Assembly (NCBI GenBank): GCA_020350885.1
Contig: CP070727.1
Location: 449,038 to 513,037, forward strand
DNA: 64,000 nucleotides
Reading direction: 5' to 3'
Source of the DNA: a bacterium
GTDB taxonomy: Bacteria > Krumholzibacteriota > Krumholzibacteriia > Krumholzibacteriales > Krumholzibacteriaceae
This document shows positions 1 to 64,000 of this stretch, piece by piece. The position numbers were made by a program, and so were the translations under genes. How positions within the stretch are numbered: the first letter of the stretch is position 1; each line of letters opens with the position of its first letter. Below the pieces are notes generated by a model, which saw only the letters and a list, made by a program, of their open reading frames with translations, was not told the DNA's origin and ran no database searches.

Positions 1-408
1 CAACGTGCACTTTTCTCTATAACAAAACCCATTAAGACTGTCAATTTTTTCACTGGCCGGCAATCTGAATCACAAAGATCCATCCAATTGGTGACTTTCT
101 GTAAGTTATTTGTTAATAATTTCTTGCCTATAATTCATTATTATGATACAGTCTCCCGGTAAGTTAAGGGTGCGTGCGCGCGGCGACATCTCCGGAAAAC
201 AGCACAACTCCACCCTTTTTTTATAGCCTCCAAAAATGTAGGAGAACTCTTGACTCATTGCTTGCCGAACCGGCAAGAGATCCCTTTCCCGCCATTCAAG
301 AGTAAGAGCAGATAACATCCGCCAGAGCGGTTCCGTGGCTCGATAAGCGCTAATCTACATCGTAGAAACTGCGGTGACCGTCTTTTTACCGAAAAGGAAA
401 TCAATAAC
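1..408. other. Intergenic region, no gene seen
   Basis: AT-rich at about 100-135, with a TATAAT at 129-134 but no good -35 hexamer at the right distance. I see no protein with recognisable features and no tRNA or riboswitch-like fold. The end of the region holds a purine stretch (GAAAAGGAAA, 391-400) that can act as ribosome binding site for the TTG start at 409. Confidence 0.5.
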
Positions 409-985
409 TTGTTATTTTTATCAAAAATTGGTTCTCAGCTGTTTTTCCTGATCGCAGCTGCGTGTTTCTTGTGGTCCGGCTCATGGTCATGGGCGGACTG
501 CTCGAAAGAGGGTGACCCCGCGCTCTATATCGGATTCGGTGCCGATAACGTCGAGGTTTCCAGGGGCCTGACCGAAGCCTGGACCCTCGGTGCCGCCAAC
601 TTCGGCTTCGTATCATCGAGCTGCACGGGCGGATTACCTTCATGACATCCTGACCTTCTTTTGGAGCGGCGCCGGCGAACCGACCGGTGAGGAGGACAGG
701 CTCCCGAAGGTCACGAGGCTCTTCCAGAACTATCCGAACCCCTTCAACCCGTCGACGACGATCAGGTTCGACCTGCCAAAGAAGGCGAGGGTGAAGCTCG
801 CCGTCTACAACGTGAAGGGCGAGCTCGTCCGCCTGCTGCTCGACGAGGAGGTCGATGCGGGCCGGAATGAAGTAGTCTGGAACGGTAACAACAACAGAAA
901 CCGCAGGGTGGGGTCCGGTATCTACTTCTACAAGCTCGAGACCGGCAACTTCACGCAATCGAAGAAGATCATTCTTCTTCGGTAA
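409..985 (+). pseudogene. Frameshifted remnant of a secreted protein with C-terminal secretion tail
   Basis: Two reading frames together make one gene relic. The first (TTG at 409 to about 645) encodes a signal peptide (LFFLIAAACFLWSGSWSWA) and the start of a mature domain. The second, in another frame and open to 985, encodes a complete FlgD-like/Por-type secretion tail with YPNPFNPSTTIRFDLP, a YNVKGELV core and the terminal GSGIYFYK...KKIILLR pattern. The middle domain is missing, because the frames meet only about 75 codons after the start. The likely original product was an exported or surface protein; what remains is the export signal at one end and the sorting tail at the other. I infer deletion plus frameshift. 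A sequencing error alone would not explain the very short mature region. The tail is about 85 residues and looks intact, so the loss may be recent. Confidence 0.7.
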
Positions 986-1283
986 CCTGGGTTTTCTTTA
1001 GGCGGGCACCAGGGTCGTCCACTGGAATACGGGCTTGCGATTGAGAGCAATGTCTAACTCTGCCGACTGCGTGCTGGAGATCTCGTTACGACGAAGAAGA
1101 AGGTGATACTCAGATAAAATCTGGGTGACAACACTTCTTAATCTAGTAAAATAATACCCGCGGCATATGCAGGATCCCACCTGCAAACTGTGCATTTCTC
1201 CGGTCGAGCGGTTACAATCTCGCAAAACGAATACTAAGGACCTCGGTCCAAAATATTCTTGCCCCACAGAAGGAGGGGCTACC
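986..1283. other. Intergenic region before the PHP-ATPase gene
   Basis: No recognised gene. A 95-codon open frame runs on the minus strand (998-1285) but has no family signature. The region is more AT-rich than its surroundings from about 1080 to 1160 (a TCTAGTAAAATAATA stretch), which would suit a promoter for the downstream gene. The ribosome binding site AGGAGG lies at 1271-1276. Confidence 0.4.
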
Positions 1284-3293
1284 ATGACTGTGATAAATGA
1301 AAATTATCAGAAAATCCTGGCGTCTAAGTCAGGAGCGCAGTTCTTCAAGGCCGACCTCCACGTGCACACGCCCGCCTCTGGGGACGCCCAGGCGAAAAAC
1401 AAGTACAACTTCAAATACGATATCGCGAATATCCCGAAGAGCAAGGAGCGTGCAAGGGAATTGGCGGCCAAGATAGTGGATGCGGCAATTAAGAAAGGAC
1501 TGAGGTTGATCGCAATCACGGACCACAACACTCCGAGCAACACGCACCCGGAAGACCTGACGAACACCTGGTATCAGCTCATACGTAACGCCGCCAGGGG
1601 AAAGGATTTGTGCGTGCTGCCCGGTGTCGAGATCAGCACGGACGATCTGCATGTCCTGGTCATACTGGATCCGAAGGAGGATGAGCCGGCCGCCTACATG
1701 ACGCACCGGATCAACTTTCTCCTGAAGGACTGCAAATTCACCCTCGATGACTACGGCGACTACAGGGCAACAGGGATGTCGAGCCTGTTCGATGTGATGC
1801 ATTATATCGAGGAGCTCGGTACGGAGTGCATTGCCATCCCCGCTCATATAGACGGTGGCAAGAAAGCGATGCTCAGTGTTTACAAGGAACCTAGCAACGT
1901 GTTCAACAAGCTGCTGAACCACTCGAACCTCAACGCCGTCGAGGTCGTGAAGGAGACAACACCGTCGAAGAAGAAGCTTGGCGGCAAGCGCGGAAAGATC
2001 GTACAGGAATATTTCGACAAGATGCGTGACGAAGATCGCTCACCTCTCGCCTACATACAGAATTCGGACGGTCATTCGATCAGTGAGATCGGTAAACGAT
2101 TCTCGTACATCAAGATGGGTGAGCCGAGCTTCTGGTCCCTCAAGAATGCCCTCGAGGATCCCGAAACACGGATACGCATGCCGGGCTCATTCAGCGAGAC
2201 TACAGAAACAACACGCATCCTTGGCATTGCCTTTCGCAGGCAGGGGGGAACCTGGAACCACGTGGCATTCAATCCGAACCTGAACTGCATCATCGGCAAG
2301 AAAAAAACACAGAAGTCCGCGATCATAGACATCATCATGTACGGTTTGGATCGATTCGAGGGAGCAGGCAACGGAAGCGGCCCGGCTGACGAGGAAAAGG
2401 ATCTCATCAAACACAAGTACCAAGTGAACGTGTTCATCGGGAAAAACAATAACACGTACTGCTACTCCAGGAAGGGCGCTGGCAAGCCCGAGACCTTCAC
2501 ACTCAATAACGGCTCATTTACTAAATTCGCCGGAACACCGCAGCTCGAGCTCCCGAGAAAATACAACCACGAGATAATCGAGGAACGGTTCGCAAAGAAG
2601 ATCGGTCTCATGGATTTCCTCGACAGGCACATCTTCGCAAACAAGAAAATAAACTCACTCCTGGACAGGAGGAACACGCTCCTAGGCGCCCTCGAGGCGA
2701 AAAAATTTGGCACAAATGATCCCAAGATGAAAAAACTCCGCAAGACATGCAAGAGCCTATACGATGAGAGGAAACGCGTTCTTGACACCTCACTCAGCTT
2801 GTACGGGAAGGATGTCTTCAGGGTCAAGGTGGCCAAGGGAAAATGGAGCACCGGGACTAAAAAGGAGGATTTCTACGACAAGGCGTCCATGACGGTTCGC
2901 GTGCGCTCCCGCCATCGTTCACTGAATACTCTTAACACCGGTGAGAAGAACGCGATCATCATGGTTCTTCTCATGAACGAGGATGCATTCGGTCCGCTGA
3001 TCATCGACGAACCGGAGCAACAACTCGATGTCGCTTCGATCGTATCGATACTGGTCCCGAGAATCCGTAAGTTGAAAACCCAGCAGCAGATCATATGCGT
3101 GACGAAAGACGAGCATATCATTCTTTCCGGCGATGCCGAGCAGGTAATCGCCACGCAGTCGGAGAAGGATGTTGAGGTCGTCACAGGGGATGTAATGAAC
3201 AGGGATATGCAGCACCAGATCCTGGAAATATTCGAGGGTAGCAGAGGTGCGATGGAGGACAAGACACGGAAGATCCGCAGCATCCTCGAATGA
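1284..3293 (+). CDS. PHP phosphoesterase fused to an ABC/SMC-like ATPase (TrlF/Ppl-like)
   Basis: The product is 669 residues. Residues 20-270 are a PHP domain with the metal-ligand motifs DLHVHTPAS (24-32), ITDHNT (78-83), GVEIST (114-119), IPAHID (185-190) and NSDGHS (260-265). Residues 305-669 are an ABC/SMC-like ATPase: Walker A region IIGKKKTQKSA (336-346), signature-like LNTGEKNA (550-557) and Walker B PLIIDEPEQQLD (571-582). The usual Walker A is GxxxxGKS; here the second glycine is Gln, but Lys344 and Ser345 remain. Proteins of this build are called TrlF-family ATPases, and the anti-phage protein Ppl has the same PHP plus ATPase plan. The stretch between Walker A and the signature is only about 200 residues, so the coiled-coil arm is short. 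The start at 1284 is chosen for AGGAGG eight bases upstream; an in-frame ATG at 1167 lacks one. The gene stands alone between two tail relics, which suggests an insertion site. A defence role is inferred. Confidence 0.75.
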   Translation: MTVINENYQKILASKSGAQFFKADLHVHTPASGDAQAKNKYNFKYDIANIPKSKERARELAAKIVDAAIKKGLRLIAITDHNTPSNTHPEDLTNTWYQLIRNAARGKDLCVLPGVEISTDDLHVLVILDPKEDEPAAYMTHRINFLLKDCKFTLDDYGDYRATGMSSLFDVMHYIEELGTECIAIPAHIDGGKKAMLSVYKEPSNVFNKLLNHSNLNAVEVVKETTPSKKKLGGKRGKIVQEYFDKMRDEDRSPLAYIQNSDGHSISEIGKRFSYIKMGEPSFWSLKNALEDPETRIRMPGSFSETTETTRILGIAFRRQGGTWNHVAFNPNLNCIIGKKKTQKSAIIDIIMYGLDRFEGAGNGSGPADEEKDLIKHKYQVNVFIGKNNNTYCYSRKGAGKPETFTLNNGSFTKFAGTPQLELPRKYNHEIIEERFAKKIGLMDFLDRHIFANKKINSLLDRRNTLLGALEAKKFGTNDPKMKKLRKTCKSLYDERKRVLDTSLSLYGKDVFRVKVAKGKWSTGTKKEDFYDKASMTVRVRSRHRSLNTLNTGEKNAIIMVLLMNEDAFGPLIIDEPEQQLDVASIVSILVPRIRKLKTQQQIICVTKDEHIILSGDAEQVIATQSEKDVEVVTGDVMNRDMQHQILEIFEGSRGAMEDKTRKIRSILE

Positions 3294-3342
3294 TCGATGC
3301 GATCCGGTTATTGCACAATTCAGGCGGTGGAGGTGCATCTCT

Positions 3343-3414
3343 TTAACGAGTAAGAGTCATCTTCCTAACGAACTCGGCGCCGTCGGCCCGGAATCTATAT
3401 AAATAGACAAAGGA
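3343..3414 (-). pseudogene. Orphan C-terminal end of a secretion tail
   Basis: Read on the minus strand, this ends SFVYLYRFRADGAEF followed by VRKMTLTR and a TAA stop. That matches the last beta strands of the Por/FlgD-like tail in the intact proteins of this window (GLYFYRLRAG...RKMLLVR). Upstream in the same frame the similarity stops at once: no NPFNP motif and no start codon. It is the 3' stub of a deleted gene, lying between the PHP-ATPase and the acyl-CoA synthetase genes. The call rests on one short but quite specific pattern. Confidence 0.6.
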
Positions 3415-3494
3415 CAGGGCAGTAGTGTATGTATATGGCGACTTTCCCTTTTCAGTTGCGGAATGGTATTTCCAGACTTAGAGGAGGTCTGTCT

Positions 3495-5282
3495 TCACGC
3501 CGTCTCGATCCCCGCCTCGGCCTCGAGGCCCAGCTCGCGTATCGAGATCTCACGCATCTTGTACTTCTGGATCTTGCCCGTGACCGTCATGGGGAACTCG
3601 GTGACGAACTTCACGTAGCGGGGGATCTTGTAATGGGCGATCTTGCCCTTGCAGAAATCCTTGATCTCCTCCTCCGACGCCTCCTCACCTTCCTTGAGCT
3701 GGATCCACACACAGATCTCCTCGCCGTATTTCTTGTCCGGCAGGCCGATTACCTGCGCGTCCCTGATCTTCGGATGCGTATAGAGAAACTCCTCGATCTC
3801 ACGGGGGTAGATGTTCTCGCCGCCCCTGATGATCATATCCTTGATCCGGCCCGTGATCTTGAAGGTGCCGTCTGGACGCATGAGGGCAATATCACCCGTG
3901 TGAATCCAGCCGTGCTCGTCGATCGCCTCCTTCGTGGCACGCTCGTTGTTGTAGTAGCCGCGCATGACCTGATACCCGCGGCAGCAGAGCTCGCCCTGCT
4001 CACCGATGGGCACGATCTGGCCCGTCTCTGGATTTACGATCTTTACCTCGGTGTGGGGAATGGGAGGGCCGACGGTCGAGGTGCGCCGTTCGAGCGTGTC
4101 GTGGTAAGGGGTCTGCGTGATGACCGGGGAGGTTTCAGTCTGACCGTATGCGATAGTGATCTCCGTCATGTTCATCTCTTCATTCACCTGTCTCATGACC
4201 TCCACGGGACACGGGGCGCCGGCCATGATGCCCGTGCGCAGTGTGCTCAGGTCGAACTTCTTGAACTCGGGATGCGAGAGCTCCGCGATGAACATCGTGG
4301 GGACACCGTGCAGGGCCGTGCACTTCTCCTTCTCCACCGTCTGGAGGACGGCGAGGGGATCGAAGTATTCGGCGGGAATCACCATCGCCGCTCCGTGTGT
4401 GACGCAGGCGAGGTTCGAGAGCACCATGCCGAAGCAGTGGTAGAAGGGAACAGGGATGCAGAGGCGGTCCTTGCCGGAGAAATGCATCGTCTGACCGACG
4501 AAATAGCCGTTGTTGAGGATATTGTGGTGGGTGAGGCTCGCGCCCTTGGGGAGGCCCGTCGTACCGGATGTGTACTGGACGTTGATCACGTCGTCGAAGT
4601 CGCACGCGGCGGCGCGTTCGGCGAGCTTTTCATCGGGGATACCGGCACCGAGCTCGAGAAACTCACTCCAGGTGAACATGCCGGAATGCTTCTCCTCACC
4701 GATCAGGACAAGGTTCCTGAGCTGCGGGAGCGAGCGGCTCTCGAGCTTGCCCGGCTCGGCCTCCCGTGCCTCCGGGACCACCTGGCAGAACATATCCATG
4801 TAGTTCGAGCTTCTGAAGCTCGGAATGAACATCAGCGTCTGCACCTCGGCATTCGAGAGGCCGTACTGGAGCTCGTGCGTACGGTAGGCGGGATTCACCG
4901 TTACCAGTATCGCCCCGATCAGGGCCGTCGAGAACTGGGCGATCACCCACTCGGGATGGTTTGTGGCCCAGACGGCGACGCGATCGCCCTTTCGCACACC
5001 CAGGGCGATAAAACTTTTTGCCGCCTTCGAGCAGAGATCGTAGAACTCCCGGTAGGTATGGCGCTCATCCCTCGGCACATACACCAAGGCCTCGTTGTCC
5101 GGATACGTCTGTGCGATCCGCTCGAACATCTGGCCTATCGTCTCGCCGATGAGGGGCTCACCACCCATATATGCGTAGCTCATGCCGCGGCCGACCTCGA
5201 GCGGCAACCCCTTTTTCATATCGTCATTCTGCACCACCGTCTCACTCCTTGTCCTTTTCATCTTTCCGTTTCTTCCACGCAT
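3495..5282 (-). CDS. Fatty-acyl-CoA synthetase, AMP-forming (ACSF2/FadK-like)
   Basis: This 595-residue ligase activates a carboxylic acid to acyl-AMP and then acyl-CoA, feeding beta-oxidation or lipid synthesis in the cytoplasm. Visible ANL-superfamily motifs are the P-loop [13 protein letters not shown], the adenine-site YGQTETSP, the hinge [11 protein letters not shown]...[20 protein letters not shown], and the C-terminal catalytic lysine in [11 protein letters not shown]. Length and motif spelling fit medium- to long-chain acyl-CoA ligases of the ACSF2/FadK type; the chain length cannot be read from the sequence. The first 21 codons overlap the end of the upstream ligase gene. The start at 5282 has AAGAAGG nine bases upstream, and ATG codons at 5261 or 5219 are alternatives. 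The pair is probably cotranscribed and translationally coupled. Confidence 0.9.
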
Positions 5283-6930
5283 CCCATTCGGCCTTCTTAA
5301 TCTCGCTCCTGCGGATCTTGCCGCTCACCGTTTTTGGAAGATCCTTCACGAACTCGATCGCCCGCGGGTACTTATACGGTGCGGTGACATTTTTCACGTG
5401 ATCCTGGAGCTCCTTGGCAAGCTTCTCGCTCCCGACGAAATCCTCCGCCAGGATCACATAGGCCTTCACGATCTCACCGCGCACCTCATCAGGTGCGGCG
5501 ATAACCGCCGCCTCGGCAACCGCAGGATGCTCGACGAGCGCGCTCTCCACCTCGAACGGGCCGATTCGATACCCGGCCGAAAGGATAACATCGTCGGCAC
5601 GCCCGACGAACCAGAAATAACCGTCCTCATCGCGGTAGGCCTTGTCTCCCGTGTAATAGTAATCGTTCTGGAAAACCTTGGCCGTCTCCTCGGGTTCCCG
5701 CCAGTATTCCTTAAACAATCCGACCGGGCGTTCCGGCACAACCTTGACGACCACATAGCCTTCCTCGTTCGTACCCGCTTCCTTCCCTTCCTCATCCAGG
5801 ATGCGTATGTCGAAGCCCGGCGTCGGAAGGCCCATCGAGCCAATCTTGATCGGCATGCACCGGTAGTTTGCACAGAGGTTCACCGTCTCGGTCTGGCCGT
5901 ATCCATCGTAGATCCTCAAGTTCGTCGCTTCCTCCCAGACACGGATCACCTCGGGATTCAATGGCTCGCCCGCACTCATGCAATGCCGGAGTGCCGAGAG
6001 ATCGTACTCTTTGAGCGGAAGCTGCGCAAACATACGGTACGCTGTCGGCGGGGCACAGAATGTCGTGATACCGAAGTTCTCGATCATCCGAAGGGTCAGC
6101 TTCGCATCGAACTTCGAGTGGGTCTGGTGGTTGAAAACCGCCGTACCGACCGTCCACTGCCCGAAGAGGCTCCCCCATGCGGCCTTCGCCCAGCCGGTAT
6201 CGGTTACGGTCCAGTGGAGATCCGTGGGCTTGAGATCCTGCCAGAATGTCGCCGTGATCCGGTGGCCGATCGCATAGGATGCCTGGGTGTGGATTACCAT
6301 CTTGGGATAGGAAACCGTTCCGGAGGTGAAGTAAAGGAGTATCGGGTCGTCACTCCGGGTCTTCTCGACGCCTTCGAGGCGTGGCGACATCTTGTCCATC
6401 TCGTAATCCCAATCGAGCCAACCGCGACGGCGTCCCGTAGCGAGTATAAATTTCTTGAGTGTCGGGCACTTATCCATCGCCTCCTCGACCTTGGGGGCAT
6501 CCTGTATATCTGTGATGACACCGACCGCCTCGGACTGGTTGATCCGGTACCGGATATCCCGCTGCGTAAGGAGTGTCGTCGAAGGAATCGGAATCACACC
6601 GATCTTGAACATACCGATCATGGCTATGTACCAGTGGGGCATCCAGGGAATCATGACGAGCACCCGATCTCCCTTCTTGAGCCCCTGTTCGAGCAACAGA
6701 TTCGCAAAGCGGTTCGAGAGGACCTTGATCTCGTAAAAGGTATATTTCTCCACCTTCTCGCCGAGCCCGTCTGCGACCATGAGCGCGAGCTTCGTTCTAT
6801 CCTCCGCCCATCTATCCACGACATCGAAGCCGAAGTTGAAGTACTCGGGGACATCTAGGGCGAACTCCGCTCGCGTCCTCTCGTAGTCGGTCATATTCGG
6901 GGGGACGACATCTTTCGTGGTACCGCTCAT
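5242..6930 (-). CDS. Acyl-CoA synthetase, AMP-forming (ACSM-like)
   Basis: A second ANL ligase, 562 residues. Motifs are the P-loop [16 protein letters not shown], the adenine-site DGYGQTETV, the [32 protein letters not shown] hinge region and the [12 protein letters not shown] lysine. The P-loop reads TSGTVSYPK instead of TSGTTGxPK, which is typical of medium-chain (ACSM-like) and related ligases rather than of the neighbouring gene's ACSF2 type. The two genes therefore probably differ in substrate. The C-terminus is highly charged ([12 protein letters not shown]). The gene is first in a two-gene operon, and its last 41 bases overlap the next gene. Substrate unknown: a medium-chain, branched or aromatic acid is possible. 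Confidence 0.9.
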
Positions 6931-7271
6931 GGTCTCCTCTCCCTTATCAAGTGGGAATCCATCCGGATTACTATGACAATAGCGTCCGGGGCACCGAAGA
7001 ATCCGGTTATTAGAATGTGACTACTCTACCGTCAATGCAATGAAAATAAAGCGTTTGGCCCCACAGGGCAAGACGATTATCCGGAAAAGCCGAATAAATT
7101 AGAAAAAGTTTGCCTGTGCTTTAAGCCGCTGTAAGTAGATTAGATATCTCAGTCCGAGCCTCCGACAGATTCATGCAGGCTCAGAAGCTATCCGGAGCCC
7201 CGACCCCCGATAGATCCATCATCGGCTTAGAGGTTATCCACTGTCCGAGCCCCCGATAGATCCATCATGGA
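6931..7271. other. Intergenic region with short direct repeats
   Basis: This contains the upstream region of the acyl-CoA synthetase operon and the 3' flank of the small barrel gene. AT-rich at about 7010-7130. Imperfect direct repeats occupy 7150-7268 (separate entry). No gene seen. Confidence 0.5.
7204..7268. repeat. Pair of exact 19-bp direct repeats, 46 bp apart
   Basis: CCCCCGATAGATCCATCAT occurs at 7204-7222 and again at 7250-7268. A more degenerate copy (CTCCGACAGATTCATGCAG) begins near 7157, so this looks like two and a half units of a decayed tandem repeat. The last copy reaches the stop codon of the barrel gene. Confidence 0.8.
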
Positions 7272-7763
7272 TCAGAAGATGTACCGCACTCCCAATCCCC
7301 CATTCACGTCCACCTCGGTCTCCGGTGCGATATCGACGATGGGGGCAATCTCGAGGAAGACGCTGGCCGGATGATTCTGCAATATGTACTCGAGGCCGAC
7401 CGCGATCCTGATACCGGCCCTGGAGTCTTCATCCTGCAGGCGTACCCTGCCGCCGATGCCGAAGTAGACCGGCAAGCTTCCCGAATCCACCTCTATAAGG
7501 TCAAAATTATGAAAAAGGTAGTCTGCATGAATATGAAAGTGGCCATCGTCCTGGAATGACCATGCGGCCCCGAAATCGATCGCCATATTCCACGTTGTCC
7601 ATAACTTCGCACTGAGGCCTGTCGGCTCCCCCAAAAGAATGCCGAGCTCGAAATCACGGGGATCAATCCTGCTCAGCCTCTCATCGGCCCGCAAGCCTCC
7701 GGCACAAACCAAGATCGACACAGCCAATACAACCGTCAGCAGAACACGCTTCACATTCACCAC
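7272..7763 (-). CDS. Small predicted outer-membrane beta-barrel protein
   Basis: About 163 residues with a clear signal peptide (VLLTVVLAVSILVCAGGLRA, cut before DERLS) and a mature part of alternating hydrophobic strands rich in Gly and aromatics, ending in GVRYIF. The C-terminal Phe is typical of outer-membrane barrels. The motif FELGILLGEPTGLSAKLW near the mature N-terminus is of the small-barrel kind (about 8 strands). The gene begins GTGGTG just after AAGGAGG and overlaps the stop of the MauE-like gene by one base, so it is the third gene of the rhodanese/MauE operon. The second GTG (7760) has the better spacing. Function unknown. The gene at 46017 encodes a protein of the same general kind. 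Confidence 0.65.
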   Translation of the reverse strand: MVNVKRVLLTVVLAVSILVCAGGLRADERLSRIDPRDFELGILLGEPTGLSAKLWTTWNMAIDFGAAWSFQDDGHFHIHADYLFHNFDLIEVDSGSLPVYFGIGGRVRLQDEDSRAGIRIAVGLEYILQNHPASVFLEIAPIVDIAPETEVDVNGGLGVRYIF

Positions 7764-8305
7764 TACCTCCTTGCAGGACTGAGAATGAACCGATACCCGG
7801 GCGCAACGAGCAATGCCAATGATAGGAGAAAGAAGATCGAATCTTCAAGCAACTTCTTCCACGCAAATGTTTCGCCAAAGCCGCAACCGCAATCGAAAAA
7901 GACCTGCATAAATGGGATACCTTCCATCTCCATCACACCGGCCGTGCGGAACGATACGGCAACAAGAAAGACCGTATTCAGGGCGAGCAGTATGAGCGCC
8001 GAGCCCCTAAGAAAGATCCCCGTGACGAGGGAGACGCCGCAAAGGAGCTCTATCCACGGAAGGGCGATCGCCATAATGTAGAGGGGGGGACCGATATCGA
8101 GGATATGGTACATCCGGATTTCATCTGCAAAGGCAAGGGGCTTACCGATCTTCTGCACGGCCGCATAGACGAATACAGCCGCCAGAAGAAGACGGAATCC
8201 GAGGAGCAGGTAAGGATTGTAGACCCAGCTTCCTTTCTCCATCCTGCCACCTACCGCAGTTTCGATGCGTTGTGGTGAGTCGAAGAGTATTCCGCTCCAG
8301 TTCAT
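7763..8305 (-). CDS. MauE/DoxX-family redox-associated membrane protein
   Basis: 180 residues with four predicted membrane helices, beginning with LLLGFRLLLAAVFVYAAVQK, whose small polar positions are typical of DoxX/MauE. A cytosol- or periplasm-facing loop carries FFDCGCGFGE, a cysteine pair that such proteins use in thiol chemistry. MauE-like proteins take part in disulfide formation or quinone-linked redox steps. The gene lies between a rhodanese and a small barrel protein, on the same strand and tightly packed. ATG at 8242 (residue 22), after TAGGTGGCAGG, is an alternative start that leaves a more usual short N-terminus before the first helix. A role in sulfur or thiol handling with the rhodanese is inferred. 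Confidence 0.7.
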   Translation of the reverse strand: MNWSGILFDSPQRIETAVGGRMEKGSWVYNPYLLLGFRLLLAAVFVYAAVQKIGKPLAFADEIRMYHILDIGPPLYIMAIALPWIELLCGVSLVTGIFLRGSALILLALNTVFLVAVSFRTAGVMEMEGIPFMQVFFDCGCGFGETFAWKKLLEDSIFFLLSLALLVAPGYRFILSPARR

Positions 8306-8359
8306 TCTACGCCTCGCTACGGATCGCCCGCCAATATACTATTCGGTCGGGTCCCGCTA

Positions 8360-8881
8360 TCACATCATCCCCCGTTCGACCGCCAATCCAGAATCCTCCC
8401 ACTCCTCCCAACCCCCCTCGAAGACAAGCAGCTTCCTGAAACCCATCATATAGAGCTCGCGGGCAAGGAGCTCCGAGTCCTCGCAGTCGGGGCCCGCGCA
8501 GTAGATGAGTATCTCCTCTTGGGCCGGAAGCCGGGGGATGACCTCGTCGAGATACCTCCCCATATCGTAGTAATCGAGCAGGATCGCCCCGGGGATATGA
8601 CCCTCCTCGTACTCCTCGGCCGTGCGGGAGTCGATCACGACCTTGCCAGCATTCATAAGCGCACGAAAAGCATCGAGGGTGACAAAACGGATCCCGTCCA
8701 CCACTTCGGCACCCGCCACCTCCACCGCTTCCGTCACCGGCTCGTCGATAACCGGAACCTCGTGGACCCCCCGGAACGGATTGATACCGTTCACGGAGAA
8801 GGCATTGTGGGCAAATGCCACGACACCCCCGATCACGACAACCGCCAGCCCTTGGACTAATGCACATTTCAGTCTTCGCAT
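8360..8881 (-). CDS. Membrane-anchored rhodanese-domain protein
   Basis: 173 residues. An N-terminal hydrophobic segment (LVQGLAVVVIGGVVAFAHNAF) anchors or exports the protein. The rest is a single rhodanese domain with VVIDSRTAEEYEEGHIPGAI (the substrate-binding DxRxxxEYxxGHIPGA motif) and the active loop IYCAGPDCEDS, where the first Cys would carry the persulfide. A second Cys replaces the residue usually found five after the first, so the active loop could also form a disulfide. Such proteins transfer sulfane sulfur or reduce thiosulfate-like compounds. It is the first gene of an operon with a MauE-like protein 54 bases downstream, so a periplasmic thiol/sulfur module is likely. I take ATG 8881 as start; a GTG at 8920 adds 13 residues. 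Confidence 0.8.
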   Translation of the reverse strand: MRRLKCALVQGLAVVVIGGVVAFAHNAFSVNGINPFRGVHEVPVIDEPVTEAVEVAGAEVVDGIRFVTLDAFRALMNAGKVVIDSRTAEEYEEGHIPGAILLDYYDMGRYLDEVIPRLPAQEEILIYCAGPDCEDSELLARELYMMGFRKLLVFEGGWEEWEDSGLAVERGMM

Positions 8882-9181
8882 TGGATTGAATATAACCTGC
8901 CCCCACAAAAAACGCAACACTGCTACATCAATGGGCTCACAGACTTAGATACACATACCGAGAGGATGTTGTTCCACGGGAGATGAAAAAGCGGGCAGTG
9001 TCCCAATCTGGAGGAAACAACGTGTTACGACGAACTGCTGGCCAAATTGGGAGGCTACCAAAAAGCGGGTGAATGTCGGAAGCTGATACTTTATACTCGA
9101 TCTCTAAAGGATTGTCCCACTCGGCATTGGGGGAGAGCAGGCAGCTCAGTCGAGCACTGATCGGTAGGTGGTGAGACGGCC
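8882..9181. other. Divergent intergenic region, nothing recognised
   Basis: This separates the rhodanese operon (minus) from the endonuclease III gene (plus), so promoters for both should lie here. I cannot pick a convincing -35/-10 pair on either strand. No gene or repeat seen. Confidence 0.4.
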
Positions 9182-9892
9182 ATGCGAAGAAGCAAGGATT
9201 CACGGATAAAGGCAACGGCGAGACGTGAGAAAGCCGCACCGGGCAAGGCGATGAAGGAGAAGGCCAACCGTGTACTCTCGGAACTCAAGAGGCTTTATCC
9301 CAATCCCCACCATTACCTGAACTTCGAAAATCCCTTCCAGCTTCTCATCGCCACGATCCTCTCGGCCCAATGCACCGATGAGAAGGTGAACGAGGTCACT
9401 ACGGATCTCTTCAGACGGTATCCCGGTCCCGGGGATTTCGCCGGGGAGAAGCTCGAATACATCGAGGAGGCCGTGCGCCCAACAGGATTCTTCAGGAACA
9501 AAGCGAAGGCGATCAAGGGCGCCTCTGAGGCGATCGTCGAACGATTCGGCGGGAAGGTGCCCGAAACCATGGATGGCCTGTGCTCCCTTCCCGGAATCGC
9601 CCGAAAGTCGGCGAACGCGATCCTCCAGCACGGATTCTCGAAGGTGGAGGGGATCGTGGTGGACACCCACGTAATCCGCCTCGCCAGGCGCCTCGGCTGG
9701 TCGCACGAGAAAGATCCAACCAAGATCGAACGTGATCTCATGACCCTCTTCGACCAGCATGAATGGCGGTGGATACCATTCTATCTCAAGAATCACGGGC
9801 GTACGATCTGCAGGGCACCGACGCCCAGGTGCGGTGAATGCGTGGTGAGCATCGTCTGTCCGTCGGCACTCATCGAACCGCCGAAGAAATAG
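9182..9892 (+). CDS. nth: Endonuclease III (DNA glycosylase/AP lyase)
   Basis: 236 residues. It removes oxidised pyrimidines from DNA and cleaves the abasic strand in base excision repair. The helix-hairpin-helix LPGIARKSANAIL (136-148) contains the catalytic Lys142, and Asp161 lies in VVDTHVIRLARRLG. The C-terminal iron-sulfur loop has Cys210, Cys217, Cys220 and Cys226 in the exact C-x6-C-x2-C-x5-C spacing. The N-terminus carries about 25 extra basic residues compared with E. coli Nth; an internal ATG at 9251 would remove most of them. The ParB-like gene starts 12 bases after the stop, so the two are probably cotranscribed. Confidence 0.95.
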   Translation: MRRSKDSRIKATARREKAAPGKAMKEKANRVLSELKRLYPNPHHYLNFENPFQLLIATILSAQCTDEKVNEVTTDLFRRYPGPGDFAGEKLEYIEEAVRPTGFFRNKAKAIKGASEAIVERFGGKVPETMDGLCSLPGIARKSANAILQHGFSKVEGIVVDTHVIRLARRLGWSHEKDPTKIERDLMTLFDQHEWRWIPFYLKNHGRTICRAPTPRCGECVVSIVCPSALIEPPKK

Positions 9893-9904
9893 GAAACGTG
9901 AGAG

Positions 9905-11002
9905 ATGGCCACAGACCGATTCCTGATTCACATCGATCCAACCATGCTCGACTACTCGACCGGTGCACCCCTGCGATTCCGGCGACACCTACCCGGTGAC
10001 GAGGGTGAGTCGAAGGCCGACCGTGAGCTCACCGCATCTGTGGGTCGGTTCGGTGTGATCCAGCCGCCGATCCTCGTGGGATCACCCGCAGCGCAGGCGA
10101 AATCGTATCTCGTCGTACACGGCCACCGGAGACTCGCCGCCGCCCGGGCGGCCGGGCTCGGATTGATTGAAGCCATCCTCTCGCCGGAGGTTTCAATATC
10201 ACAAGAGGAGATACTCACCCGCTGGCTCGAAGAGGTGCCGTCAGGGACGCCACTCTCGGAGCTCGAACTCATCATTCTCTCGAAGAAGGCGGCTGACTTC
10301 GCCCGCAGGAAATATACGGAGGAACGCGTGCCTGCAAATACGACCGTAAGGAAGCGGGGCAGGCATGCAGGCAGGGAACCGGATGCCCGGAGCAGATCAG
10401 CTACATCACCCCATCCACTTCTCTCGAAGGCATTCGAGAAGAAGCTTTCCCAACCTTACCTCGAGCGTCTCTGGGGCCTTCTCGAACTCGACGACGGTAC
10501 CCTCGAGGCCCTGCACACCGGTAAGGTCTCAACAGGGGACCTTCTTCTTCTGACCGGTGAACCTTCGATCAATGTAACCGAGGCAGTGCACCTCCTCTGC
10601 CGCGAGCAGCTCAACCGCCGCGAACAGAAGGAAGCGGTGCACCTCATGCTGCACCTGGTGAATCGTGGTGAGTCCGAGTGGCGGGATTTCCTCGACCGGT
10701 ACCGACGAGGCGGGCCAGCGCTCATTGAATCACTCCGCACCGCTTGTTACCCGAATCTCACGAACGACCTTGAGCGGATCGAGAAGATCGTTCAGTCGAT
10801 GCAGCTGCCGCCGGCAGTGTCGGTGCATCCATCGGAGCATTTGGAGGGGGGGCATTATCGTATCGAGTTGCGGCTAAGGCGGGAGGAGGAAATCAAGATC
10901 ACCCTGGAGAAATTGAGAATAGCATCGGAGACGGGTAAGTTTACCAGGTTGCTGGAAATACTTCGGGGGGAAGAGCGGTCAGATGGGGAAGGGCTGCCCT
11001 AG
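9905..11002 (+). CDS. ParB/Spo0J-like nuclease-domain protein
   Basis: 365 residues. The N-terminal 120 residues are a ParB/Srx-type domain: a GRFGVIQPPILV strand-turn and the signature VVHGHRRLAAARAAGL (70-85), a variant of the GERRxRAA box that binds CTP in ParB proteins. A Ser/Arg-rich linker (150-165) and a helical C-terminal half follow, with LSQPYLERLWGLLELDDGTLEALHTGKVSTGDLLLL resembling the central helix-turn-helix part of ParB-like proteins. No parA lies next to it, so it is unlikely to be the chromosome-partition ParB. It follows the endonuclease III gene directly, so a role in DNA handling or regulation is plausible but unproven. Confidence 0.7.
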   Translation: MATDRFLIHIDPTMLDYSTGAPLRFRRHLPGDEGESKADRELTASVGRFGVIQPPILVGSPAAQAKSYLVVHGHRRLAAARAAGLGLIEAILSPEVSISQEEILTRWLEEVPSGTPLSELELIILSKKAADFARRKYTEERVPANTTVRKRGRHAGREPDARSRSATSPHPLLSKAFEKKLSQPYLERLWGLLELDDGTLEALHTGKVSTGDLLLLTGEPSINVTEAVHLLCREQLNRREQKEAVHLMLHLVNRGESEWRDFLDRYRRGGPALIESLRTACYPNLTNDLERIEKIVQSMQLPPAVSVHPSEHLEGGHYRIELRLRREEEIKITLEKLRIASETGKFTRLLEILRGEERSDGEGLP

Positions 11003-11289
11003 ATGTAAGGCCAGCTCGCGTGGCGGCAAGACAGTTCCGGATGAATACAAAGAAATAATTGGGGGCGTGCAGGGTCGGGTGTCCCGGATTTTTCAACCCA
11101 TGAACTGCTTTTGCAGCACCCCCAAAAGAAATCTTCGGGCCAAGAAATATAAGATCAGTTCTTCAATTCCGCAAGAGCGCTAACGAAAATTTATTCATTA
11201 TTTTCTGGCTTGTGCCGGTCGCGGCAGACACCGGCCGCACACATCCGCAACAACACATTCACTGCCCAACGACTATCCATCGCCTTCAA

Positions 11290-12531
11290 TCACTCGAAGC
11301 GCAACGCCTCCACAGGGTCAACCTCTGCGGCCTGTCTTGCAGGGAAGATCCCGGCAAGAAGCGAGATCGCTGTCAGGATCGCCACCGTCACGACCGCAAT
11401 CGGCCAGGACCAAATGGGGTGGCCCATGTATTTCAATACTCCCTGATCGGTCGGCACGAGGCTCACCAGCCAAATAATGATGAGTGAGACACCGATCCCG
11501 ACCACACCTCCACCACCAGTAAGCAGGAACGACTCTCCGACATACTGTGTTATGATATGCCACCGTTTGGCACCGACCGCACGTTTGATTCCAAGCTCCC
11601 GCGTTCGTTCCTTTACGACCACGTACATGATATTTGCAACTCCGACACCGGCAACGATCAGTGTCAACGAGCCGATCACACCGAAGAAGATGTTGAATCC
11701 CAGCCAGATCTTCTTGGCGATCTCTTCAAACTCTATCGAGTCAAAGATCTGGATTGCGTACTCATCCGACGGATCGAAGCGATACTTCCGCCCGAGCAGG
11801 TACTTGGCGTCGCTGACGAGTTCCTTCACCCTGTAGCGGTCGTGCGGACGCATCCGGATATTCCAGAGCCTGCTCTGGCTATACACGGTAGCGAACGTTG
11901 TATGTGGAATGATGACCCGCTCCGAATCCGGACCGTTGGTCATGGACGTCTGCAGCTTCGGCTGCATGACACCAACAACAGTGTAAGGGAGATCATCCAC
12001 CTCGATCTTCTGCCCGACCGGATTCTCCGAGCCGAAGAGCGTCTTAGCAATCTCGTCGCCGATGAACGCAACGCGCCGCTGATCCTTGACGTCGGCATCG
12101 TTTATGTATCTCCCTCCCGGCTGCGGATACATGTGACGCATCTCGCTGTAATCGGGTCCGACGCCCTCACCGTAGGTCGTCGTCCGAACATCTCCGCGGC
12201 GCACCCGCATCGTACGTCCGTAACTCGGGCTGATGAGCTCGATGAGCGGGATGTTCTCGCGCAGAAGCGCTACATCTTCGATCGTAAAGACGATACGCCG
12301 TCCTTTAGGTAATCCCTGGTAGATCACCGAGGTTTCGCCCGACCAGATGCTCACCGTCGCATCGGTGAAGTTGAGCTGGCCTTCGAACATACGCTTCTCG
12401 AGACCGAAGCCGAAGGCGAGGAGCAATACTACCGACATCGTGCCCCAGATGATGGAGATCACGGTCAGTGTCACGCGCGTCTTCTGGTTCCGAAGATCGT
12501 AGATGAACTCCCTTATGAGTGTCTTGAACAT
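11290..12531 (-). CDS. MacB-like ABC transporter permease (FtsX/MacB fold)
   Basis: 413 residues with the MacB topology: one N-terminal helix (VTLTVISIIWGTMSVVLLLAFGFGL), a large periplasmic domain (about 45-270), and three C-terminal helices. The C-terminal region contains VANIMYVVVKERTRELGIKRAVGAKR, the coupling loop typical of MacB/LolC-type permeases, and ends in FPARQAAEVDPVEALRFE. Such proteins use ATP hydrolysed in the cytoplasm to drive a periplasmic mechanical movement, exporting macrolides, peptides or lipoproteins. It is last in an adaptor-permease-permease cluster. No ATP-binding subunit is encoded next to it. Confidence 0.9.
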   Translation of the reverse strand: MFKTLIREFIYDLRNQKTRVTLTVISIIWGTMSVVLLLAFGFGLEKRMFEGQLNFTDATVSIWSGETSVIYQGLPKGRRIVFTIEDVALLRENIPLIELISPSYGRTMRVRRGDVRTTTYGEGVGPDYSEMRHMYPQPGGRYINDADVKDQRRVAFIGDEIAKTLFGSENPVGQKIEVDDLPYTVVGVMQPKLQTSMTNGPDSERVIIPHTTFATVYSQSRLWNIRMRPHDRYRVKELVSDAKYLLGRKYRFDPSDEYAIQIFDSIEFEEIAKKIWLGFNIFFGVIGSLTLIVAGVGVANIMYVVVKERTRELGIKRAVGAKRWHIITQYVGESFLLTGGGGVVGIGVSLIIIWLVSLVPTDQGVLKYMGHPIWSWPIAVVTVAILTAISLLAGIFPARQAAEVDPVEALRFE

Positions 12532-12643
12532 GCCGTCACCACGTTATCGTACGGTCCAACCGGCACCCCGATGTGCGACTCCCCTTGCTTACCAGCCAAT
12601 CGAACACCTCTATACACCGGCCCTCCACAGGGAACCTATACCC

Positions 12644-13912
12644 TCAGTATCGCAGACACTCGATCGGATCGAGCCGGGCGGCCTTTCGAGCCGGGAAGAA
12701 GCCGGAAACGAATCCTATCGCGCCTATGATCAGGATCGAGACAATCGCTACAGTCGGATCTATTGCAGGTGTGCCGATCGCATTCTTCACAGAATCGGGA
12801 AGAATTATCAGGATCGAGGTAAGCCCCCAGGCAATGAGAAATCCGACGCCGGCCCCGAGCAACGTTATGAAAAATGTCTCGGCGAAGAACTGCGCCATTA
12901 TCACGTGCCGTTTCGCCCCGACGGCACGTTTGATTCCGATTTCCCTCGTCCGCTCCCGAACGACAACATACATGATATTCGACACCCCGAGCCCGCCTAC
13001 GCCAAGTGTCATCGCACCCATAATAACGAGAAAGACCGTGAAGGCATTGAAGAAGAGCATGAACTCGCTGAAGAACTCTGCCGTATCCCACATGCCGAGT
13101 GCATCCTTGTCGGCTGGATCGAATTTGTATTTTCTCCCCATGACCTCGTAAATACGGTCCGATACGAAGGTGGAGGGCGCTTTCGCAATATCGGGGGTCA
13201 CGATGACATTACTCAGGTAGCGGTGGCCGAACATCGACTTGAAGGTCGTTATCGGAATGAATGCACGTTCCGTGTCGCGCATCCCGTAACTCGAGTTCTG
13301 GACCTTGTCGATGAGTACGCCGATGACCCGGAACGGAACACCGTTGAGATACACGAACTCGCCGATTGCGTCCTCTGCCTCGCCGAACAGGAAATCCTTG
13401 AGGTCGTCACCGAGAAAGATAATCCGCCGCTTCTCGTCCACATCACGCTGATTGATGAAACGCCCACCGGGACGCGGAATCACATTACGTATCTCCCAGT
13501 AGTGGGGCGGCACCCCGGTCACAAGCGGATTGCGGACCTTTGTGCCGTAGCGCACGTATGCATCCCATCTCTGGTACTCGCCGCTGATCATCTTGATCTC
13601 CGGAATCTCGGAATTCAGGAGCTCAACGTCCGACTCCTGCAACCATATCCGACGATCCACACCGAATCCCTCGTACGGCTTCGTGGTCGTGCCCGGCCAT
13701 ATCAGAATGATCCCGTCGCCGATCCCGTTGAAGTTGGTGATGTTCTGACGCTTCGTGCTCGTTCCGAGGGCCATCATGATGACCACGGCCGCAGTGCCCC
13801 AGACGATGCCGAATATGGTGAGCGTCGTGCGTTTTTTCTGGGCACGCATGTCGCGCACGAATTCACCGAAGAGGGAAAAGATATAGGCGACTTCTATGAA
13901 GAATTGTTTCAA
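12644..13912 (-). CDS. MacB-like ABC transporter permease (paralogue)
   Basis: 422 residues, same architecture as the next gene downstream: N-terminal helix at TTLTIFGIVWGTAAVVIMMALG, periplasmic MacB_PCD domain, three C-terminal helices, and the loop VSNIMYVVVRERTREIGIKRAVGAKR. It ends in FPARKAARLDPIECLRY. The paired permeases probably form a heterodimer, since both follow one adaptor gene on the same strand (27 bases after the adaptor and 112 bases before the second permease). The two clearly arose by duplication but have diverged in the periplasmic domain. Confidence 0.9.
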   Translation of the reverse strand: MKQFFIEVAYIFSLFGEFVRDMRAQKKRTTLTIFGIVWGTAAVVIMMALGTSTKRQNITNFNGIGDGIILIWPGTTTKPYEGFGVDRRIWLQESDVELLNSEIPEIKMISGEYQRWDAYVRYGTKVRNPLVTGVPPHYWEIRNVIPRPGGRFINQRDVDEKRRIIFLGDDLKDFLFGEAEDAIGEFVYLNGVPFRVIGVLIDKVQNSSYGMRDTERAFIPITTFKSMFGHRYLSNVIVTPDIAKAPSTFVSDRIYEVMGRKYKFDPADKDALGMWDTAEFFSEFMLFFNAFTVFLVIMGAMTLGVGGLGVSNIMYVVVRERTREIGIKRAVGAKRHVIMAQFFAETFFITLLGAGVGFLIAWGLTSILIILPDSVKNAIGTPAIDPTVAIVSILIIGAIGFVSGFFPARKAARLDPIECLRY

Positions 13913-13939
13913 GGCGTTCGTCTCCTTACACCGGGGCCG

Positions 13940-15052
13940 CTAGATCTCCTTCTGCGGTTTCTCTAGGACCTCCTGGCCTTCCTCGAGACCCGACTTGACC
14001 TCGATCCGTATAGCATCAGAGAAACCTGTTTCGATGAGGATCACCTCCCGCCGGCCCTCGGGACCGGGCACCTCGACGTAGACGGAATCCTCCGCGAAGT
14101 AGACGACACGCTCGGGAATGACAAGCACTTCCTTCGCCTCATTGATAATGATATCGGCATTCGCCGAGTAACCAGCCCTGAGAAGCGCCAACCCCGTATC
14201 GTCGATAGAGATCTCGACGGGAAACATCCTGGAGTTGTTCTCCTCACGCGCCTTCAACGAGATCTTTGTCAGTGTCCCCGGCACAACCTTGTCAGGAAGC
14301 GCCCCGACCTTGATCTCAACCGTCATCCCGTAGTGCAGTTTCCCGACGTCGATCTCATCGACCGTACCCTTGAAGACCAGGCTGTCCATATCAGCTATCG
14401 TCATGAGCACCGTTCCCTCCTGGTAGGAGGTGAGCGGCACGACGGGATCGCCGATATTTACATTCTTCTCGAGTATGAATCCACCGATGGGCGAACGGAT
14501 CACACCCTCGATGCGCCTGCCGGCTATATTCACGCTCCCCTTCTCGATAAGTGCCAGACGCTCATTGCTCATCTTGAGCTGTAGTTCTGCCTGCTCGTAG
14601 TCCTTCTCTATCTGTTCGTACTCCGTCTTCGAGATCAGCCCTCTCGCCAGGAGCTCTTTGCTCCGATCCAAGTTTTTTTCAGCGTTCTTGAGCGCAATCG
14701 CATCCATCTCGACCGTGCGCTTTGCCTGAGCGAGCTCGAGGGGAGTGGGATCGGGCCTGATCTCGATAAGCGACTCTTCCGCCTCCACCTTCTCGCCAGG
14801 TTCCCGGTAGATGGTCTTCACTACACCGGACACCTTGGACTTGATGGAGATCTCGTTCCTGGGCACGATGGAGCCCACTGCCAACGCCTTCTCGATGATA
14901 TCCCCCCGCTCGACCTTGATGACGGGACCGACGTCATGTGCCTTCCCGTTCCTCTCTTTTAAAACGACAAATACCGCGACCGCCGCTACGACGACGATCG
15001 CGATGACCAACCATACCGTCCGTTTCCTGCTCCTGCGCCTCTTTGCGTTCAT
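13940..15052 (-). CDS. Periplasmic adaptor (membrane fusion) protein, MacA/HlyD-like
   Basis: 370 residues. An N-terminal anchor (TVWLVIAIVVVAAVAVFVVL) is followed by a lipoyl/barrel-sandwich half (SKVSGVVKTIYREPGEKVEAEESLIEI), an alpha-hairpin (about residues 100-170, heptad-rich, LDRSKELLARGLISKTEYEQ), the second lipoyl half (GVIRSPIGGFILEKNVNIGDPV) and beta-barrel and membrane-proximal domains. It would link the MacB-like permeases to an outer-membrane channel. First gene of the cluster. Neither an outer-membrane TolC-like gene nor an ABC ATPase gene is present nearby, so those parts must be supplied from elsewhere. Confidence 0.9.
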   Translation of the reverse strand: MNAKRRRSRKRTVWLVIAIVVVAAVAVFVVLKERNGKAHDVGPVIKVERGDIIEKALAVGSIVPRNEISIKSKVSGVVKTIYREPGEKVEAEESLIEIRPDPTPLELAQAKRTVEMDAIALKNAEKNLDRSKELLARGLISKTEYEQIEKDYEQAELQLKMSNERLALIEKGSVNIAGRRIEGVIRSPIGGFILEKNVNIGDPVVPLTSYQEGTVLMTIADMDSLVFKGTVDEIDVGKLHYGMTVEIKVGALPDKVVPGTLTKISLKAREENNSRMFPVEISIDDTGLALLRAGYSANADIIINEAKEVLVIPERVVYFAEDSVYVEVPGPEGRREVILIETGFSDAIRIEVKSGLEEGQEVLEKPQKEI

Positions 15053-15163
15053 ATCGACAACACCACCATTGTCAATAGGTTGGGATGGGATAAGCGACTA
15101 TACGTAATACGAGTGGTGAGTGCCTATTGTTCCAGAGACCAACTCGGTCCGGGTATACGCTAT

Positions 15164-16699
15164 TTACTCATAATAGCTCTTCCATTCGGCGACCTTCTTC
15201 TCGATATCAGGGGCGCTGGTATCACCCGGGACAAGCCGCAGGTATTCCTGATACACCTCCATCGCATTCTTGTAGAGTGTCGCCTCCTCATACATTCTGC
15301 CGAGCTCCTTGTAGACCCAAGGCATGTCCCGACGCACCCGGTCCTCATCCATTCTACGGAGCTTCTCGAGTGTGGTAAGCATTCCCTGCTCGTTCTCCGC
15401 CAGCTTATGGGCTCTGTAGATAGCGGTTTGAAGGGCGAAGTCTTTCGGTCGTATCTGGGCTACCCTGTTGAAATAGGTAATTGCATCGTAGGGGCGCTTG
15501 GCATTTAGATAAAATACCCCTCGTTGGAAGTCCATTTCGACGGCTGGTATGACCTTCGTCAGGTCGGGGGTCTCGAGGACAGCCGTACCCGCTTCGATCT
15601 TGTCGCCAACGGCGAGCACACGGGCAAGCTGAAAGAACCCATTCAGGTAGGCGCCATCGAGAGCGTACGCCTCGAGGAGCGCCTGCCGACTCTCTATCCC
15701 TCTTTCAGCGAATCCACGCGCTACAGCCAGCGCGAACCAGAGGCCCGGATCGCGGGTATACTTCTCGACTAGTTCTTCATAGACCGCGATTGCAGGCTCG
15801 TAGCGCAACGCGACCAGGGAATCCTCCGCCACCATCATCTTCGACCACTTCTCGAAGACGGGCTCCCGTAAATAGGAAGGCTTAGTGAAGGCATCCCGCA
15901 TCACCCTGCCGAAGAACCTGATATCCATCGGGCAGAGGCCGCTCTGTGTGCACAGGTTTATGGTGACCATCCTCGTGTGCAGCCCTTTACCCCTCAAAGC
16001 TTCGGCGAACTTCAAGAGTGATCTCGTGCCGGTCTGGTACGAAGGATCCTGTGCCCGGAGTCCAACGAAGTAAGCGAGATCGATGTCCAGGATTATGCTT
16101 TCCCCCTCACCGATCTCCATATCCTCGAGCCTCGTAATCGTGATGGGCAGTCCCGTCAATGTGCCTACGATATGGCTGCCGGACGGTCGAAGATCCTTCA
16201 AAACCGATTCCGGAAAGCCCCTGCGGGTCATCAGGAATGTCTTAAAGACCTCGATCGGCTGTGACGTGGCTGGTTGATTTGAAGGGATCACCCACACGAC
16301 CCGCTTGAAGAACTCCGCCCTGAAGCCCAAGTTCACGAATCCCCCACCTTTGAGGGATGGGGCGAGTTGGTCGACGATCGCCGTGTTGCCGCGCTTAAGA
16401 TGCTCGCCGGCATTCCGCAGATCTTGCTCGCTGCTTGCAGCGAACATCCGCATTCCATCGGATGTATCGATATGCACGAGAACATCGACCTGTACCTTCC
16501 TTGCCGACCAGAGCTTGAGCGTCTGGGTATCGTTTTCGACCAGGAAGACATCCTTGAGTGCATCCTTCCCCGCTACACCAGCCCGCTCTCCGCCCCCGCA
16601 ACCCGCGTGACCTAAAATGAGTAATGCACATACGAACATCACCCGGAGCAATAAACACCATTGAAAGGACCTGATGACGCTAACCGCCTTCTCACACAT
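15164..16699 (-). CDS. TPR-containing exported lipoprotein with a UPF0489-like N-terminal region
   Basis: 511 residues. An N-terminal hydrophobic stretch (CLLLRVMFVCALLILGHAGC) ends in Cys followed by GGG, as in lipoproteins, though His at -3 is unusual. Residues 60-260 contain VLVHIDTSDGM, VVWVIPSNQ and ILDIDLAYFVG in an order recalling UPF0489/arginase-fold proteins (HxDxHxD and DxDxDYF), but with several metal-ligand positions changed. From about 300 onward there are tetratricopeptide repeats (e.g. EPAIAVYEELVEKYTRDPGLWFALA and KNAMEVYQEYLRLVPGD). A periplasm-facing scaffold built around a dead enzyme fold is one reading. Transcribed as a single gene 111 bases upstream of the efflux adaptor. 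Confidence 0.55.
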   Translation of the reverse strand: MCEKAVSVIRSFQWCLLLRVMFVCALLILGHAGCGGGERAGVAGKDALKDVFLVENDTQTLKLWSARKVQVDVLVHIDTSDGMRMFAASSEQDLRNAGEHLKRGNTAIVDQLAPSLKGGGFVNLGFRAEFFKRVVWVIPSNQPATSQPIEVFKTFLMTRRGFPESVLKDLRPSGSHIVGTLTGLPITITRLEDMEIGEGESIILDIDLAYFVGLRAQDPSYQTGTRSLLKFAEALRGKGLHTRMVTINLCTQSGLCPMDIRFFGRVMRDAFTKPSYLREPVFEKWSKMMVAEDSLVALRYEPAIAVYEELVEKYTRDPGLWFALAVARGFAERGIESRQALLEAYALDGAYLNGFFQLARVLAVGDKIEAGTAVLETPDLTKVIPAVEMDFQRGVFYLNAKRPYDAITYFNRVAQIRPKDFALQTAIYRAHKLAENEQGMLTTLEKLRRMDEDRVRRDMPWVYKELGRMYEEATLYKNAMEVYQEYLRLVPGDTSAPDIEKKVAEWKSYYE

Positions 16700-16999
16700 A
16701 CTTTTTCACTTCCTTTTACTCCTGATGAATACGCAACGCCTGATATCCTGCCTTTGCTTGAAGTTGTTCTCGAAACATAACAACCCCGGATAGGACGTTC
16801 AATGTAAATATAGCAACGACGACATGCACCCACAATACATGCACGCTACTTGACTTCAATCAATCCTTCACGTTACCCTAGGTGACGATCCTTATCGTTA
16901 TAAACGGGGGTAGAAGCGCGAGCTAGAAGGACCCCGCGTACAAGTAGATACAATGGGAGACCGTGAAACGGCGAATATCCTCCCGCAAAGGAGATCCAA
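16700..16999. other. Divergent intergenic region, nothing recognised
   Basis: This lies between the TPR lipoprotein (minus) and the phosphoglycerate mutase gene (plus). A TTGACT at 16850-16855 could be a -35 element for the plus-strand gene, but the sequence 17 bases on (TTACCC) is a poor -10. AAAGGAGA at 16988-16995 is the ribosome binding site of the mutase gene. No gene seen. Confidence 0.4.
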
Positions 17000-18205
17000 A
17001 TGCTGCGTCATCTGTTGAGGCCGAATGAAGCGAAGATCGTCTTCCTGATCCTGGACGGTCTCGGAGGCATACGGAACAGTGAATTCCCACAGACAGCCCT
17101 CGAGGCGGCCAACACACCGAACCTCGACGCCCTCGCAGGGGAGGGCCTGTGCGGAAGGAGCATGCCGATCTCCAATGGCATAACGCCCGGCAGCGGCCCC
17201 GCACACTTCGCGCTCTTCGGTTACGATCCCCTCGCACCGGAGAACGACGTGGGACGCGGGGTGCTCGAGGTGACCGGTTCAGGCTACGATCTCGAAGCGA
17301 TGGACATTGCGATCAGAGGCAACTTCGCTACGGTGAACGCCGATAGGGTACTCACAGATCGGCGGGCGGGACGCATCCCGCACGAGGAGTGCATCCGTCT
17401 TTGCACGAAGCTCGGCAGCACAATACAATCGATCGACGGTGTTCAGATTATCATCATGCCGGTGCGGGAGTACCGCTTCGGTGTGGTGCTGCGCGGGAAG
17501 GGGCTTTCCCCGGAGGTCGAGGAGACCGATCCACAGCTTACGGGGAAAAAACCGCTCGACCCGGTCGCCACCAGCCCCGAAGCGGAGCGAACCGCCGGTA
17601 TCATCGCACAGTTCATCACCCGGGCGAACGAGGCGCTCGCCGACGAGAAGAAGGCCAACACGGTGCTCATGCGGGGGATCTCACGAAGGCCGGCGATCGA
17701 ACCCCTCCAGGAGCGTACGGGGCTCACACCGGCTGCCATCGCCTCCTATCCACTCTACCGCGGTGTTGCGCGGCTCTGCGGGATGGAGCTCATCGACACC
17801 GGCTTCTCGGTCGAAGAGGAGATTGAGACGCTCCGCTCCGCCTACAACAAGGGCTACGACTTCTTCTTCGTCCATATCAAGAAGGCCGATTCCTACGGCG
17901 AGGACGGCAATATCGAGGGAAAGATCAAGGTGATCGAGGAGGTCGACCGGCACATTCCCAGCATACTCGAACTATCACCAGAGGTCATCATCGTCACAGG
18001 GGACCACTCGACACCGTGCGCCCTCAAGCTCCATTCCTGGCATCCGGTCCCGTTTTTGGTCCGCTCGAACGTATGCGGTATGGATGCGACGGTGGCATTC
18101 AACGAAACTGAATGCGACAAGGGTGCGCTGGGCGTATTTCCGGCCCGAAAGATCATGGAGCTCGCCCTGGCGAATGCCGGCAAGCTCAAGAAACACGGCG
18201 CCTGA
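17000..18205 (+). CDS. apgM: 2,3-bisphosphoglycerate-independent phosphoglycerate mutase, archaeal type
   Basis: 401 residues, the usual length for the archaeal-type (ApgM) enzyme of the alkaline phosphatase superfamily. It interconverts 3- and 2-phosphoglycerate in glycolysis/gluconeogenesis in the cytoplasm. The first metal ligand is Asp19 in FLILDGLGG, and the phosphorylated Ser65 lies in ITPGSGPAHFALFGYDP. The late metal-site motifs VHIKKADSYGEDG and IVTGDHSTP are present, and the substrate-binding NTPNLD follows the first motif. The start is supported by AAAGGAGA five bases upstream. Its TGA stop abuts the stop codon of the convergent downstream gene with no base between. Confidence 0.95.
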   Translation: MLRHLLRPNEAKIVFLILDGLGGIRNSEFPQTALEAANTPNLDALAGEGLCGRSMPISNGITPGSGPAHFALFGYDPLAPENDVGRGVLEVTGSGYDLEAMDIAIRGNFATVNADRVLTDRRAGRIPHEECIRLCTKLGSTIQSIDGVQIIIMPVREYRFGVVLRGKGLSPEVEETDPQLTGKKPLDPVATSPEAERTAGIIAQFITRANEALADEKKANTVLMRGISRRPAIEPLQERTGLTPAAIASYPLYRGVARLCGMELIDTGFSVEEEIETLRSAYNKGYDFFFVHIKKADSYGEDGNIEGKIKVIEEVDRHIPSILELSPEVIIVTGDHSTPCALKLHSWHPVPFLVRSNVCGMDATVAFNETECDKGALGVFPARKIMELALANAGKLKKHGA

Positions 18206-19606
18206 TTAATCCTGACTCAGGGAGAATGTCGAGGCGATCCTCTCGAGTGCCGCCATATTCTTCTGCTCCTGCGCCTGCACGTTCTGTGCATTCGTCGAGA
18301 GCTTGATCGAATAGAGGGTGCCGTCGCGGGCGGTCATCACCCACGTCCAGATCCCACCAGCCAAGATCGCCGCCTTTGGTTTGAACAACCACCTGCCGTA
18401 TATGGCAAGGGCCTCCTGACCACCGACATCGATCCGTCGAGATCCCTCGGCCTTCATCTCATACCCGGTGCTCAAGGCGAGGTAGTGCGCTACCCGGTCA
18501 TGAATATCCTGTACGATAACCTCCGTCCTCGCCGAGGGATTCCACTGCACCTCGACCTCGAACAATCCATCCTCACCTTCGGCCGCCCAGCGCACCCATC
18601 CATGCTTCGTCTCGCCCCCCCCATCGGCAACCGAGAACCCGGACGGGAGATCCAGCGTGAACGGGGGCTTCACGACATCCAAGACTTCCTGCCTGAATAC
18701 GGCGCTGACGTTGAAAGGAAGGATATTCGGCTGAAGGTAATCTACCGCAGCGGGAACGGTGATCGTCCCGACAGCTTCATCGAGCGAGATATTCCTGCGG
18801 ATCGCTTGCACGCAGAGTTCCCTGAGGGTCACTACATATCCTTTCTGAGCATCGAGAGCGTTACTCCGGCATACCTTTCCCTGTCCCGGCACCAGGTACC
18901 TGAGATCCATCCCGTCCAACCGGTCGAGTATACGGAGCCAGTTGTCGAAATCCGCCCCCTGGTCTCCCAGGTTCGGGTGGTATCCATTGCTGAGAATACC
19001 GCCAGTGAAGGCAACACGGTCCCTCGGTACGGTAACGATACAATCACCAGCCGTATGGGCAGGCCCGAAATACTCGAGTACCACAGTGACGCCGCCGAGA
19101 TCGATAGTCAGCATGTCTTCGAATGTGGAATCGGGCAGTACCACGTTGATGTCTTTGAGCTTCCGGAAGGTCTCGGGTTTTCGCTCACGGTAGTACTCCA
19201 TATAGACCGGCGAATACGTTTCCAGGGCGCTTCGGGTCTCGGGGCGTGCGATGATCAGCGCCCCTTCGTTCTTGAAGACCTCGTTACCCCACGTATGATC
19301 CGGGTGGTAGTGTGTGTTGACGAGGTAACGTATCGGAGCATCCGTCACCGATTGGATCACATCCCTGAGCTCGAGGGCCAATGCCGGTGTGTACCGGGAA
19401 TCGATCACGAGTACGCCCTGCTCTCCGACCACGAATCCGGCATTTGCCCCCAGCCCCTCGTCCGTGGTGGCACCTCGTGCGATGTATGCGTAGGTATGAG
19501 GTGAAATCTTCACAAATCCCGTGCGATCGATCTCGACACCCGAACAACCGGCCATAACAAACAGCAAACAAGGAAGCAATCCGTACCGAAGCATTTTCAT
19601 CATCAT
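18206..19606 (-). CDS. Metallo-beta-lactamase-fold lipoprotein
   Basis: 466 residues. The signal peptide ends in FVMAGC-SG, a lipoprotein cleavage site. Residues 30-270 are a metallo-beta-lactamase domain with NTHYHPDH (the HxHxDH zinc motif), FGPAHTAGD (third His) and YLVPGQGKV in place of a final His motif, so the last ligand may differ. The C-terminal 200 residues form a separate domain (PPFTLDLPSGFSVADG...) of a type seen in secreted lipoproteins that handle fatty or hydrophobic ligands; I cannot name it. The family includes quinoprotein-relay and cyclase-like hydrolases. ATG 19606 is chosen because GGGAG precedes it; an in-frame start at 19642 lacks a signal-peptide-like beginning. Confidence 0.8.
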   Translation of the reverse strand: MMMKMLRYGLLPCLLFVMAGCSGVEIDRTGFVKISPHTYAYIARGATTDEGLGANAGFVVGEQGVLVIDSRYTPALALELRDVIQSVTDAPIRYLVNTHYHPDHTWGNEVFKNEGALIIARPETRSALETYSPVYMEYYRERKPETFRKLKDINVVLPDSTFEDMLTIDLGGVTVVLEYFGPAHTAGDCIVTVPRDRVAFTGGILSNGYHPNLGDQGADFDNWLRILDRLDGMDLRYLVPGQGKVCRSNALDAQKGYVVTLRELCVQAIRRNISLDEAVGTITVPAAVDYLQPNILPFNVSAVFRQEVLDVVKPPFTLDLPSGFSVADGGGETKHGWVRWAAEGEDGLFEVEVQWNPSARTEVIVQDIHDRVAHYLALSTGYEMKAEGSRRIDVGGQEALAIYGRWLFKPKAAILAGGIWTWVMTARDGTLYSIKLSTNAQNVQAQEQKNMAALERIASTFSLSQD

Positions 19607-19707
19607 TAAACTCCCACCCTCGGTATTCTCAGTAATTGTCACGCATACATGAGACGACCGGCACCCAACCAGAACGGCACCGGTTCGTTCCCTTCAGTAT
19701 ACGGTAT

Positions 19708-21237
19708 CTACTCGACTTTGAACAGAACAAGTTCCCGTGACCGGTACAGAACGTTGAAACGGTACGCAGCGCCGTCGCCGGCAAATTCCCGCAGCTCCTC
19801 GAGCTGTTCGGCCGTCGCGAGGAAAACCGTATTCGGTTCCCTGCCGATTTCCTCGAGGACCGCTTCCGGTTGTACGTGCGGCGTCCGGAGCGATCTGTTT
19901 CCATAGAAGAGGAGCCTCGCCGCTTGAAATCGCCGAGGCTGACCAAAGTTACCGAGACGGGTTCCCTCGGGAGTGAGTTGTGCCGCCATCAGTGCAATGT
20001 CCTTGATCGGATCGACGGTTGTCCGATGAAATCGTAGGGGTGTTGCAAAGAGTAGGAGCATGAAGAGGCAGAAGACCGCCGTGAGTGTCTGGTTAAGTGT
20101 CCACAACCGGTGCAGGACAACCTCCGGTTCCTTTTCCGTTTTTTTTGAAACAGCGGCTATCCACCTGGCGACCTCCCGTGCTGCGATAATCGCAGCGAGA
20201 GGTAACAGCGGCAGGAACAGGCTTCGCTCACCCGCACTTCCGATCGCCATCGGTACGAGGATCACAACCGAGAAGGCGAGGAGGGTATCGTCCAAGTCGG
20301 TGATATCCCCGTTGCGCTTTCCGGACTTCCGAAAGAAGAGGATACGAACGACTGCGATGACCGTTGGTATCGACCAGGGAAGGTTTCGGACAAAGAGCTC
20401 CCAGAGGGCTACGATGAAGCTCGATACAGCGGCACCGAACGATCGCCCCATCCCCGAAAAGGGTGTCCATAGCTGGTTCCCGGCAAACTCACCCGACCCC
20501 CGAAGCGTCGCCGGTACAAGCCAGGCTACACCGGCTGCCAGTGCACAAACGGTTACGGCGAGAAACTGCGGGCTCTTCCAGAGGTTGCGCCGCTGGCGGT
20601 CGGAGACAAGAGAGAGGAAGCTACCTGGAATCAACAGGAGTGCCCCAGCACCGCCACTCAGGATCCCGCATGCAATCCCCACCGCCCAGAGAGCGAGGCC
20701 GGCACGGCTCTCAGGAAGGAGGAGCCACCCGTAGATGGCCATGGAAATGAAAAATGCGAAGGGAACATGAGGTGTCAGATCCGGTGCATACTTGCCGAAG
20801 AGCGGGCTTGCGGCCAGGATTATCGCGGAGAGGAGGCCCAGAGCTCGGGGCTGCGTTATCCATTCGCATGAAACGCTCCGGCCACCGGGTTTCAACTCCC
20901 CTGCAAGGAAAATGATATAAAAAGTAAGGACCGAGAAGATCACGAAGGGCAGATGCGCCGAGAATTCGTTCGTACCGAATAGTTTTAAAAATACCGCGGT
21001 ACACCACATCGACAAGGGGGGGAGATCGTATAGGGGTGCCCCATCGAAGTGCATCGTCCACCAATCGCCGGTGACGAGTATCTCCCGTGCCACCTCGGCC
21101 CTGACAGCCTCTTCCGTCTGGGGAAGGGTTCCCTCCCAGGTTCCCCACACGGTTATAACGGTGGCGGAAACAAAGAAGAGAAAAACGAGCAGAGGTCCTC
21201 TGCCCTGCTCTCCAGCCATGAAGGGAAGCTCAGCCAC
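19708..21237 (-). CDS. Membrane glycosyltransferase, GT39/ArnT-like
   Basis: About 509 residues with roughly 11 hydrophobic segments. After the first helix comes GTLPQTEEAVRAEVAREILVTGDW, matching the acidic first loop (DE/EE) of dolichyl- and undecaprenyl-phosphate-sugar transferases of the PMT/ArnT superfamily. These use a polyprenyl-phosphate sugar to glycosylate protein or lipid A at the outer face of the inner membrane. The C-terminal 90 residues form a soluble domain. The sequence is too divergent to name a substrate. The start is set at GTG 21237, five bases after GGGAG; ATG 21219 is an alternative. Downstream and upstream genes are unrelated, so it may be a single transcription unit. 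Confidence 0.75.
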   Translation of the reverse strand: MAELPFMAGEQGRGPLLVFLFFVSATVITVWGTWEGTLPQTEEAVRAEVAREILVTGDWWTMHFDGAPLYDLPPLSMWCTAVFLKLFGTNEFSAHLPFVIFSVLTFYIIFLAGELKPGGRSVSCEWITQPRALGLLSAIILAASPLFGKYAPDLTPHVPFAFFISMAIYGWLLLPESRAGLALWAVGIACGILSGGAGALLLIPGSFLSLVSDRQRRNLWKSPQFLAVTVCALAAGVAWLVPATLRGSGEFAGNQLWTPFSGMGRSFGAAVSSFIVALWELFVRNLPWSIPTVIAVVRILFFRKSGKRNGDITDLDDTLLAFSVVILVPMAIGSAGERSLFLPLLPLAAIIAAREVARWIAAVSKKTEKEPEVVLHRLWTLNQTLTAVFCLFMLLLFATPLRFHRTTVDPIKDIALMAAQLTPEGTRLGNFGQPRRFQAARLLFYGNRSLRTPHVQPEAVLEEIGREPNTVFLATAEQLEELREFAGDGAAYRFNVLYRSRELVLFKVE

Positions 21238-21485
21238 ACGGTCTCCCTGCAGATTCAATGGCACGCCCGAAACAACTCACGGCATCGGTGCTCCGGACAC
21301 TCGGCAATAGCGATACAATACAGTATCATCTGCCGGGGGCCATACGATTCACCGGTCATCCACCGGCAGCGGGTCACGCCCCGAGTGGTTCCATTATAAA
21401 CGAGGGGGGAGTTTCGTGCAAAGAAGTAACAGAGGGAGGCGACGGATCGTTAATTGTACGCAAATCAAAATATTACGGGAGAAAC

Positions 21486-21698
21486 TCAGTGGCCGGCGCC
21501 CAGGAACCGCTCGAGCTCGGCGATCGTCTCCGTAACGTCGAGCCCCTTCCCCGAGATGATATCACCCAGCGTTCCCCACACCGGCTCCCCGCACTTCATG
21601 CAAACGATACCCCGGTCCATGAGAAAATTCACCGAACCGGGGTATGCTTCGATAAGCTCTTCAGCGGTCATCCCTGGGTCGAGGAATCCTTTTTTCAA
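21486..21698 (-). CDS. DUF1858 domain protein with CxxC
   Basis: 70 residues, essentially one DUF1858 domain: MTAEELIEAYPGSVNFLMDRG followed by IVCMKCGEPVWGTL. Members often carry a cysteine pair (here Cys33 and Cys36) and are found near thioredoxins and anaerobic redox proteins. The gene is third in the ArsR-thioredoxin cluster, about 75 bases after thioredoxin. A role as a small redox-active or iron-sulfur-linked partner is inferred. Functions of the family are not established. Confidence 0.8.
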   Translation of the reverse strand: MKKGFLDPGMTAEELIEAYPGSVNFLMDRGIVCMKCGEPVWGTLGDIISGKGLDVTETIAELERFLGAGH

Positions 21699-21772
21699 CT
21701 CTTCCTCTCCTCCTGCCGAACCCTTGTGTTCGGATTCCTGCGAGATGAACGCGTCGCGCTGCCGTGCATCGT

Positions 21773-22105
21773 CTAAGAATCGAGGACCTTATCTATGAAT
21801 CCCTTGAGATAGTCCTTGGGAGCGGCTCCTGACATTGAATCGACTTCTTCGCCGCCTTTGAATATCTTGAGTGTCGGAATACCCATGATTCCGTACTTCA
21901 TGGCGATCTCCCGGTTCTCGTCGGTATTGAGCTTGACGAATTTGACCTTACCGGCGTACTCCTTGTCGAGCTCCTCGAGTATGGGAGTGATTATCTTGCA
22001 TGGTCCGCACCACGGCGCCCAAAAGTCGACGACGACTGGGATGTCGGATTCGAGAACCTGATTCTGAAAATCGGTCTCATTCACCTGTACGATACCACCG
22101 CTCAC
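21773..22105 (-). CDS. trxA: Thioredoxin
   Basis: 110 residues, a standard thioredoxin. The active site is FWAPWCGPCK with Cys33 and Cys36, and the cis-proline loop is MGIPTLKIF. It reduces disulfides in cytoplasmic proteins, recycled by thioredoxin reductase (not in this window). It lies 26 bases after the ArsR-type regulator and is probably cotranscribed with it. A good ribosome binding site (AAGGAGGAGAT) ends four bases before the ATG. The genome may have other thioredoxins, so this may be a specialised copy under thiol or metal control. Confidence 0.95.
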   Translation of the reverse strand: MSGGIVQVNETDFQNQVLESDIPVVVDFWAPWCGPCKIITPILEELDKEYAGKVKFVKLNTDENREIAMKYGIMGIPTLKIFKGGEEVDSMSGAAPKDYLKGFIDKVLDS

Positions 22106-22131
22106 TATATCTCCTCCTTACAAGACTATCC

Positions 22132-22443
22132 CTATTGATTACCGATCTTGCCGAGACAGTTAAGCAGCGCCACCAGACTCCTCTCGCGCAGGCTGTAGTA
22201 AGCGTTGTGGGCTACCTTTCTGCACTGAACGATATTGTTCAGCCGGAGTATCTTCAGCTGCTGAGATACAAGTGACTGCTTGAGTCCGCTTCGTTCACAG
22301 AGCTCCGTAACAGTCCACTCTCCGGCGGCTAGAATGTTCACAAGCCTGAGACGTGCCGTATTTGCAAGCGCCTTGAGAATCTCCGAAAGGCGCTCTATAT
22401 CGTCCCGTCTGAGGGGCTCGCCGGCCGAGCCGGAACAACTCAT
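22132..22443 (-). CDS. ArsR-family winged-helix repressor
   Basis: 103 residues. The winged helix is visible as LSEILKALANTARLRLVNIL, then the recognition helix TELCERSGLKQSLVSQQLKIL and the wing around IVQCRKVAHNAYYSL. Cysteines 49 (in ELCER) and 74 could sense metal or oxidised sulfur, but the pattern is not the classical ELCVC arsenic site. The true start is 22443: AAGAAGGA lies five bases upstream, whereas the in-frame ATG at 22464 sits inside the promoter, only six bases past the -10. First gene of a regulator-thioredoxin-DUF1858 operon, so it probably represses the operon and responds to redox or sulfur signals. Confidence 0.85.
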   Translation of the reverse strand: MSCSGSAGEPLRRDDIERLSEILKALANTARLRLVNILAAGEWTVTELCERSGLKQSLVSQQLKILRLNNIVQCRKVAHNAYYSLRERSLVALLNCLGKIGNQ

Positions 22444-22470
22444 TGCATCCTTCTTCTTGGTCATCTCGAT

Positions 22471-22501
22471 ATTATAATATATTAATATAGAAATTTGTCA
22501 A
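22471..22501 (-). promoter_or_regulatory. Promoter and probable ArsR operator
   Basis: Read on the minus strand: TTGACA (22501-22496), a 19-base spacer, then TATAAT (22476-22471). The spacer contains the perfect palindrome ATATTAATAT (22479-22488), followed by a second ATA/TAT array. AT-rich ATA-N-TAT dyads overlapping the -10 are the usual ArsR-type operators, so autorepression is likely. The -10 is too close to the ATG at 22464 for that to be the start. Confidence 0.65.
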
Positions 22502-22552
22502 GGGGTTTTATGTGCCCGTGTGTGCCTGGGGAGGTGAAAAAGCCCGGATTCA

Positions 22553-22731
22553 GGGTGGTGCGGCAGGCCTGTTTCTCTACGTCAGGGTGGTGTGGCGGAC
22601 GACTCCTCCATTCCAAGGCACTGCGACAGGCTGTTTCGCTACTAATGGGCGGTATGGCATGCTGTTCCCTCATCCGGGACGGCACAGGCGTCCCCCAATC
22701 CGGGCGGCATAGCGGGCCGTGCCCCCTATCT
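22553..22731. repeat. Degenerate tandem repeat, about six units of 26-32 bp
   Basis: Each unit begins with GGs, carries a GGCA/GGCAGGC core and ends in a C/T-rich tract. Examples are GGTATGGCATGCTGTTCCCT, ACGGCACAGGCGTCCCCCAA and CGGCATAGCGGGCCGTGCCC. Units 1 and 2 share CAGGGTGGTGyGGCrG. The copies have diverged strongly. Open frames through it on both strands have no family features, so I treat it as noncoding. Confidence 0.45.
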
Positions 22732-22856
22732 GCTTGACACACCATCGGCAAATCCATACAGTCAATGCAGTGATTGCCTGTATTGGCCATCACAGCGGCT
22801 TACGTGATCACGATTCTCTCTGTCCTTTCGGGTTGTGAGCGAAGGAGGTCGGGGCA

Positions 22857-23756
22857 ATGTTAAATGGTCTATATGTTGCGCTGGTTACACCATTTACGGA
22901 GAACGGAGGGCTCAACGAGAATAAGCTCAGGGAGCTGGTGCGATTCCACATCGATGCCGGAACCGACGGACTCGTTCCTTGTGCCACCACCAGTGAGAAT
23001 CCAACATATACCTGGGAGGAACATTTCCGCATAATCGAGATCGTCGTGCAGGAGGCCGCCGGGAACCTCAAGGTCATCGCCGGCTGTGGGACGAATTCGA
23101 CCACCCGTTCCATCGACAATATCAAGAAGGCCCGAGATCTCGGTGCAAACGGCGCCATGGTGGTAACGCCGTATTACAACAAACCCACGCAGGAAGGGCT
23201 CTACGCCCACTTCATGAAACTCGCCGACGAGGGCGACCTGCCGCTCATGCTCTACAACGTGCCGGGGCGAACAGGTGTAAACATGAAGCCGTCAACCGTC
23301 GCCAGACTCGCCAGCCACGAGAGGGTCGTGGCGGTCAAGGAGGCGAGCGGCTCCATCGAGCAGATGGCCGAGGTCTTCATGCTCTGTGGGGAAGATATCG
23401 ATCTCCTCTCGGGGGACGATACCATCACCTTCCCACTCCTATCTATCGGGGGGAGGGGTGTGGTGAGTGTGGTGGGCAACATCGTACCGAAGGATGTTCT
23501 TTCTATGATCGCCGCTTTCAACAAGGGCGATATGGCGGGGGCACGAACCTGGCACTACAAGCTCCTGCCGCTTTCCCAGGCGATGTTCATCGAGACAAAC
23601 CCGATGCCGGTCAAGGAAGCGATGAACATGCTCGGTATGGAGGTCGGGGATGTGAGACTGCCACTCGTGCGGATGCTCCCCGAGAACCGGACCAAGCTTC
23701 GTGATGCCCTCTCGGCCTACGGTCTTATAAAGGAAACAGATCCGGTAAACGTCTAG
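22857..23756 (+). CDS. dapA: 4-hydroxy-tetrahydrodipicolinate synthase
   Basis: 299 residues. It condenses pyruvate with aspartate semialdehyde in the diaminopimelate/lysine pathway. The Schiff-base Lys161 lies in VVAVKEASG, Tyr133 in LYNVPGRTG, Arg138 in the same motif, and Thr44-Thr45 in CATTSENPT, all at the positions of the E. coli enzyme. The usual GTTGES loop reads ATTSEN, so the glycine after the threonine pair is Ser; this is a minor variant. The start is preceded by AAGGAGGTCGGGGCA. The dapB gene follows 89 bases downstream, so the two probably form an operon. Confidence 0.95.
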   Translation: MLNGLYVALVTPFTENGGLNENKLRELVRFHIDAGTDGLVPCATTSENPTYTWEEHFRIIEIVVQEAAGNLKVIAGCGTNSTTRSIDNIKKARDLGANGAMVVTPYYNKPTQEGLYAHFMKLADEGDLPLMLYNVPGRTGVNMKPSTVARLASHERVVAVKEASGSIEQMAEVFMLCGEDIDLLSGDDTITFPLLSIGGRGVVSVVGNIVPKDVLSMIAAFNKGDMAGARTWHYKLLPLSQAMFIETNPMPVKEAMNMLGMEVGDVRLPLVRMLPENRTKLRDALSAYGLIKETDPVNV

Positions 23757-23845
23757 CCAAGTACGCGCTGCGTTACCCATTCACCGGCGATATCCAGGAC
23801 GGTGGATTGCATAGTGGCTCTGTATTCTTACAGGTAGGTGAGAAG

Positions 23846-24613
23846 ATGATCCGTGTCATTGTTAATGGTGCCTGCGGGAGGATGGGTGGTGCGGTGATCG
23901 AGGAGATCGCCCTCGACGAGGATCTGGAGCTCGTGGGAGCCATTGAGGCCCCCGGCCACCCGCGTCTCGAGGAAACGGTGTATGGAGTCACCGTGACCGA
24001 TGCACCGAAGACAGTGCTCGAACAGGGCGATGTCGTCGTCGATTTCACAAATCCCGAGGCCTCGCTCGCTCTCATCAGCGACTGCGCAGACGCCGGCAGG
24101 ACGGCGGTCATCGGTACGACGGGATTCACTTCCGAGCAGCTCGAAACGGCGTGCAGCCACGCCGCACGGATTCCCCTTCTCATAAGTCCCAATATGTCTC
24201 TCGGCGTCAACCTCATCTTCAAGCTCGTCGGTGATGCAGCGGCTGCGTTACCCGATTTCGACGCCGAGGTTCTCGAGATCCATCACAACCGGAAGAAGGA
24301 CTCGCCGAGCGGTACGGCGGCGCGCATCGCAGAGGTTCTCGCCTCCGTGCGCCCCGACACCGCCGTCATGCACGGACGGCGGGGGATCGTAGGCCCGCGA
24401 AAACCTCACGAGATCGGGATGCATTCGCTGCGCGGGGGGGATGTCGTGGGGGAACACACGGTCGTCTTCGCCGGTGAGGGGGAGCGCGTGGAGCTCACGC
24501 ACCGGGCCCACTCACGCCGCACCTTCGCGCGGGGCACCATCCGTGCGATCCACTACATCAACGGGAAGAAGCCCGGACTCTACACGATGAACGACGTGCT
24601 CGGGCTGCGGTGA
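23846..24613 (+). CDS. dapB: 4-hydroxy-tetrahydrodipicolinate reductase
   Basis: 255 residues. It reduces the DapA product with NAD(P)H towards diaminopimelate for peptidoglycan and lysine. The N-terminal nucleotide-binding motif is VNGACGRMGG, with DFTNPEA and GTTGF further on, and the catalytic loop is EIHHNRKKDSPSGTA (His146, His147, Lys151). The C-terminal part returns to the nucleotide fold (THRAHSRRTFARGTIRA). ATG 23846 is chosen because GTAGGTGAG precedes it and the protein begins directly with the Rossmann strand; an upstream in-frame start at 23807 would add 13 atypical residues. Confidence 0.95.
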   Translation: MIRVIVNGACGRMGGAVIEEIALDEDLELVGAIEAPGHPRLEETVYGVTVTDAPKTVLEQGDVVVDFTNPEASLALISDCADAGRTAVIGTTGFTSEQLETACSHAARIPLLISPNMSLGVNLIFKLVGDAAAALPDFDAEVLEIHHNRKKDSPSGTAARIAEVLASVRPDTAVMHGRRGIVGPRKPHEIGMHSLRGGDVVGEHTVVFAGEGERVELTHRAHSRRTFARGTIRAIHYINGKKPGLYTMNDVLGLR

Positions 24614-24620
24614 AGGCCGA

Positions 24621-24755
24621 GTGCTCCTCGATGGCAACAGGGAGAAAGAGACACACAAGGAGATCTGGAACGGGACGAATGATCGAGGAAGTAGGGTGGG
24701 ATCAGGCGTCTACTACTATCACATCGTCGCGGGCAAGAAGGTAATCACGAAGTAA
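24621..24755 (+). pseudogene. Orphan C-terminal stub of a secretion tail
   Basis: The frame beginning at GTG 24621 reads VLLDGNREKETHKEIWNGTN, then DRGSRVGSGVYYYHIVAGKK and VITK, stop. This matches the last 45 residues of the FlgD-like tail (EIWNGTNxxGxxVxSGVYFYRL...). It starts only eight bases after the dapB stop and has no signal peptide or upstream body. It is the 3' remnant of a secreted-protein gene that was replaced or deleted when dapB came to lie here. Directly downstream begins another surface-protein gene. Confidence 0.75.
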
Positions 24756-24793
24756 CTGGTCATGTTGAAGTGCGAAGACAAAGGAGAGAGACG

Positions 24794-27556
24794 ATGAAAC
24801 GAGCTGTGATGGTCACCGCGTTGCTGGCGGCCTGACTGGCGTTTGCGGCAAGCGCCGATATTCCGCAAACGCTGAATTACCAGGGCGTGCTCACCGACGT
24901 GAGCGGTGACGCCGTACCGGACGGGAGCTACAGCATCACATTCAATATTTATGATCAGGAAGTTGGTGGTACGGCTCTCTGGACGGAAACGAACACGGTG
25001 CAGGTAACCAAGGGGATATTCAACGTTGTGCTCGGCACCCTGGATACACTTGACATTGCGTTCGACGAACCGTACTGGATGGGCATGTCGGTCGAGGGGG
25101 AAGCGGAGCTCACACCGAGAGTGGAGCTCACCGCATCCGCCTACAGCTTTAATTCACGGAGTGTAACCGGAACCGACAATGTCTTCCCACCCTCCGGCAA
25201 TGTCGGGATAGGCACGATAGCGCCCAATAGACCGCTCACCATCACCGGACCCTCTGATGTACAGGTGGGACTGCAGTTCAATGGTAACAATAGCAGTTAC
25301 AGCAGCATATATGTGAATTCGAATGTCGGCTTTGCCAGGCCCGGTTTCGGATACGTTCGCGGCGGGCTCAAGGCCCACACCTTTCTCGACGTGGGCGACA
25401 ACTGGGTACTCCGTGTGGGTTCAACGAACGCACTTTCGGTTTTGCCGAGCGGCAATGTAGGGATAGGTGTTGCTGGACCGACCGAGATACTCTCGCTCGA
25501 TGGAGCTATTAATGTCGGGGGCGCTGCCGGGACAACCGCCGGTACGATACAGTGGACGGGCTCGGACTTCGAAGGGTACAACGGGAGCACCTGGCAGTCC
25601 CTGACCGGCGGGGCGGGCGGCAGCCTTCCTGTTGGCACGTCGGGCCAGACACTGCGGCACGACGGTGCGAGCTGGGCGGCGACGAGCGCCCTCATTAACA
25701 ACGGCACGGACATCGGTATCGGAACAGCGAGTCCCGTTTCGAATCTGCATATATATGAGAATGTTGACGGGTGGATGGGCATTCGAATCCAAAATCCGAA
25801 CACAGGGAGCGGTTCAGCCGAGTCCATTGATTTTGTGGATGAGAATGGCGGATTAGCGGGAATACGTATATACGACGATGATAATCCCACCTATGGCGCT
25901 CATATGGCTATATTCAACAACAGGCCATCTGGAGTCATAAATCTAAGAACCGGCGGGGTCAACAGGGTGCTGCTGACGGAAGACGGTAACCTCGCGGTCG
26001 GCCTCAACAACCCGGTCGAGAGACTCGATGTCAATGGAGGCATCAGGGTGGGAAGCGCAGCAGGAACCAACTCGGGCACGATACAGTGGACCGGCACCGA
26101 CTTCGAAGGGTACGACGGGAGTAGCTGGAAGTCCCTGACGGGAAGCGGGCCCCCCGCCGGCACGCAGGGACAGACGCTCCGCCACAACGGGACCGACTGG
26201 ATCGCAACAAGCAACCTCTACAACAACGGAACAGCGATCGGGCTCGGAACGGTGGGCCCCCAGTGGAACCTGCACGTATATAAAAATGCAAATAATGCCA
26301 TCGGTATCGGTATACAGAATCCGAACGCCGGAAACACCGCTGCCGAGTATCTCAGTTTCAGAGGTTCGAGCGGCGATATCGCCGCGTTGGCAGCCTTCGG
26401 ATCCGGTCATATCGCTTACCCCAACGAGATGCACCTCTTCAACAACCGGCCAGGCGGCCTTCTCAGCCTCATGTCGGGAAGCTCCAGCATAACGATACTC
26501 GAAAGCGGCGGTATCGGTGTGAACAAGAAGAATCCCGCCACCACGCTCGACGTGGCCGGTTCGATCAGAGCAGAGGATACTCTCTTTGCACCCGTCGCCG
26601 ATATATCGAGCTATGATGCCTCCGGGAGACTGCGCCTATTGAGAAGTGGAATGTCAGGTGGCTCGGTCGCACTCGATGCACAGGCCATAACCGATGGTGC
26701 GATAGTGAGACTGTATGACGAAGGGGGAGGACTTACGCATTACATCGATGCGGACGGGGACGGTGAGGGTGGATATTTCGCCGTCATGCGCGATGATGCC
26801 GGAAATTCCGGACTTATTGTCGACGGCAACAGGAATGGAACACTCAGTGGCTTCTTGGGAGTATGGGGCCCGAGTAGGTCCGCCGCCCTCGATATGAGCA
26901 ACAGCGGCAACAATTGCGTTGTGCTCCCCGCTGATGCGATTTCCGCATCCGAGATCCAGAACGAGGCCGGCGGAGGAGGCGCCAACAGCTTGGACGCGTC
27001 CGGTATCGCCTTGACACCGGCAGTATATGACGTCCTCGCGAGCAGAAGCATCACCGTCTCGACGGCGGGCTATGTGCTCGTCACCTCGGCATGCCAGCTG
27101 ACGATCGACCATGCGAGTGGAGCAATGACCTATGCTGATGTCGGCGTCTCGGATGTCAACAATGCCTTTGTAACTTCAACAGACATGACGGCAGCCATTG
27201 CGGATGCGGCGCCGACCGGAAGGTATATCATTCCCGCATCCTCAACGGCCCTTTTCACCGTATCCGCCGGTACCCACACATTCTACATGCTTGGCCGCGG
27301 CGGAGCCGGTACGGTGACCGCGTACGATGTGAACCTTGCGGCCGTCTTCATACCGACCGCATACGGCACGGTGAGCCCGACGCTGACGAGCGCGTCCGAT
27401 GGAATCGAGGAAGGCACCACCCGCGCGATGTCCTCTTCCGATATCGCGGCCGAGCGGTCGGAATCGATCGCCATCAACCAGGCGCGGATCGAGCGCGAGC
27501 TTTTGGAAATGAAGGCGAAGATAGAGGAGCTCGAGAAGGAGCTGCAAAACAAGTAG
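24794..27556 (+). CDS. Large repeat-rich surface protein with in-frame stop in signal peptide
   Basis: From ATG 24794 (ribosome binding site AAGGAGAG) the frame reads MKRAVMVTALLAA, then TGA (24833-24835), then LAFAASADIPQTLNYQGVLTD and 900 further residues without interruption. A nonsense change in the signal peptide, or a sequencing error, is the simplest reading. The mature part begins with a beta-sandwich domain (SYSITFNIYDQEVGGTALWTE), followed by repeats of GNVGIGTxxP...LxVxG and two long copies of GTIQWTGxDFEGYxGSxWxSLTG with QTLRHxGxxWxATS. It closes with a C1q-like region and a coiled coil (ARIERELLEMKAKIEELEKE). The layout resembles phage tail-fibre-like cell-surface proteins of FCB bacteria. 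It has no secretion tail of the kind seen in its neighbours. Confidence 0.7.
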
Positions 27557-27964
27557 AGCTCCGAGAGCCGCAAGAGCGCCCAAAAGCCCAGGGGTATGTA
27601 CATCCCCCCAGTATCGCGTGCGCGTGACGCGTACCGGGGGAGTCTTCTTCAATGCACCTCCCATATGCTTGAATTCGGACGAGGGGCGGCATCGAACCTT
27701 TTTTCTGAATCGTGGCCTACGGATATGTACATTCACTGATGTGACGCCCTCCCTGTCGTCGACGTGCCCGTGCAAAACTCGCATGCCCCGTGTTTGCCGT
27801 TGAATTACAGCCAAGATGCTGGTAAAATTACAATATACACGCAAAACCGATCGCTTCGTGGAAGAGGTTATTGGTGTGGTGAGTGTTCCCGCGCTCAACG
27901 GGCAGCCAGAAAGACAGCATGTATCGTTGAATAAAGCATCCAGAAGCAGAAGGAGGGAAGGCCC
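27557..27964. other. Intergenic region between two secreted-protein genes
   Basis: Apart from the hairpin at 27604-27641 I see no gene or RNA. Possible promoters of the downstream phospholipase gene lie in 27800-27940 but I cannot fix one. GAAGGAGGGAAGGCCC just before 27965 holds its ribosome binding site. Confidence 0.4.
27604..27641 (+). terminator. GC-rich hairpin, probable terminator
   Basis: The arms are 27604-27619 (CCCCCCAGTATCGCGT) and 27627-27641 (ACGCGTACCGGGGGA), pairing over about 13 positions with two single-base bulges around a 7-base loop. It lies about 50 bases past the stop of the surface-protein gene and is followed by TCTTCTTC rather than a clean T run. Confidence 0.5.
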
Positions 27965-29233
27965 ATGAAACGACGTACCGTTCTGATATGCATGACTATC
28001 CTTTGCGTTTCGATCCCGGCCAGTGTCCTGGCATGGGGTGCCATCACACACACCTATCTCGCACATGAGCTCGGTAACCGTTGGGGGTTCATAAACCTCC
28101 AGGAGATTTACGGAGCAACGCTGCCGGATATGTTCAACCTTATGTACGGCTCTCCGTACAAGGATTACCTGTGGCATCAGACCCATTACGAGTACATGAA
28201 GGTGGCCGACAAAGCGTACCGGCGTAACACCCGTGCCGTTGCCTACGGATTCACCAGTCACAACGACGCCTGGGGGGCCGATTGGACGGCCCACCACGGC
28301 GCCATTACGAATCCTGGAGAAGGGTATGTGATCACAAAGGTGCAGTTGATCACCCCGGCGCTCGTGCCGCAGATTACCGCCGTGCTCCAGGCGGCCGGCG
28401 TGCCGGATGCGGCAATCGTAGCGCAGGCGCTCGCCCCCGGTCTCAGCGAGAACTTCGTTGAGACGGCCGTGGATATTCTCGTCAGGCGAAACGAGGATCC
28501 CGGTGCCGGGTACCGGCTCGCCCTCGCCGCTCAGCTTCGGGACTTCGCCGTCCCGATTCTGCTTATCCGTGCATATGTAGTGGGGCTCTCGCGGGAGTTC
28601 AACATGCCGTTCCTGGCCGCCGTCGGGTTGATCGCTGGAGCCGAGAAGGAGTACCGGGACCTCATGAAGTTCTACGGCGGTATCTTTACAAAGAGCGAGG
28701 AGGAGGCGATCGATCTCCTCGCCGAGCAGGGGGCATTACTTGCTCAGGCCTTCCTCAAGGCCGAGACGGGATACGACGTCACGGTGCCTGTCTCGGACCT
28801 GGCGGATTTTCTGCGCAATGTGGCCATACCCGCTGTAGAACCGGATTACGGTATAGAGATCGCCGCAACCCTGGATTACCTCGAGACAGCGATGCCGGCA
28901 CACGGCTTCTCATCGCCCGGCGGATTCTTCCTGGCCGGAGAAGAGGAGAGCTCCGACATGCCGGAAGCTAACCGTTTCAATCTTGCTCAGAACTATCCGA
29001 ATCCCTTCAACCCAACGACGGTCATAGGGTTCACCCTGTCCGAGCCGGGACCGGTGAAGCTCACCGTCTACAACGTTCAGGGGCAGGAGATCGCCGCTCT
29101 GGTGAACAGGCATCTCCCGGCGGGTGATCACAGCATCACCTGGAATGCGGCGGGAGTGCCGAGCGGGGTCTATTTCTGCCGGCTGCAGGCCGAGGGACGG
29201 ACGGCGACGAGAAAGATGTGCCTGCTGCGGTAG
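27965..29233 (+). CDS. Secreted zinc-dependent phospholipase C-like protein with C-terminal secretion tail
   Basis: 422 residues. The signal peptide (TILCVSIPASVLA) would be cut before Trp24, giving a mature N-terminus WGAITHTYLA. In zinc-dependent phospholipase C the N-terminal Trp itself binds zinc, followed by His and Asp residues; candidates here are His29, Asp55 (TLPDMF), His99 and Asp106-His110 (HNDAWGADWTAHH). The central 200 residues are helical. The last 90 residues are a Por/FlgD-like tail (NYPNPFNPTTVIGFTLSEPG to RKMCLLR), marking export and probably surface attachment. The substrate is unknown; related proteins act on phospholipids or nucleic acids. Confidence 0.75.
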   Translation: MKRRTVLICMTILCVSIPASVLAWGAITHTYLAHELGNRWGFINLQEIYGATLPDMFNLMYGSPYKDYLWHQTHYEYMKVADKAYRRNTRAVAYGFTSHNDAWGADWTAHHGAITNPGEGYVITKVQLITPALVPQITAVLQAAGVPDAAIVAQALAPGLSENFVETAVDILVRRNEDPGAGYRLALAAQLRDFAVPILLIRAYVVGLSREFNMPFLAAVGLIAGAEKEYRDLMKFYGGIFTKSEEEAIDLLAEQGALLAQAFLKAETGYDVTVPVSDLADFLRNVAIPAVEPDYGIEIAATLDYLETAMPAHGFSSPGGFFLAGEEESSDMPEANRFNLAQNYPNPFNPTTVIGFTLSEPGPVKLTVYNVQGQEIAALVNRHLPAGDHSITWNAAGVPSGVYFCRLQAEGRTATRKMCLLR

Positions 29234-29343
29234 TACGTGTCTCTTTTGAGTGACCAGGGTTCTGGGAAGAGCGGGTCGCTTCGTTACCAGGCTGGGGAGC
29301 AGCTACTCCGGTAACGGAGACCCCGGAAAGATGTGCATACCGT

Positions 29344-29362
29344 ATTGACGACCATCGTCAAT
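29344..29362. promoter_or_regulatory. Perfect inverted repeat, possible operator
   Basis: ATTGACGA-CCA-TCGTCAAT, two 8-base arms with a 3-base centre. It contains TTGACG, and TAGACT lies 17 bases after that at 29368-29373, so a promoter for the histidine kinase gene could be overlapped by a regulator site. The start of the kinase is 122 bases downstream. Confidence 0.45.
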
Positions 29363-29484
29363 CACGATAGACTACAATCCTTACGAGCCGTTCCTTGCAC
29401 CGTTGTGCTGCACAGCGATACAGGGCGGCTGGTCATCATGGTTTTGCATTTCAGCTCATCGTGTTTGTCCCATTGGAAACCCTC

Positions 29485-31863
29485 ATGGTGTTGAAACACC
29501 GTAGGAAGAGGTACCGTGTCCGCCATACAACAGAGCGATCGGTAACGACCGCTGCCGTCCTGTTTCTTCTCGTGGTATTGCATGCATGCCCCGCCCCGGC
29601 CGATGAACCTCTCCGGTTCCATCTCAAGGAGAGGATCGCCAGAATAACTCCCCAGGAATCCCGGTTCTTCATTGCCGACATAGATTTCGACGGAAACGAC
29701 GACCTCCTGATCGACGCACGCACAAATCTCATGTGGCTGCGCAAAGTCGGCCACAATCTCATCCCTTTCGAGGAGGGGAACTACCGCATGGCCGGCATGA
29801 CGATGGACATACACGACATCAACGGCGATTCGCATCCGGAGTTCTTTGTCAGCATGAAGGGCGAAGACGGGATATACCTGGCGTGCCACGATTGGTACGC
29901 CGGGGCCGGGCCCTCGGAGCCGATCTACCTGCTCGGACCGTATCTGCCGGACCGGCCGAGAACGCGTGCGTGGCCGGAAGGGAGCATACACATCGCCGGT
30001 TGTTTCGATGCTGATGACGACGGGCAACGTGAGATCTATTTTGCAATGAATCCATTCTACGCCAAACCCGAGCCGCGCGCCCTGCTCGCCCACCGCGGAG
30101 ACACGGGTGATGAGCTATGGCGCTTTGAAATGGGCCCCCAGATAGTCGAATGCATGCAGGTACGTCTGACGGAGAGAGACAAGCGCATTATCGTCTCGAC
30201 ATTCGCCCCGAACAACGGATCCGTATGGAACGGTACGAGCGACAGCCTTTCCTATATCTTCTGCCTGAAAACGGACGGATCGGCCGACTGGATCAAACCG
30301 ATCGCGAACCTTCACTCATGGAATAATATCGAGATCATCGATGCCGACCATGACGGACGCGAGGATATCCTGGTTTCCCGGCGGTTCGGCCCGCGCGAGA
30401 AGGACACCGGAACGGACGGTGATCCCTGGAGCGTTGCCCTGATCGATCCGTTACATGGCGACTTCATTCGTGCGGCACATCTCAATACGGGGGTGGAACA
30501 GGCGATGACGGCCGATCTAGACCGTGATCTCATTCCCGAGATTCTCGTCGTCGGCTCGGACGGCAGGCTCTTCCTCCTCGAGGACGATCTTGCTACGAGC
30601 GCAGTATTCGACGACCGGTTCCACACCGGCGTCGTAGAGGCAATCGATATCGACATGAATGGAACGAAGGAGATCATATGCACCGGATCGGGGCGGTTAC
30701 TCGTCAGGGATGAGCACGGCGTATTACTGGCAGAGGAGTCTCATCGCGAACAGTTCATCGTTGCAACGGCGAAGATCGGCAACGAGCGATACATCGTCGC
30801 ACAGAGTGACAACGTCATTAGGTTCTACACACTGGAGAAGGGGCTGCCCGTGCCGATCGCAGGAGCGTTCGAGAGGCTTCGCTCATCAACCGGCGGGGCC
30901 GTCGTACTCGTGCTCATCGGTCTCTGCGCGGGAACGCTCATCGCCAGTGCCGCCTTCCTCTACCGAAGGCATCTCGGGAGGAAACGATCGAGCCTTGCAA
31001 TCGCCGATGAACATCAGGCTAATCTGCTCGACGCCATGGTGGCGTTCGGACACGGAGGCGCATCGCTCAAGGTGCTCGACAGGCTCAGGTTTCACCTGAA
31101 GAACTGGGAACGGATGGAGGAGCGCCAGGGCCGGGACACCGACTCGTTCGGGGAGCTGGCCGACACCTTCGTACATTCGGTATACCCGGACCTCCGAAGG
31201 ATCGTCCTCATGGGGAGAAGGGCGAACGTATCCCCTGAATACTGGAAGCCGGTCTTACCCGAGGCCACCCGTGCCGGCAGGATGCTCGAAGAATACATCC
31301 CAACGGCGGGGAAGCAATCCGCAGCTGGGGGGGAAGCATTCCCGGGACCGGTCCTGAGGAGCCTGGATACGATCGATGAATGCCTCTCGGGCATCAGAAA
31401 ACATCTTCACCATGTCTTCCGAACACCGGTCGTCGCAACCACATGCCGGGTGATGGCGGCACGTGCGGAGGATCTCGAGGCAATCGGTGCACACCCCACG
31501 GTCACCATAGGCGGCGCCTATAACGATGGAGTATTCGTCTCTGCGACGATTCTGGAGAAGGTCCTGGACGGGCTCATCGCGAACGCCCTGCGTGCGATGA
31601 CGGACAGTCCGGCGCCTGCACTCGAGATCGCAATCCAGAGCGAAGGCAGCTACTGCAAGATCGATGTGAGTGATACGGGAAAAGGAATCCCCGAAGTGGA
31701 CAGGGAGCGCATCTTCGACCGCCACTTCACCACGAAGCCCGAGGGCGGCTTCGGCCTGTACTACGCTCGCGAAGAGCTGGCTACCTTCGGAGGGCGCATC
31801 TTCGTACAGGACAACCAACCCGGTGGGGGTACGACATTCCGGCTCGTCCTGCGTAAGACGTAA
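29485..31863 (+). CDS. Sensor histidine kinase with periplasmic FG-GAP/VCBS propeller
   Basis: 792 residues. An N-terminal hydrophobic segment (AAVLFLLVVLHACPAPA) exports a periplasmic domain of about 420 residues. It contains at least six acidic calcium-type loops, including DIDFDGNDD, DINGDSHPE, DADDDGQRE, DADHDGRED, DLDRDLIPE and DIDMNGTKE, spaced as blades of an integrin-like propeller. One membrane helix (about 468-492) leads to a cytoplasmic helical region with a candidate phosphoacceptor FGHGG and a HATPase domain: N-box DGLIANALRAM, G1 DVSDTGKGIP and FTTKPEGGFGLYYAR. ATG 29485 follows GGAAA; an upstream in-frame TTG exists. The sigma-54 activator gene follows 35 bases downstream, so the two are a cognate pair. 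Confidence 0.85.
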   Translation: MVLKHRRKRYRVRHTTERSVTTAAVLFLLVVLHACPAPADEPLRFHLKERIARITPQESRFFIADIDFDGNDDLLIDARTNLMWLRKVGHNLIPFEEGNYRMAGMTMDIHDINGDSHPEFFVSMKGEDGIYLACHDWYAGAGPSEPIYLLGPYLPDRPRTRAWPEGSIHIAGCFDADDDGQREIYFAMNPFYAKPEPRALLAHRGDTGDELWRFEMGPQIVECMQVRLTERDKRIIVSTFAPNNGSVWNGTSDSLSYIFCLKTDGSADWIKPIANLHSWNNIEIIDADHDGREDILVSRRFGPREKDTGTDGDPWSVALIDPLHGDFIRAAHLNTGVEQAMTADLDRDLIPEILVVGSDGRLFLLEDDLATSAVFDDRFHTGVVEAIDIDMNGTKEIICTGSGRLLVRDEHGVLLAEESHREQFIVATAKIGNERYIVAQSDNVIRFYTLEKGLPVPIAGAFERLRSSTGGAVVLVLIGLCAGTLIASAAFLYRRHLGRKRSSLAIADEHQANLLDAMVAFGHGGASLKVLDRLRFHLKNWERMEERQGRDTDSFGELADTFVHSVYPDLRRIVLMGRRANVSPEYWKPVLPEATRAGRMLEEYIPTAGKQSAAGGEAFPGPVLRSLDTIDECLSGIRKHLHHVFRTPVVATTCRVMAARAEDLEAIGAHPTVTIGGAYNDGVFVSATILEKVLDGLIANALRAMTDSPAPALEIAIQSEGSYCKIDVSDTGKGIPEVDRERIFDRHFTTKPEGGFGLYYAREELATFGGRIFVQDNQPGGGTTFRLVLRKT

Positions 31864-31898
31864 GGCAGGACGGTCGAGTTCCACGGAAGGAAGCAGGT

Positions 31899-33263
31899 AT
31901 GGAAGAAGAGACGATACGGCTGCTCGTCGTCGACGACGATGAATCGTTCCTGGATGACCTGACAGCACTCCTCGCCGGGCGCTTCCAGGTGGAACGGGCG
32001 GCAAACGGGGCCGAGGCGCTGGCCGCATTTCGCAGCCGGAGCTTCGATGCCGTCCTGCTCGACATCGAGCTCGGCCAGGGCATGGATGGATTCGAGGTTC
32101 TCGAGAGGCTCCGTGCAGACGATCCGGAGCTTCCCGTCATCATGGTGACCCGTGACGCCACCGCGGCCTCGGCCGTTTCCGCACTCAAGAAGGGTGCGAT
32201 CGACTACATTGACAAGAGGCCCGATCTCGCCGATCTCGAGCGGCGCATCTCACGGGCCCTCGAGGAGCAACGGCTCTGGCGGGAGAACCGGGCGCTCCGC
32301 AGGGAGATCGAGGTGCTCAGGGGGAGAATGGTCGGCGAGAGCGAGCCGATGAAGACGCTTCACGAAGAGATCGCCCTCGCCTCCGAGGGAACGAGCCCGG
32401 TGCTTATCATCGGCGAGACGGGGACCGGTAAGGAGCTGGTCGCCCGGAGGATCCACGATTTGAGCGCTCCAAAGGGACCGTTCGTCGCCCTCAACTGCGC
32501 AGCCGTCCCCAGAGATCTCTTCGAGGCACGGCTCTTCGGCAGCGAGCGGGGAGCCTACACCGGCGCCGACAAGATGGTCCCGGGCGTCTTCGAGCTTGCC
32601 CGCACGGGTGTCCTCTTCCTGGACGAGATCACGGAGATCGATTCCTCTCTCCAGGCCAAACTCCTGCGGGTTATAGAGGAACGGCGGTTCGAGCGTCTCG
32701 GGAGCCATCGCACGATAGGGTTCAAGGGGAAGATCGTGGCCTCGACGAACAGGGACGTGCGGGAGGCCGTAGAAGACGGCTCGCTCCGGAAGGATCTCTA
32801 TTACCGCTTCAGCACCTTCGTTATCGCCCTGCCGCCCCTGAGGGATCGGCGTGGGGACATACCGGTCCTCGCGGAATACTTCCTTGCCCGAAAATCGGCG
32901 GAGCTCAAGAAGCGGCGCCCCGAGCTCACTCAGGAGATACGTGAACGGCTGTGCGGTTACGACTGGCCCGGCAACGTGCGGGAGCTGGAGAATGCGATCG
33001 AGGCCTTCGTCGTCCGCGGCAGGCTGCACCTGCCGGGGCTGCTCGCGACACCGGACGCAGCCACAGGAGATGCGGACATCTCCGGGCAGAGCTACCAGGA
33101 GGCCAAACGCACGGCCATGCATCGCTTCCAGAGGGACTACATCGGCGCCATCCTCGCCGCGTGCGACGGCGATGTCGCCGAGGCCGCACGCCGCATGGGC
33201 CTCAGCCGCTTCGGACTCCAGAAGATTCTCAAGGAGCTCGGGTTGCCCGAATCACCCGCTTGA
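31899..33263 (+). CDS. Sigma-54-dependent response regulator (NtrC family)
   Basis: 454 residues in three parts. The receiver domain (1-125) has the acidic pocket Asp12-Asp13, phosphoacceptor Asp55 (VLLDIELG), Thr84 and Lys106. The AAA+ domain (145-380) has Walker A GETGTGKE (172-179), the sigma-54-contact loop GAYTGA (218-223, Phe to Tyr variant of GAFTGA), Walker B VLFLDE (238-243) and an intact arginine-finger region. The C-terminal Fis-type helix-turn-helix reads GDVAEAARRMGLSRFGLQKILKEL. When phosphorylated by the upstream kinase it should open sigma-54 promoters by ATP hydrolysis. A matching -24/-12 promoter lies 234 bases downstream of its stop. Confidence 0.95.
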   Translation: MEEETIRLLVVDDDESFLDDLTALLAGRFQVERAANGAEALAAFRSRSFDAVLLDIELGQGMDGFEVLERLRADDPELPVIMVTRDATAASAVSALKKGAIDYIDKRPDLADLERRISRALEEQRLWRENRALRREIEVLRGRMVGESEPMKTLHEEIALASEGTSPVLIIGETGTGKELVARRIHDLSAPKGPFVALNCAAVPRDLFEARLFGSERGAYTGADKMVPGVFELARTGVLFLDEITEIDSSLQAKLLRVIEERRFERLGSHRTIGFKGKIVASTNRDVREAVEDGSLRKDLYYRFSTFVIALPPLRDRRGDIPVLAEYFLARKSAELKKRRPELTQEIRERLCGYDWPGNVRELENAIEAFVVRGRLHLPGLLATPDAATGDADISGQSYQEAKRTAMHRFQRDYIGAILAACDGDVAEAARRMGLSRFGLQKILKELGLPESPA

Positions 33264-33496
33264 GCTGAAAAATCTCCACGCAACAGACGTTGCGGCTGCG
33301 GGGCGAGGTTTCTTACGGTGACAACCCTTTGCTCCGGAATCCATTTCACACCACATAGCCCAGCATGGGCCGGCAACAGGAGTTGCTCAACCTGCCGGAT
33401 ACCCATTCAGGTCAGAACCATTCACCAGCAAAATATTTTATTATTTTACCAGTAATTATATCTTTCCCTCCGCTTCTCGAAGTCCGTTACACAACG

Positions 33497-33512
33497 TGGA
33501 ACACGCCTTGCA
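33497..33512 (+). promoter_or_regulatory. Sigma-54 (-24/-12) promoter
   Basis: TGGAAC-N5-TTGCA (TGGAAC at 33497-33502, TTGCA at 33508-33512). It matches the TGGCAC-N5-TTGCA consensus in all but one base, with the required 10-base gap between GG and GC. Transcription would start near 33523, 40 bases before the response regulator gene, whose own ribosome binding site is AAGGA. The nearest activator gene is the NtrC-type gene just upstream. Confidence 0.7.
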
Positions 33513-33562
33513 ATTCATAGCAGACTGACGACTGCAACCACACGAACTCAAGGAACAATGAG

Positions 33563-34081
33563 ATGAATTGGATAGGTGTGCACTCACACTCGATGGATAT
33601 CCCTGCCCCGAACGGAGGCGAGCTCAGGGGGAAGAGGCCGGGACCGAGAGGGGCACGGGGTGGAAAGCCGCAAACGGTGGCAAGGTGCAAGGGGGAGATA
33701 GTACTCATCGAAGACGATGAGGGATTTATCGCGGATCTCCTCTCTTCGTGGCATCCGCCCTGTCCCATCTCGGTCGCATCCACGGGAAGAGAGGCCTTCG
33801 AGTATCTCCAGCACAACCGTCCCGTCCTCGTGCTCCTCGACCTGTGCCTGCCGCACTTCCTGGCATCGACGGACGAGCTCGAGGGATTCGAGATCCTCTC
33901 GCACATAAAGACGGTTCAGAGCAGCGACATCCCCGTGATCGTCATGTCGCGTGAGCGATCACGGGATGCTAGAGCCCGGACGACGGAGCTCGGGGCGGCC
34001 GCATTCCTGGAGAAACCGTTCGCGGTCGCGGAGCTCGAAACGGCGATCAAGAAGATACTCGACGAAAGGAGGTGCGGGTGA
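33563..34081 (+). CDS. Single-domain response regulator with basic N-terminal extension
   Basis: 172 residues. The first 44 residues are Gly/Arg/Pro-rich and unlike a receiver. Residues 45-170 are a receiver domain with Glu50, Asp51 and Asp52, the phosphoacceptor Asp93 (LLDLCLPHFL), Ser129 and Lys151 (LEKPF). The loop after the phosphoacceptor is longer than usual (LASTDELEGFE). No output domain follows, so it acts by protein contact or as a phosphate sink. It lies between a sigma-54 promoter and a secreted repeat-protein gene 53 bases downstream, which fits co-control by the upstream kinase and activator. Confidence 0.8.
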   Translation: MNWIGVHSHSMDIPAPNGGELRGKRPGPRGARGGKPQTVARCKGEIVLIEDDEGFIADLLSSWHPPCPISVASTGREAFEYLQHNRPVLVLLDLCLPHFLASTDELEGFEILSHIKTVQSSDIPVIVMSRERSRDARARTTELGAAAFLEKPFAVAELETAIKKILDERRCG

Positions 34082-34134
34082 AAGAAGAACGCTCGATGCG
34101 AACGATCACATTGTAACCAGAGGGGGTAACGGTC

Positions 34135-36054
34135 ATGCTCAAACGAATAACGATCATAACTGTATTGGGATTCTTCTCGCTCTTGGCGCTCACGAAAACG
34201 TCACACGCATGGATAGAGAATGGCGATTCAATCTGCGCCGAAACGGATGCGCAGTCTGATCCTCTCATCGTTCCCGACGGATTCGGGGGCTCCATCATAT
34301 GCTGGTGCGACAACAGCGGCGCGGATGCAGACATACGCGTTCAGCGCGTGAACGAACGCGGGCGTGCACTCTGGGATTGGGCGGGTGTCACCGTCTGCGA
34401 CACAGTAGGGGATCAGACCCAGCCGCAGATCATACCCGACGGGAGCGGCGGCGCATTCGTCGTGTGGACGGATAATCGAAGGGGCAACCTCGACATCTTC
34501 GTGCAGCATTTCGATCCGTACGGTGCGCGGCTGTGGGGTCCAGATATAGAAAAGAACGGGCGCTCGGCATGCGTGCAGTATCAGAAACAGGAGCTTCCGT
34601 CCATCGCACCGGATAACAACAACGGTGTCATCATCGCATGGGTCGATCAACGCAACTCGAACAGCACCTATTCCCAGAGATTGAATGGCAGTGGGAGTGA
34701 AGTCTGGCCGCATAACGGAGTACACATCCACAACGACGAAGGATACCCGATAACTATTCATGATGGACTCGGGGGTGCATTTATCTGTCATCGCAACAAC
34801 ACGTGGGGAAACATTAGAGTAACAAGGATCGATCCTGATGGCGTTGTTAGATGGACTAGCGATGTGGGATCTGGCAATCAATACCGCATGATATACGGCG
34901 GGAATCTCTGCGTCATTTTAACGTGGATCAATGTATACTATGGAAATACCAGAGTGTTAGCGCGAAAGGTGGCAATCAACGGCACATTGACCTGGCCAGA
35001 GATTATTGTTTATAGCAGTGCGACTGACCGACAGTTTCCCGAGCTCACAACGGACGGCCAGGGCGGAGCGATCATCACCTGGCAGGACGACCGCAACGGG
35101 GACTGGGATATCTACGCCCAGCGGATCGATTCGGAAAGCGCCCTCAAATGGAATCCCGAGGGCGAGCCGGTCTGTACTGCCATGCTCGAGCAGGAGCTGC
35201 CGGCGATTGCTCCGGACGGGCAGGGCGGTGCGTTCATCGTATGGCGTGACGGCAGGAGCGGCTCATACGATATCTATTTCAACTGCATAGACTCGTTGGG
35301 CGCCATCTGCCCGGAAAACACGAACGGAAAACCCGTATGCACGGCCGGCGGCACGCAGACCACGCCGTTCGTAGCCTCACCTCTGGCTGATTCCGCCACC
35401 GTCGCATGGGCCGACTCCCGGCCCATCGGCTCGAGTGCCTTCAATACATACGTCGCCATGGTTCAAAACGGTCCCTGCGAATGTGTCTCAACGATCCTCA
35501 AGAGCCACGCCTGTGATCTCAGGGGAACCTCGGTCGAGCTCAGATGGCTTCTCTCCCAGGCGGGCCGGGAGATGCGGTTCTCCGTATCACGTGCAGAGGG
35601 AATCAACGACACATTCCTACCCATAGCGAATCCGGGCATCACACGGGACGGCTTGTCGTTTACATTCAACGACCCACACCTGGTGCCGTCGCGCACCTAC
35701 CGGTACCGTGTCGATGTGGAGGACGAGAAAGGAGGCCGGATCCTCTTCGAAACACAACCGGTGTCGATACCCTCGATGCCGCTCGCCCTGTTCCAGAACG
35801 AACCGAATCCGTTCAATCCCTCGACGACGATCCGATACCTCCTGCCCGGACGCGCCCCGGTGGCACTCGAGATATTCGGTGTCTCCGGCCGCCTCATCAC
35901 AAACCTCGTGAATGAAACGCAGGAGCCTGGATCGTATACAATCCACTGGAACGGTACCGACTCGGGCGGCCGCACCGTCGCATCGGGCCTCTACTTCTAC
36001 CGCCTGCGTGCGGGAAAGGAGATCGCATCACGGAAGATGCTTCTTGTCCGGTGA
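34135..36054 (+). CDS. Secreted repeat protein (propeller-like) with C-terminal secretion tail
   Basis: 639 residues. Signal peptide ITVLGFFSLLALTKTSHA. The mature part holds about seven copies of a repeat of roughly 50 residues. Its consensus is: Q-x3-P-x-IxPDGxGGAxIxWxDxRxG, then xxDIYAQRID, then xGxxxW and GxxVC. The middle copies (about 200-300) are more diverged. Such repeats form propeller- or solenoid-type beta structures; a ligand cannot be read. A fibronectin-like segment follows, and then a full Por/FlgD-like tail (NEPNPFNPSTTIRYLLPG...YFYRLRAGKEIASRKMLLVR). It is a paralogue of the convergent gene that follows and is probably transcribed from the sigma-54 promoter together with the response regulator. 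Confidence 0.8.
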   Translation: MLKRITIITVLGFFSLLALTKTSHAWIENGDSICAETDAQSDPLIVPDGFGGSIICWCDNSGADADIRVQRVNERGRALWDWAGVTVCDTVGDQTQPQIIPDGSGGAFVVWTDNRRGNLDIFVQHFDPYGARLWGPDIEKNGRSACVQYQKQELPSIAPDNNNGVIIAWVDQRNSNSTYSQRLNGSGSEVWPHNGVHIHNDEGYPITIHDGLGGAFICHRNNTWGNIRVTRIDPDGVVRWTSDVGSGNQYRMIYGGNLCVILTWINVYYGNTRVLARKVAINGTLTWPEIIVYSSATDRQFPELTTDGQGGAIITWQDDRNGDWDIYAQRIDSESALKWNPEGEPVCTAMLEQELPAIAPDGQGGAFIVWRDGRSGSYDIYFNCIDSLGAICPENTNGKPVCTAGGTQTTPFVASPLADSATVAWADSRPIGSSAFNTYVAMVQNGPCECVSTILKSHACDLRGTSVELRWLLSQAGREMRFSVSRAEGINDTFLPIANPGITRDGLSFTFNDPHLVPSRTYRYRVDVEDEKGGRILFETQPVSIPSMPLALFQNEPNPFNPSTTIRYLLPGRAPVALEIFGVSGRLITNLVNETQEPGSYTIHWNGTDSGGRTVASGLYFYRLRAGKEIASRKMLLVR

Positions 36055-36078
36055 TTCGAATGGACGTAGCCTAACAAC

Positions 36079-36138
36079 AAGAGAACGGCGCCTGCGGAAT
36101 CATTAAGGCTGTGACTACCCCGCAGGCGCCGCTCTCTT
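36079..36138. terminator. Bidirectional terminator hairpin between convergent genes
   Basis: Two 19-base arms (36079-36097 and 36120-36138) pair with a single mismatch; the GC core is CGGCGCCTGCGG. The loop is 22 bases. The outer ends are AAGAG on one side and CTCTT on the other, so each strand finishes with pyrimidines after the stem. It sits midway between the stops of the two convergent repeat-protein genes. Confidence 0.8.
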
Positions 36139-36224
36139 AGGGTCAGATCAATTCGCAGTAGACGAGAACACCGGGAAATCATCCACACCGGGGCACCGGT
36201 ATCGCCGCCAATGGCGGGACCGGT

Positions 36225-38180
36225 TTACCTGACGAGGATCATCTTTCGCGACATCCTGTTCTTTCCTGTCCTGAGCCTGTAGAAGTACACGCCCGAGCTC
36301 ATCGGCTGCCCGTTTTCGTTCGTCCCGTTCCAAATCTCCTCGTGAAAGCCCTTTCTACGGTACCCGTCGACGAGCCGCCTCACCGTTGCTCCGCCTGCAT
36401 CAAAGACAACGAGAACAACGCTGCAATCCTCGGGCAGATAGTACCTGATGATCGTCGATGGGTTGAACGGATTTGGAATGTTCTGATGGAGGACCGGCAG
36501 CATCGGCGGTGTTGTGATCGGCCCGGTCTCGAACAGAACCCTCCGCCCGCCGGCGTCTGTGACATCGATCCGGTAGCGGTAAACCATGCCGGGTTCACAG
36601 CTCCTATCGATGAACGAGAAGAACAATCCGTCCCTGCTGATGCCGGACGAGGGTATTTCACCGAACGTCATTGAAGGTCCGCTCGCCCTCATGACGAGAA
36701 AATCGACCGGTTCGTCGGCCTCCGAGAGCGTCCATTCCAGCACAATGGCCAAGCCGCTCAAGAAAGCCGAATAATCGTGAAGCAAGGTCGCCGTAACGGT
36801 GTGGCCCCCGGCGTCGACCCTCTGTCCGTAGATATCGGCGGCGCCGCTGTTTTCATCCTTCCACGCGATAAGAGCCCCTCCTCCTCCATCCGGTGTGAGC
36901 TTTGGGGCCGTTTGATCCTGCACCGCCCCGCAGATAGCCACGCCGTCCGCCGCCCAACCGGCGGAACCATCCGGATTGATCCGTTGGGCGTAGAGATCAC
37001 AGTTGCCGGCACCACTACGCCCATCCTCCCACGTAGCGATCGCTCCACCCAATCCATTCGAGATGAGCTCCACAGCGAGCTGGTCACCGGTGGCCCCGCA
37101 GACGACGATCCCGTTGGACGCCCACTGGGAACTGCCGGCCGCATCGATTCTCTGCGAGTAGATATCCGAGTCGCTTCCGCTGCGATAATCGACCCACACG
37201 ACAATCACCTCACCCGATCCAATCGGGATGAGGCGGCAGTTCTCCTGGTCATAAAACGTCGCCGCTACGGCCACACCGTTCGCCGTCCAGAGGACATTGC
37301 CGCCGGCATCGACCCTCTGAGCGAAGACGTCGCTATCGAGCGTATTGCGATTGTCCGACCATGCGATGACCGCTCCTCCCGAGCCATCTGCAACAACCTG
37401 TGGATATACCTGGCTCTGACCCGAATTGCAGATGACGATCCCATCCGCCGTCCACTGTACGGTGCCGGCCGCATCGATCCTCTGTGCATAGATGTCGAAT
37501 GCGCCGTCACGGCTGTCCTGCCACGCGATGATCGCTCCGTTCGCACCGTCTGAAGCGAGCAAGGGATAGGTCTGCTGCCTGACCGGTGCGCTTATGATGA
37601 CACCGTCGGCCGTCCAGATGGCGGAGCCGTCCGGTCCGATCCGCTGGGCGAAGACGTCGTTGGTGAAGTAACGGCGGTCGTGCCATGTGATGATCGCGCC
37701 ACCTGCCCCATCGGAGATCATCCCGCCCAAGACCAGTCCTATCTTGCCCGTGCAGACAGGCACCCCGTCCGTGTTCCACTGGATATAACCGCTCGAATTG
37801 ATCCTCTGTGCATAGATATCGAGTGTGCTTCCGCGAGGGTCCTGCCACGCAATGATCGCGCCGTCGGAGCCGTCCGGGACTATCAAAGGATTCGACTGTG
37901 AATTCAGAGCCGTGCAGACGGGCATTGCGGAGGCGAGCCACAGGATATTCCCGTCAGCGTCGACCCTCTGGGCGTAGATATCCGTATTGATTGTGCGATT
38001 GTCCCGCCAGGCGATGATCGCCCCCCCTGAACCATCCTGAAGGATAACGGGGAGGTCCTGTATACCGCCCGCCGTGCATATTGCAACACCGTCCTCCGCC
38101 CAATCGGCATGTATCGCGGGTGCTCCGATACAACTCAATAAGACGGAAAGTACCACTGCCTTTTTAACATAGTTGAACAT
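36225..38180 (-). CDS. Secreted repeat protein (propeller-like) with C-terminal secretion tail, paralogue
   Basis: 651 residues. Signal peptide VVLSVLLSCIGAPAIHA. Eight well-kept repeats of about 50 residues follow, each with SDGxGGAIIxWxDxRxGxxDIYAQRIDAxGxxxW and GVxIC. The repeats are far more regular than in the paralogue across the terminator. A fibronectin-like domain (about 480-560) and a Por/FlgD-like tail (IPNPFNPSTIIRYYLPED to RKMILVR) complete it. The two paralogues lie tail to tail, so an inverted duplication probably made them. It should be exported to the surface. Ligand or role unknown; the DIYAQRID repeat itself occurs widely in secreted proteins of FCB-type bacteria. Confidence 0.8.
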   Translation of the reverse strand: MFNYVKKAVVLSVLLSCIGAPAIHADWAEDGVAICTAGGIQDLPVILQDGSGGAIIAWRDNRTINTDIYAQRVDADGNILWLASAMPVCTALNSQSNPLIVPDGSDGAIIAWQDPRGSTLDIYAQRINSSGYIQWNTDGVPVCTGKIGLVLGGMISDGAGGAIITWHDRRYFTNDVFAQRIGPDGSAIWTADGVIISAPVRQQTYPLLASDGANGAIIAWQDSRDGAFDIYAQRIDAAGTVQWTADGIVICNSGQSQVYPQVVADGSGGAVIAWSDNRNTLDSDVFAQRVDAGGNVLWTANGVAVAATFYDQENCRLIPIGSGEVIVVWVDYRSGSDSDIYSQRIDAAGSSQWASNGIVVCGATGDQLAVELISNGLGGAIATWEDGRSGAGNCDLYAQRINPDGSAGWAADGVAICGAVQDQTAPKLTPDGGGGALIAWKDENSGAADIYGQRVDAGGHTVTATLLHDYSAFLSGLAIVLEWTLSEADEPVDFLVMRASGPSMTFGEIPSSGISRDGLFFSFIDRSCEPGMVYRYRIDVTDAGGRRVLFETGPITTPPMLPVLHQNIPNPFNPSTIIRYYLPEDCSVVLVVFDAGGATVRRLVDGYRRKGFHEEIWNGTNENGQPMSSGVYFYRLRTGKNRMSRKMILVR

Positions 38181-38426
38181 ATCGACCCCCTATGTACGAG
38201 TGCAGAAATGCCGAACGGATCGTGTGCATATTTGATACCGGGGCTATGGTGAGAGAAAAAATTCGGTATCCCGTTGCAGGGTGCGGCACAAGCGGCGAGG
38301 CTGCCGGCGGCAACGGGGCGCCGATGGGGCAGCCTACAGGCGCCAACGTACCCACGGCCGTTACCGCTTCGCGGGATGAATGATTGACTATTTTGTTGGG
38401 ACACACGGTCTGAGCGAGCGCCTCTC
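38181..38426. other. Intergenic region upstream of the repeat-protein gene
   Basis: This holds the promoter region of the minus-strand repeat-protein gene and the 3' end region of the TonB-dependent receptor. GC-rich in 38270-38350, with several short dyads around GGCGCC. I find no -24/-12 sigma-54 element here. No gene seen. Confidence 0.4.
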
Positions 38427-40574
38427 CTACCACCTGATCGTGACCCCGCCTATCGGGAACAGCGCCGTCCCTCCGTACCGGATGGTAACGAACTCGCCCG
38501 GGCTGACCTCCAGCGCGTACATCATGACGATATTATCCCGTTTGAGCGCATTCACGAGATCCAGAAAAACCTCCGCCTTGACCGAACCACGAGTCAACTC
38601 GAACAGGAACTTGACGTCCAGGCGCCGGAAGCTATGCAGGCGTAGGGAGTTGACCTCGTCCGTGGCCGGTGGCGTCGTCCTCTTCTCGTACAGCGTGTAG
38701 GGGCGTCCATCGATATCCATATAGCGCAGTGAGATCCGAAACCCATCCGTCACCCGTGCGCTGATACCGAGCTGCCACGATGTGGGCCTGTCGAAATCAC
38801 CCACCCGTTCCTCGACGAGTGTGCCTTCCCGCTTCCAGACCCTCGCCCGTGAGACCGCCGCCATGACCGATACAGAGCCGGGATCGTTCCTCGCCAGGAC
38901 CACCTCGTAGCCAAAGCCGTGCCCCCTGCCTTCGCTGCCTACCTCCCCGATTCCGGGAAAATCATCCCACCCCCACGAGAGGAGGTTACGGTACCGCCGC
39001 CGAAATCCGTTCCACCCGATGGAACACCGGTACGGAAGCTTGACGGTCGCCCCGGCCGAGACCTGATCCATCCGCACGGCCGGAGCATCCTCCCATGACG
39101 GGGTATAATTACTGATGAGATCCCCCGCATCGATGGGAAGCGACGCAAAGAACCTTCTTTCGGAGAAGCGGAACGGCGATTGATGCGACCGGCGATACCC
39201 GGCTGAAACCTCTGCCAGATCACCCAGACCGATCTGCACGGCTCCGTATGCTTCGGGCTCGAAGGTCGAAGTCCACGGCTCCCGGGACCCCCCAACCGCA
39301 AGCTCCATGAATGCGAAATCCCTGAACATCATCCTGACTTCAGCCGATGCCGAGAATGGAGTATCGCGCAATTCGCCCCCGTTTCCTGAGTGGCGAATCG
39401 TTCCCACCTCACCGAAGAGCCCGAGATCAAAAGACAAGCCCCGTCTCACTACCTCGGCATGCAGCCATGTCTCTGCCAGCCTATGCGTTCTGTCCTGCGC
39501 CCTCCAGCTGAGCGCATCACGTGTATCGTAGAACGAGTAGGCGGGGCGAAGGATCAACTCCCACCCGGAGGCACGATAGGAGCAATGAATCCCGGACAGA
39601 ATGGAGCCAACATCCCGTTGGGCATAGGCATCGACGAAGGGATCCCCGGTCTCAGAATCCATCGCCATCAGGAGTGTTGCAGTCAATCTGATCGATCTTC
39701 CAGGCGATAGCTGTACACGCCCCAGAAAATCCCTGAACGACCGCTTACGAACCCCTACCCGTTGATACACGGGAAGATTGAAGAAGCTCGTTTTCGCCGA
39801 AGCCTGGAACGAGAGGGACGATCCAACCACCTGGCTGACGCCACCGGCCATGGAAGTGATATCGTAACGGGCCGATCGAGAATTTGTATCCATGCTCGCC
39901 GGTGTCAAAAATATCGCCCCCGAAAGGTTCCCCGTGTACCGGATGGGTGCCGCTCCCGGAACCAGCACCGTACTCTCCAGCATCTCGTCGTACACAACGC
40001 CCGAGAATCCACCGACGTGTGCATAATGTTTGAGTGGGTAACCGTCGAAGTAAACCCGGTGTTCCTCGATATCGCCCCCGCGTACAGCCATCGTCGAGAG
40101 GAAATCGATACCACCGGTGGCGCAACTCGGCTGGGATTGGACTGTCCTGAGTGGATCGTTGGCGATATTCCCCGGAGCCGCCGTCAATTCCGGGTGGTCG
40201 ATCGATGTGGAACCGACCGGCAGCCGTTCACCAGTCACCACGATCTCGTCCATCATGAACTGCGCCGGTTCGAGCGCAACGACGATCGGAACCTGTGCCG
40301 GCGGCCACTGAATCTCGATCGAACGACGCTTATACGAGATATGCTCGAATGTAATGACATGCCTTCCGGGAGCGACGGATCCGAAGTCGAACGATCCGTT
40401 GCTGCCCGACACACGGACCTCGTCACCGTCGAGGACGATCGTTACATACACGATCGGTTTGTTCGTTTCTAAATCGATGACCTTACCGTGCAACGAAGGT
40501 TCGGCCGCAACACAATGCGGCAGGAAGGAGATCGCAATGGCCGGCAGAACAGCGGCCAGGATGCTGCGCTGCAT
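38427..40574 (-). CDS. TonB-dependent receptor with N-terminal carboxypeptidase-like domain
   Basis: About 715 residues. After a signal peptide (RSILAAVLPAIAISFLPHCVAA) comes a CarboxypepD_reg-like domain (LHGKVIDLETNKPIVYVTIVLDG...), then a plug (DEIVVTGERLP...MAVRGGDIEEHRVYFDGYPL) and a beta-barrel ending in PIGGVTIRW. Such receptors import scarce nutrients across the outer membrane using TonB energy; the N-terminal domain is typical of the FCB group. No TonB box is clear to me, and no periplasmic binding protein or SusD-like gene is adjacent, so the substrate is unknown. The plug keeps VRGGD. ATG 40574 begins the signal peptide; an upstream in-frame ATG (40604) adds ten residues. Confidence 0.85.
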   Translation of the reverse strand: MQRSILAAVLPAIAISFLPHCVAAEPSLHGKVIDLETNKPIVYVTIVLDGDEVRVSGSNGSFDFGSVAPGRHVITFEHISYKRRSIEIQWPPAQVPIVVALEPAQFMMDEIVVTGERLPVGSTSIDHPELTAAPGNIANDPLRTVQSQPSCATGGIDFLSTMAVRGGDIEEHRVYFDGYPLKHYAHVGGFSGVVYDEMLESTVLVPGAAPIRYTGNLSGAIFLTPASMDTNSRSARYDITSMAGGVSQVVGSSLSFQASAKTSFFNLPVYQRVGVRKRSFRDFLGRVQLSPGRSIRLTATLLMAMDSETGDPFVDAYAQRDVGSILSGIHCSYRASGWELILRPAYSFYDTRDALSWRAQDRTHRLAETWLHAEVVRRGLSFDLGLFGEVGTIRHSGNGGELRDTPFSASAEVRMMFRDFAFMELAVGGSREPWTSTFEPEAYGAVQIGLGDLAEVSAGYRRSHQSPFRFSERRFFASLPIDAGDLISNYTPSWEDAPAVRMDQVSAGATVKLPYRCSIGWNGFRRRYRNLLSWGWDDFPGIGEVGSEGRGHGFGYEVVLARNDPGSVSVMAAVSRARVWKREGTLVEERVGDFDRPTSWQLGISARVTDGFRISLRYMDIDGRPYTLYEKRTTPPATDEVNSLRLHSFRRLDVKFLFELTRGSVKAEVFLDLVNALKRDNIVMMYALEVSPGEFVTIRYGGTALFPIGGVTIRW

Positions 40575-40899
40575 GAGGAAACCCCGACAAACGGTTATAC
40601 CCATTCGAACCCCTGCACTATCCGTAACATTCTACCGCCCCCTGCTATCCCGTCATCCCGGCGATCCCAACAATGAAGGCAGCCAGTATAACATCGTTAC
40701 AACGCCTATACATCATCGAATAATTCGTCCATCTCTCTATCGTACACCCGCTACGGCCCGATGAGCCCCGACATGTTTCTTTCGGGGCACAGCAACATAA
40801 TGCGGTTGATTCATGCCTGCACTACGGGTATCATCGGCCTGAAGAACGGATAGAATGTCGGAATGTACCATTACGTGAGATTCAGATCAGGAGTACGCC
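40575..40899. other. Divergent intergenic region with a small hairpin
   Basis: This lies between the TonB-dependent receptor (minus) and the DUF362 gene (plus). A 7-base stem GCCCCGA/TCGGGGC is at 40765-40771 and 40782-40788 with a 10-base loop. No cobalamin or other riboswitch box is recognised upstream of the receptor. No gene seen. Confidence 0.4.
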
Positions 40900-41835
40900 A
40901 TGTTTGAGAAAATGACCCGCCGTACCTTTATCAAGAAGAGTGCCTTTATCGGTGCATCCTCCCTCTTCGGCATGAGCATACTATCCCGCTGCACCAGAAC
41001 CACGGTGCCGTCCGCCGATATCACGGTGGTCAAGGGGGACGACTACCTCAAGAGCACAGTGAAAGCCGTGGATAATCTCGGTGGCATGGGGCGATTCGTT
41101 CCCAGGGGTTCACGCGTGGCAATTCTTGCCAATCCTCAGAGAAACAATCCCGGCGCCTTTACCAAGCCGGAGATCGTGCGCGCAGCAATCAGGATGTGTA
41201 AGGATGCCGGGGCGGAAGAGATCAGCTGCCTGAGTTGGCTTCCCGAGCAAAACTGGGAAGCGACCGGTGTAAAGGCCGCAGTCGTGGAAGAAGGGGCCAA
41301 CCTCATCATTATCGACCTGAAGGACGAGACCCTCTTCAAACCCGTACAGGTACCCAACGGCGTTGCCCTGAAAGAAGCCCGGATTATGCAGAACTTCTTC
41401 GACTACGACGTCTTCATAGACATGCCGATCACCAAAGATCATGCGGGCAACAAATTCACGGGGACATTGAAGAATCTGATGGGGCTGAACTCTCCAAAGA
41501 ACAACAGGACTTTTCATATGATGGAGTGGAAGACCGACATCGATGCCATCACGCATCTCGATCAATGCATAGCCGATCTGAATACGGTGATATCCCCCGA
41601 CCTGTGCATCGTCGATGCCACGGAGTTCATTACCACTAACGGTCCCTTCGGTCCGGGTGAGCTGATACACCCACAGAAAGTCGTCGCCGGAACCGACAGG
41701 GTGGCAATTGATGCCTACTGCGCCACACTATGGGGTCTGAAGGGTGCCGACATTATACACATACAGAAGGCCTACGAGCACAAGCTCGGCGAAATAGACC
41801 TCGATGCGGTAACAATCGATGAGCTCGAGATATAA
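40900..41835 (+). CDS. DUF362 protein with twin-arginine signal
   Basis: 311 residues. The N-terminus MTRRTFIKKSAFIGASSLFG is a Tat signal, and LSRC at residues 28-31 suggests lipoprotein processing. The rest is DUF362: RGSRVAILANPQRNNPGAFTKPEIVRA, then MPITKDHAGNKFTGTLKNLMG and VAGTDRVAIDAYCATLWG. No iron-sulfur CxxCxxC cluster follows, unlike many DUF362 proteins. Tat export suggests a folded, cofactor-carrying product in the periplasm. The next gene starts 13 bases after the stop and is probably in the same operon. Function not established for the family. Confidence 0.8.
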   Translation: MFEKMTRRTFIKKSAFIGASSLFGMSILSRCTRTTVPSADITVVKGDDYLKSTVKAVDNLGGMGRFVPRGSRVAILANPQRNNPGAFTKPEIVRAAIRMCKDAGAEEISCLSWLPEQNWEATGVKAAVVEEGANLIIIDLKDETLFKPVQVPNGVALKEARIMQNFFDYDVFIDMPITKDHAGNKFTGTLKNLMGLNSPKNNRTFHMMEWKTDIDAITHLDQCIADLNTVISPDLCIVDATEFITTNGPFGPGELIHPQKVVAGTDRVAIDAYCATLWGLKGADIIHIQKAYEHKLGEIDLDAVTIDELEI

Positions 41836-41848
41836 GGGCGACGGTCCT

Positions 41849-42775
41849 ATGAAAAATCTGTTCTTCGCCGTACTCGTCGTTGTGCTCGCTATCCCTCCCC
41901 ACATCGATGCATCCCCACCAGACCAGAAAGCACCCCCCATAACACGATATCTACCGGAGACGAGCGGACTCGTCCAATGGTCTGCATCCGGAGATCCGCA
42001 GATCGCCTCCGGCGAGGATCTCTACCTCCTGATCGACGGTGGGGCCGAGATCTTCCTCGAGTATGGGTTCGAGGAGGCCGTCATTCAGTCCTACACCGGT
42101 GGGAATGGACGATCGATCAATCTCGAGATTTACAAAATGGACAATCCAACCAGCGCATACGGGATCTACACCTTCAGGACCGGTGAAGGCGGAGAAGCCG
42201 TACCCATAGGCAGTGATGGGTGTATCGAGGATTACTACCTGAACTTCTGGAAGGGATCTGTTCTAGCCACCGTAATTGGATTCGACACGTGTGAAGTCAC
42301 GAGGTATGGCATCATATCGATTGCGAAAGCGGTCGAGGCCCGTATCGAAGAAGATGGAGACAGGCCCCGCCTGACAGGCCTCCTGCCGCCGGATGGTTTG
42401 AATACCAACGGCATCGAATATCTGAAGGGAAACCTGGCTCTCTACAACAACTACGAATTCGACAGCGCCGACATATTCGGCCTGTCTGAGGGCGTGATAG
42501 GAACATATGCCGACTACAGGATCTTTCTGTTCTCATACACAGATGAGGCAGAGTGCCGGAAGTGGTTCCAAAACGGCGCAGACCACCTGGAGAACAGCCC
42601 ACGTTTCCGGGAACTAACACGATACAGGAACGGTTTCACAATGAGGGACAAGAAGGGTAACTATCTTCGCAGCGAACACTACCGCAATTTTATTATCCTC
42701 TTACTCGGATCGAAAGAGATTACGAGGGATCCCTTGTCGAAACAGAAGATCCTAATCGATCAATACGAACACTAG
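41849..42775 (+). CDS. Exported protein with DUF6599-like domain
   Basis: 308 residues with a signal peptide (FFAVLVVVLAIPPHIDA). The body begins RYLPETSGLVQWSASGDPQIASGEDLYLLIDGGAEIFLEYGFEEA and contains LEIYKMDNPTSAYGIYTFRTG. This ordered pattern is that of DUF6599 proteins, which often lie next to DUF362 genes. I know of no assigned function. ATG 41849 is chosen; an in-frame ATG at 41819 would overlap the DUF362 gene and hide the signal peptide. It lies on the plus strand, convergent to the ABC exporter operon 60 bases on. Confidence 0.65.
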   Translation: MKNLFFAVLVVVLAIPPHIDASPPDQKAPPITRYLPETSGLVQWSASGDPQIASGEDLYLLIDGGAEIFLEYGFEEAVIQSYTGGNGRSINLEIYKMDNPTSAYGIYTFRTGEGGEAVPIGSDGCIEDYYLNFWKGSVLATVIGFDTCEVTRYGIISIAKAVEARIEEDGDRPRLTGLLPPDGLNTNGIEYLKGNLALYNNYEFDSADIFGLSEGVIGTYADYRIFLFSYTDEAECRKWFQNGADHLENSPRFRELTRYRNGFTMRDKKGNYLRSEHYRNFIILLLGSKEITRDPLSKQKILIDQYEH

Positions 42776-42836
42776 CAGCCTATTTTCACGATCTATATCC
42801 GAAACACACCCGGTTTTCTATGACACCGAAAGGCCA

Positions 42837-43898
42837 TCATGTCTCATATTGCCGCGTTTTGCTCGTTATCACCCCTGCAAGCGCGATCAGAACCGCTAAT
42901 ATTCCGATCAAAACGTATATATCCCGATTGATTGTCGACCAGCTCCCGCCTTTCCGCGCTATCTCGAATATCGGATTCATTACATAGTATGTAGGGAACA
43001 ACTTTCCGACCCACTGGGGGATTTGCGGGAATATTGCGACGATACCGGGGCCGTACAGGATTATCCCGAGTCCCTTTATAGTTGAATAAATAGACGCCAT
43101 GCTTTTCATATACGCAGCGAGCATCAACCCTCCGCAACTAGCCATTATAGCACCGAGGAACAAGAGCAGCATCAGCAGACCCAACCGGGTATTGAATGCA
43201 TGATTGAGAATGAGCGTCAGCATCCCCATGGATATACTCACGATTATCCCCATGAGCCCCTTTGCAATGAAGAACTCCGCCTGTGTCGCCGGAGTCGTAA
43301 GAACTGCTCCGATTGTGCCCTTTTCCTTTTCGTCGACCAGCGATGTCGCTGGTACCACAAAGCCGCTTATGAATATCGCCATGAGAACAATCATAGGCAG
43401 AAAGCGATCTTTCCACGGGACACCCTCTTTTTCTCCTAAAGATACAGGCGTAATATCTATGGGGGGCTCTTTCCCTGAAATGGTTCTGATCTGGTGCATA
43501 AATGCAGAGGCTGCGATAGCCCTGTTTTTCATAAGGCTCTCTCCCCAGATATACGCCGTCACCGTCGTCGGCTCTCCGTTTGCTATCTTCGAATCGAAAT
43601 CATTCTGTAAAATGATCCCTACATCCCTCGTGCCTCTTTCAACCGATCCCCGTAATTCCTCTTCGGATGCGAACTCCTCGAGGTCGATGGATTTCATCTC
43701 CCTTAACGAAGCGACAACCCGGGAAGAGCCATGATCGAAGATTCCGAGCTTGGCCTTACCTTCTAAGAATGAGCCGAAGATCAGATTGACAAACACCGTA
43801 AAGATCAGGGGGGCCGCCACGGCAAATATGAAGAAGTAGCTATTCGTTCCATGTCCGAACTCTTTACGCAACAGTATACCGATTCTCTTGACACTCAT
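42837..43898 (-). CDS. ABC-2 type transporter permease (NatB-like)
   Basis: 353 residues with six membrane segments: one after the N-terminus (NSYFFIFAVAAPLIFTVFVNLIFG), a periplasmic domain of about 140 residues, and five at the C-terminus. The C-terminal part carries PMIVLMAIFISGFVVPATSLVDEKEKGTIGAVLTTPATQAEFFIAKGL, the ABC-2 permease signature region. It overlaps the previous gene by four bases (ATGA), so translation is coupled and the start is 43898. It forms a heterodimeric exporter with the next permease and the ATPase. The substrate is unknown (NatAB-like exporters carry sodium, antibiotics or lipids). Confidence 0.85.
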   Translation of the reverse strand: MSVKRIGILLRKEFGHGTNSYFFIFAVAAPLIFTVFVNLIFGSFLEGKAKLGIFDHGSSRVVASLREMKSIDLEEFASEEELRGSVERGTRDVGIILQNDFDSKIANGEPTTVTAYIWGESLMKNRAIAASAFMHQIRTISGKEPPIDITPVSLGEKEGVPWKDRFLPMIVLMAIFISGFVVPATSLVDEKEKGTIGAVLTTPATQAEFFIAKGLMGIIVSISMGMLTLILNHAFNTRLGLLMLLLFLGAIMASCGGLMLAAYMKSMASIYSTIKGLGIILYGPGIVAIFPQIPQWVGKLFPTYYVMNPIFEIARKGGSWSTINRDIYVLIGILAVLIALAGVITSKTRQYET

Positions 43899-44953
43899 CG
43901 CACTTTCCTTTTCAGAATGACAATTCCAAGGCATACAAAAACAATGTCAAAGCCCGCCAGGGGCAAGATATTGCGCACATTGCCGCTCCAGCCGATATTG
44001 AAATTGATCGCCTTGTGAAGAATATCTACAAGAAAGTACGAGGGTAGTATCTTTATCCAGCTCGATACCGGAGCACGAAATACAACGGTCACCGCCGGTA
44101 TTACCAGGACAATCAACACAAGCGTTCCCCAACCGATAACCGACACCATATCTTTCGAGACGGAAGCAATGAGAAATGCGATCCCTGTCACCATCATCAC
44201 GCCTAACAACAAAGCAACTACGATCAGGCCGGCATGATGTGTCAGGCTCCGTGTAATCATCATGAGTAAAAATATCTGTGAAAAAGCCAATGAGATCCCC
44301 GTTAAACCTTTTCCAGCAAAGAAATCAATGATCCTCATGGGCGTCGCCAACAATGCTTCTATGGTACCGGTCTGTAACTCGTATGTTATCAGGTTCGAGA
44401 GCCCGATCACTTCGGTGATCATCAACATGAACACCAGCAACGGAAGCAGGCGGTCTCTATAGGGAATCTGCCTGCCGGCCATATCCGGACCGAGGACAAT
44501 TTCGACTTCTTCGACCTCAATTGCATTACCGCTCAGCTCATTGATCATCTCCCCGATCAGTACCGTGTTCATCTCCTTTGCTTCATCAGGTATATCGGCC
44601 GAATAGAAAACATATATGTGCGGTCGTTTTCCCGACAGATATGATGCCCACACATCCTCGGGGATTGAAATGCCGACATAGAATTCATTATCTATGACCG
44701 ATCGCTTCAGCTCATCTTCGGACTCTACCGTGTGAAATATAGCACCTCCCCCCTCCGGAATGTTATCGAACAGGTACGCCGCATACGGGGAATACAAACC
44801 GATTGTTATTGTTTCATTTATTCTGGCAGGCATTACGAAATAGAAGAGGATAAACAGTATCAGGCCGACTATCGTCATTATGCCAAAGAACTTGTCCCTG
44901 AAGAATGCCTTGTAATCGTTGACGATAAGCGCTTGTATTACCCGCCAGTTCAT
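43895..44953 (-). CDS. ABC-2 type transporter permease (NatB-like, paralogue)
   Basis: 352 residues with the same build as its partner: N-terminal helix (FGIMTIVGLILFILFYFVMPA), periplasmic domain, and five C-terminal helices beginning LLPLLVFMLMITEVIGLSNLITYELQTGTIEALLATPMRIIDFFAGKGL. Gene order is ATPase, this permease, second permease, with ATGA overlaps at both junctions. The three are therefore one tightly coupled translation unit and likely one complex. Confidence 0.85.
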   Translation of the reverse strand: MNWRVIQALIVNDYKAFFRDKFFGIMTIVGLILFILFYFVMPARINETITIGLYSPYAAYLFDNIPEGGGAIFHTVESEDELKRSVIDNEFYVGISIPEDVWASYLSGKRPHIYVFYSADIPDEAKEMNTVLIGEMINELSGNAIEVEEVEIVLGPDMAGRQIPYRDRLLPLLVFMLMITEVIGLSNLITYELQTGTIEALLATPMRIIDFFAGKGLTGISLAFSQIFLLMMITRSLTHHAGLIVVALLLGVMMVTGIAFLIASVSKDMVSVIGWGTLVLIVLVIPAVTVVFRAPVSSWIKILPSYFLVDILHKAINFNIGWSGNVRNILPLAGFDIVFVCLGIVILKRKVR

Positions 44954-45816
44954 CCCGTCAACCCTCTCCCGGTAATCTGTATAAAGATATCTTCAAGGCT
45001 TGCTTCCTCGCTGTGAATCGTTACAACACTCTCATTGGAAAACAGTTCGTGCATATCCTTAGCCGTGCTTGTATCGTCCATTACGATTTCTCTATCCTCG
45101 AGCTCTCCACTATCCGTTTTTACCTGCGCCTTCATAATACGTTTCCCGTATCTCTGCTTGAGGTTATGGGGAGTGTCGAGCGCGACTATTTCTCCCTCAT
45201 TAATAAATGCAACACGGTCGGACAGCTTATCAGCCTCCAACATGTCGTGTGTCGTCAGGAATACAGTGGCGCCCCGTTCCCGCTCCTCGAGGATGACGTT
45301 ACGGATGTTATTCGCGGATGTCGGGTCCAAACCCTCGGTAGGTTCATCGAGAAACAGTATCTTCGATTCATTGACAAGAGCCCGTGCGACCATGAGACGC
45401 TGCTTCATTCCCTTTGATAAACTCGATACTCGGTCGCTTCCCCTGTCCTTGAGACCGACCCTTGCGAGAAGCCTATCAACATCAAAGCCTTTGACACCGT
45501 AGAGGCTTGCAAAAAACTTCAAGTTCTCGATGGCGCTCATCTGCTCGTAGAGGTTTGTCCTTTCAAAACAGATCCCGATCTGCGACTGTACCGCACCGCT
45601 CTCCCTGGTGACATCCAGCCCGAGGACGGTTATCTCCCCGTCCTTCGGAGACAGCTGTCCGGTGAGCATCTTAATCGTTGTGGACTTCCCGGCGCCGTTC
45701 GGTCCCAAGAACCCGAATATCTCGCCTTCCTCCACATGAAAACTGATTCCGTTTACCGCCGTTATCTCACCATAGCTGAACCGTATATTATCGACCCTGA
45801 TTGCATCCGCACTCAC
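44950..45816 (-). CDS. ABC transporter ATP-binding protein (ABC-2 exporter)
   Basis: 288 residues. Walker A GPNGAGKST (38-46), Q-loop QIGICFE, signature SLSKGMKQRL, Walker B ILFLDEPTEGLDP and switch His in LTTHDM are all intact. The C-terminal extension (about 60 residues) is the usual one of drug/sodium exporter ATPases. The start is GTG 45816, preceded by AAAAAGGAG five bases upstream; longer in-frame starts (45945, 45891) would add residues unrelated to the family. It energises the two permeases encoded immediately downstream. Confidence 0.9.
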   Translation of the reverse strand: MSADAIRVDNIRFSYGEITAVNGISFHVEEGEIFGFLGPNGAGKSTTIKMLTGQLSPKDGEITVLGLDVTRESGAVQSQIGICFERTNLYEQMSAIENLKFFASLYGVKGFDVDRLLARVGLKDRGSDRVSSLSKGMKQRLMVARALVNESKILFLDEPTEGLDPTSANNIRNVILEERERGATVFLTTHDMLEADKLSDRVAFINEGEIVALDTPHNLKQRYGKRIMKAQVKTDSGELEDREIVMDDTSTAKDMHELFSNESVVTIHSEEASLEDIFIQITGRGLTG

Positions 45817-46016
45817 AACAGCTCCTTTTTCCACGGGATTCCGTGATGAACTATATCCCACATGCCCGACTTCTAGCGGGTTGAACAACATAATGCCAAT
45901 ACTATTTTCAAAACCAGAAGCGGCGTGATGCTCGAAACGCTGCAACTACATAATGTAATTTACCTTGACATCCCATACGGGATTTTAGTAAAAAGAGTGA
46001 AATGAAAGGAGATAAC

Positions 46017-46493
46017 ATGTACAAGTTGATTGTTATCATGTTGCTCGTCTGCTTCGTGTTTGCGGCATTCCCCGTGACAGTCCGGGCGGACAAGCCAGAG
46101 GTGGGAATCGGCCTGCATATCGGCTGGCCGACACTGCTGGGCTTCAGTGTCAAGGGATGGGCTGCACCGCGATTCGGCCTGCAGGGGATGGGCAGCCGTT
46201 TTTCAAGCGGCGATGCTTCATTGACGATGCTCTCCGGAAGGGTTTTCTACAAACTCGCCACCGGGAGAAGCGTCGCTCCGGCCATTGGAGTGGGCGGTGG
46301 TGTCTGGATGGCCTCGGATGACGACGATGAAGAGACGGTTCCCATTTTCGAATTCCTGCTCCACTTCGAACACAAATGGACCGAGAATTTCCGCGGTGAC
46401 TACGAACTCGGATACTACATAGTCAACTTCGAGGAAATCGACACCGATATCAGCGGAATGGCCCTCGGCATAGGAATGCACTATTTCTTCTAA
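46017..46493 (+). CDS. Small predicted outer-membrane beta-barrel protein
   Basis: 158 residues. ATG 46017 follows AAAGGAGATAAC. Signal peptide (LIVIMLLVCFVFAAFPVTVRA) and a mature part of alternating strands, with EVGIGLHIGWPTLLGFSVKGW at the start and GIGMHYFF at the end, the typical last strand of a barrel. A loop of acidic residues (SDDDDEE) lies in the middle. It is of the same general kind as the protein encoded at 7272-7763 (strand EVGIGL/ELGILL near the start). Function unknown. Confidence 0.65.
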   Translation: MYKLIVIMLLVCFVFAAFPVTVRADKPEVGIGLHIGWPTLLGFSVKGWAAPRFGLQGMGSRFSSGDASLTMLSGRVFYKLATGRSVAPAIGVGGGVWMASDDDDEETVPIFEFLLHFEHKWTENFRGDYELGYYIVNFEEIDTDISGMALGIGMHYFF

Positions 46494-46608
46494 GATCCTG
46501 TGACGTGGACGAAGGATAACCGGGATCTGTAAGCCCCCCGTGCGCCTGGATGACTTTCTGGTCATTATTCTACTATACTCTTCAACCTACCAAGGAAGGG
46601 GATTTCCG

Positions 46609-47202
46609 ATGAAACGTTTCTGCCTTGCCCTGGCTCTCATTCTACTCCTCAGCAGTGCCGCATCGGCCGGTGGGATCACCTGCGGCGTCAAGGCCGGTAT
46701 CAACCTGGCCGATCTGACCGGCGACGACATCGAGAACAACGAGATGAAGCTGGCGTTCGGCGGCGGCATATTCTGTAACTTCGCGATAACGGATGTCATC
46801 AGCATTCAGCCGGAAGTCCTGTTCATGATGAAGGGTACGAAGTCCTCAGTGCTGGAGAACACGGGTTACCATTTCACGTATATCGATATCCCCCTGCTGG
46901 CCAGGTTCTCCGTTCCGACGGAGGGCAGCTTGGTGCCGTCGTTTTTCGGTGGTCCGTACCTCGGCTTTCTAATGTCCGCTACGGCGGAAAGAGCCCTTGT
47001 AGAGGAAGATATCAAGGAATCTCTGAAGGACACCGATTACGGTCTCGTTTTCGGGGCCGGTCTCGATTACAGGGTCGGTGATGGACATGTGTTCCTCGAC
47101 ATCAGATACTCGTTCGGTCTTACGACGATAGTGGACGAGGGGGACGAGGATGCCAAGAACACGGGCATCATGTTCATGCTCGGCTATGGATACACGTTTT
47201 AG
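46609..47202 (+). CDS. Outer-membrane beta-barrel (porin-family) protein
   Basis: 197 residues with a signal peptide (RFCLALALILLLSSAASA) and strands typical of the outer-membrane beta-barrel family found in the FCB group: GVKAGINLADLTGDD, GGGIFCNFAITDVISIQPEVLFMMKG, YIDIPLLARFSVP and the end GYGYTF. The motif order (GxKxGxNxA, then LSxQPExLYxxKG, then YxxIPLLxxY) is the usual one for PF13568-type barrels. It follows the other small barrel gene on the same strand. ATG 46609 has AAGGAAGGGG upstream. Confidence 0.8.
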   Translation: MKRFCLALALILLLSSAASAGGITCGVKAGINLADLTGDDIENNEMKLAFGGGIFCNFAITDVISIQPEVLFMMKGTKSSVLENTGYHFTYIDIPLLARFSVPTEGSLVPSFFGGPYLGFLMSATAERALVEEDIKESLKDTDYGLVFGAGLDYRVGDGHVFLDIRYSFGLTTIVDEGDEDAKNTGIMFMLGYGYTF

Positions 47203-47328
47203 AACCGTGACCCATTCAACCGCGGCATGACTCGGCGAATTTCAATATGCCCCCAGTCTGAATGTTATCGCAGAGCACTGCTCCCACGAGAAGGTAAGAG
47301 CTGATACATGGAATCGGCTGTTGCTGTC

Positions 47329-48516
47329 CTACACGGCCGATAGCGCTCGGTCGAGATCCTCGATCAGATCGTCGGTGTCCTCGAGACCCGCCGAGTAGCG
47401 GATCATGTTGTCGGGCACACCTGCCTGTTCACGTTCCTCGGTGCTGAGCTGGGAGTGCGTGGTGGCGGCAGGCTGGAGCGCGATCGTCTGCGAGGAGCCG
47501 AGGTGACCCGTGTGCAGTGCGATCTCGAGTTTGTCTATGACCTTCCTGGCCGCCTCGAGCCCGCCCTTGACGTTCATGCTCAGCATCGACGAACAGGCGC
47601 TCATCGTCTTCATCGCCACATCGTGCTGCGGATGCGACGGCAATCCCGGGTAGCTCACCGCCTCGACCCTGGGATGGCTCTCGAGGAACTCGGCGATCGC
47701 CATCGCGCTCTCCGAATGCCTTTTCATTCTGAGTGAAAGGCTCTCGAGCCCCAGCAGGCAGAGCCACGAGTTGAAGGGTGAGAGCGAAGGCCCGATGTTC
47801 CGGTAACCGGTGCGGCGGATGTGATCGATGAACTCCTTCCTGCCGACGATCACACCGGAGATGCTCGTGGAATTCCCGCTGATGTATTTCGTGGCCGAGT
47901 GGATGACGATATCGGCACCCATCTCGATCGGCTGCATGAGTGCCGGTGTGCAGATCGTATTGTCGACCATGAGCGGGATTCCTCTCGACTTCGCGAGCTC
48001 TGCGATCGCCGGTATATCAGCAACGAAGAGGTTCGGGTTGCTCGGAGATTCGACATGCAGGAGCTTCGTCTTGGGGGTGATACGTTTCTCCCAGCACTCG
48101 ATCCTATCCGGCTCCTCCACCCAATTCACCGCAGCGCCCATGCGCGGCATCGAGACGGAGAAGAGCTGCTGGGTGCCTCCATAGACGCGGATCGACGAGG
48201 TGATCTCATCTCCTACGCCGACGAGGTGATGTGCGACCATGAAGATTGCAGCCATCCCTGATCCCGTGGCGAGCCCCGCCTCGCCCCCCTCGAGCATGGC
48301 CATCCGCTTCTCGAAGATATCGTTCGTGGGATTGTCGATCCGGCCGTAGATGAACCCTTCGGTCTCATAGCGAAAGAGCTCCGCCGCCCAATCGGCTGAT
48401 TCGTACGGGTAGACGGCGCTCTGGATAATTGGGGGCTCGACCGTTCGGTACCTGAGCTGCTCATCCCAGTCGAACCCCCCCTTGACGGCGATCGTATCGA
48501 ATCGGTACTTCGGCAT
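47329..48516 (-). CDS. Trans-sulfuration PLP enzyme (O-acetylhomoserine sulfhydrylase / gamma-lyase type)
   Basis: 395 residues. The Schiff-base lysine lies in IHSATKYISGNS, and the Cys/Met-metabolism PLP family motifs YGRIDNPTNDIFEKRMAMLEGGEAGLATGSGMAAI, TKLLHVESPSNPNL and MVDNTICTPALMQPIEMGADI are clear. The C-terminal end RYSAGLEDTDDLIEDLDRAL is diagnostic of the family. Substrate specificity (sulfhydrylase, methionine or cystathionine gamma-lyase) is not fixed by these motifs. It converges with the barrel gene at 46609. I find no SAM-box riboswitch in the 323 bases upstream, although such enzymes are often SAM-regulated. Confidence 0.9.
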   Translation of the reverse strand: MPKYRFDTIAVKGGFDWDEQLRYRTVEPPIIQSAVYPYESADWAAELFRYETEGFIYGRIDNPTNDIFEKRMAMLEGGEAGLATGSGMAAIFMVAHHLVGVGDEITSSIRVYGGTQQLFSVSMPRMGAAVNWVEEPDRIECWEKRITPKTKLLHVESPSNPNLFVADIPAIAELAKSRGIPLMVDNTICTPALMQPIEMGADIVIHSATKYISGNSTSISGVIVGRKEFIDHIRRTGYRNIGPSLSPFNSWLCLLGLESLSLRMKRHSESAMAIAEFLESHPRVEAVSYPGLPSHPQHDVAMKTMSACSSMLSMNVKGGLEAARKVIDKLEIALHTGHLGSSQTIALQPAATTHSQLSTEEREQAGVPDNMIRYSAGLEDTDDLIEDLDRALSAV

Positions 48517-48785
48517 CTCCGCCTCCTTTTTATCTTATCGATTCGTAATGCTCCCTAACAGTATCAGGAAACCGGCACTCAGACCAATTATTATCCGCCG
48601 CTACCTGTGGGAGGGAGAAGCAAAAAACCGGCTGTGGTGGATCCGACACCAACGGAAAGCGACACCGGAGGAAACAGAAGGGTAGCCTGCTCGTCCCTTG
48701 TGGATGGGTACCTCCCACTGTTAGAATGGCAGGGACTATCGAGAGCTATCGACAGAAATCCACACAGGTAGGGAACCAGGCAGAG
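48517..48785. other. Divergent intergenic region, no gene recognised
   Basis: This lies between the PLP enzyme (minus) and the nitrilase (plus). Contains CCTCC at 48517-48526 (ribosome binding site of the PLP gene, read on the minus strand). No SAM riboswitch motif (GAAACC...CAACC) is visible. The right end runs into the duplicated 5' segment listed separately. Confidence 0.45.
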
Positions 48786-48839
48786 ACGAAGATAGCACTC
48801 ATCAGGCAGCACACCACTTGTTACAAGGAGTAGGATACA
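48786..48839 (+). repeat. Degenerate in-frame duplication of the nitrilase gene start
   Basis: The 54 bases before the start repeat the first 18 codons of the gene. The reading here is TKIALIRQHTTCYKE, then a TAG stop at 48831; the gene reads MKIALIQQHATRDKA. Long stretches are identical (AAGATAGCACT, CAGCAC). The copy has lost its start (ACG at 48786) and gained a stop, and its AAGGAG now serves as the ribosome binding site for the real gene. Confidence 0.75.
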
Positions 48840-49652
48840 GTGAAGATAGCACTTATACAGCAGCACGCCACACGCGACAAGGCGGATAATATCGCACGGG
48901 GAGTGACGGCTCTCGAGGAGGCGGCCGCGGCCGGAGCCCAGCTCGTCGCCTTCGCCGAGCTCGCCTTCGAGTTCTTCTGGCCGCAGTATCCCGCCACGGG
49001 CGATGCGGGTACGATGGCAGAGAGGGTTCCCGGCCCCACAACGGAGGTCTTCGCAGAGAAGGCGCAGGAGCTCAGTGTCGTCGTCGTGCTGAACCTCTTC
49101 GAGCGGGACGGCACAAGGACCTACGACTGCTCGCCTGTGATCGACGCGGATGGCCGCTTTCTCGGCAAGACCCGAATGGTACACGTCATAGAGGCCCCCT
49201 GCTTCCACGAGAGCGGCTACTACACCCCGGGCGATCTCGGCGCCGGTGTATTCGATACGGCTGCGGGGCGGATCGGGGTTGCGATCTGCTACGACCGGCA
49301 TTTCCCCGAGTATATGCGCGCCCTAGCCCTCAAGGGTGCGGAGCTCGTCGTGGTCCCCCAGGCGGGTGCCGTGGACGAATGGCCTCCGGGGATCTTCGAG
49401 GCCGAGCTACAGATTGCCTCCTTCCACAACGGCTATTTCTCGGCGCTGGTGAACAGGATCGGTGAGGAGGAGACGCTCACCTTCGCGGGAGAATCGTTCG
49501 TCGCCGGCCCCGACGGGCGTGTCCTCGCCCGCGCTCCGAAGGGTTCCGACCACATCCTCATCTGCGACGTCGATCTTGCCTCCTGTGCGGCAAGCCACGC
49601 CCGACGGCATTTCATACCGGACCGGCGTCCGGAGATCTACGGTTCGCTATGA
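48840..49652 (+). CDS. Carbon-nitrogen hydrolase (nitrilase superfamily, N-carbamoylputrescine amidase-like)
   Basis: 270 residues. The catalytic triad is visible: Glu40 (AFAELAF), Lys110 (GKTRMVH) and Cys150 (AICYDRHFPE). ICYDxxFPE, the length and the overall pattern resemble N-carbamoylputrescine amidase and related amidases rather than nitrile-specific enzymes. Start: GTG 48840, with AAGGAG nine bases upstream. No other polyamine gene is nearby, so the natural substrate is uncertain. The start carries a 54-base duplication just before it. Confidence 0.85.
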   Translation: MKIALIQQHATRDKADNIARGVTALEEAAAAGAQLVAFAELAFEFFWPQYPATGDAGTMAERVPGPTTEVFAEKAQELSVVVVLNLFERDGTRTYDCSPVIDADGRFLGKTRMVHVIEAPCFHESGYYTPGDLGAGVFDTAAGRIGVAICYDRHFPEYMRALALKGAELVVVPQAGAVDEWPPGIFEAELQIASFHNGYFSALVNRIGEEETLTFAGESFVAGPDGRVLARAPKGSDHILICDVDLASCAASHARRHFIPDRRPEIYGSL

Positions 49653-49784
49653 TACGCCATAGAATGCAGTAGATACGCAGAAGGCCCACTGCATACGGGT
49701 TTCATTTTCTATGAGGGGTGAATGAAGAGTCTCACAGGATTAACGAAGAGCTCAACAAACTGACGAGCGGCCGCACAAAGGAAA

Positions 49785-49813
49785 AGGGAAGGCTCGCTGA
49801 ATGAACCTTCCCC
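49785..49813. terminator. Hairpin between convergent genes, probable terminator
   Basis: GGGAAGG (49786-49792) pairs with CCTTCCC (49806-49812) over a 13-base loop, and the flanking AAAA/CTT extends it slightly. It lies between the nitrilase gene (plus) and the DUF4097 gene (minus), about 58 bases before the DUF4097 stop. T tracts are short, so confidence is moderate. Confidence 0.4.
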
Positions 49814-49869
49814 TTATCGGCGATCCCCCGGTGTTGCTCCCCTACTCCGGGTGGGACCGGTTCGTGAGA

Positions 49870-51171
49870 TTATCCTTCCCGAATATATATGTTACCGTTG
49901 ATCGTGCGGATCTTGATCATGTGCTTGCCGCCGCGGACCTTCCCGGTACCGTAGATATACTTCCGGGGCGAGCCAAGCTTCCATTCCCAATCGTCCGTTT
50001 CCTCTATATTCATCTCGAAGTCGCTTTTTATCTTGTAGTTGCGGCGGCTCTTCTTCGTGTAGGCGAGCTCGATATCGAACTCCATCGAGAGGCCACTGGG
50101 AACCTCGAGAATGATATCACCGCTCATGGATGTGATCTCGACATCCCGCTTGCCCCTGTCGGGATCGCCGACCATCGTAACGGTGACATCCCCGCCCATC
50201 GTCTTCGCCTTGATCCATCCGTCCACCGCATCGATCTCGATGTCGCCGCCCATCGTCGTGGCCCTGACATACTCACCGGCCGACCCGATCTTTATATCCC
50301 CTCCCATCGTTTTCACCTTCGCCCCGGCCGGAGCTTCTTCGACGTTGATATCTCCGCCGAAGGTCGTAACGTTGACCTCCTTGCCCTTTCCAACGTCGAT
50401 ATCGCCGCCCATCGTCGTTGCGTGCACATCCTCATCACTCGAGATGTCTATATCCCCTCCCATCGTCTTCGCATGCACCTTGCGGCCCTTGTAGTCCGCC
50501 TCGATATCGCCGCCGGGGGTGGTAATACTGATCTCCTCTCCTTCATCGTCGCTGTGGGAGGAACGAACGTTCCGGTATGTCACCTTCCCTCCCATTGTCG
50601 AGCCCTTGAGGTCCCCGACGACGTCTTCGATTCTGACCGAGCCACCCATCGTCTCGACCTTCCCATCCAGCTCCGAGTCCTCCACCGTGATCGATCCGCC
50701 GTAGGTCTTGAGTCTTACCTTCCCCCTGAGGCCTTCGAGCTCGATGCCCCCGCCCATGGTCTTCCCCTTGAATTGACCTTCGACGCTACGGATCTCTATA
50801 CTGCCCCCCTTCGAATCGATCGAGATGTCAAACCGGTCGGGAACATTGATCTCGAAATCGACATTAGAGCTCCGGTTCCGCTTCCTGCGGTCATAGTATG
50901 AATGGATCTCGAGCCCGGACGAGCCCTCGTCGAAGTCGATTTCGACCTCGTCACGGTGCTTGCCTCCGATCTCCACGTGCACGAAGATCATATCCTTATC
51001 CCAGCCCGTGATCACGAGGGAACCACCGGTGTCGAGATCGAGGGTGAGGCGTTTGCCCGCCTTGACCTTAAAATCGCGCTCGAGCACCCGCTCCCGGCCG
51101 GCGAAGGAATCCCCCGCAACGAAGATGCAGGCCAGGAACACAACGAGACATAGTGTCGTTATCCGTTTCAT
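49870..51171 (-). CDS. Exported DUF4097 beta-repeat protein with TMGGD repeats
   Basis: 433 residues. A signal peptide (LCLVVFLACIFVAGDSFA) precedes a beta-helix-like DUF4097 domain. From about residue 110 to 350 the sequence contains about twelve units of 18-25 residues, most with the core KxxTMGGDI (variants TYGGSI, TTPGGDI, TTFGGDI, TSMSGDI), each followed by a short strand (e.g. EIDAVDGWIKA). Such right-handed solenoids are exported and thought to be structural or envelope-associated; no enzymatic role is known. ATG 51171 follows AAAGGGGT. Transcribed towards the nitrilase gene. The C-terminal strand ends NGNIYIREG. Confidence 0.75.
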   Translation of the reverse strand: MKRITTLCLVVFLACIFVAGDSFAGRERVLERDFKVKAGKRLTLDLDTGGSLVITGWDKDMIFVHVEIGGKHRDEVEIDFDEGSSGLEIHSYYDRRKRNRSSNVDFEINVPDRFDISIDSKGGSIEIRSVEGQFKGKTMGGGIELEGLRGKVRLKTYGGSITVEDSELDGKVETMGGSVRIEDVVGDLKGSTMGGKVTYRNVRSSHSDDEGEEISITTPGGDIEADYKGRKVHAKTMGGDIDISSDEDVHATTMGGDIDVGKGKEVNVTTFGGDINVEEAPAGAKVKTMGGDIKIGSAGEYVRATTMGGDIEIDAVDGWIKAKTMGGDVTVTMVGDPDRGKRDVEITSMSGDIILEVPSGLSMEFDIELAYTKKSRRNYKIKSDFEMNIEETDDWEWKLGSPRKYIYGTGKVRGGKHMIKIRTINGNIYIREG

Positions 51172-51343
51172 CACCGTTACCCCTTTCTTTTAAAACCGCC
51201 GTTATAATCGATAATACGCTTCACGGCTGAATTTGTTTCTCCTCGGAGTGAATCGGGCAAATCTTGCTGAAACTTTGAGATGCGCCCCCCCTCAAACCGT
51301 AACGCCGTATCCGCATCCGCCCCAAGTATCAACCATGAGTCAT

Positions 51344-51495
51344 CCGCCTTCTGCGCAGCTTTGCCTTCACTGCAGGGGCGGGCCAAGCAACCACCCAGCC
51401 GCCTTCTGCGCAGCTTTGCCTTCACTGCAGGAGTGGGCCAAGCAACCACCCAGCCGCCTTCTGCGCAGCTTTGCCTTCACTGCAGGGGCGGGCGA
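51344..51495. repeat. 55-bp tandem repeat, three copies, hairpin-forming
   Basis: Copies begin at 51344, 51399 and 51454 (third copy partial). Each contains CCGCC-TT-CTGC, a 17-base middle, then GCAG-GGGCGG, so the two ends can pair (CCGCC with GGCGG, CTGC with GCAG). The 17-base interval between hairpins (GCCAAGCAACCACCCAG) is itself identical in the first two copies, which excludes a CRISPR array. Copy 2 differs by two bases. The period is not a multiple of three. It ends 39 bases before the NAD synthetase start. Confidence 0.9.
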
Positions 51496-51534
51496 TGGTA
51501 CAATGGGTGGGCTTCTCTTACCGGGGTAGATGCG

Positions 51535-53346
51535 ATGAAGAAACAAACGGAAACGGTTCGAATGGGATTGGCCCAGATGAATCCCACCGTCGGGGATCTC
51601 GAGGGGAATGCGGCCGCAGTCCACCGAATCATCAAAGAGGCGAAGGGACAGGGTGTCCAGGTGCTGGCGTTTCCCGAGCTCATGCTGAGCGGCTATCCGC
51701 CCGAAGACCTGCTCCTCAAGCCGCAATTTCTAGCCGATTGCGAGGCGGTTCTCCGTCGTCTCGCACACGCTGCACGGGGGATGGCGGTGCTTCTCGGCGC
51801 GCCGGAACCACCCGCAGGGCCGGGAGGGAAACCGTTCAACACCTGCTGCCTGCTGTACCGGGGGAAGGTTGCGGCCCGCTACCGCAAGATCAATCTCCCC
51901 AACTACGGGGTCTTCGACGAGAAACGATACTTCGAACCGGGCAAGCGGGCGCTGGTTGTGAATTTCGGCGCCACCGCCTTCGCCATCAATATCTGCGAGG
52001 ATATGTGGATGGACGACGGTCCTACCCCCGATCAGGTCGCCTACGGGGGCGCCCGGATCGTCATCAATATCTCGGCATCGCCATACCATCGCCGCAAGGG
52101 ACCGGAGCGCGAGCGACTGATGCGCCGTCGGGCCAGGGAGAACAGCACCTTCCTTTGCTACGTGAACCTCGTGGGTGCCCAGGACGAGCTGATATTCGAC
52201 GGGAGCAGCGTGGTTGCGGGTCCCGACGGACGGACGATCGCCCGTGGGCGTCCGTTCGAGGAGGATCTCATCGTCACTGATATCCGGCTGCCGGTGGGGC
52301 CGGTTCCAGGGCACAACCGCATGAGGCGGCGCACGGGGAGCCGTGGAAAGTCCCGAATGCTAGGCCTCCCTCAACCGGTCGGTCAACCCCGGCACGAGCT
52401 CGAAGTCATACGCCTCCCCGCACTTCCGTCACCCGGTGTGAGGCGCCCGCTGCGCCACAGGACGGCGAGCCATCTCAAACCGCTCGAGGAGGTATACCGG
52501 GCGCTGGTGCTGGGAACGAGGGACTACGTCGAGAAGAACGGCTTCAACGGGGTCGTACTGGGGCTGAGCGGCGGTATCGACTCGGCCCTGGTTGCCGCAA
52601 TCGCCTTCGATGCACTGGGGCCGGAGCGCGTGCACGCAGTGACGATGCCCTCGGCCTACACATCCCGTGAGACACTCGCAGACGCCCGGCGACTCGCAGG
52701 GAGCCTGCGGATCAACCTCTTCGAGATACCGATCGGTACTATCTACGATTCCTACCTTGAATCCCTCGATCCGGTCTTCGCCGGCCTCGGGACGGACGTC
52801 ACCGAGGAGAATGTTCAGGCCCGAATCAGGGGAAACCTGCTGATGGCACTCTCGAATAAGTACGGCTGGCTCGTGCTGGCGACGGGCAATAAAAGCGAGG
52901 TTGCCGTCGGGTACTGCACGCTGTACGGAGACATGGCCGGCGGATTCGCCGTTCTCAAGGATGTCCCCAAAACACTCGTCTACTCCCTGAGCAGATACCG
53001 GAATCGCATCGCAGAGTCTCCCCTGATCCCGCCCTCGATCATCCGGCGCAGGCCGACGGCGGAGCTGAAACCCGGCCAGTTCGACCAGGACATGCTGCCG
53101 CCCTATCCGGAGCTCGACCGCATTATCGAACTCTACGTCGAGCGGGATATGGCGGTGGAAGAGATCGTGCGGCGGGGACTCGATCCGGAGACGGTCCGCA
53201 GTACGATCCGTATGATCGATCTGAACGAATACAAGCGGCGGCAGGGGCCTCCCGGAATAAAGATAACGCCGAAGGCCTTCGGCCGCGATCGCAGGCTCCC
53301 GATCACGAACCGATACAGCGGGGCCGGTCGGAGCCGCAAACGATAA
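51535..53346 (+). CDS. nadE: NAD+ synthetase, glutamine-dependent
   Basis: 603 residues. The N-terminal nitrilase-type glutaminase domain has catalytic Glu48 (FPELMLSGYPPEDLL), Lys118 (YRKINLPNYGVFDEKRYF) and Cys154 (NICEDMW). The C-terminal synthetase domain has the ATP P-loop LGLSGGIDSALV (344-355) and motifs TGNKSEVAVGYCTLYGDMAGGFAVLKDVPKT. It makes NAD+ from deamido-NAD+, glutamine and ATP. ATG 51535 is the natural start; an open frame continues upstream through the tandem repeats but is not coding. A Arg/Pro-rich segment (about 265-305, GHNRMRRRTGSRGKSRMLG) makes the protein somewhat longer than typical, apparently as a linker between the domains. Confidence 0.95.
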   Translation: MKKQTETVRMGLAQMNPTVGDLEGNAAAVHRIIKEAKGQGVQVLAFPELMLSGYPPEDLLLKPQFLADCEAVLRRLAHAARGMAVLLGAPEPPAGPGGKPFNTCCLLYRGKVAARYRKINLPNYGVFDEKRYFEPGKRALVVNFGATAFAINICEDMWMDDGPTPDQVAYGGARIVINISASPYHRRKGPERERLMRRRARENSTFLCYVNLVGAQDELIFDGSSVVAGPDGRTIARGRPFEEDLIVTDIRLPVGPVPGHNRMRRRTGSRGKSRMLGLPQPVGQPRHELEVIRLPALPSPGVRRPLRHRTASHLKPLEEVYRALVLGTRDYVEKNGFNGVVLGLSGGIDSALVAAIAFDALGPERVHAVTMPSAYTSRETLADARRLAGSLRINLFEIPIGTIYDSYLESLDPVFAGLGTDVTEENVQARIRGNLLMALSNKYGWLVLATGNKSEVAVGYCTLYGDMAGGFAVLKDVPKTLVYSLSRYRNRIAESPLIPPSIIRRRPTAELKPGQFDQDMLPPYPELDRIIELYVERDMAVEEIVRRGLDPETVRSTIRMIDLNEYKRRQGPPGIKITPKAFGRDRRLPITNRYSGAGRSRKR

Positions 53347-53409
53347 CATAGCCGGTGGGACGAGTCATCCCGCTCCGGCAGTGTCCCGCTGCAAACCGAA
53401 CCGGAAACG

Positions 53410-53928
53410 ATGACGCCCCCGGAAGAGATACAAAACACCTCGGCCTTCACCATCCGCTCCTACCTGCCGGAGGACCACCCCGGCGTTATTAACGTCATCA
53501 AATCGGTCATGGATGAATACAACTACATCATGGACTTCGGCGAATTCGACAGCGATCTCGTAGACATCCAGTCCACGTACCAGGATCCGGGAGGCGAGTT
53601 CTGGGTCCTCGAGATCGATCACACGATCGCAGGCACGGTTGCAGCGATGCCGCGTCAGGGTGAGACCTGCGAGCTGAAACGCCTCTACCTGCTGAAGGGC
53701 CACCGGGGACGGGGCTGGGGACGGCGACTCATGGAGACGATGCTCGGGTGGGCCCGTTTACACGGTTTCAGGCGTGTCGTTCTGTGGTCTGATGTCCTCT
53801 TCGAGCCCGCCCACAACCTCTACCTCAAAGCTGGCTTCAGACCGACGCAGGAGACCCGTTCGATCGATCCCAACAATCCCTCGTGTGTCGAGCGCTTTTT
53901 CGTGAGGAAGAAGAACCGGGGAGAATAG
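53410..53928 (+). CDS. GNAT-family N-acetyltransferase
   Basis: 172 residues, one GNAT domain. The acetyl-CoA pyrophosphate loop is the R/Q-x-x-G-x-G/A motif, here LYLLKGHRGRGWGRRLMETML, followed by RRVVLWSDVLFEPAHNLYLKAGF, a typical beta4-alpha3 and beta5 end. The N-terminus has FTIRSYLPEDHPGVINVI. The substrate cannot be read. It follows nadE by 63 bases on the same strand. Confidence 0.85.
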   Translation: MTPPEEIQNTSAFTIRSYLPEDHPGVINVIKSVMDEYNYIMDFGEFDSDLVDIQSTYQDPGGEFWVLEIDHTIAGTVAAMPRQGETCELKRLYLLKGHRGRGWGRRLMETMLGWARLHGFRRVVLWSDVLFEPAHNLYLKAGFRPTQETRSIDPNNPSCVERFFVRKKNRGE

Positions 53929-53950
53929 CATCGCCTATGTCGAGCGATGC
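53928..53950. terminator. Hairpin between convergent GNAT and glgC genes
   Basis: GCATCGC (53928-53934) pairs perfectly with GCGATGC (53944-53950) across a 9-base loop. It includes the last base before the GNAT stop region and lies between the two convergent stops. No strong T run follows. Confidence 0.4.
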
Positions 53951-53980
53951 ACCGTGAACGAAGTGAGCGAATGAGGGCTT

Positions 53981-55255
53981 TTAGATCTCCGTACCGTCCT
54001 CGATAACCGCACCCTGGGCCACAACGAGTATGCCGTCACGGATGAAGAACCGCCCTTCGGAATCGTCGTAGTTCTTGAGGCGTCTCCGGTTCACAAGACT
54101 CACACTCCGGCCAATGAATGCATTCTTGTCGATGATGGCGCGCTTGATCCGGCAATCCGGACCGATGCCGACGGGTGGGAGGCTCTCCCCGCACCGTCGG
54201 ACGGGATGAAAGTAATCGGCGCCCATTACGAGCGAGTCCTCGATCACTGTTCCTGCTCCGATCCGTGAACGCAGCCCGATAATAGAGCCCCGTATCACCG
54301 CCCGGTCGATGATACAGCCGTCGTTGAGGATCGACCGCTCTATCTCCCCCTGGTTTACCTTCGAGCCCGGAAGGAAGCGGGGATGGGTATAGAGGGGAAA
54401 GCTGGCATCGAAGAGGTTGAACTTCGGCAATGGCGAGACGAGATCCATATGTGCGCGGTAGAAAGAGCCGATCGTTCCGATATCCTCCCAGTAGCCGTCG
54501 TAGAGGAATGCGTGAACCCTGCCGTGTGAGAGTGAATCGGGAATGATCTCTTTGGCGAAATCGATTGAGCCGGACTCACCACGGAGCATATCCCGCAGGA
54601 CCTCGAAGCGGAAAAGGTAGACACCCATCGAGACCAGGTACGGTCTGCGGCGAGCCACGGTGGCCGCAAGGCCCAGCGTCCTCGTATCGGTTCGCATCTC
54701 CCTGAGTTCCTTCCCGCTGGGTTTCTCTCTGAATTCGGTGATACAACCACGGCGGTCCGCTTTCAGCACACCGAACTCACCTGCCCTCGATGCGGAAACG
54801 GGCTTGACGGCGATCGTGATATCGGCGCCCGCCTCCCGGTGGTGCGTGACGAACGTGCCGTAGTCCATACGGTAGAGATGATCACCCGAGAGGACGAGGA
54901 CATCACGGCAGGGAGATGTACCCAGGTGGGGCAGGGCCTTGCGCACGGCATCGGCCGTCCCCTGGAACCAATCATGGGAGTCGGGGGTCTGCTCGGCAGC
55001 GAGGATCTCGACGAAGCCTTCGCTGAAGGCATCGAAGCGGTAGGTTCGCGAGATGTGCTGGTTGAGCGATGCGGAGTTGAACTGGGTCAGCACATAGATG
55101 CGGTCTATCCCGGAGTTGAGGCTGTTGCTGATGGCCACATCGATCAGGCGGTAGTTCCCCGCAAGGGGCACGGCCGGTTTCGAACGATGCCTGGTCAGGG
55201 GGAAGAGCCTCGTCCCCCTTCCCCCGCCGAGCACGACGGCTATGACATCCTTTAT
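53981..55255 (-). CDS. glgC: Glucose-1-phosphate adenylyltransferase
   Basis: About 424 residues. It makes ADP-glucose for glycogen. The nucleotidyltransferase signature LGGGRGTRLFPLTRHRSKPAVPLAGNYRLID is followed by VLSGDHLYRMDY, FREKPSG, SMGVYLFRFEVL and YWEDIGTIGSFY, and a left-handed beta-helix C-terminal domain. The first canonical start is GTG 55234, which would remove the first strand (KDVIAVV). In the same frame, 21 bases upstream, AUA (55255) lies eight bases after GGAGGGG and begins IKDVIAVVLGGGRG, exactly where the family has Met. There is a TGA further up and no ATG, GTG or TTG in between. So either AUA is used, or a sequence error hides an ATG. Confidence 0.85.
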   Translation of the reverse strand: MKDVIAVVLGGGRGTRLFPLTRHRSKPAVPLAGNYRLIDVAISNSLNSGIDRIYVLTQFNSASLNQHISRTYRFDAFSEGFVEILAAEQTPDSHDWFQGTADAVRKALPHLGTSPCRDVLVLSGDHLYRMDYGTFVTHHREAGADITIAVKPVSASRAGEFGVLKADRRGCITEFREKPSGKELREMRTDTRTLGLAATVARRRPYLVSMGVYLFRFEVLRDMLRGESGSIDFAKEIIPDSLSHGRVHAFLYDGYWEDIGTIGSFYRAHMDLVSPLPKFNLFDASFPLYTHPRFLPGSKVNQGEIERSILNDGCIIDRAVIRGSIIGLRSRIGAGTVIEDSLVMGADYFHPVRRCGESLPPVGIGPDCRIKRAIIDKNAFIGRSVSLVNRRRLKNYDDSEGRFFIRDGILVVAQGAVIEDGTEI

Positions 55256-55302
55256 ACGACCACCCCCCTCCGATGGTGGAAAGGATGGGACTCAACCTGC
55301 CG

Positions 55303-55815
55303 TTATTGGTCCCGGTATACGTGGTCCCGGAAGGCTTCCTCGAAGGCCTCGAAATCCTCGGTGCCCACGAGCGCAGGAAAACCGAGAGATGTTTTGATGT
55401 AGAGCGCCCGTACTCCATTCAGTGTCAGGAATGCCTTCTCGCCGTTCGCGAGCCTGTACCAGCCGGTACGTATATCCCCCACGTTTCCGCCGGATATCTT
55501 TCTTTCGGGGCGGTACTCCGTATCGATCGTTATATTGACCGCCCATACCTCTTCAATATCGGACGACCGTATCACCCTGTCCCGTTGAAAGGGGACCTTG
55601 AGATGCATCGCGCCCTCCTCGAACGCGATCGCGCCGAAGCTTCTCATGGTAATAAAAAAGATCCCGAATGCGATGAGCACGATGCCGCCGAGGACCCGTG
55701 CGATCATCCCGCTCTTGCTTCGCAGGATACCGGCAATGATGAGCGCACCGACCACGATCTCGGCGATCCCGACGACAAGAAAGATCTTTATCCCCGGGAA
55801 GGTGAAACTGACCAT
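55303..55815 (-). CDS. Membrane protein with bacterial PH domain
   Basis: 170 residues. Two N-terminal helices (IKIFLVVGIAEIVVGALIIAGIL and VLGGIVLIAFGIFFITM) followed by a soluble C-terminal region (FEEGAMHLKVPFQRDRVIRSSDIEEVWAVNI...) that looks like a bacterial PH domain. Such proteins are membrane-anchored but their role is not established. The gene starts three bases after the M16 (non-catalytic) gene ends, so it is in the M16 operon. Confidence 0.6.
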   Translation of the reverse strand: MVSFTFPGIKIFLVVGIAEIVVGALIIAGILRSKSGMIARVLGGIVLIAFGIFFITMRSFGAIAFEEGAMHLKVPFQRDRVIRSSDIEEVWAVNITIDTEYRPERKISGGNVGDIRTGWYRLANGEKAFLTLNGVRALYIKTSLGFPALVGTEDFEAFEEAFRDHVYRDQ

Positions 55816-55818
55816 CGC

Positions 55819-57240
55819 TTACTCCTCTTTGAGCTCGATCACGTTCACCGAGCCGAAATCCGACAGCGGCCTGTCGAACTGGGCCTCGTCACCTACGACG
55901 AGCACCGTGAGCATTTCTGGGTGCAGGTATTTCTTCGAAACCCGCCTGATGTCATCAACAGTGATAGCGGCGTACTTCTCCATGTCCCTCTCCGGTGAAT
56001 CCAGCGGCCTCCCTTCGAAGGTAAGAAAAACCAGCCGCCGCACCACCTGGCTCTTGGACTCGTAGTCGAACACCTGGCTATTGACGTAGGAGTCGATCGC
56101 CTTGCTGACCTCCTCCTCGGTGGGTCCCTCGTTTATCATCTTCTCTATCTGATCGATGATGAGCTGGAGGGCCCGGCTGTAGGCGTCCGACTTGGTCTGG
56201 GCATATGCGTAGAAGACCCCTTTCGCCCAGGCGTTCGAGCCGTACCGCGACCCGGTCGAGTAGGCAAGCCCCTCCTCGCTGCGGACACGCTCCGTGATCC
56301 ATGATGTGAAGCTGCCGCCTCCGAGAATGAAATTCATGATATTGATCGCGCAGCGGTCCGGATTCTGGACCTTGATCCCGCTATGACCGATCATCATGTA
56401 GGCCTGGTTGATGTCCATGTATGCATAGTTGTAGTTCTCTGAATCCTTCTTTTCGAACGGCGGCACTTCGGGTATCGTCACCTCAGCCGGCTGCCACCCG
56501 CCGAAGACCTTGTCCAATGCGCCTATGATCTCGGCCTTCGTCACATCCCCGCTCACACCGATGATCGAGTTGTTCGGGTAAAAGTATTTCTTGTGGCATG
56601 CGGCGAGATCTTCACGTGTTATTGCATTCACGCTCGCCATCGATGCCCGCCAGCCGAACGGGTGCCCTGCGTACATCAACCTGAAGAACTCCCTCCGGTA
56701 TACCCTGCTCGGTTCGTCGTTCTGCCGCCTGATCTCTTCGAGCATCGTCTTCCGCTTCATCTCGACCTTGTCCTCCGGGTAGGCAGGATTCATCACGAGG
56801 TCGGCGAGTATCTCGAGGACCCGGGGAAGATCCTTCTTGAGGCAGTTCACGTAGAAGTTGGTGCTCAGATCGCCGCCGACAACCTCGATGCTGGCGGCGA
56901 GGAATTCGAGCTCGTCGTTCAGCTTGTCCGACGGCCAGGCCTCGGTGCCGCCGTTTCGGATGACCCACCGGTTCATCTCGTTGAGCCCATACTTCTCCTC
57001 TTCGGGGAAATAGGTTCTCAGCAGCAGCACGACATCAACGACCGGGATCTCGTGATCCTCGATCAGGAATCCTTCGAGGCCGTTGTCAAAGGCAAGATCG
57101 GTCGACTCCGGCGTCGTGATCTTGAGCGACGGATACTTGAGCTTGCTCGGGTGCGGCCGCTTCTTCCCGGCGGAGAGCGGGGAGGCGAACACGAGCAACA
57201 GCACCGCCGCGAGGAATGTTACACATATTCTCTTCTTCAT
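55819..57240 (-). CDS. M16-family peptidase, non-catalytic partner
   Basis: 473 residues after signal peptide cleavage is counted in; the signal peptide is VTFLAAVLLLVFASPLSA. It has two M16 repeats. The zinc-binding HxxEH of the first repeat is replaced by the sequence GLNEMNRWVIRNGGTE, so the zinc site is lost. The second repeat keeps the ERVRSEEGLAYSTGSRY arginine-tyrosine pair that contacts substrate in active M16 enzymes. Active M16B enzymes in the FCB group often work as a pair of a catalytic and a non-catalytic subunit, which fits the gene upstream. Probably cleaves or binds exported peptides. Confidence 0.8.
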   Translation of the reverse strand: MKKRICVTFLAAVLLLVFASPLSAGKKRPHPSKLKYPSLKITTPESTDLAFDNGLEGFLIEDHEIPVVDVVLLLRTYFPEEEKYGLNEMNRWVIRNGGTEAWPSDKLNDELEFLAASIEVVGGDLSTNFYVNCLKKDLPRVLEILADLVMNPAYPEDKVEMKRKTMLEEIRRQNDEPSRVYRREFFRLMYAGHPFGWRASMASVNAITREDLAACHKKYFYPNNSIIGVSGDVTKAEIIGALDKVFGGWQPAEVTIPEVPPFEKKDSENYNYAYMDINQAYMMIGHSGIKVQNPDRCAINIMNFILGGGSFTSWITERVRSEEGLAYSTGSRYGSNAWAKGVFYAYAQTKSDAYSRALQLIIDQIEKMINEGPTEEEVSKAIDSYVNSQVFDYESKSQVVRRLVFLTFEGRPLDSPERDMEKYAAITVDDIRRVSKKYLHPEMLTVLVVGDEAQFDRPLSDFGSVNVIELKEE

Positions 57241-57265
57241 CGCAGATCTCCTTGCGTTTCCCGTC

Positions 57266-59188
57266 CTACTGCTTCTCTTCCTTCTTCTCATCTTTTTCCT
57301 TCACGAAACCCGCCGCCTTGGCACGTTCGTAGAGCTCCATACCGAACGCCTTCTGCTCCTCGGGAGAGCGGAGCTGCTGGAACTTCTGGTAGATCTGCAT
57401 CTGCTCGTCCTGGCTGAGCGATTGGACGTACTTCATGATGACCTCGCGTGCGGCGGCCTCCTCGTCCACCCCACCACCCTCTTCATCTTCTTCCTCCTCC
57501 ACCTTCACACGGTAGCCGACCGTACGGTTCTTCGGCATGAAGTACTCCTCGGCGTATCGCATGACATCCTCTTTTGTGACGGCCTTCACCCGGTCGTAGA
57601 GCTCGAAGAGCCCTTTGTAGTCGCCGAGGTAGAGCTGACCCATAGCGATGGTGAAGGCGATACCGAGGTTGGAGCCGAGCTGGCGGATCTGCATGGCGTC
57701 GATCTGGTTCTTGATCCGCTGCAGCTCCCTATCGGTAACCGGCTCCGTCTTGAGCTTCTCCAGCTCATCGAGAATCGCGGCCTCCACCTCCTCGAGTGTA
57801 TGCGGCTGCTGCGGCATGGCCGATATGACAAGGAGGTTATCGTAGCGGTCACCGGGACCGGTGTAGACCCTCACCGGCCTGGCCGTGAGCTCCTGTTCCT
57901 CATAGATCGACTTGTAGAGCCGGGAGGTGCGCCCCTCGGAGAGTATGTTGTTCACCAGGAGCGTCGTAACGGCATCTGGGTGCGGGAAGGTCGGCTTGTG
58001 GAAACCGATCATGAGCCTGGGATTGGCAGTATGTTCCACGACGACGCGCCGCTCGCCCTGCTGCTCGGGCTCACGTGTCTCGACGGGCGGGGGCGGTTCC
58101 TGCGCCGGGATCGGCCCGAAGTACTTCTTGGCCATCTTCTTGACCTTGCCGACATCGATGTCCCCCACCACGACGGCAACGGCGTTGTTCGGTGCATAGT
58201 GAATCCTGTGATAATCGACGAGCTCCTCTCGATCGACCGTCAGGAGATCGCTCATCCAGCCCAGGACCGGCCACTTGTAGGGTGACGCCGTGAAGGCAAC
58301 CGAGTAGAAGCTCTCCCTGAGGACATCGTCGGGATCGTTTTCGCTCAGGCGCCGTTCCTCCATGACGACATCCCGTTCCGACCAGAACTCCCTGAAGATC
58401 GGCGTATCCATCCGGTCGGACTCCATCGTCATCCATAGCTCGAGCCTGTTGGCCGGAAGGTAGACGAAATAAACGGTGAAATCGTTCGATGTGCCGGCAT
58501 TGAGGAACCGGGAGCCGTTGTTCATGTAGTACTCCCAGAGTTCCTCCGAGATGATGTACTGCCGTTGCTCGTCGAGCAGCTTCGAGATCTCGCCCCATGC
58601 GATCTCGTGCTCGACGAACATCTCCAGGTAGTTCACACCGCGGTCCTCGATAAGATATTCGACCGAGGTGAGGGAGTCGGGCAATGCGCTCATCGCCCTG
58701 ATCTTCTCCGCCATAAGCCTGTTCTGCTCATATTTGTTGGCGCCGACGGCCTCCTTCTCCTCGTCACTGAAACCCGCTATCACCTGATTGGCGAAGGCCC
58801 TGAATTTCTCGTAACGCCACTCATCCATCGCCTTCCTGAGCTCGATGGTGCGCTCGCCGAGCTCGTCGGTCTTCTCGATGTAGGGGATCTCCTTCTTGTA
58901 GTTCTTCGTCCCCATCATCTCCGTTCCCTTGAACATCATATGCTCGAGGAGATGCGAGATGCCGGTAATGTTATTTCGTTCGTTGGCAGAGCCCACGTCG
59001 AAGACGATTGCACAGAATACGACGGGCGCTTCGTGCCGCTCTACGACGAGGAACTTCATGCCGTTCTTGAGGTCGAATTCCTTGACCTTCTCCATCAGCG
59101 TCTCGGCGTACACCGGGGTTCCCATGAGAAGCCCCAGGAGTACGACGAAGACCACCGAGAGAGCGAGGAATCTGCTCCTTCGCTGCAT
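57266..59188 (-). CDS. M16-family zinc peptidase, catalytic subunit
   Basis: 640 residues. Signal peptide (LSVVFVVLLGLLMGTPVYA) followed by the active M16 motif HLLEH (79-83, His79, Glu82 and His83) in GISHLLEHMMFKGTEMMGTKNY. A further domain follows with a long Glu-rich tail (EEEEDEEGGGVDEEAAARE) and C-terminal LVNNILSEGRTSRLYKSIYEEQ. Periplasmic or surface-located, because of the signal peptide. ATG 59188 has a strong GGAGGAGG directly upstream. The non-catalytic partner and a PH-domain membrane protein follow in the same operon. The operon is divergent from the M1 peptidase gene. Confidence 0.85.
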   Translation of the reverse strand: MQRRSRFLALSVVFVVLLGLLMGTPVYAETLMEKVKEFDLKNGMKFLVVERHEAPVVFCAIVFDVGSANERNNITGISHLLEHMMFKGTEMMGTKNYKKEIPYIEKTDELGERTIELRKAMDEWRYEKFRAFANQVIAGFSDEEKEAVGANKYEQNRLMAEKIRAMSALPDSLTSVEYLIEDRGVNYLEMFVEHEIAWGEISKLLDEQRQYIISEELWEYYMNNGSRFLNAGTSNDFTVYFVYLPANRLELWMTMESDRMDTPIFREFWSERDVVMEERRLSENDPDDVLRESFYSVAFTASPYKWPVLGWMSDLLTVDREELVDYHRIHYAPNNAVAVVVGDIDVGKVKKMAKKYFGPIPAQEPPPPVETREPEQQGERRVVVEHTANPRLMIGFHKPTFPHPDAVTTLLVNNILSEGRTSRLYKSIYEEQELTARPVRVYTGPGDRYDNLLVISAMPQQPHTLEEVEAAILDELEKLKTEPVTDRELQRIKNQIDAMQIRQLGSNLGIAFTIAMGQLYLGDYKGLFELYDRVKAVTKEDVMRYAEEYFMPKNRTVGYRVKVEEEEDEEGGGVDEEAAAREVIMKYVQSLSQDEQMQIYQKFQQLRSPEEQKAFGMELYERAKAAGFVKEKDEKKEEKQ

Positions 59189-59285
59189 ACCTCCTCCTTC
59201 CAAGGATGTTTGTGACAATGTATTCATTCCGCAGAATCGATCGAGAGGTGTGATAGTAGCGGGAACATTCCGCTCGTATCGCACA

Positions 59286-59311
59286 CCCGGCCCGCACCCA
59301 TCCGGGCCGGG
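59286..59311. other. 9-bp GC hairpin
   Basis: CCCGGCCCG (59286-59294) and CGGGCCGGG (59303-59311) pair perfectly across 8 bases. It lies in the leader of the M16 operon (read on the minus strand, about 100 bases before the start), so it could be an attenuator or an RNA-stability element. No T run follows on either side. Confidence 0.5.
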
Positions 59312-59431
59312 AGAAGCATACTAGCAGGATAGATGCAGGTGTTCAATAGTATTTCTGTTGATTCTCCAGGTCCGGCGGTGTAGACGGCCGTACCCGGGCA
59401 CCGGATCCCACGCACCGGCAGCCCGAGCCCT

Positions 59432-59463
59432 CCCCGTACCGTACCGAATGACACGGTGCGGGG
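59432..59463. terminator. 11-bp hairpin followed by GAATTTT
   Basis: CCCCGTACCGT (59432-59442) pairs with ACGGTGCGGGG (59453-59463) with one wobble and a 10-base loop; on the plus strand GAATTTT follows. It may stop antisense or leader transcription ahead of the M1 gene. No upstream gene on the plus strand ends here, so this is uncertain. Confidence 0.35.
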
Positions 59464-59655
59464 GAATTTTCCTGGGGTGCACTGGGATTGTGCAGGGAAT
59501 GCTGCCAGGCCGTTCCTTGCCTTGATTTGCACCCGGCCCTGTGATACCCTCAGCGAATCGAAAATATGCAGAATGAATCATATACATGAAAAATAATACA
59601 GATACCGTGGAACGACTGGCATATGAGAGGGTATACGTACCGAAAGAGGGTGGCG

Positions 59656-62600
59656 ATGACACGTGAGGGAACGAGGAGAGCGAGAATAAACTTGCATTCG
59701 GCGGCGATCGGTGCCGCCTGTGTGGCCATCTCAGGGATTCTCGGCCTGGCAACCGCTACCGCAGGCCACTGCCAGGAGGGCCCCGCACCGGGGAGTCTCG
59801 AACAGGATTTGCCGCTTCCCGTACTGAGCGACCGGTACTGGCAGCAGAAGGCGGATTACGAGATACACGTGACCCTCGATCCGTCGGAGCACACCCTGAC
59901 GGGCACAGAGACCATAACCTACACGAACAACTCGCCCGATACCCTGGATATATTCTACCTGCACCTCTACCCCAACGCCTATAGGGATCGCACCTCGCAG
60001 CTCATCAGGGATTACATGAAGGGGACGTTCTTTTTCTTCGTGGGGCTGCCCAAGTCGTGGCGCGGCTGGATCGATGTGACCGCGCTCTCGGTAGACGACA
60101 CCGAGACGGAATTTACGGTTGACGGCACTATTTTGGAGAGTGCGTTCCCGATACCGCTGGCGCCCGGCAAGACGGCGACGATCGAGCTCACCTTCACCGA
60201 GAAGATACGGAAACGGCGGGGCAGGGCGGGATACCGGGGCAGGCATTACGACCTGGCCCAGTGGTACCCCAAGATGGTCGTCTACGACAAGCGGGGCTGG
60301 CATCCGGACCAGTTCCGCCAGGGGGAATTCTACGGCGAGTTCGGCACCTTCGATGTCCACATCACACTCCCCGAAGAGTACGTCGTCGCCGCCACCGGTG
60401 TACCGGTATCGGGAGATCCGGGCTGGGAGAAGAATCCACTGCGGCGGGGAGGCGGGGGCGGCAGCGGCATGCACCCCATGGGCGGGGGGCCTCACGGCCA
60501 CAGCATGAGTGCAGGCGGTGGTGAGGATACCGAGGTGGATGACACAAAGACGGTTCACTTCAGGGCCGAGAAGGTGCACGACTTCGCATGGTCGGCGGAT
60601 CCGACCTTCGTCGTGCAGGATACGACCTACAACGACATCCATGTCATGAGCATCTTCAGGTCCTGGAACCGCTCCTGGGCCGACTCGGTACTCGTACGGA
60701 CGCTGCGCTCCGTCCGGTGGCTCGAGGGCATCACCGGTCCCTACCCGTACCCGCAGCTCAGCATCGTCGACTGCCCGACGCACGGCGGGATGGAATACCC
60801 GATGTTCGTAATGAATGGAAACGCCGATGAGGGCCTCATCTTTCACGAGGTCGGACACATCTACTTCTACGCCGCCCTGGCCAACAACGAGCGGGATGAG
60901 GCGTGGCTCGACGAGGGTCTGACACAGTACCAGACCTTCTGGTATACGGAAAGGCGCTTCGGACCGAACGGCGAGCCCCAGGATCGGATATTCCCCTTCT
61001 CGCTCTTTCCGAGGGGAACAATGTACGAACGGCTCGCACGCCCCGTGATCAACCTCCACCGCACCGACTTCGCAGAACGTGTGGCGACCCCGGCGCACGA
61101 ATTCCAGAACAGCTACCACACCTCCGTCTACGTAAAGGCGCCGCTCTTTCTACGGGCGCTCCATTACACCGTGGGAGACGAGAATTTCCGTAAGATCCTT
61201 ACCACATACTTCGAGCGCTGGAAGTTCAAGCATGTCGACGAGGAGGCGTTCCGCTCCGTCTGCGAGGAGATCTCGGAGATGGACCTGAAGGACCTCTTCA
61301 AACAGTGGCTCCACTCGACGAAGGATTGCGACTATCGTATCAGCCGCTTCAAGGTGAAACAGGCGGACGAAGGGTACACCGCCGAGGTCAAGATCAATCG
61401 CAAGGGCGAGCTCATCATGCCGATCACACTCGCCTTCCGCCTCAAGAACGGCAATACGGTAACGGAGCGTGAGGACGGATACCTCCGGACGTTCGAGAAG
61501 ACATATACATTCGATACCAAACCCGTCTCGCTGTCGATCAATCCGGATAACGAGATCCTGGACATTTACCAGATCGACAACCACGCACCGCGCCGGAGGG
61601 ATCTTACGATCGACATCCCCTTCGTGAATACATACTACCCTCCGGATGCTTTCAGCTACCGGTTCGCACCGACCGGCTACTACAACGACATCGATGGCGG
61701 CAAGGCGGGCATGCGGCTGCGCGGCAGCTACGATAACACATACAAGCGGTTCGTGCTCCAGGTCCTGTACGGCATCGAGAGCGAGCAGGTTGATGTCTAC
61801 GGGTCGTTCGCGCATCCGCTCAAGTACTTCGGGCGCGACTGCCACCTATCAGCCAACGGGTTTTACCGCGAGGGACGCCAGGGGGCGTTCCTCAACATCT
61901 CGAAAATCCTCAGGAACTCACTCGCCGATCCCCTCCCCAAGCACCTCGATTTCTGGGCCTCCTACCATGAGATCACCGACCTCGACTACGTCTTCCCGTT
62001 TACCTACGAGGAGGGGAGGACAGTGAAGCTGGGTCTCCGTGCAGCGGTCGCTCCGAAGACGGATCTCTTCGCAACATCGTTCTCGTTCACCCTCGATAGG
62101 ACGATCTGGTGGAGCGACTTCGAGTTCGAGAAGACATCCATGGAGGCCAAGCTGTGGCCGGCCCGGCGGTACCCCCTGCCGGTGCGGCTCTATCTCCGTT
62201 TCTTCCTCGGCTACTCATCGATCGATCCGCCGATGCAGGAACGCTTCAACCTGGCCGGTGCCGGCGTCCTCGATAAGGAGCGCTACTTCTGGCTCCGGAG
62301 TGTCGGCGCCTTCCCTAAGGATTACTACAACAACTTCCACCTGCCGGGCGATGCGAACCTCAGGGGCTACTACGACGGCGATTACAGCTTCAGCCGTATC
62401 TTCGCCTCGAACGTGGAGCTCCAGGTACCGTGTCCTCTGCCGATCGGCAGGCGCCTGCTGCGCCGGGTCAGGCCGAGGCTCTTCGCCTTCTACGACTGGG
62501 GTAAGGTCATGGACAAGCACCCGATGGAGGCGTTTCCGGGCGGCGTACCGCCCGGGCTCGATGAGACCGTCTTCGACGGTATCATCTTCGACTTCGGCGT

Positions 62601-62721
62601 TGGGCTCAGGCTCTGGAGGATCTACGGGGAGTTCCCTCTCTACCTCAGCAACCCGGAGATCGCGGGCGAAACGGATGAGTGGGATTTCAGGTGGAAGGTC
62701 GGATTCTGGAGCCTGTTCTAG
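59656..62721 (+). CDS. M1-family metallopeptidase fused to an Omp85-like C-terminal barrel
   Basis: 1021 residues. After a signal peptide (AAIGAACVAISGILGLATATAG) there is an M1-type N-terminal beta domain (YEIHVTLDPSEHTLTGTETI), the exopeptidase-loop variant GGMEYP (Glu380), and a zinc site HEVGH (397-401) with the third ligand Glu420 (WLDEGLTQY), in the right HExxH-x18-E spacing. From about residue 670 it continues with beta strands that resemble the Omp85/BamA barrel: LRGYYDGDYSFSRIFASNVELQVP (902 on), FAFYDWGKV, FDFGVGLRLWRIYGEFPLYL, and a C-terminal Phe (WSLF). So the peptidase may be displayed on or passed through the outer membrane by its own barrel. ATG 59656 follows AGAGGGTGG; an ATG at 59623 is an alternative. 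Confidence 0.8.
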   Translation: MTREGTRRARINLHSAAIGAACVAISGILGLATATAGHCQEGPAPGSLEQDLPLPVLSDRYWQQKADYEIHVTLDPSEHTLTGTETITYTNNSPDTLDIFYLHLYPNAYRDRTSQLIRDYMKGTFFFFVGLPKSWRGWIDVTALSVDDTETEFTVDGTILESAFPIPLAPGKTATIELTFTEKIRKRRGRAGYRGRHYDLAQWYPKMVVYDKRGWHPDQFRQGEFYGEFGTFDVHITLPEEYVVAATGVPVSGDPGWEKNPLRRGGGGGSGMHPMGGGPHGHSMSAGGGEDTEVDDTKTVHFRAEKVHDFAWSADPTFVVQDTTYNDIHVMSIFRSWNRSWADSVLVRTLRSVRWLEGITGPYPYPQLSIVDCPTHGGMEYPMFVMNGNADEGLIFHEVGHIYFYAALANNERDEAWLDEGLTQYQTFWYTERRFGPNGEPQDRIFPFSLFPRGTMYERLARPVINLHRTDFAERVATPAHEFQNSYHTSVYVKAPLFLRALHYTVGDENFRKILTTYFERWKFKHVDEEAFRSVCEEISEMDLKDLFKQWLHSTKDCDYRISRFKVKQADEGYTAEVKINRKGELIMPITLAFRLKNGNTVTEREDGYLRTFEKTYTFDTKPVSLSINPDNEILDIYQIDNHAPRRRDLTIDIPFVNTYYPPDAFSYRFAPTGYYNDIDGGKAGMRLRGSYDNTYKRFVLQVLYGIESEQVDVYGSFAHPLKYFGRDCHLSANGFYREGRQGAFLNISKILRNSLADPLPKHLDFWASYHEITDLDYVFPFTYEEGRTVKLGLRAAVAPKTDLFATSFSFTLDRTIWWSDFEFEKTSMEAKLWPARRYPLPVRLYLRFFLGYSSIDPPMQERFNLAGAGVLDKERYFWLRSVGAFPKDYYNNFHLPGDANLRGYYDGDYSFSRIFASNVELQVPCPLPIGRRLLRRVRPRLFAFYDWGKVMDKHPMEAFPGGVPPGLDETVFDGIIFDFGVGLRLWRIYGEFPLYLSNPEIAGETDEWDFRWKVGFWSLF

Positions 62722-62782
62722 CCAGAGACCCTGTTACACTGCTTCAAGAAAACCGCAACAGGTATCATTTCGGTAGCTTCTC

Positions 62783-64000
62783 TTATTTGAGGACGTCCTT
62801 GATAGCGATATCGAGGTCCTTGAAGCTCTCGAGCCAGGTGATGCGCTCCGCCTTGAGGGCCTCGTTCATGAGCTGTATCTCTGCGGGGTCGTAGTAGCGC
62901 GTGGGATCGAAACGCCCGAGGTCGAGACCCGGGATCGAGGCCGGCACCTCGTACCCCCAGAAGACGTCCTGCTTCCATTCCACCCTGCCCCGGGCGATCT
63001 CCCGTATGATGGCCGCCGAGTCCGGTATTGTGATCTTCTGCCCGGCAAGGGCCTCGATCTCGACGAGCTCTACCTTGGAGCCGGGGATGCGCCCCGTCTC
63101 CACGCCCTCGATCACGGCCTTCAGATTGTTCCTGGAGCGGACGCGCTTGTAACCATGAAAGACCTCATAACGGACGAGCGAAACCTTGAACTGTGCCGTG
63201 GTGCCGTCGCGGAGCGTTAGCTCCACGAGCTTGCCGATATCCTCGTGCCTTTCCCCTTTGAGGAAGCGCCGCAGCTTATCCAGCGATTCGGGTGAGTCGA
63301 GCCGCTCGAAGCTCCGGTCGATGTCACGGCCGCCGAAGCCGCCGGTGTTCAGGAGGAAACACTGGATGTGGGGATTTGCCCTCAGGATATCGTAGAAGAT
63401 ATCCCCCTCTTCACCCTCGGAACCCACGATGAACGGATTGGTGCCGACCGAGCGGACCGAGAGCCCCGCCTTGGTCGGGTCGGCGGCCGAGGTAAGGATC
63501 GACTCGCCGAGCATGAAGAATGCGGCGGCCTGCTCGGTATTGAGCCGGGCCACGGGTGGCACGATCGTCTCGCGCCGCGTGATGAAGAATATGTAGTCGA
63601 CACGGTCGAGATCGATACGGTCGTCGGTATAGTCGAGCTCACGGCGCACGACGATGCCCCGCCCGTTGTAACACTGCCCGCCGGGCACATGCGGGTGGTC
63701 GTAGCGGAAAAAGTCGGGCTCGCGCTTCCTGGGATCGACGTACACGTTCTCGAGGATCGCATGCGGCCCCGTAGCACCCGCATAGAGAAGCGGCTGCCCA
63801 TCCGCCTCGAGCCCCTCGGTCTTTATGTACGCGTTATCCTCCGTGCCGTATGCCATGCCGCCCGGTGAGAGGACGAAGAAGTCGTCCTGTCGTATAACCA
63901 CCGTCTCTCCCTGCTTCGGATCGAGCCAGAGGTGATGCACGGAGAGTGTCGTCTTGCCGGTCCCGGAGAGACCAAAGAAGAGCGCCCCCCTATCCTCGAG
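62783..64000 (-). CDS. pckA: Phosphoenolpyruvate carboxykinase (ATP), 5' end cut by window
   Basis: The C-terminal 405 residues of an ATP-type PEP carboxykinase, which converts oxaloacetate to PEP in gluconeogenesis. The first residues in the window already contain the P-loop FGLSGTGKTTLSV. Further motifs are AILENVYVDPRKREPDF, NGRGIVVRRELDYT and YIFFITRRETIVPPVARL. The frame is open to the right window edge, so the N-terminal part with the oxaloacetate-binding residues is outside. It terminates at TAA 62785-62783. It converges with the M1 peptidase gene, with 61 bases between stops. Confidence 0.95.
   Translation of the reverse strand, partial: LEDRGALFFGLSGTGKTTLSVHHLWLDPKQGETVVIRQDDFFVLSPGGMAYGTEDNAYIKTEGLEADGQPLLYAGATGPHAILENVYVDPRKREPDFFRYDHPHVPGGQCYNGRGIVVRRELDYTDDRIDLDRVDYIFFITRRETIVPPVARLNTEQAAAFFMLGESILTSAADPTKAGLSVRSVGTNPFIVGSEGEEGDIFYDILRANPHIQCFLLNTGGFGGRDIDRSFERLDSPESLDKLRRFLKGERHEDIGKLVELTLRDGTTAQFKVSLVRYEVFHGYKRVRSRNNLKAVIEGVETGRIPGSKVELVEIEALAGQKITIPDSAAIIREIARGRVEWKQDVFWGYEVPASIPGLDLGRFDPTRYYDPAEIQLMNEALKAERITWLESFKDLDIAIKDVLK

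What the first reader, a model, noticed from the sequence alone, without database searches (positions are those of the whole stretch)
1284..3293. PHP-ATPase with a broken Walker A glycine, possibly an anti-phage protein
The build (PHP domain, ABC-like ATPase) is that of TrlF-family proteins and the Ppl anti-phage protein, but the ATPase P-loop has Gln for the second conserved Gly (GKKKTQKS), while Lys, Ser, signature and Walker B stay intact. The arm between the two ATPase halves is short (about 200 residues). The gene stands alone between two relics of secretion-tail genes, a sign of a variable, insertion-prone site. A compact, possibly slow or non-hydrolysing member would be new.
Basis: partly seen in the sequence, partly recalled or inferred. 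Interest (0 to 1): 0.65.

Follow-up and report, generated by a model that had tools for sequence, protein, structure and literature searches.

The report
Compact PHP nuclease-like protein, crippled ATPase
This gene encodes a rare, shortened cousin of the TrlF/Ppl anti-phage proteins whose predicted DNA-cutting (PHP) half looks intact while its ATP-using half has lost at least four conserved motif residues, so it is probably a PHP enzyme riding on a dead or ATP-blind motor; a role in phage defence is not shown.

Summary
Window 1284-3293 (+) encodes a well-formed 669-aa protein: PHP domain plus SMC/Rad50-like ATPase head (AlphaFold pLDDT 85, pTM 0.87). All ten inspected PHP metal-ligand positions are intact. 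The second P-loop Gly is Gln, whereas 121/121 deduplicated TrlF/Ppl/Spaf relatives have Gly. P-loop to signature is 209 residues (others 331-559, median 480). It is not a lone oddity: a Phycisphaerae fragment (45% identical) shares the altered H-loop, Q-loop and Walker B, most conserved (77%) exactly there, and a Planctomycetota protein (34%) is equally compact but keeps the P-loop Gly. The window protein falls below the curated TrlF, Spaf_1101 and Ppl cut-offs. No defence genes were found near any of the three. Best reading: a rare compact branch whose ATPase head is a pseudo-ATPase scaffold around an active PHP enzyme. Anti-phage function is untested. New variant of a known kind.

The parts
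1271..1276 (+). Shine-Dalgarno-like AGGAGG, 7 nt before the ATG at 1284
   Evidence: sequence
1284..3293 (+). gene for compact TrlF-like PHP-ATPase, 669 aa (P0001)
   Evidence: AlphaFold pLDDT 85.2, pTM 0.87
1332..2192 (+). PHP domain (residues 17-303); D24 H26 H28 D80 H81 E116 H123 H188 D262 H264 all as in family
   Evidence: best solved match of this part is endonuclease EndoQ 5zb8_A, Z 19.2, rmsd 3.1, 224 aligned
2295..2318 (+). Walker A / P-loop GKKKTQKS (residues 338-345), Gln343 for the second Gly
2568..2570 (+). Q-loop position, His429 (Gln in 121/123 relatives)
   Evidence: strand-to-helix junction in the model
2643..2804 (+). stub arm: two short helices (454-473, 480-507) in place of the long coiled coil
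2931..2945 (+). ABC signature region LNTGE (550-554), Asn551 for Ser
2997..3029 (+). Walker B and D-loop LIIDEPEQQLD (572-582); Glu576 where the family has Gln
3099..3119 (+). H-loop VTKDEHI (606-612), Lys608 for His
   Evidence: same Lys in Phycisphaerae homologue
590..985 (+). truncated upstream ORF ending in a Por_Secre_tail sorting domain (relic; not part of the system)
3343..3411 (-). about 22-codon fragment resembling a secretion-tail end (relic, by eye)

Best explanation
A compact pseudo-ATPase PHP phosphoesterase, most likely a nuclease acting on DNA or RNA ends. Shown: an intact PHP metal site on an EndoQ-like fold, joined to an SMC/Rad50-type head whose coiled coil is cut back to a helical stub, and whose nucleotide-handling residues (P-loop Gly, Q-loop Gln, signature Ser, H-loop His) are replaced. 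Inferred: the head does not hydrolyse NTPs and probably binds them poorly or not at all, because the equivalent P-loop Gly to Ala change already gives nucleotide-free small GTPases (own knowledge: RhoA G17A, Ras G15A). Inferred: the head persists as a folding and dimerisation platform or nucleic-acid clamp for the PHP site. In Ppl, NTPs bound to the PHP and NTPase domains inhibit the exonuclease until phage depletes the nucleotide pool (review PMC12904381). By that logic this protein would be an NTP-insensitive version, restrained by something else such as substrate availability or expression.
For: All ten PHP metal-ligand positions are as in the family; the PHP part matches endonuclease EndoQ at Z 19.2. 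Four ATPase motif residues that are 96-100% conserved in relatives are replaced, while the fold is predicted with confidence and the head matches Smc at Z 21. Not random decay: a homologue from another phylum (L016) keeps the same Lys H-loop, His Q-loop and DEPEQ, and identity peaks at 77% over residues 559-580 and 603-624, against 45% overall. A second compact member, P0013, also lost the Q-loop Gln, signature and H-loop His. The three group together (SH-aLRT 96; window + P0013 98 without the fragment).
Against: Lys344, Ser345, Asp575 and Glu576 survive, and P0013 keeps a canonical GKKETGKS, so nucleotide binding may persist in the branch. Walker B of the window protein has the classical catalytic Glu, which the rest of the family lacks. 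No activity is measured; a PHP domain could hydrolyse a small phosphoester rather than nucleic acid. The only full-length compact relative is just 34% identical, and its C-terminal lobe alone does not group with the other two, so its motif losses may be independent.
Confidence: 0.5

Rival explanations
1. The head still binds a nucleotide without hydrolysing it and works as a sensor that holds the PHP nuclease off or on, as reported for Ppl, with altered specificity or affinity.
For: P-loop Lys/Ser and Walker B Asp are kept; P0013 keeps a full P-loop; the family as a whole already has Gln at the Walker B catalytic position in 115/115, which suggests binding rather than fast hydrolysis is the family's business; Ppl is inhibited by bound NTPs (PMC12904381).
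Against: Gln343 is expected to block the phosphate-binding loop; Q-loop, signature Ser and H-loop are gone too, so neither Mg-nucleotide coordination nor a nucleotide sandwich is expected.
Confidence: 0.25
2. An ordinary TrlF/Ppl-type anti-phage NTPase-nuclease in which the substitutions are tolerated.
For: Same architecture; 90% of the query covered by TrlF relatives such as the K. pneumoniae plasmid protein; several annotated relatives adjoin BREX or restriction-modification genes.
Against: Below the TrlF, Spaf_1101 and Ppl cut-offs; no defence genes near any of the three compact loci; four catalytic-motif residues lost.
Confidence: 0.12
3. A gene in decay: a horizontally acquired TrlF relative losing its ATPase by drift between two gene relics.
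For: Flanking secretion-tail relics; no copy in 19 other genomes of the same family and only one distant relative in the phylum sample.
Against: Full open frame, ribosome site, uniform coding signal in five segments, intact PHP site, and conserved altered motifs across phyla.
Confidence: 0.08
4. The Gln is a sequencing or assembly error in an A-rich stretch (AAGAAAAAAACACAG).
For: A homopolymer of seven A lies just before the codon.
Against: The frame is open on both sides, so a single indel is excluded; Gly would need at least two substitutions in the codon; the other motif changes are independent and three of them recur in a homologue.
Confidence: 0.03

Closest known systems
TrlF family AAA-like ATPase (NCBIfam NF045780; trlF of the Photorhabdus trl operon, PMC7554251)
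   Same: N-terminal PHP domain, then a split SMC-like ATPase in one chain; 25-30% identity
   Different: Scores 250 bits against a cut-off of 350; 669 aa against a 944-position model; no long arm; P-loop Gly, Q-loop, signature Ser and H-loop His lost; no trlG/trlR partner seen nearby
Ppl anti-phage protein (NF042955; PADLOC Ppl)
   Same: PHP exonuclease plus NTPase in a single gene; 132 bits, 93.5 bits in PADLOC
   Different: Far below the curated cut-off of 1000; compact; predicted NTP-blind, whereas Ppl is reported to be NTP-inhibited (PMC12904381)
Spaf_1101 family AAA-like ATPase (NF045781)
   Same: Same domain order and the next shortest arms (349 residues in the sampled member)
   Different: 172 bits against a cut-off of 475; canonical GGRGSGKS, LSLGQ and TH motifs in the sampled member
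EndoQ PHP endonuclease (PDB 5zb8)
   Same: PHP fold, Z 19.2 over 224 residues
   Different: No SMC-like head; EndoQ is a damage-specific endonuclease

Membership tests
TrlF family (NF045780) | curated whole-protein score of at least 350 bits | tested here: not met
   250.1 bits; a bona fide member scores 502
TrlF family (NF045780) | PHP domain with intact metal ligands | tested here: met
   ten positions conserved; EndoQ fold match
TrlF family (NF045780) | long arm between the ATPase halves (331-559 residues in 114 relatives) | tested here: not met
   209 residues
TrlF family (NF045780) | complete ABC motifs (GxxGxGKS, Q-loop, SxGQ, DQPE, TH) | tested here: not met
   GKKKTQKS, His429, NTGE, DEPE, TK
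Ppl anti-phage protein | NF042955 score of at least 1000 | tested here: not met
   132.1 bits; a Vibrio Ppl scores 1445
Ppl anti-phage protein | anti-phage activity | not testable with these tools
   needs plaque assays
Ppl anti-phage protein | defence-gene neighbourhood (supporting, not defining) | tested here: not met
   no PADLOC hit among ten neighbours of two loci; metabolic genes by the third
Spaf_1101 family (NF045781) | curated score of at least 475 | tested here: not met
   171.7 bits
SMC/Rad50-type ABC ATPase head (fold) | head fold | tested here: met
   5xns_A Z 21.1, rmsd 6.7, 309 aligned; 4i99_A Z 20.8, rmsd 3.7, 274 aligned

The most novel reading that the evidence does not exclude
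A separate, rare branch of PHP-SMC-like proteins in which the head has become a true pseudo-ATPase, with conserved new residues (TKDE in place of THNAN, DEPEQ in place of DQPED), and controls a PHP nuclease without any nucleotide, unlike the NTP-inhibited Ppl.
Probability: 0.35. Interest if true: 0.6.

Novelty: new variant of a known kind. Interest (0 to 1): 0.45.

Why it matters
Ppl is reported to be a phage-activated nuclease held off by cellular NTPs. A natural relative with an intact PHP site but a broken nucleotide site, conserved across phyla, is a ready-made test of whether the ATPase head is a nucleotide sensor, a motor or only a scaffold. It also shows the family extends to forms that current profile cut-offs miss.

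Tried and rejected
A single-sequence scan of genome contigs and viral contigs with P0001 found nothing. Alignment-guided scans found generic TrlF relatives and one close fragment. Three viral scans aimed at the query or the compact branch were empty. Searches of the window's family, its phylum, Planctomycetota and two other phyla (1,450 genome searches, overlaps counted) gave only the three compact members. The P-loop of the Phycisphaerae homologue could not be read: its contig starts inside the gene and the rest is not in that assembly. Sequencing error, frameshift and plain decay were weighed and judged unlikely. An integration site at a tRNA was considered: the tRNA 3' end upstream of the window points away from the gene and is half hidden by withheld bases, and ARAGORN calls nothing there. 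No direct repeats bracketing the gene stood out. No Ppl-like protein was found by sequence in the PDB copy.

Full report
WHAT IS THERE. Window 1284-3293 (+) is one open frame of 669 aa with AGGAGG 7 nt before its ATG. Codon use fits the neighbouring genes in all five segments tested (0.31-0.39 bits per codon; the other five frames are below zero). It is single copy in a one-contig, 4.13-Mb genome.

DOMAINS. NCBIfam places it nearest TrlF (250 bits), Spaf_1101 (172) and Ppl (132), but below every curated cut-off (350, 475, 1000). AlphaFold2 on an alignment of 57 sequences gives pLDDT 85.2 and pTM 0.87. Residues 309-651 match SMC/Rad50 heads (Smc 4i99_A, Z 20.8, rmsd 3.7, 274 aligned) and residues 19-303 match the PHP endonuclease EndoQ (5zb8_A, Z 19.2, rmsd 3.1, 224 aligned). 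Where relatives carry a long coiled-coil arm, this model has only two short helices (454-473, 480-507).

THE MOTIFS. I aligned the protein with TrlF, Ppl and Spaf_1101 relatives from plasmids, phages, genomes and IMG/VR (123 non-compact rows after removing duplicates). All ten PHP metal-ligand positions agree with the family (D24, H26, H28, D80, H81, E116, H123, H188, D262, H264). Walker B is DEPEQ, while all 115 relatives read DQPE with Gln at the position that is the catalytic Glu in SMC and ABC ATPases. The P-loop-to-signature distance is 209 residues against 331-559 (median 480).

A SMALL BRANCH, NOT A SINGLE ODDITY. It has the same H-loop (VTKDEYI), Q-loop His and DEPEQ, but keeps the signature Ser (LSTGKK); its P-loop lies off the contig. 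Identity between the two is highest exactly over the altered Walker B and H-loop region (77% over 559-580 and 603-624), which speaks for selection on the altered form. A third member, from a Planctomycetota genome (G428, L141, P0013), is 34% identical, has an even shorter spacing (162), a normal P-loop GKKETGKS, and its own losses: signature RRSLKR, Walker B DSPEES, H-loop Ser, Q-loop position Pro. The three form one group (SH-aLRT 96), and the two full-length ones do so without the fragment (98). The C-terminal lobe alone does not resolve the third, so its losses may be independent. No other compact member appeared in the further genome and viral searches.

CONTEXT. Neighbours of the window gene are a truncated Por_Secre_tail ORF, two AMP-ligases, a MauE/DoxX protein, a rhodanese and, upstream, a pyruvate carboxylase B-like protein. 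The Phycisphaerae gene lies by nifU and ilv genes; the Planctomycetota gene by amidohydrolase, ThiF, FeeM-like, ferredoxin-type and PNPase genes. PADLOC finds nothing among ten neighbours of the window and Planctomycetota genes. By contrast, several ordinary TrlF relatives on plasmids adjoin BREX, methylase or restriction genes. So the defence idea is inherited from the family name and not supported at these loci.

MECHANISM. Shown: intact PHP site, intact head fold, broken nucleotide-handling residues, stub arm. Inferred: no hydrolysis, and little or no nucleotide binding by the window protein. The Gly before the P-loop Lys is needed for phosphate binding, and the corresponding Gly to Ala change in small GTPases gives nucleotide-free protein (own knowledge). 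A review states that Ppl is a 3'-5' ssDNA exonuclease held off by NTPs bound to both its PHP and NTPase domains and released when phage depletes the nucleotide pool and makes 3'-OH ends (PMC12904381). Applied here, the window protein would be an NTP-insensitive PHP nuclease whose head serves as platform or clamp. That it is a nuclease at all, and what restrains it, is not shown.

VERDICT. A genuine, rare, compact variant of the TrlF/Ppl kind with a degenerate ATPase; the Gln is real as far as sequence can tell, but it may be private to this genome rather than a trait of the branch. Anti-phage function is open.

Noticed in passing
family alignment, position 576 of the window protein: All 115 ordinary TrlF/Ppl/Spaf relatives carry Gln where SMC/ABC ATPases have the catalytic Walker B Glu (DQPE), a natural counterpart of the EQ mutation; the window protein and its Phycisphaerae relative have Glu instead.
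   Followed up: partly
L017, L018, L050 (actinomycete genomes): A separate group with P-loop GGTGAGKS has Arg for the H-loop His (ATRSPGLV); L075 has Tyr. Loss of the H-loop His has happened more than once in this family.
   Followed up: no
L005 1343-2470 and 2586-3959 (Vibrio phage 10N.286.54.E11_PE001, class Tectiliviricetes): A TrlF-like PHP part and ATPase part are annotated as two neighbouring ORFs in a 14-kb phage genome, next to an integrase: either a split pair or a frameshift.
   Followed up: no
L107, L108, L109, L114, L116, L120, L122 (IMG/VR contigs): A well-supported group (SH-aLRT 100) of longer TrlF-like proteins, open frames of up to about 1,070 aa, that in this sample is found only on viral contigs.
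   Followed up: no
L143 about 15853-15901, minus strand (just upstream of the window): The 3' end of a tRNA, probably tRNA-Phe by eye (CTGAAAATCCGTGTGTCGGCGGTTCGATTCCGTCCCTTCCCACCA); its 5' half falls in bases that read N, so ARAGORN does not call it.
   Followed up: partly

Follow-up and report, generated by a model that had tools for sequence, protein, structure and literature searches.

Omp85 proteins have been regarded as assembly and translocation machines. A gene on the forward strand of a window of 64,000 nucleotides (the whole stretch of DNA that was analysed) raises the question of whether an outer-membrane barrel of this type can carry a zinc peptidase in the same polypeptide and, if so, on which side of the membrane the enzyme would work. 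The preliminary description of this gene had read it as an M1 metallopeptidase fused to an Omp85-like barrel. This reading held: a complete zinc site, a barrel fold and homologues in several phyla were found.

Gene and protein organization

The fusion gene (59656..62721, + strand) is one open frame encoding 1021 amino acids, with an alternative in-frame ATG at position 59623, 33 bases upstream. It lies in a genome of 4.1 Mb, assembled as a single contig, and the closest named homologues carry the label Krumholzibacteriota. Homologues over the full length, of about 975–1060 aa, are present in several phyla. An artefact of frame joining was rejected, as the frame is single and intact in many genomes.

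The encoded protein begins with a probable signal peptide (59656..59769, +; residues 1 to about 38), comprising a basic start and a hydrophobic helix (residues 19–29); this stretch is a low-confidence part of the AlphaFold2 model and its cleavage site is putative. M1 domains I–III follow (59836..61575, +; residues about 61–640), as identified with Pfam (PF01433), Foldseek and secondary structure, and then an Omp85-type barrel of 16 strands (61648..62718, +; residues 665–1021), delimited by the models, Foldseek and the Pfam Omp85 match of a homologue (L040, see below). The last residue is Phe1021. Within the M1 part there is a disordered, low-complexity loop rich in Gly, His and Met (60445..60537, +; residues 264–294; pLDDT <50), which varies among homologues and is a possible candidate metal binder.

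M1 peptidase part and its catalytic site

The Pfam profile Peptidase_M1 (PF01433) matched residues 392–551 with 56.7 bits (cut-off 27.7), and when the whole-chain model was compared with the PDB using Foldseek, the best matches were IRAP, ERAP1/2 and other M1 enzymes (best E-value 4.4e-24). The complete zinc-peptidase site that had been proposed for this protein (HEVGH-x18-E and GGMEYP) was confirmed, both in the presence of its residues and in their conservation among homologues. The HEVGH zinc site (60844..60858, +; residues 397–401) has its H397, E398 and H401 in 34/34 long homologues of the tree set, and Glu420, the third zinc ligand (60913..60915, +), is present in 33 of the 34. The spacing from His401 to Glu420 gives the HEXXH-x18-E pattern of peptidase family M1. 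Tyr492 (61129..61131, +), the predicted transition-state tyrosine, is invariant in the 34 long homologues and pairs in the alignment with the tyrosine of VYEKG (the YEKG motif) in E. coli PepN. The GxMEN motif appears here as GGMEY (60784..60798, +; residues 377–381, the GGMEYP stretch being residues 377–382): Gly, Met and Glu are retained, with Glu380 in all 34 long homologues, and Asn is replaced by Tyr, as it is in nearly all close relatives.

The protein thus shares domains I–III, HEXXH-x18-E, GxMEx and the catalytic Tyr with M1 aminopeptidases (PepN, ERAP1/2, IRAP, LTA4H), but differs from them in having GGMEY rather than GxMEN, no domain IV and a C-terminal membrane barrel. In the model the helical domain IV is absent, and the strands of domain III (residues 560–628) are followed by the barrel. 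The closest M1 relatives, of about 610–830 aa, consist of M1 alone and come from Bacteroidota and Gemmatimonadota; they are likewise short and have the same zinc site and GGMEY with Tyr for Asn, but no barrel. The fusion would be a case in which M1 enzymes lacking domain IV can be put to the test.

The C-terminal Omp85-type barrel

AlphaFold2 models, built on 28 homologues, were obtained for the whole chain (pLDDT 80.3, pTM 0.77) and for the barrel alone (pLDDT 88.0, pTM 0.85). In both, the C-terminal ~357 residues are predicted to form a barrel composed of 11 strands, a 59-residue loop with LRGY, and 5 further strands, of which the final one is short. Structure prediction had been suggested as a check on this region, and it returned a 16-stranded barrel, not a periplasmic M1 C-domain. 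The LRGY motif (62359..62370, +; residues 902–905) is placed in loop 6, which joins strands 11 and 12; in Omp85 structures this loop normally occupies the lumen.

The C-terminal region forms a barrel of Omp85 type, as the preliminary description had concluded from LRGY, the strand pattern and the C-terminal Phe. The best 50 Foldseek matches of the barrel model in the PDB were all Omp85 proteins (BamA, TamA, Sam50; best E-value 6.8e-11), with moderate TM-scores of 0.45–0.56 by query length. The Pfam Omp85 profile (PF01103) gave no match with the fusion protein (P0001) itself; it did match L040, a full-length Gemmatimonadota homologue that is 44% identical to the fusion protein over the whole length (34.1 bits, cut-off 24). 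An hhalign comparison with a profile built from the Omp85 proteins of the same genome, spanning LRGY to the G-x-G strand, brought LRGY, N-x-E and F-x-D-x-G into register with 95% probability. Since R903, E921, F945 and G852 are invariant in the 28 homologues, the motif pattern of the barrel is not due to chance. Hydrophobicity alternation is strong in the barrel strands (0/2000 shuffles) and equally strong in the M1 beta strands, and therefore does not discriminate the barrel.

A barrel unrelated to Omp85 and acting as a mere anchor would accord with P0001 alone lacking an Omp85 profile match, and with the search of the barrel-alignment profile against sequences of solved structures (PDB), which gave no match. 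Against it stand the strand count and motif position, both typical of Omp85, and the register with the genome's own Omp85 proteins. Such a barrel is highly improbable and was rejected, largely on the L040 match and the 50 best Foldseek matches.

No POTRA domain was found in the fusion protein by Pfam, and the model leaves no room for one where M1 domain III passes into strand 1. The linker between the two is about 36 residues long, with no predicted helix. As modelled, the barrel takes the position of M1 domain IV, with domain III running directly into it.

Distribution and origin of the fusion

The same fusion, sought in other phyla as the preliminary description had advised, was found in Gemmatimonadota and Fidelibacterota and, in divergent forms, in Bacteroidota. 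Within the window's class, a strong barrel match was obtained in 17 of the 57 genomes that were at least 85% complete, all within four families: the window's family (f1, 12/14), its sister family (f2, 1/1), f7 (3/3) and f8 (1/1), with 0/38 in f3–f6. Apart from fragmentary or frameshifted cases, the frames with a barrel in this class are about 940–1043 aa long. In Gemmatimonadota (the phylum of L056) strong matches were present in 13/61 genomes, in frames of at least 918 aa. One genome of this phylum (G063) encodes two M1-Omp85 fusions (L139:2723-5788 (-) and L040), one of which has an M1-only paralogue directly upstream.

Of the 80 genomes sampled from the phylum of L042 (a record of Marinimicrobia/Fidelibacterota), 43 gave a barrel match, which in 39 lies within a frame of 874–1059 aa. 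Seven weakly matching long proteins of this phylum were scanned, and six of these contain Pfam M1 (L140, L141, L143, L145, L147 and L148); the seventh, L146, aligns to the family and has no recognisable zinc site. L140 (L140:1222-4122 (-)) and L146 (L146:2026-4791 (+)) have lost HEXXH and kept the barrel, and from their sequences are apparent pseudoenzymes. Because such zinc-less fusions exist, the architecture does not serve catalysis alone.

Several genomes of Bacteroidota (the phylum of L088, Segetibacter) encode long M1 proteins of 933–1059 aa, whose C-terminal parts matched the barrel profile over at least 300 columns with probabilities of 82–98% (pairwise, uncorrected for database); the 933-aa protein of Segetibacter aerophilus (the genome of L088) falls within the weakest of the three Bacteroidota sets compared. 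A stand-alone barrel gene (407–472 aa) was identified in five Bacteroidota genomes (L150-L153, L155), with no M1 gene within the flanks examined; these barrels, where scanned, gave no Pfam match. As M1-only and barrel-only genes both exist, the parts occur separately as well as fused. They are not always separate genes, an arrangement that would have spoken against the fusion, since they are joined in several phyla.

For the M1 part, a tree of 88 rows was calculated with a quick method; L094, which has a long branch, is the only Bacteroidota long form in it. All sampled fusions of Krumholzibacteriota, Gemmatimonadota and Fidelibacterota fall on one side of a single branch (support 93), and the M1-only proteins on the other; the sole "short" row among the fusions, L041, ends at a contig end. 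The tree is consistent with a single fusion event and mainly vertical descent thereafter, within the limits set by its long branches.

Neighbouring M16 peptidase genes

Divergently from the fusion gene and outside it, two M16 genes are encoded on the reverse strand, and their description as a catalytic/non-catalytic pair proved correct. The 672-aa protein (57266..59284, -) is the active subunit, as judged by Pfam, its HLLEH motif and synteny, and the associated 490-aa M16 peptidase-like protein (55819..57291, -) is the inactive one (Pfam, R..GLAY motif, synteny), in which HXXEH is absent and the R/Y motif reads RVRSEEGLAY. Both start with signal-like sequences.

The active M16 gene adjoins the fusion gene, in divergent orientation, in 14 of the 17 loci from f1 and f2 that have 1 kb or more of upstream sequence; the inactive partner and glgC often come next. 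The linkage was found in 0/4 f7 loci and in none of the examined loci of other phyla. Linkage of fusion and M16 pair, proposed to form an outer-membrane degradation module, is thus conserved at the level of the order, but does not extend to other families of the class or to other phyla, and an obligatory module was rejected because the linkage is absent outside the order. A shared promoter, which had also been suggested, was not supported: the divergent region contains one weak match, against 0.5 expected. Peptide clearance by M16 peptidases together with aminopeptidases is known, and by analogy with it coupling between the fusion protein and the M16 pair in the window's order is plausible.

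Comparison with known systems

No description of the M1-Omp85 architecture was found in full-text searches of open-access papers. The "Metallo" subfamily of Omp85 proteins corresponds to PF00149, which we take to be the metallophosphoesterase family. In the Omp85 survey of Heinz and Lithgow (2014) PF00149 is termed metalloprotease; of the ten subfamilies recognized there, some are non-POTRA ("Metallo", "WD40"), none is described with M1, and the word "peptidase" is absent from the main text (PMC4104836). These two subfamilies resemble the fusion in having non-POTRA N-terminal domains on Omp85 barrels.

The nearest precedent is PlpD (PL-Omp85), in which, as here, a single chain places a hydrolase on the N-terminal side of an Omp85 barrel of 16 strands. 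PlpD, however, combines a patatin-type lipase with POTRA, whereas in the protein studied here the enzyme is a zinc peptidase of M1 type and POTRA is absent, and a patatin domain (type Vd / PL-Omp85) was not found in it by Pfam. PlpD was first thought to display its enzyme; later work showed that the catalytic domain stays periplasmic (PMC11116518). An enzyme on an Omp85 barrel is therefore already known; the M1 version, with its broad spread over phyla, appears to be new. PlpD revealed the Omp85 scaffold as an enzyme carrier, and the M1 class, so far hidden by M1-only profile matches (Pfam reports M1 but seldom the barrel), would be a second well-defined type of enzyme on it.

Location and proposed function

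In Omp85 barrels, strand 1 begins on the periplasmic side. With strand 1 set accordingly, the extracellular loops total 129 residues and the periplasmic turns 53, and the M1 part comes to lie in the periplasm unless it is translocated. The whole-chain pTM of 0.77 exceeds the roughly 0.54 estimated to be attainable from the M1 part alone, which suggests that the model defines how the M1 part sits relative to the barrel. Omp85 topology and the PlpD precedent suggest that the M1 part lies on the periplasmic side, and the periplasmic location of the PlpD enzyme favours a periplasm-facing peptidase here. Of the two locations considered in the preliminary description, the inner face of the outer membrane is thus the favoured one, and self-display gained no positive support.

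We propose that the protein is probably an outer-membrane-anchored, periplasm-facing zinc metallopeptidase of M1 type that trims peptides. After export, the BAM complex would assemble the barrel into the outer membrane, leaving the catalytic domain in the periplasm, close to the membrane, where it may trim peptides or unfolded segments from the N-terminus. In the window's order the M16 pair could cut longer peptides first, with the fusion protein working downstream. Such a peptidase would put proteolysis at the outer membrane in the bacteria that carry it.

Two other explanations were weighed against this one. The barrel might export the M1 domain of the same chain through the outer membrane, so that peptides are degraded outside the cell (type Vd). 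An N-terminal enzyme followed by an Omp85 barrel is the very layout behind the type Vd proposal (PMC4104836, PMC11116518), and a linker of ~36 residues is in principle long enough to thread the lumen. Yet the linker has no predicted helix, loop 6 with LRGY is long and conserved, the M1 part amounts to about 580 residues of globular fold, and the same proposal for PlpD was tested and contradicted (PMC11116518), which together make self-display improbable. It is also rather unlikely that the protein is an assembly or quality-control factor, engaged in insertion or sensing like BamA or TamA, in which M1 replaces POTRA and removes or only binds clients. The Omp85 fold of the barrel, the position of M1 domain III where the missing POTRA would stand, the short terminal strand, which could permit a lateral gate, and the persistence of zinc-less fusions, which fits an M1 part that binds clients as well, would all suit such a role; but the genome has separate Omp85 proteins with 3–5 POTRA stretches, most fusions show strong conservation of the catalytic residues, and the lateral gate is hypothetical. 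An FCB-wide M1-Omp85 family working as a coupled machine, in which outer-membrane clients are sensed or retained by the barrel and trimmed by the M1 part, or only bound by it where it is zinc-less, is a speculative extension to which we likewise assign a low probability.

Other enzyme-Omp85 proteins of the genome

Besides the M1 fusion, probably a periplasm-facing peptidase, the genome encodes other enzymes joined to barrels of this type, giving at least four enzyme-Omp85 proteins in total (M1, MA_2 and patatin types). Two of them, of 1116 and 952 aa (L121:1351-4698 (-) and L122:893-3748 (+), respectively), combine Peptidase_MA_2 (HEXXH), a PD40 propeller and an Omp85-type barrel. They resemble the "WD40" Omp85 class, to which the survey text gives no peptidase domain (PMC4104836). 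When the 1116-aa protein was used as a query, a match was obtained in 30/30 relatives, in some over part of its length only. The patatin type is represented by a PlpD-like patatin-POTRA-Omp85 protein (L123:1061-3382 (-)), and L124 is another copy of that protein's barrel, in part masked.
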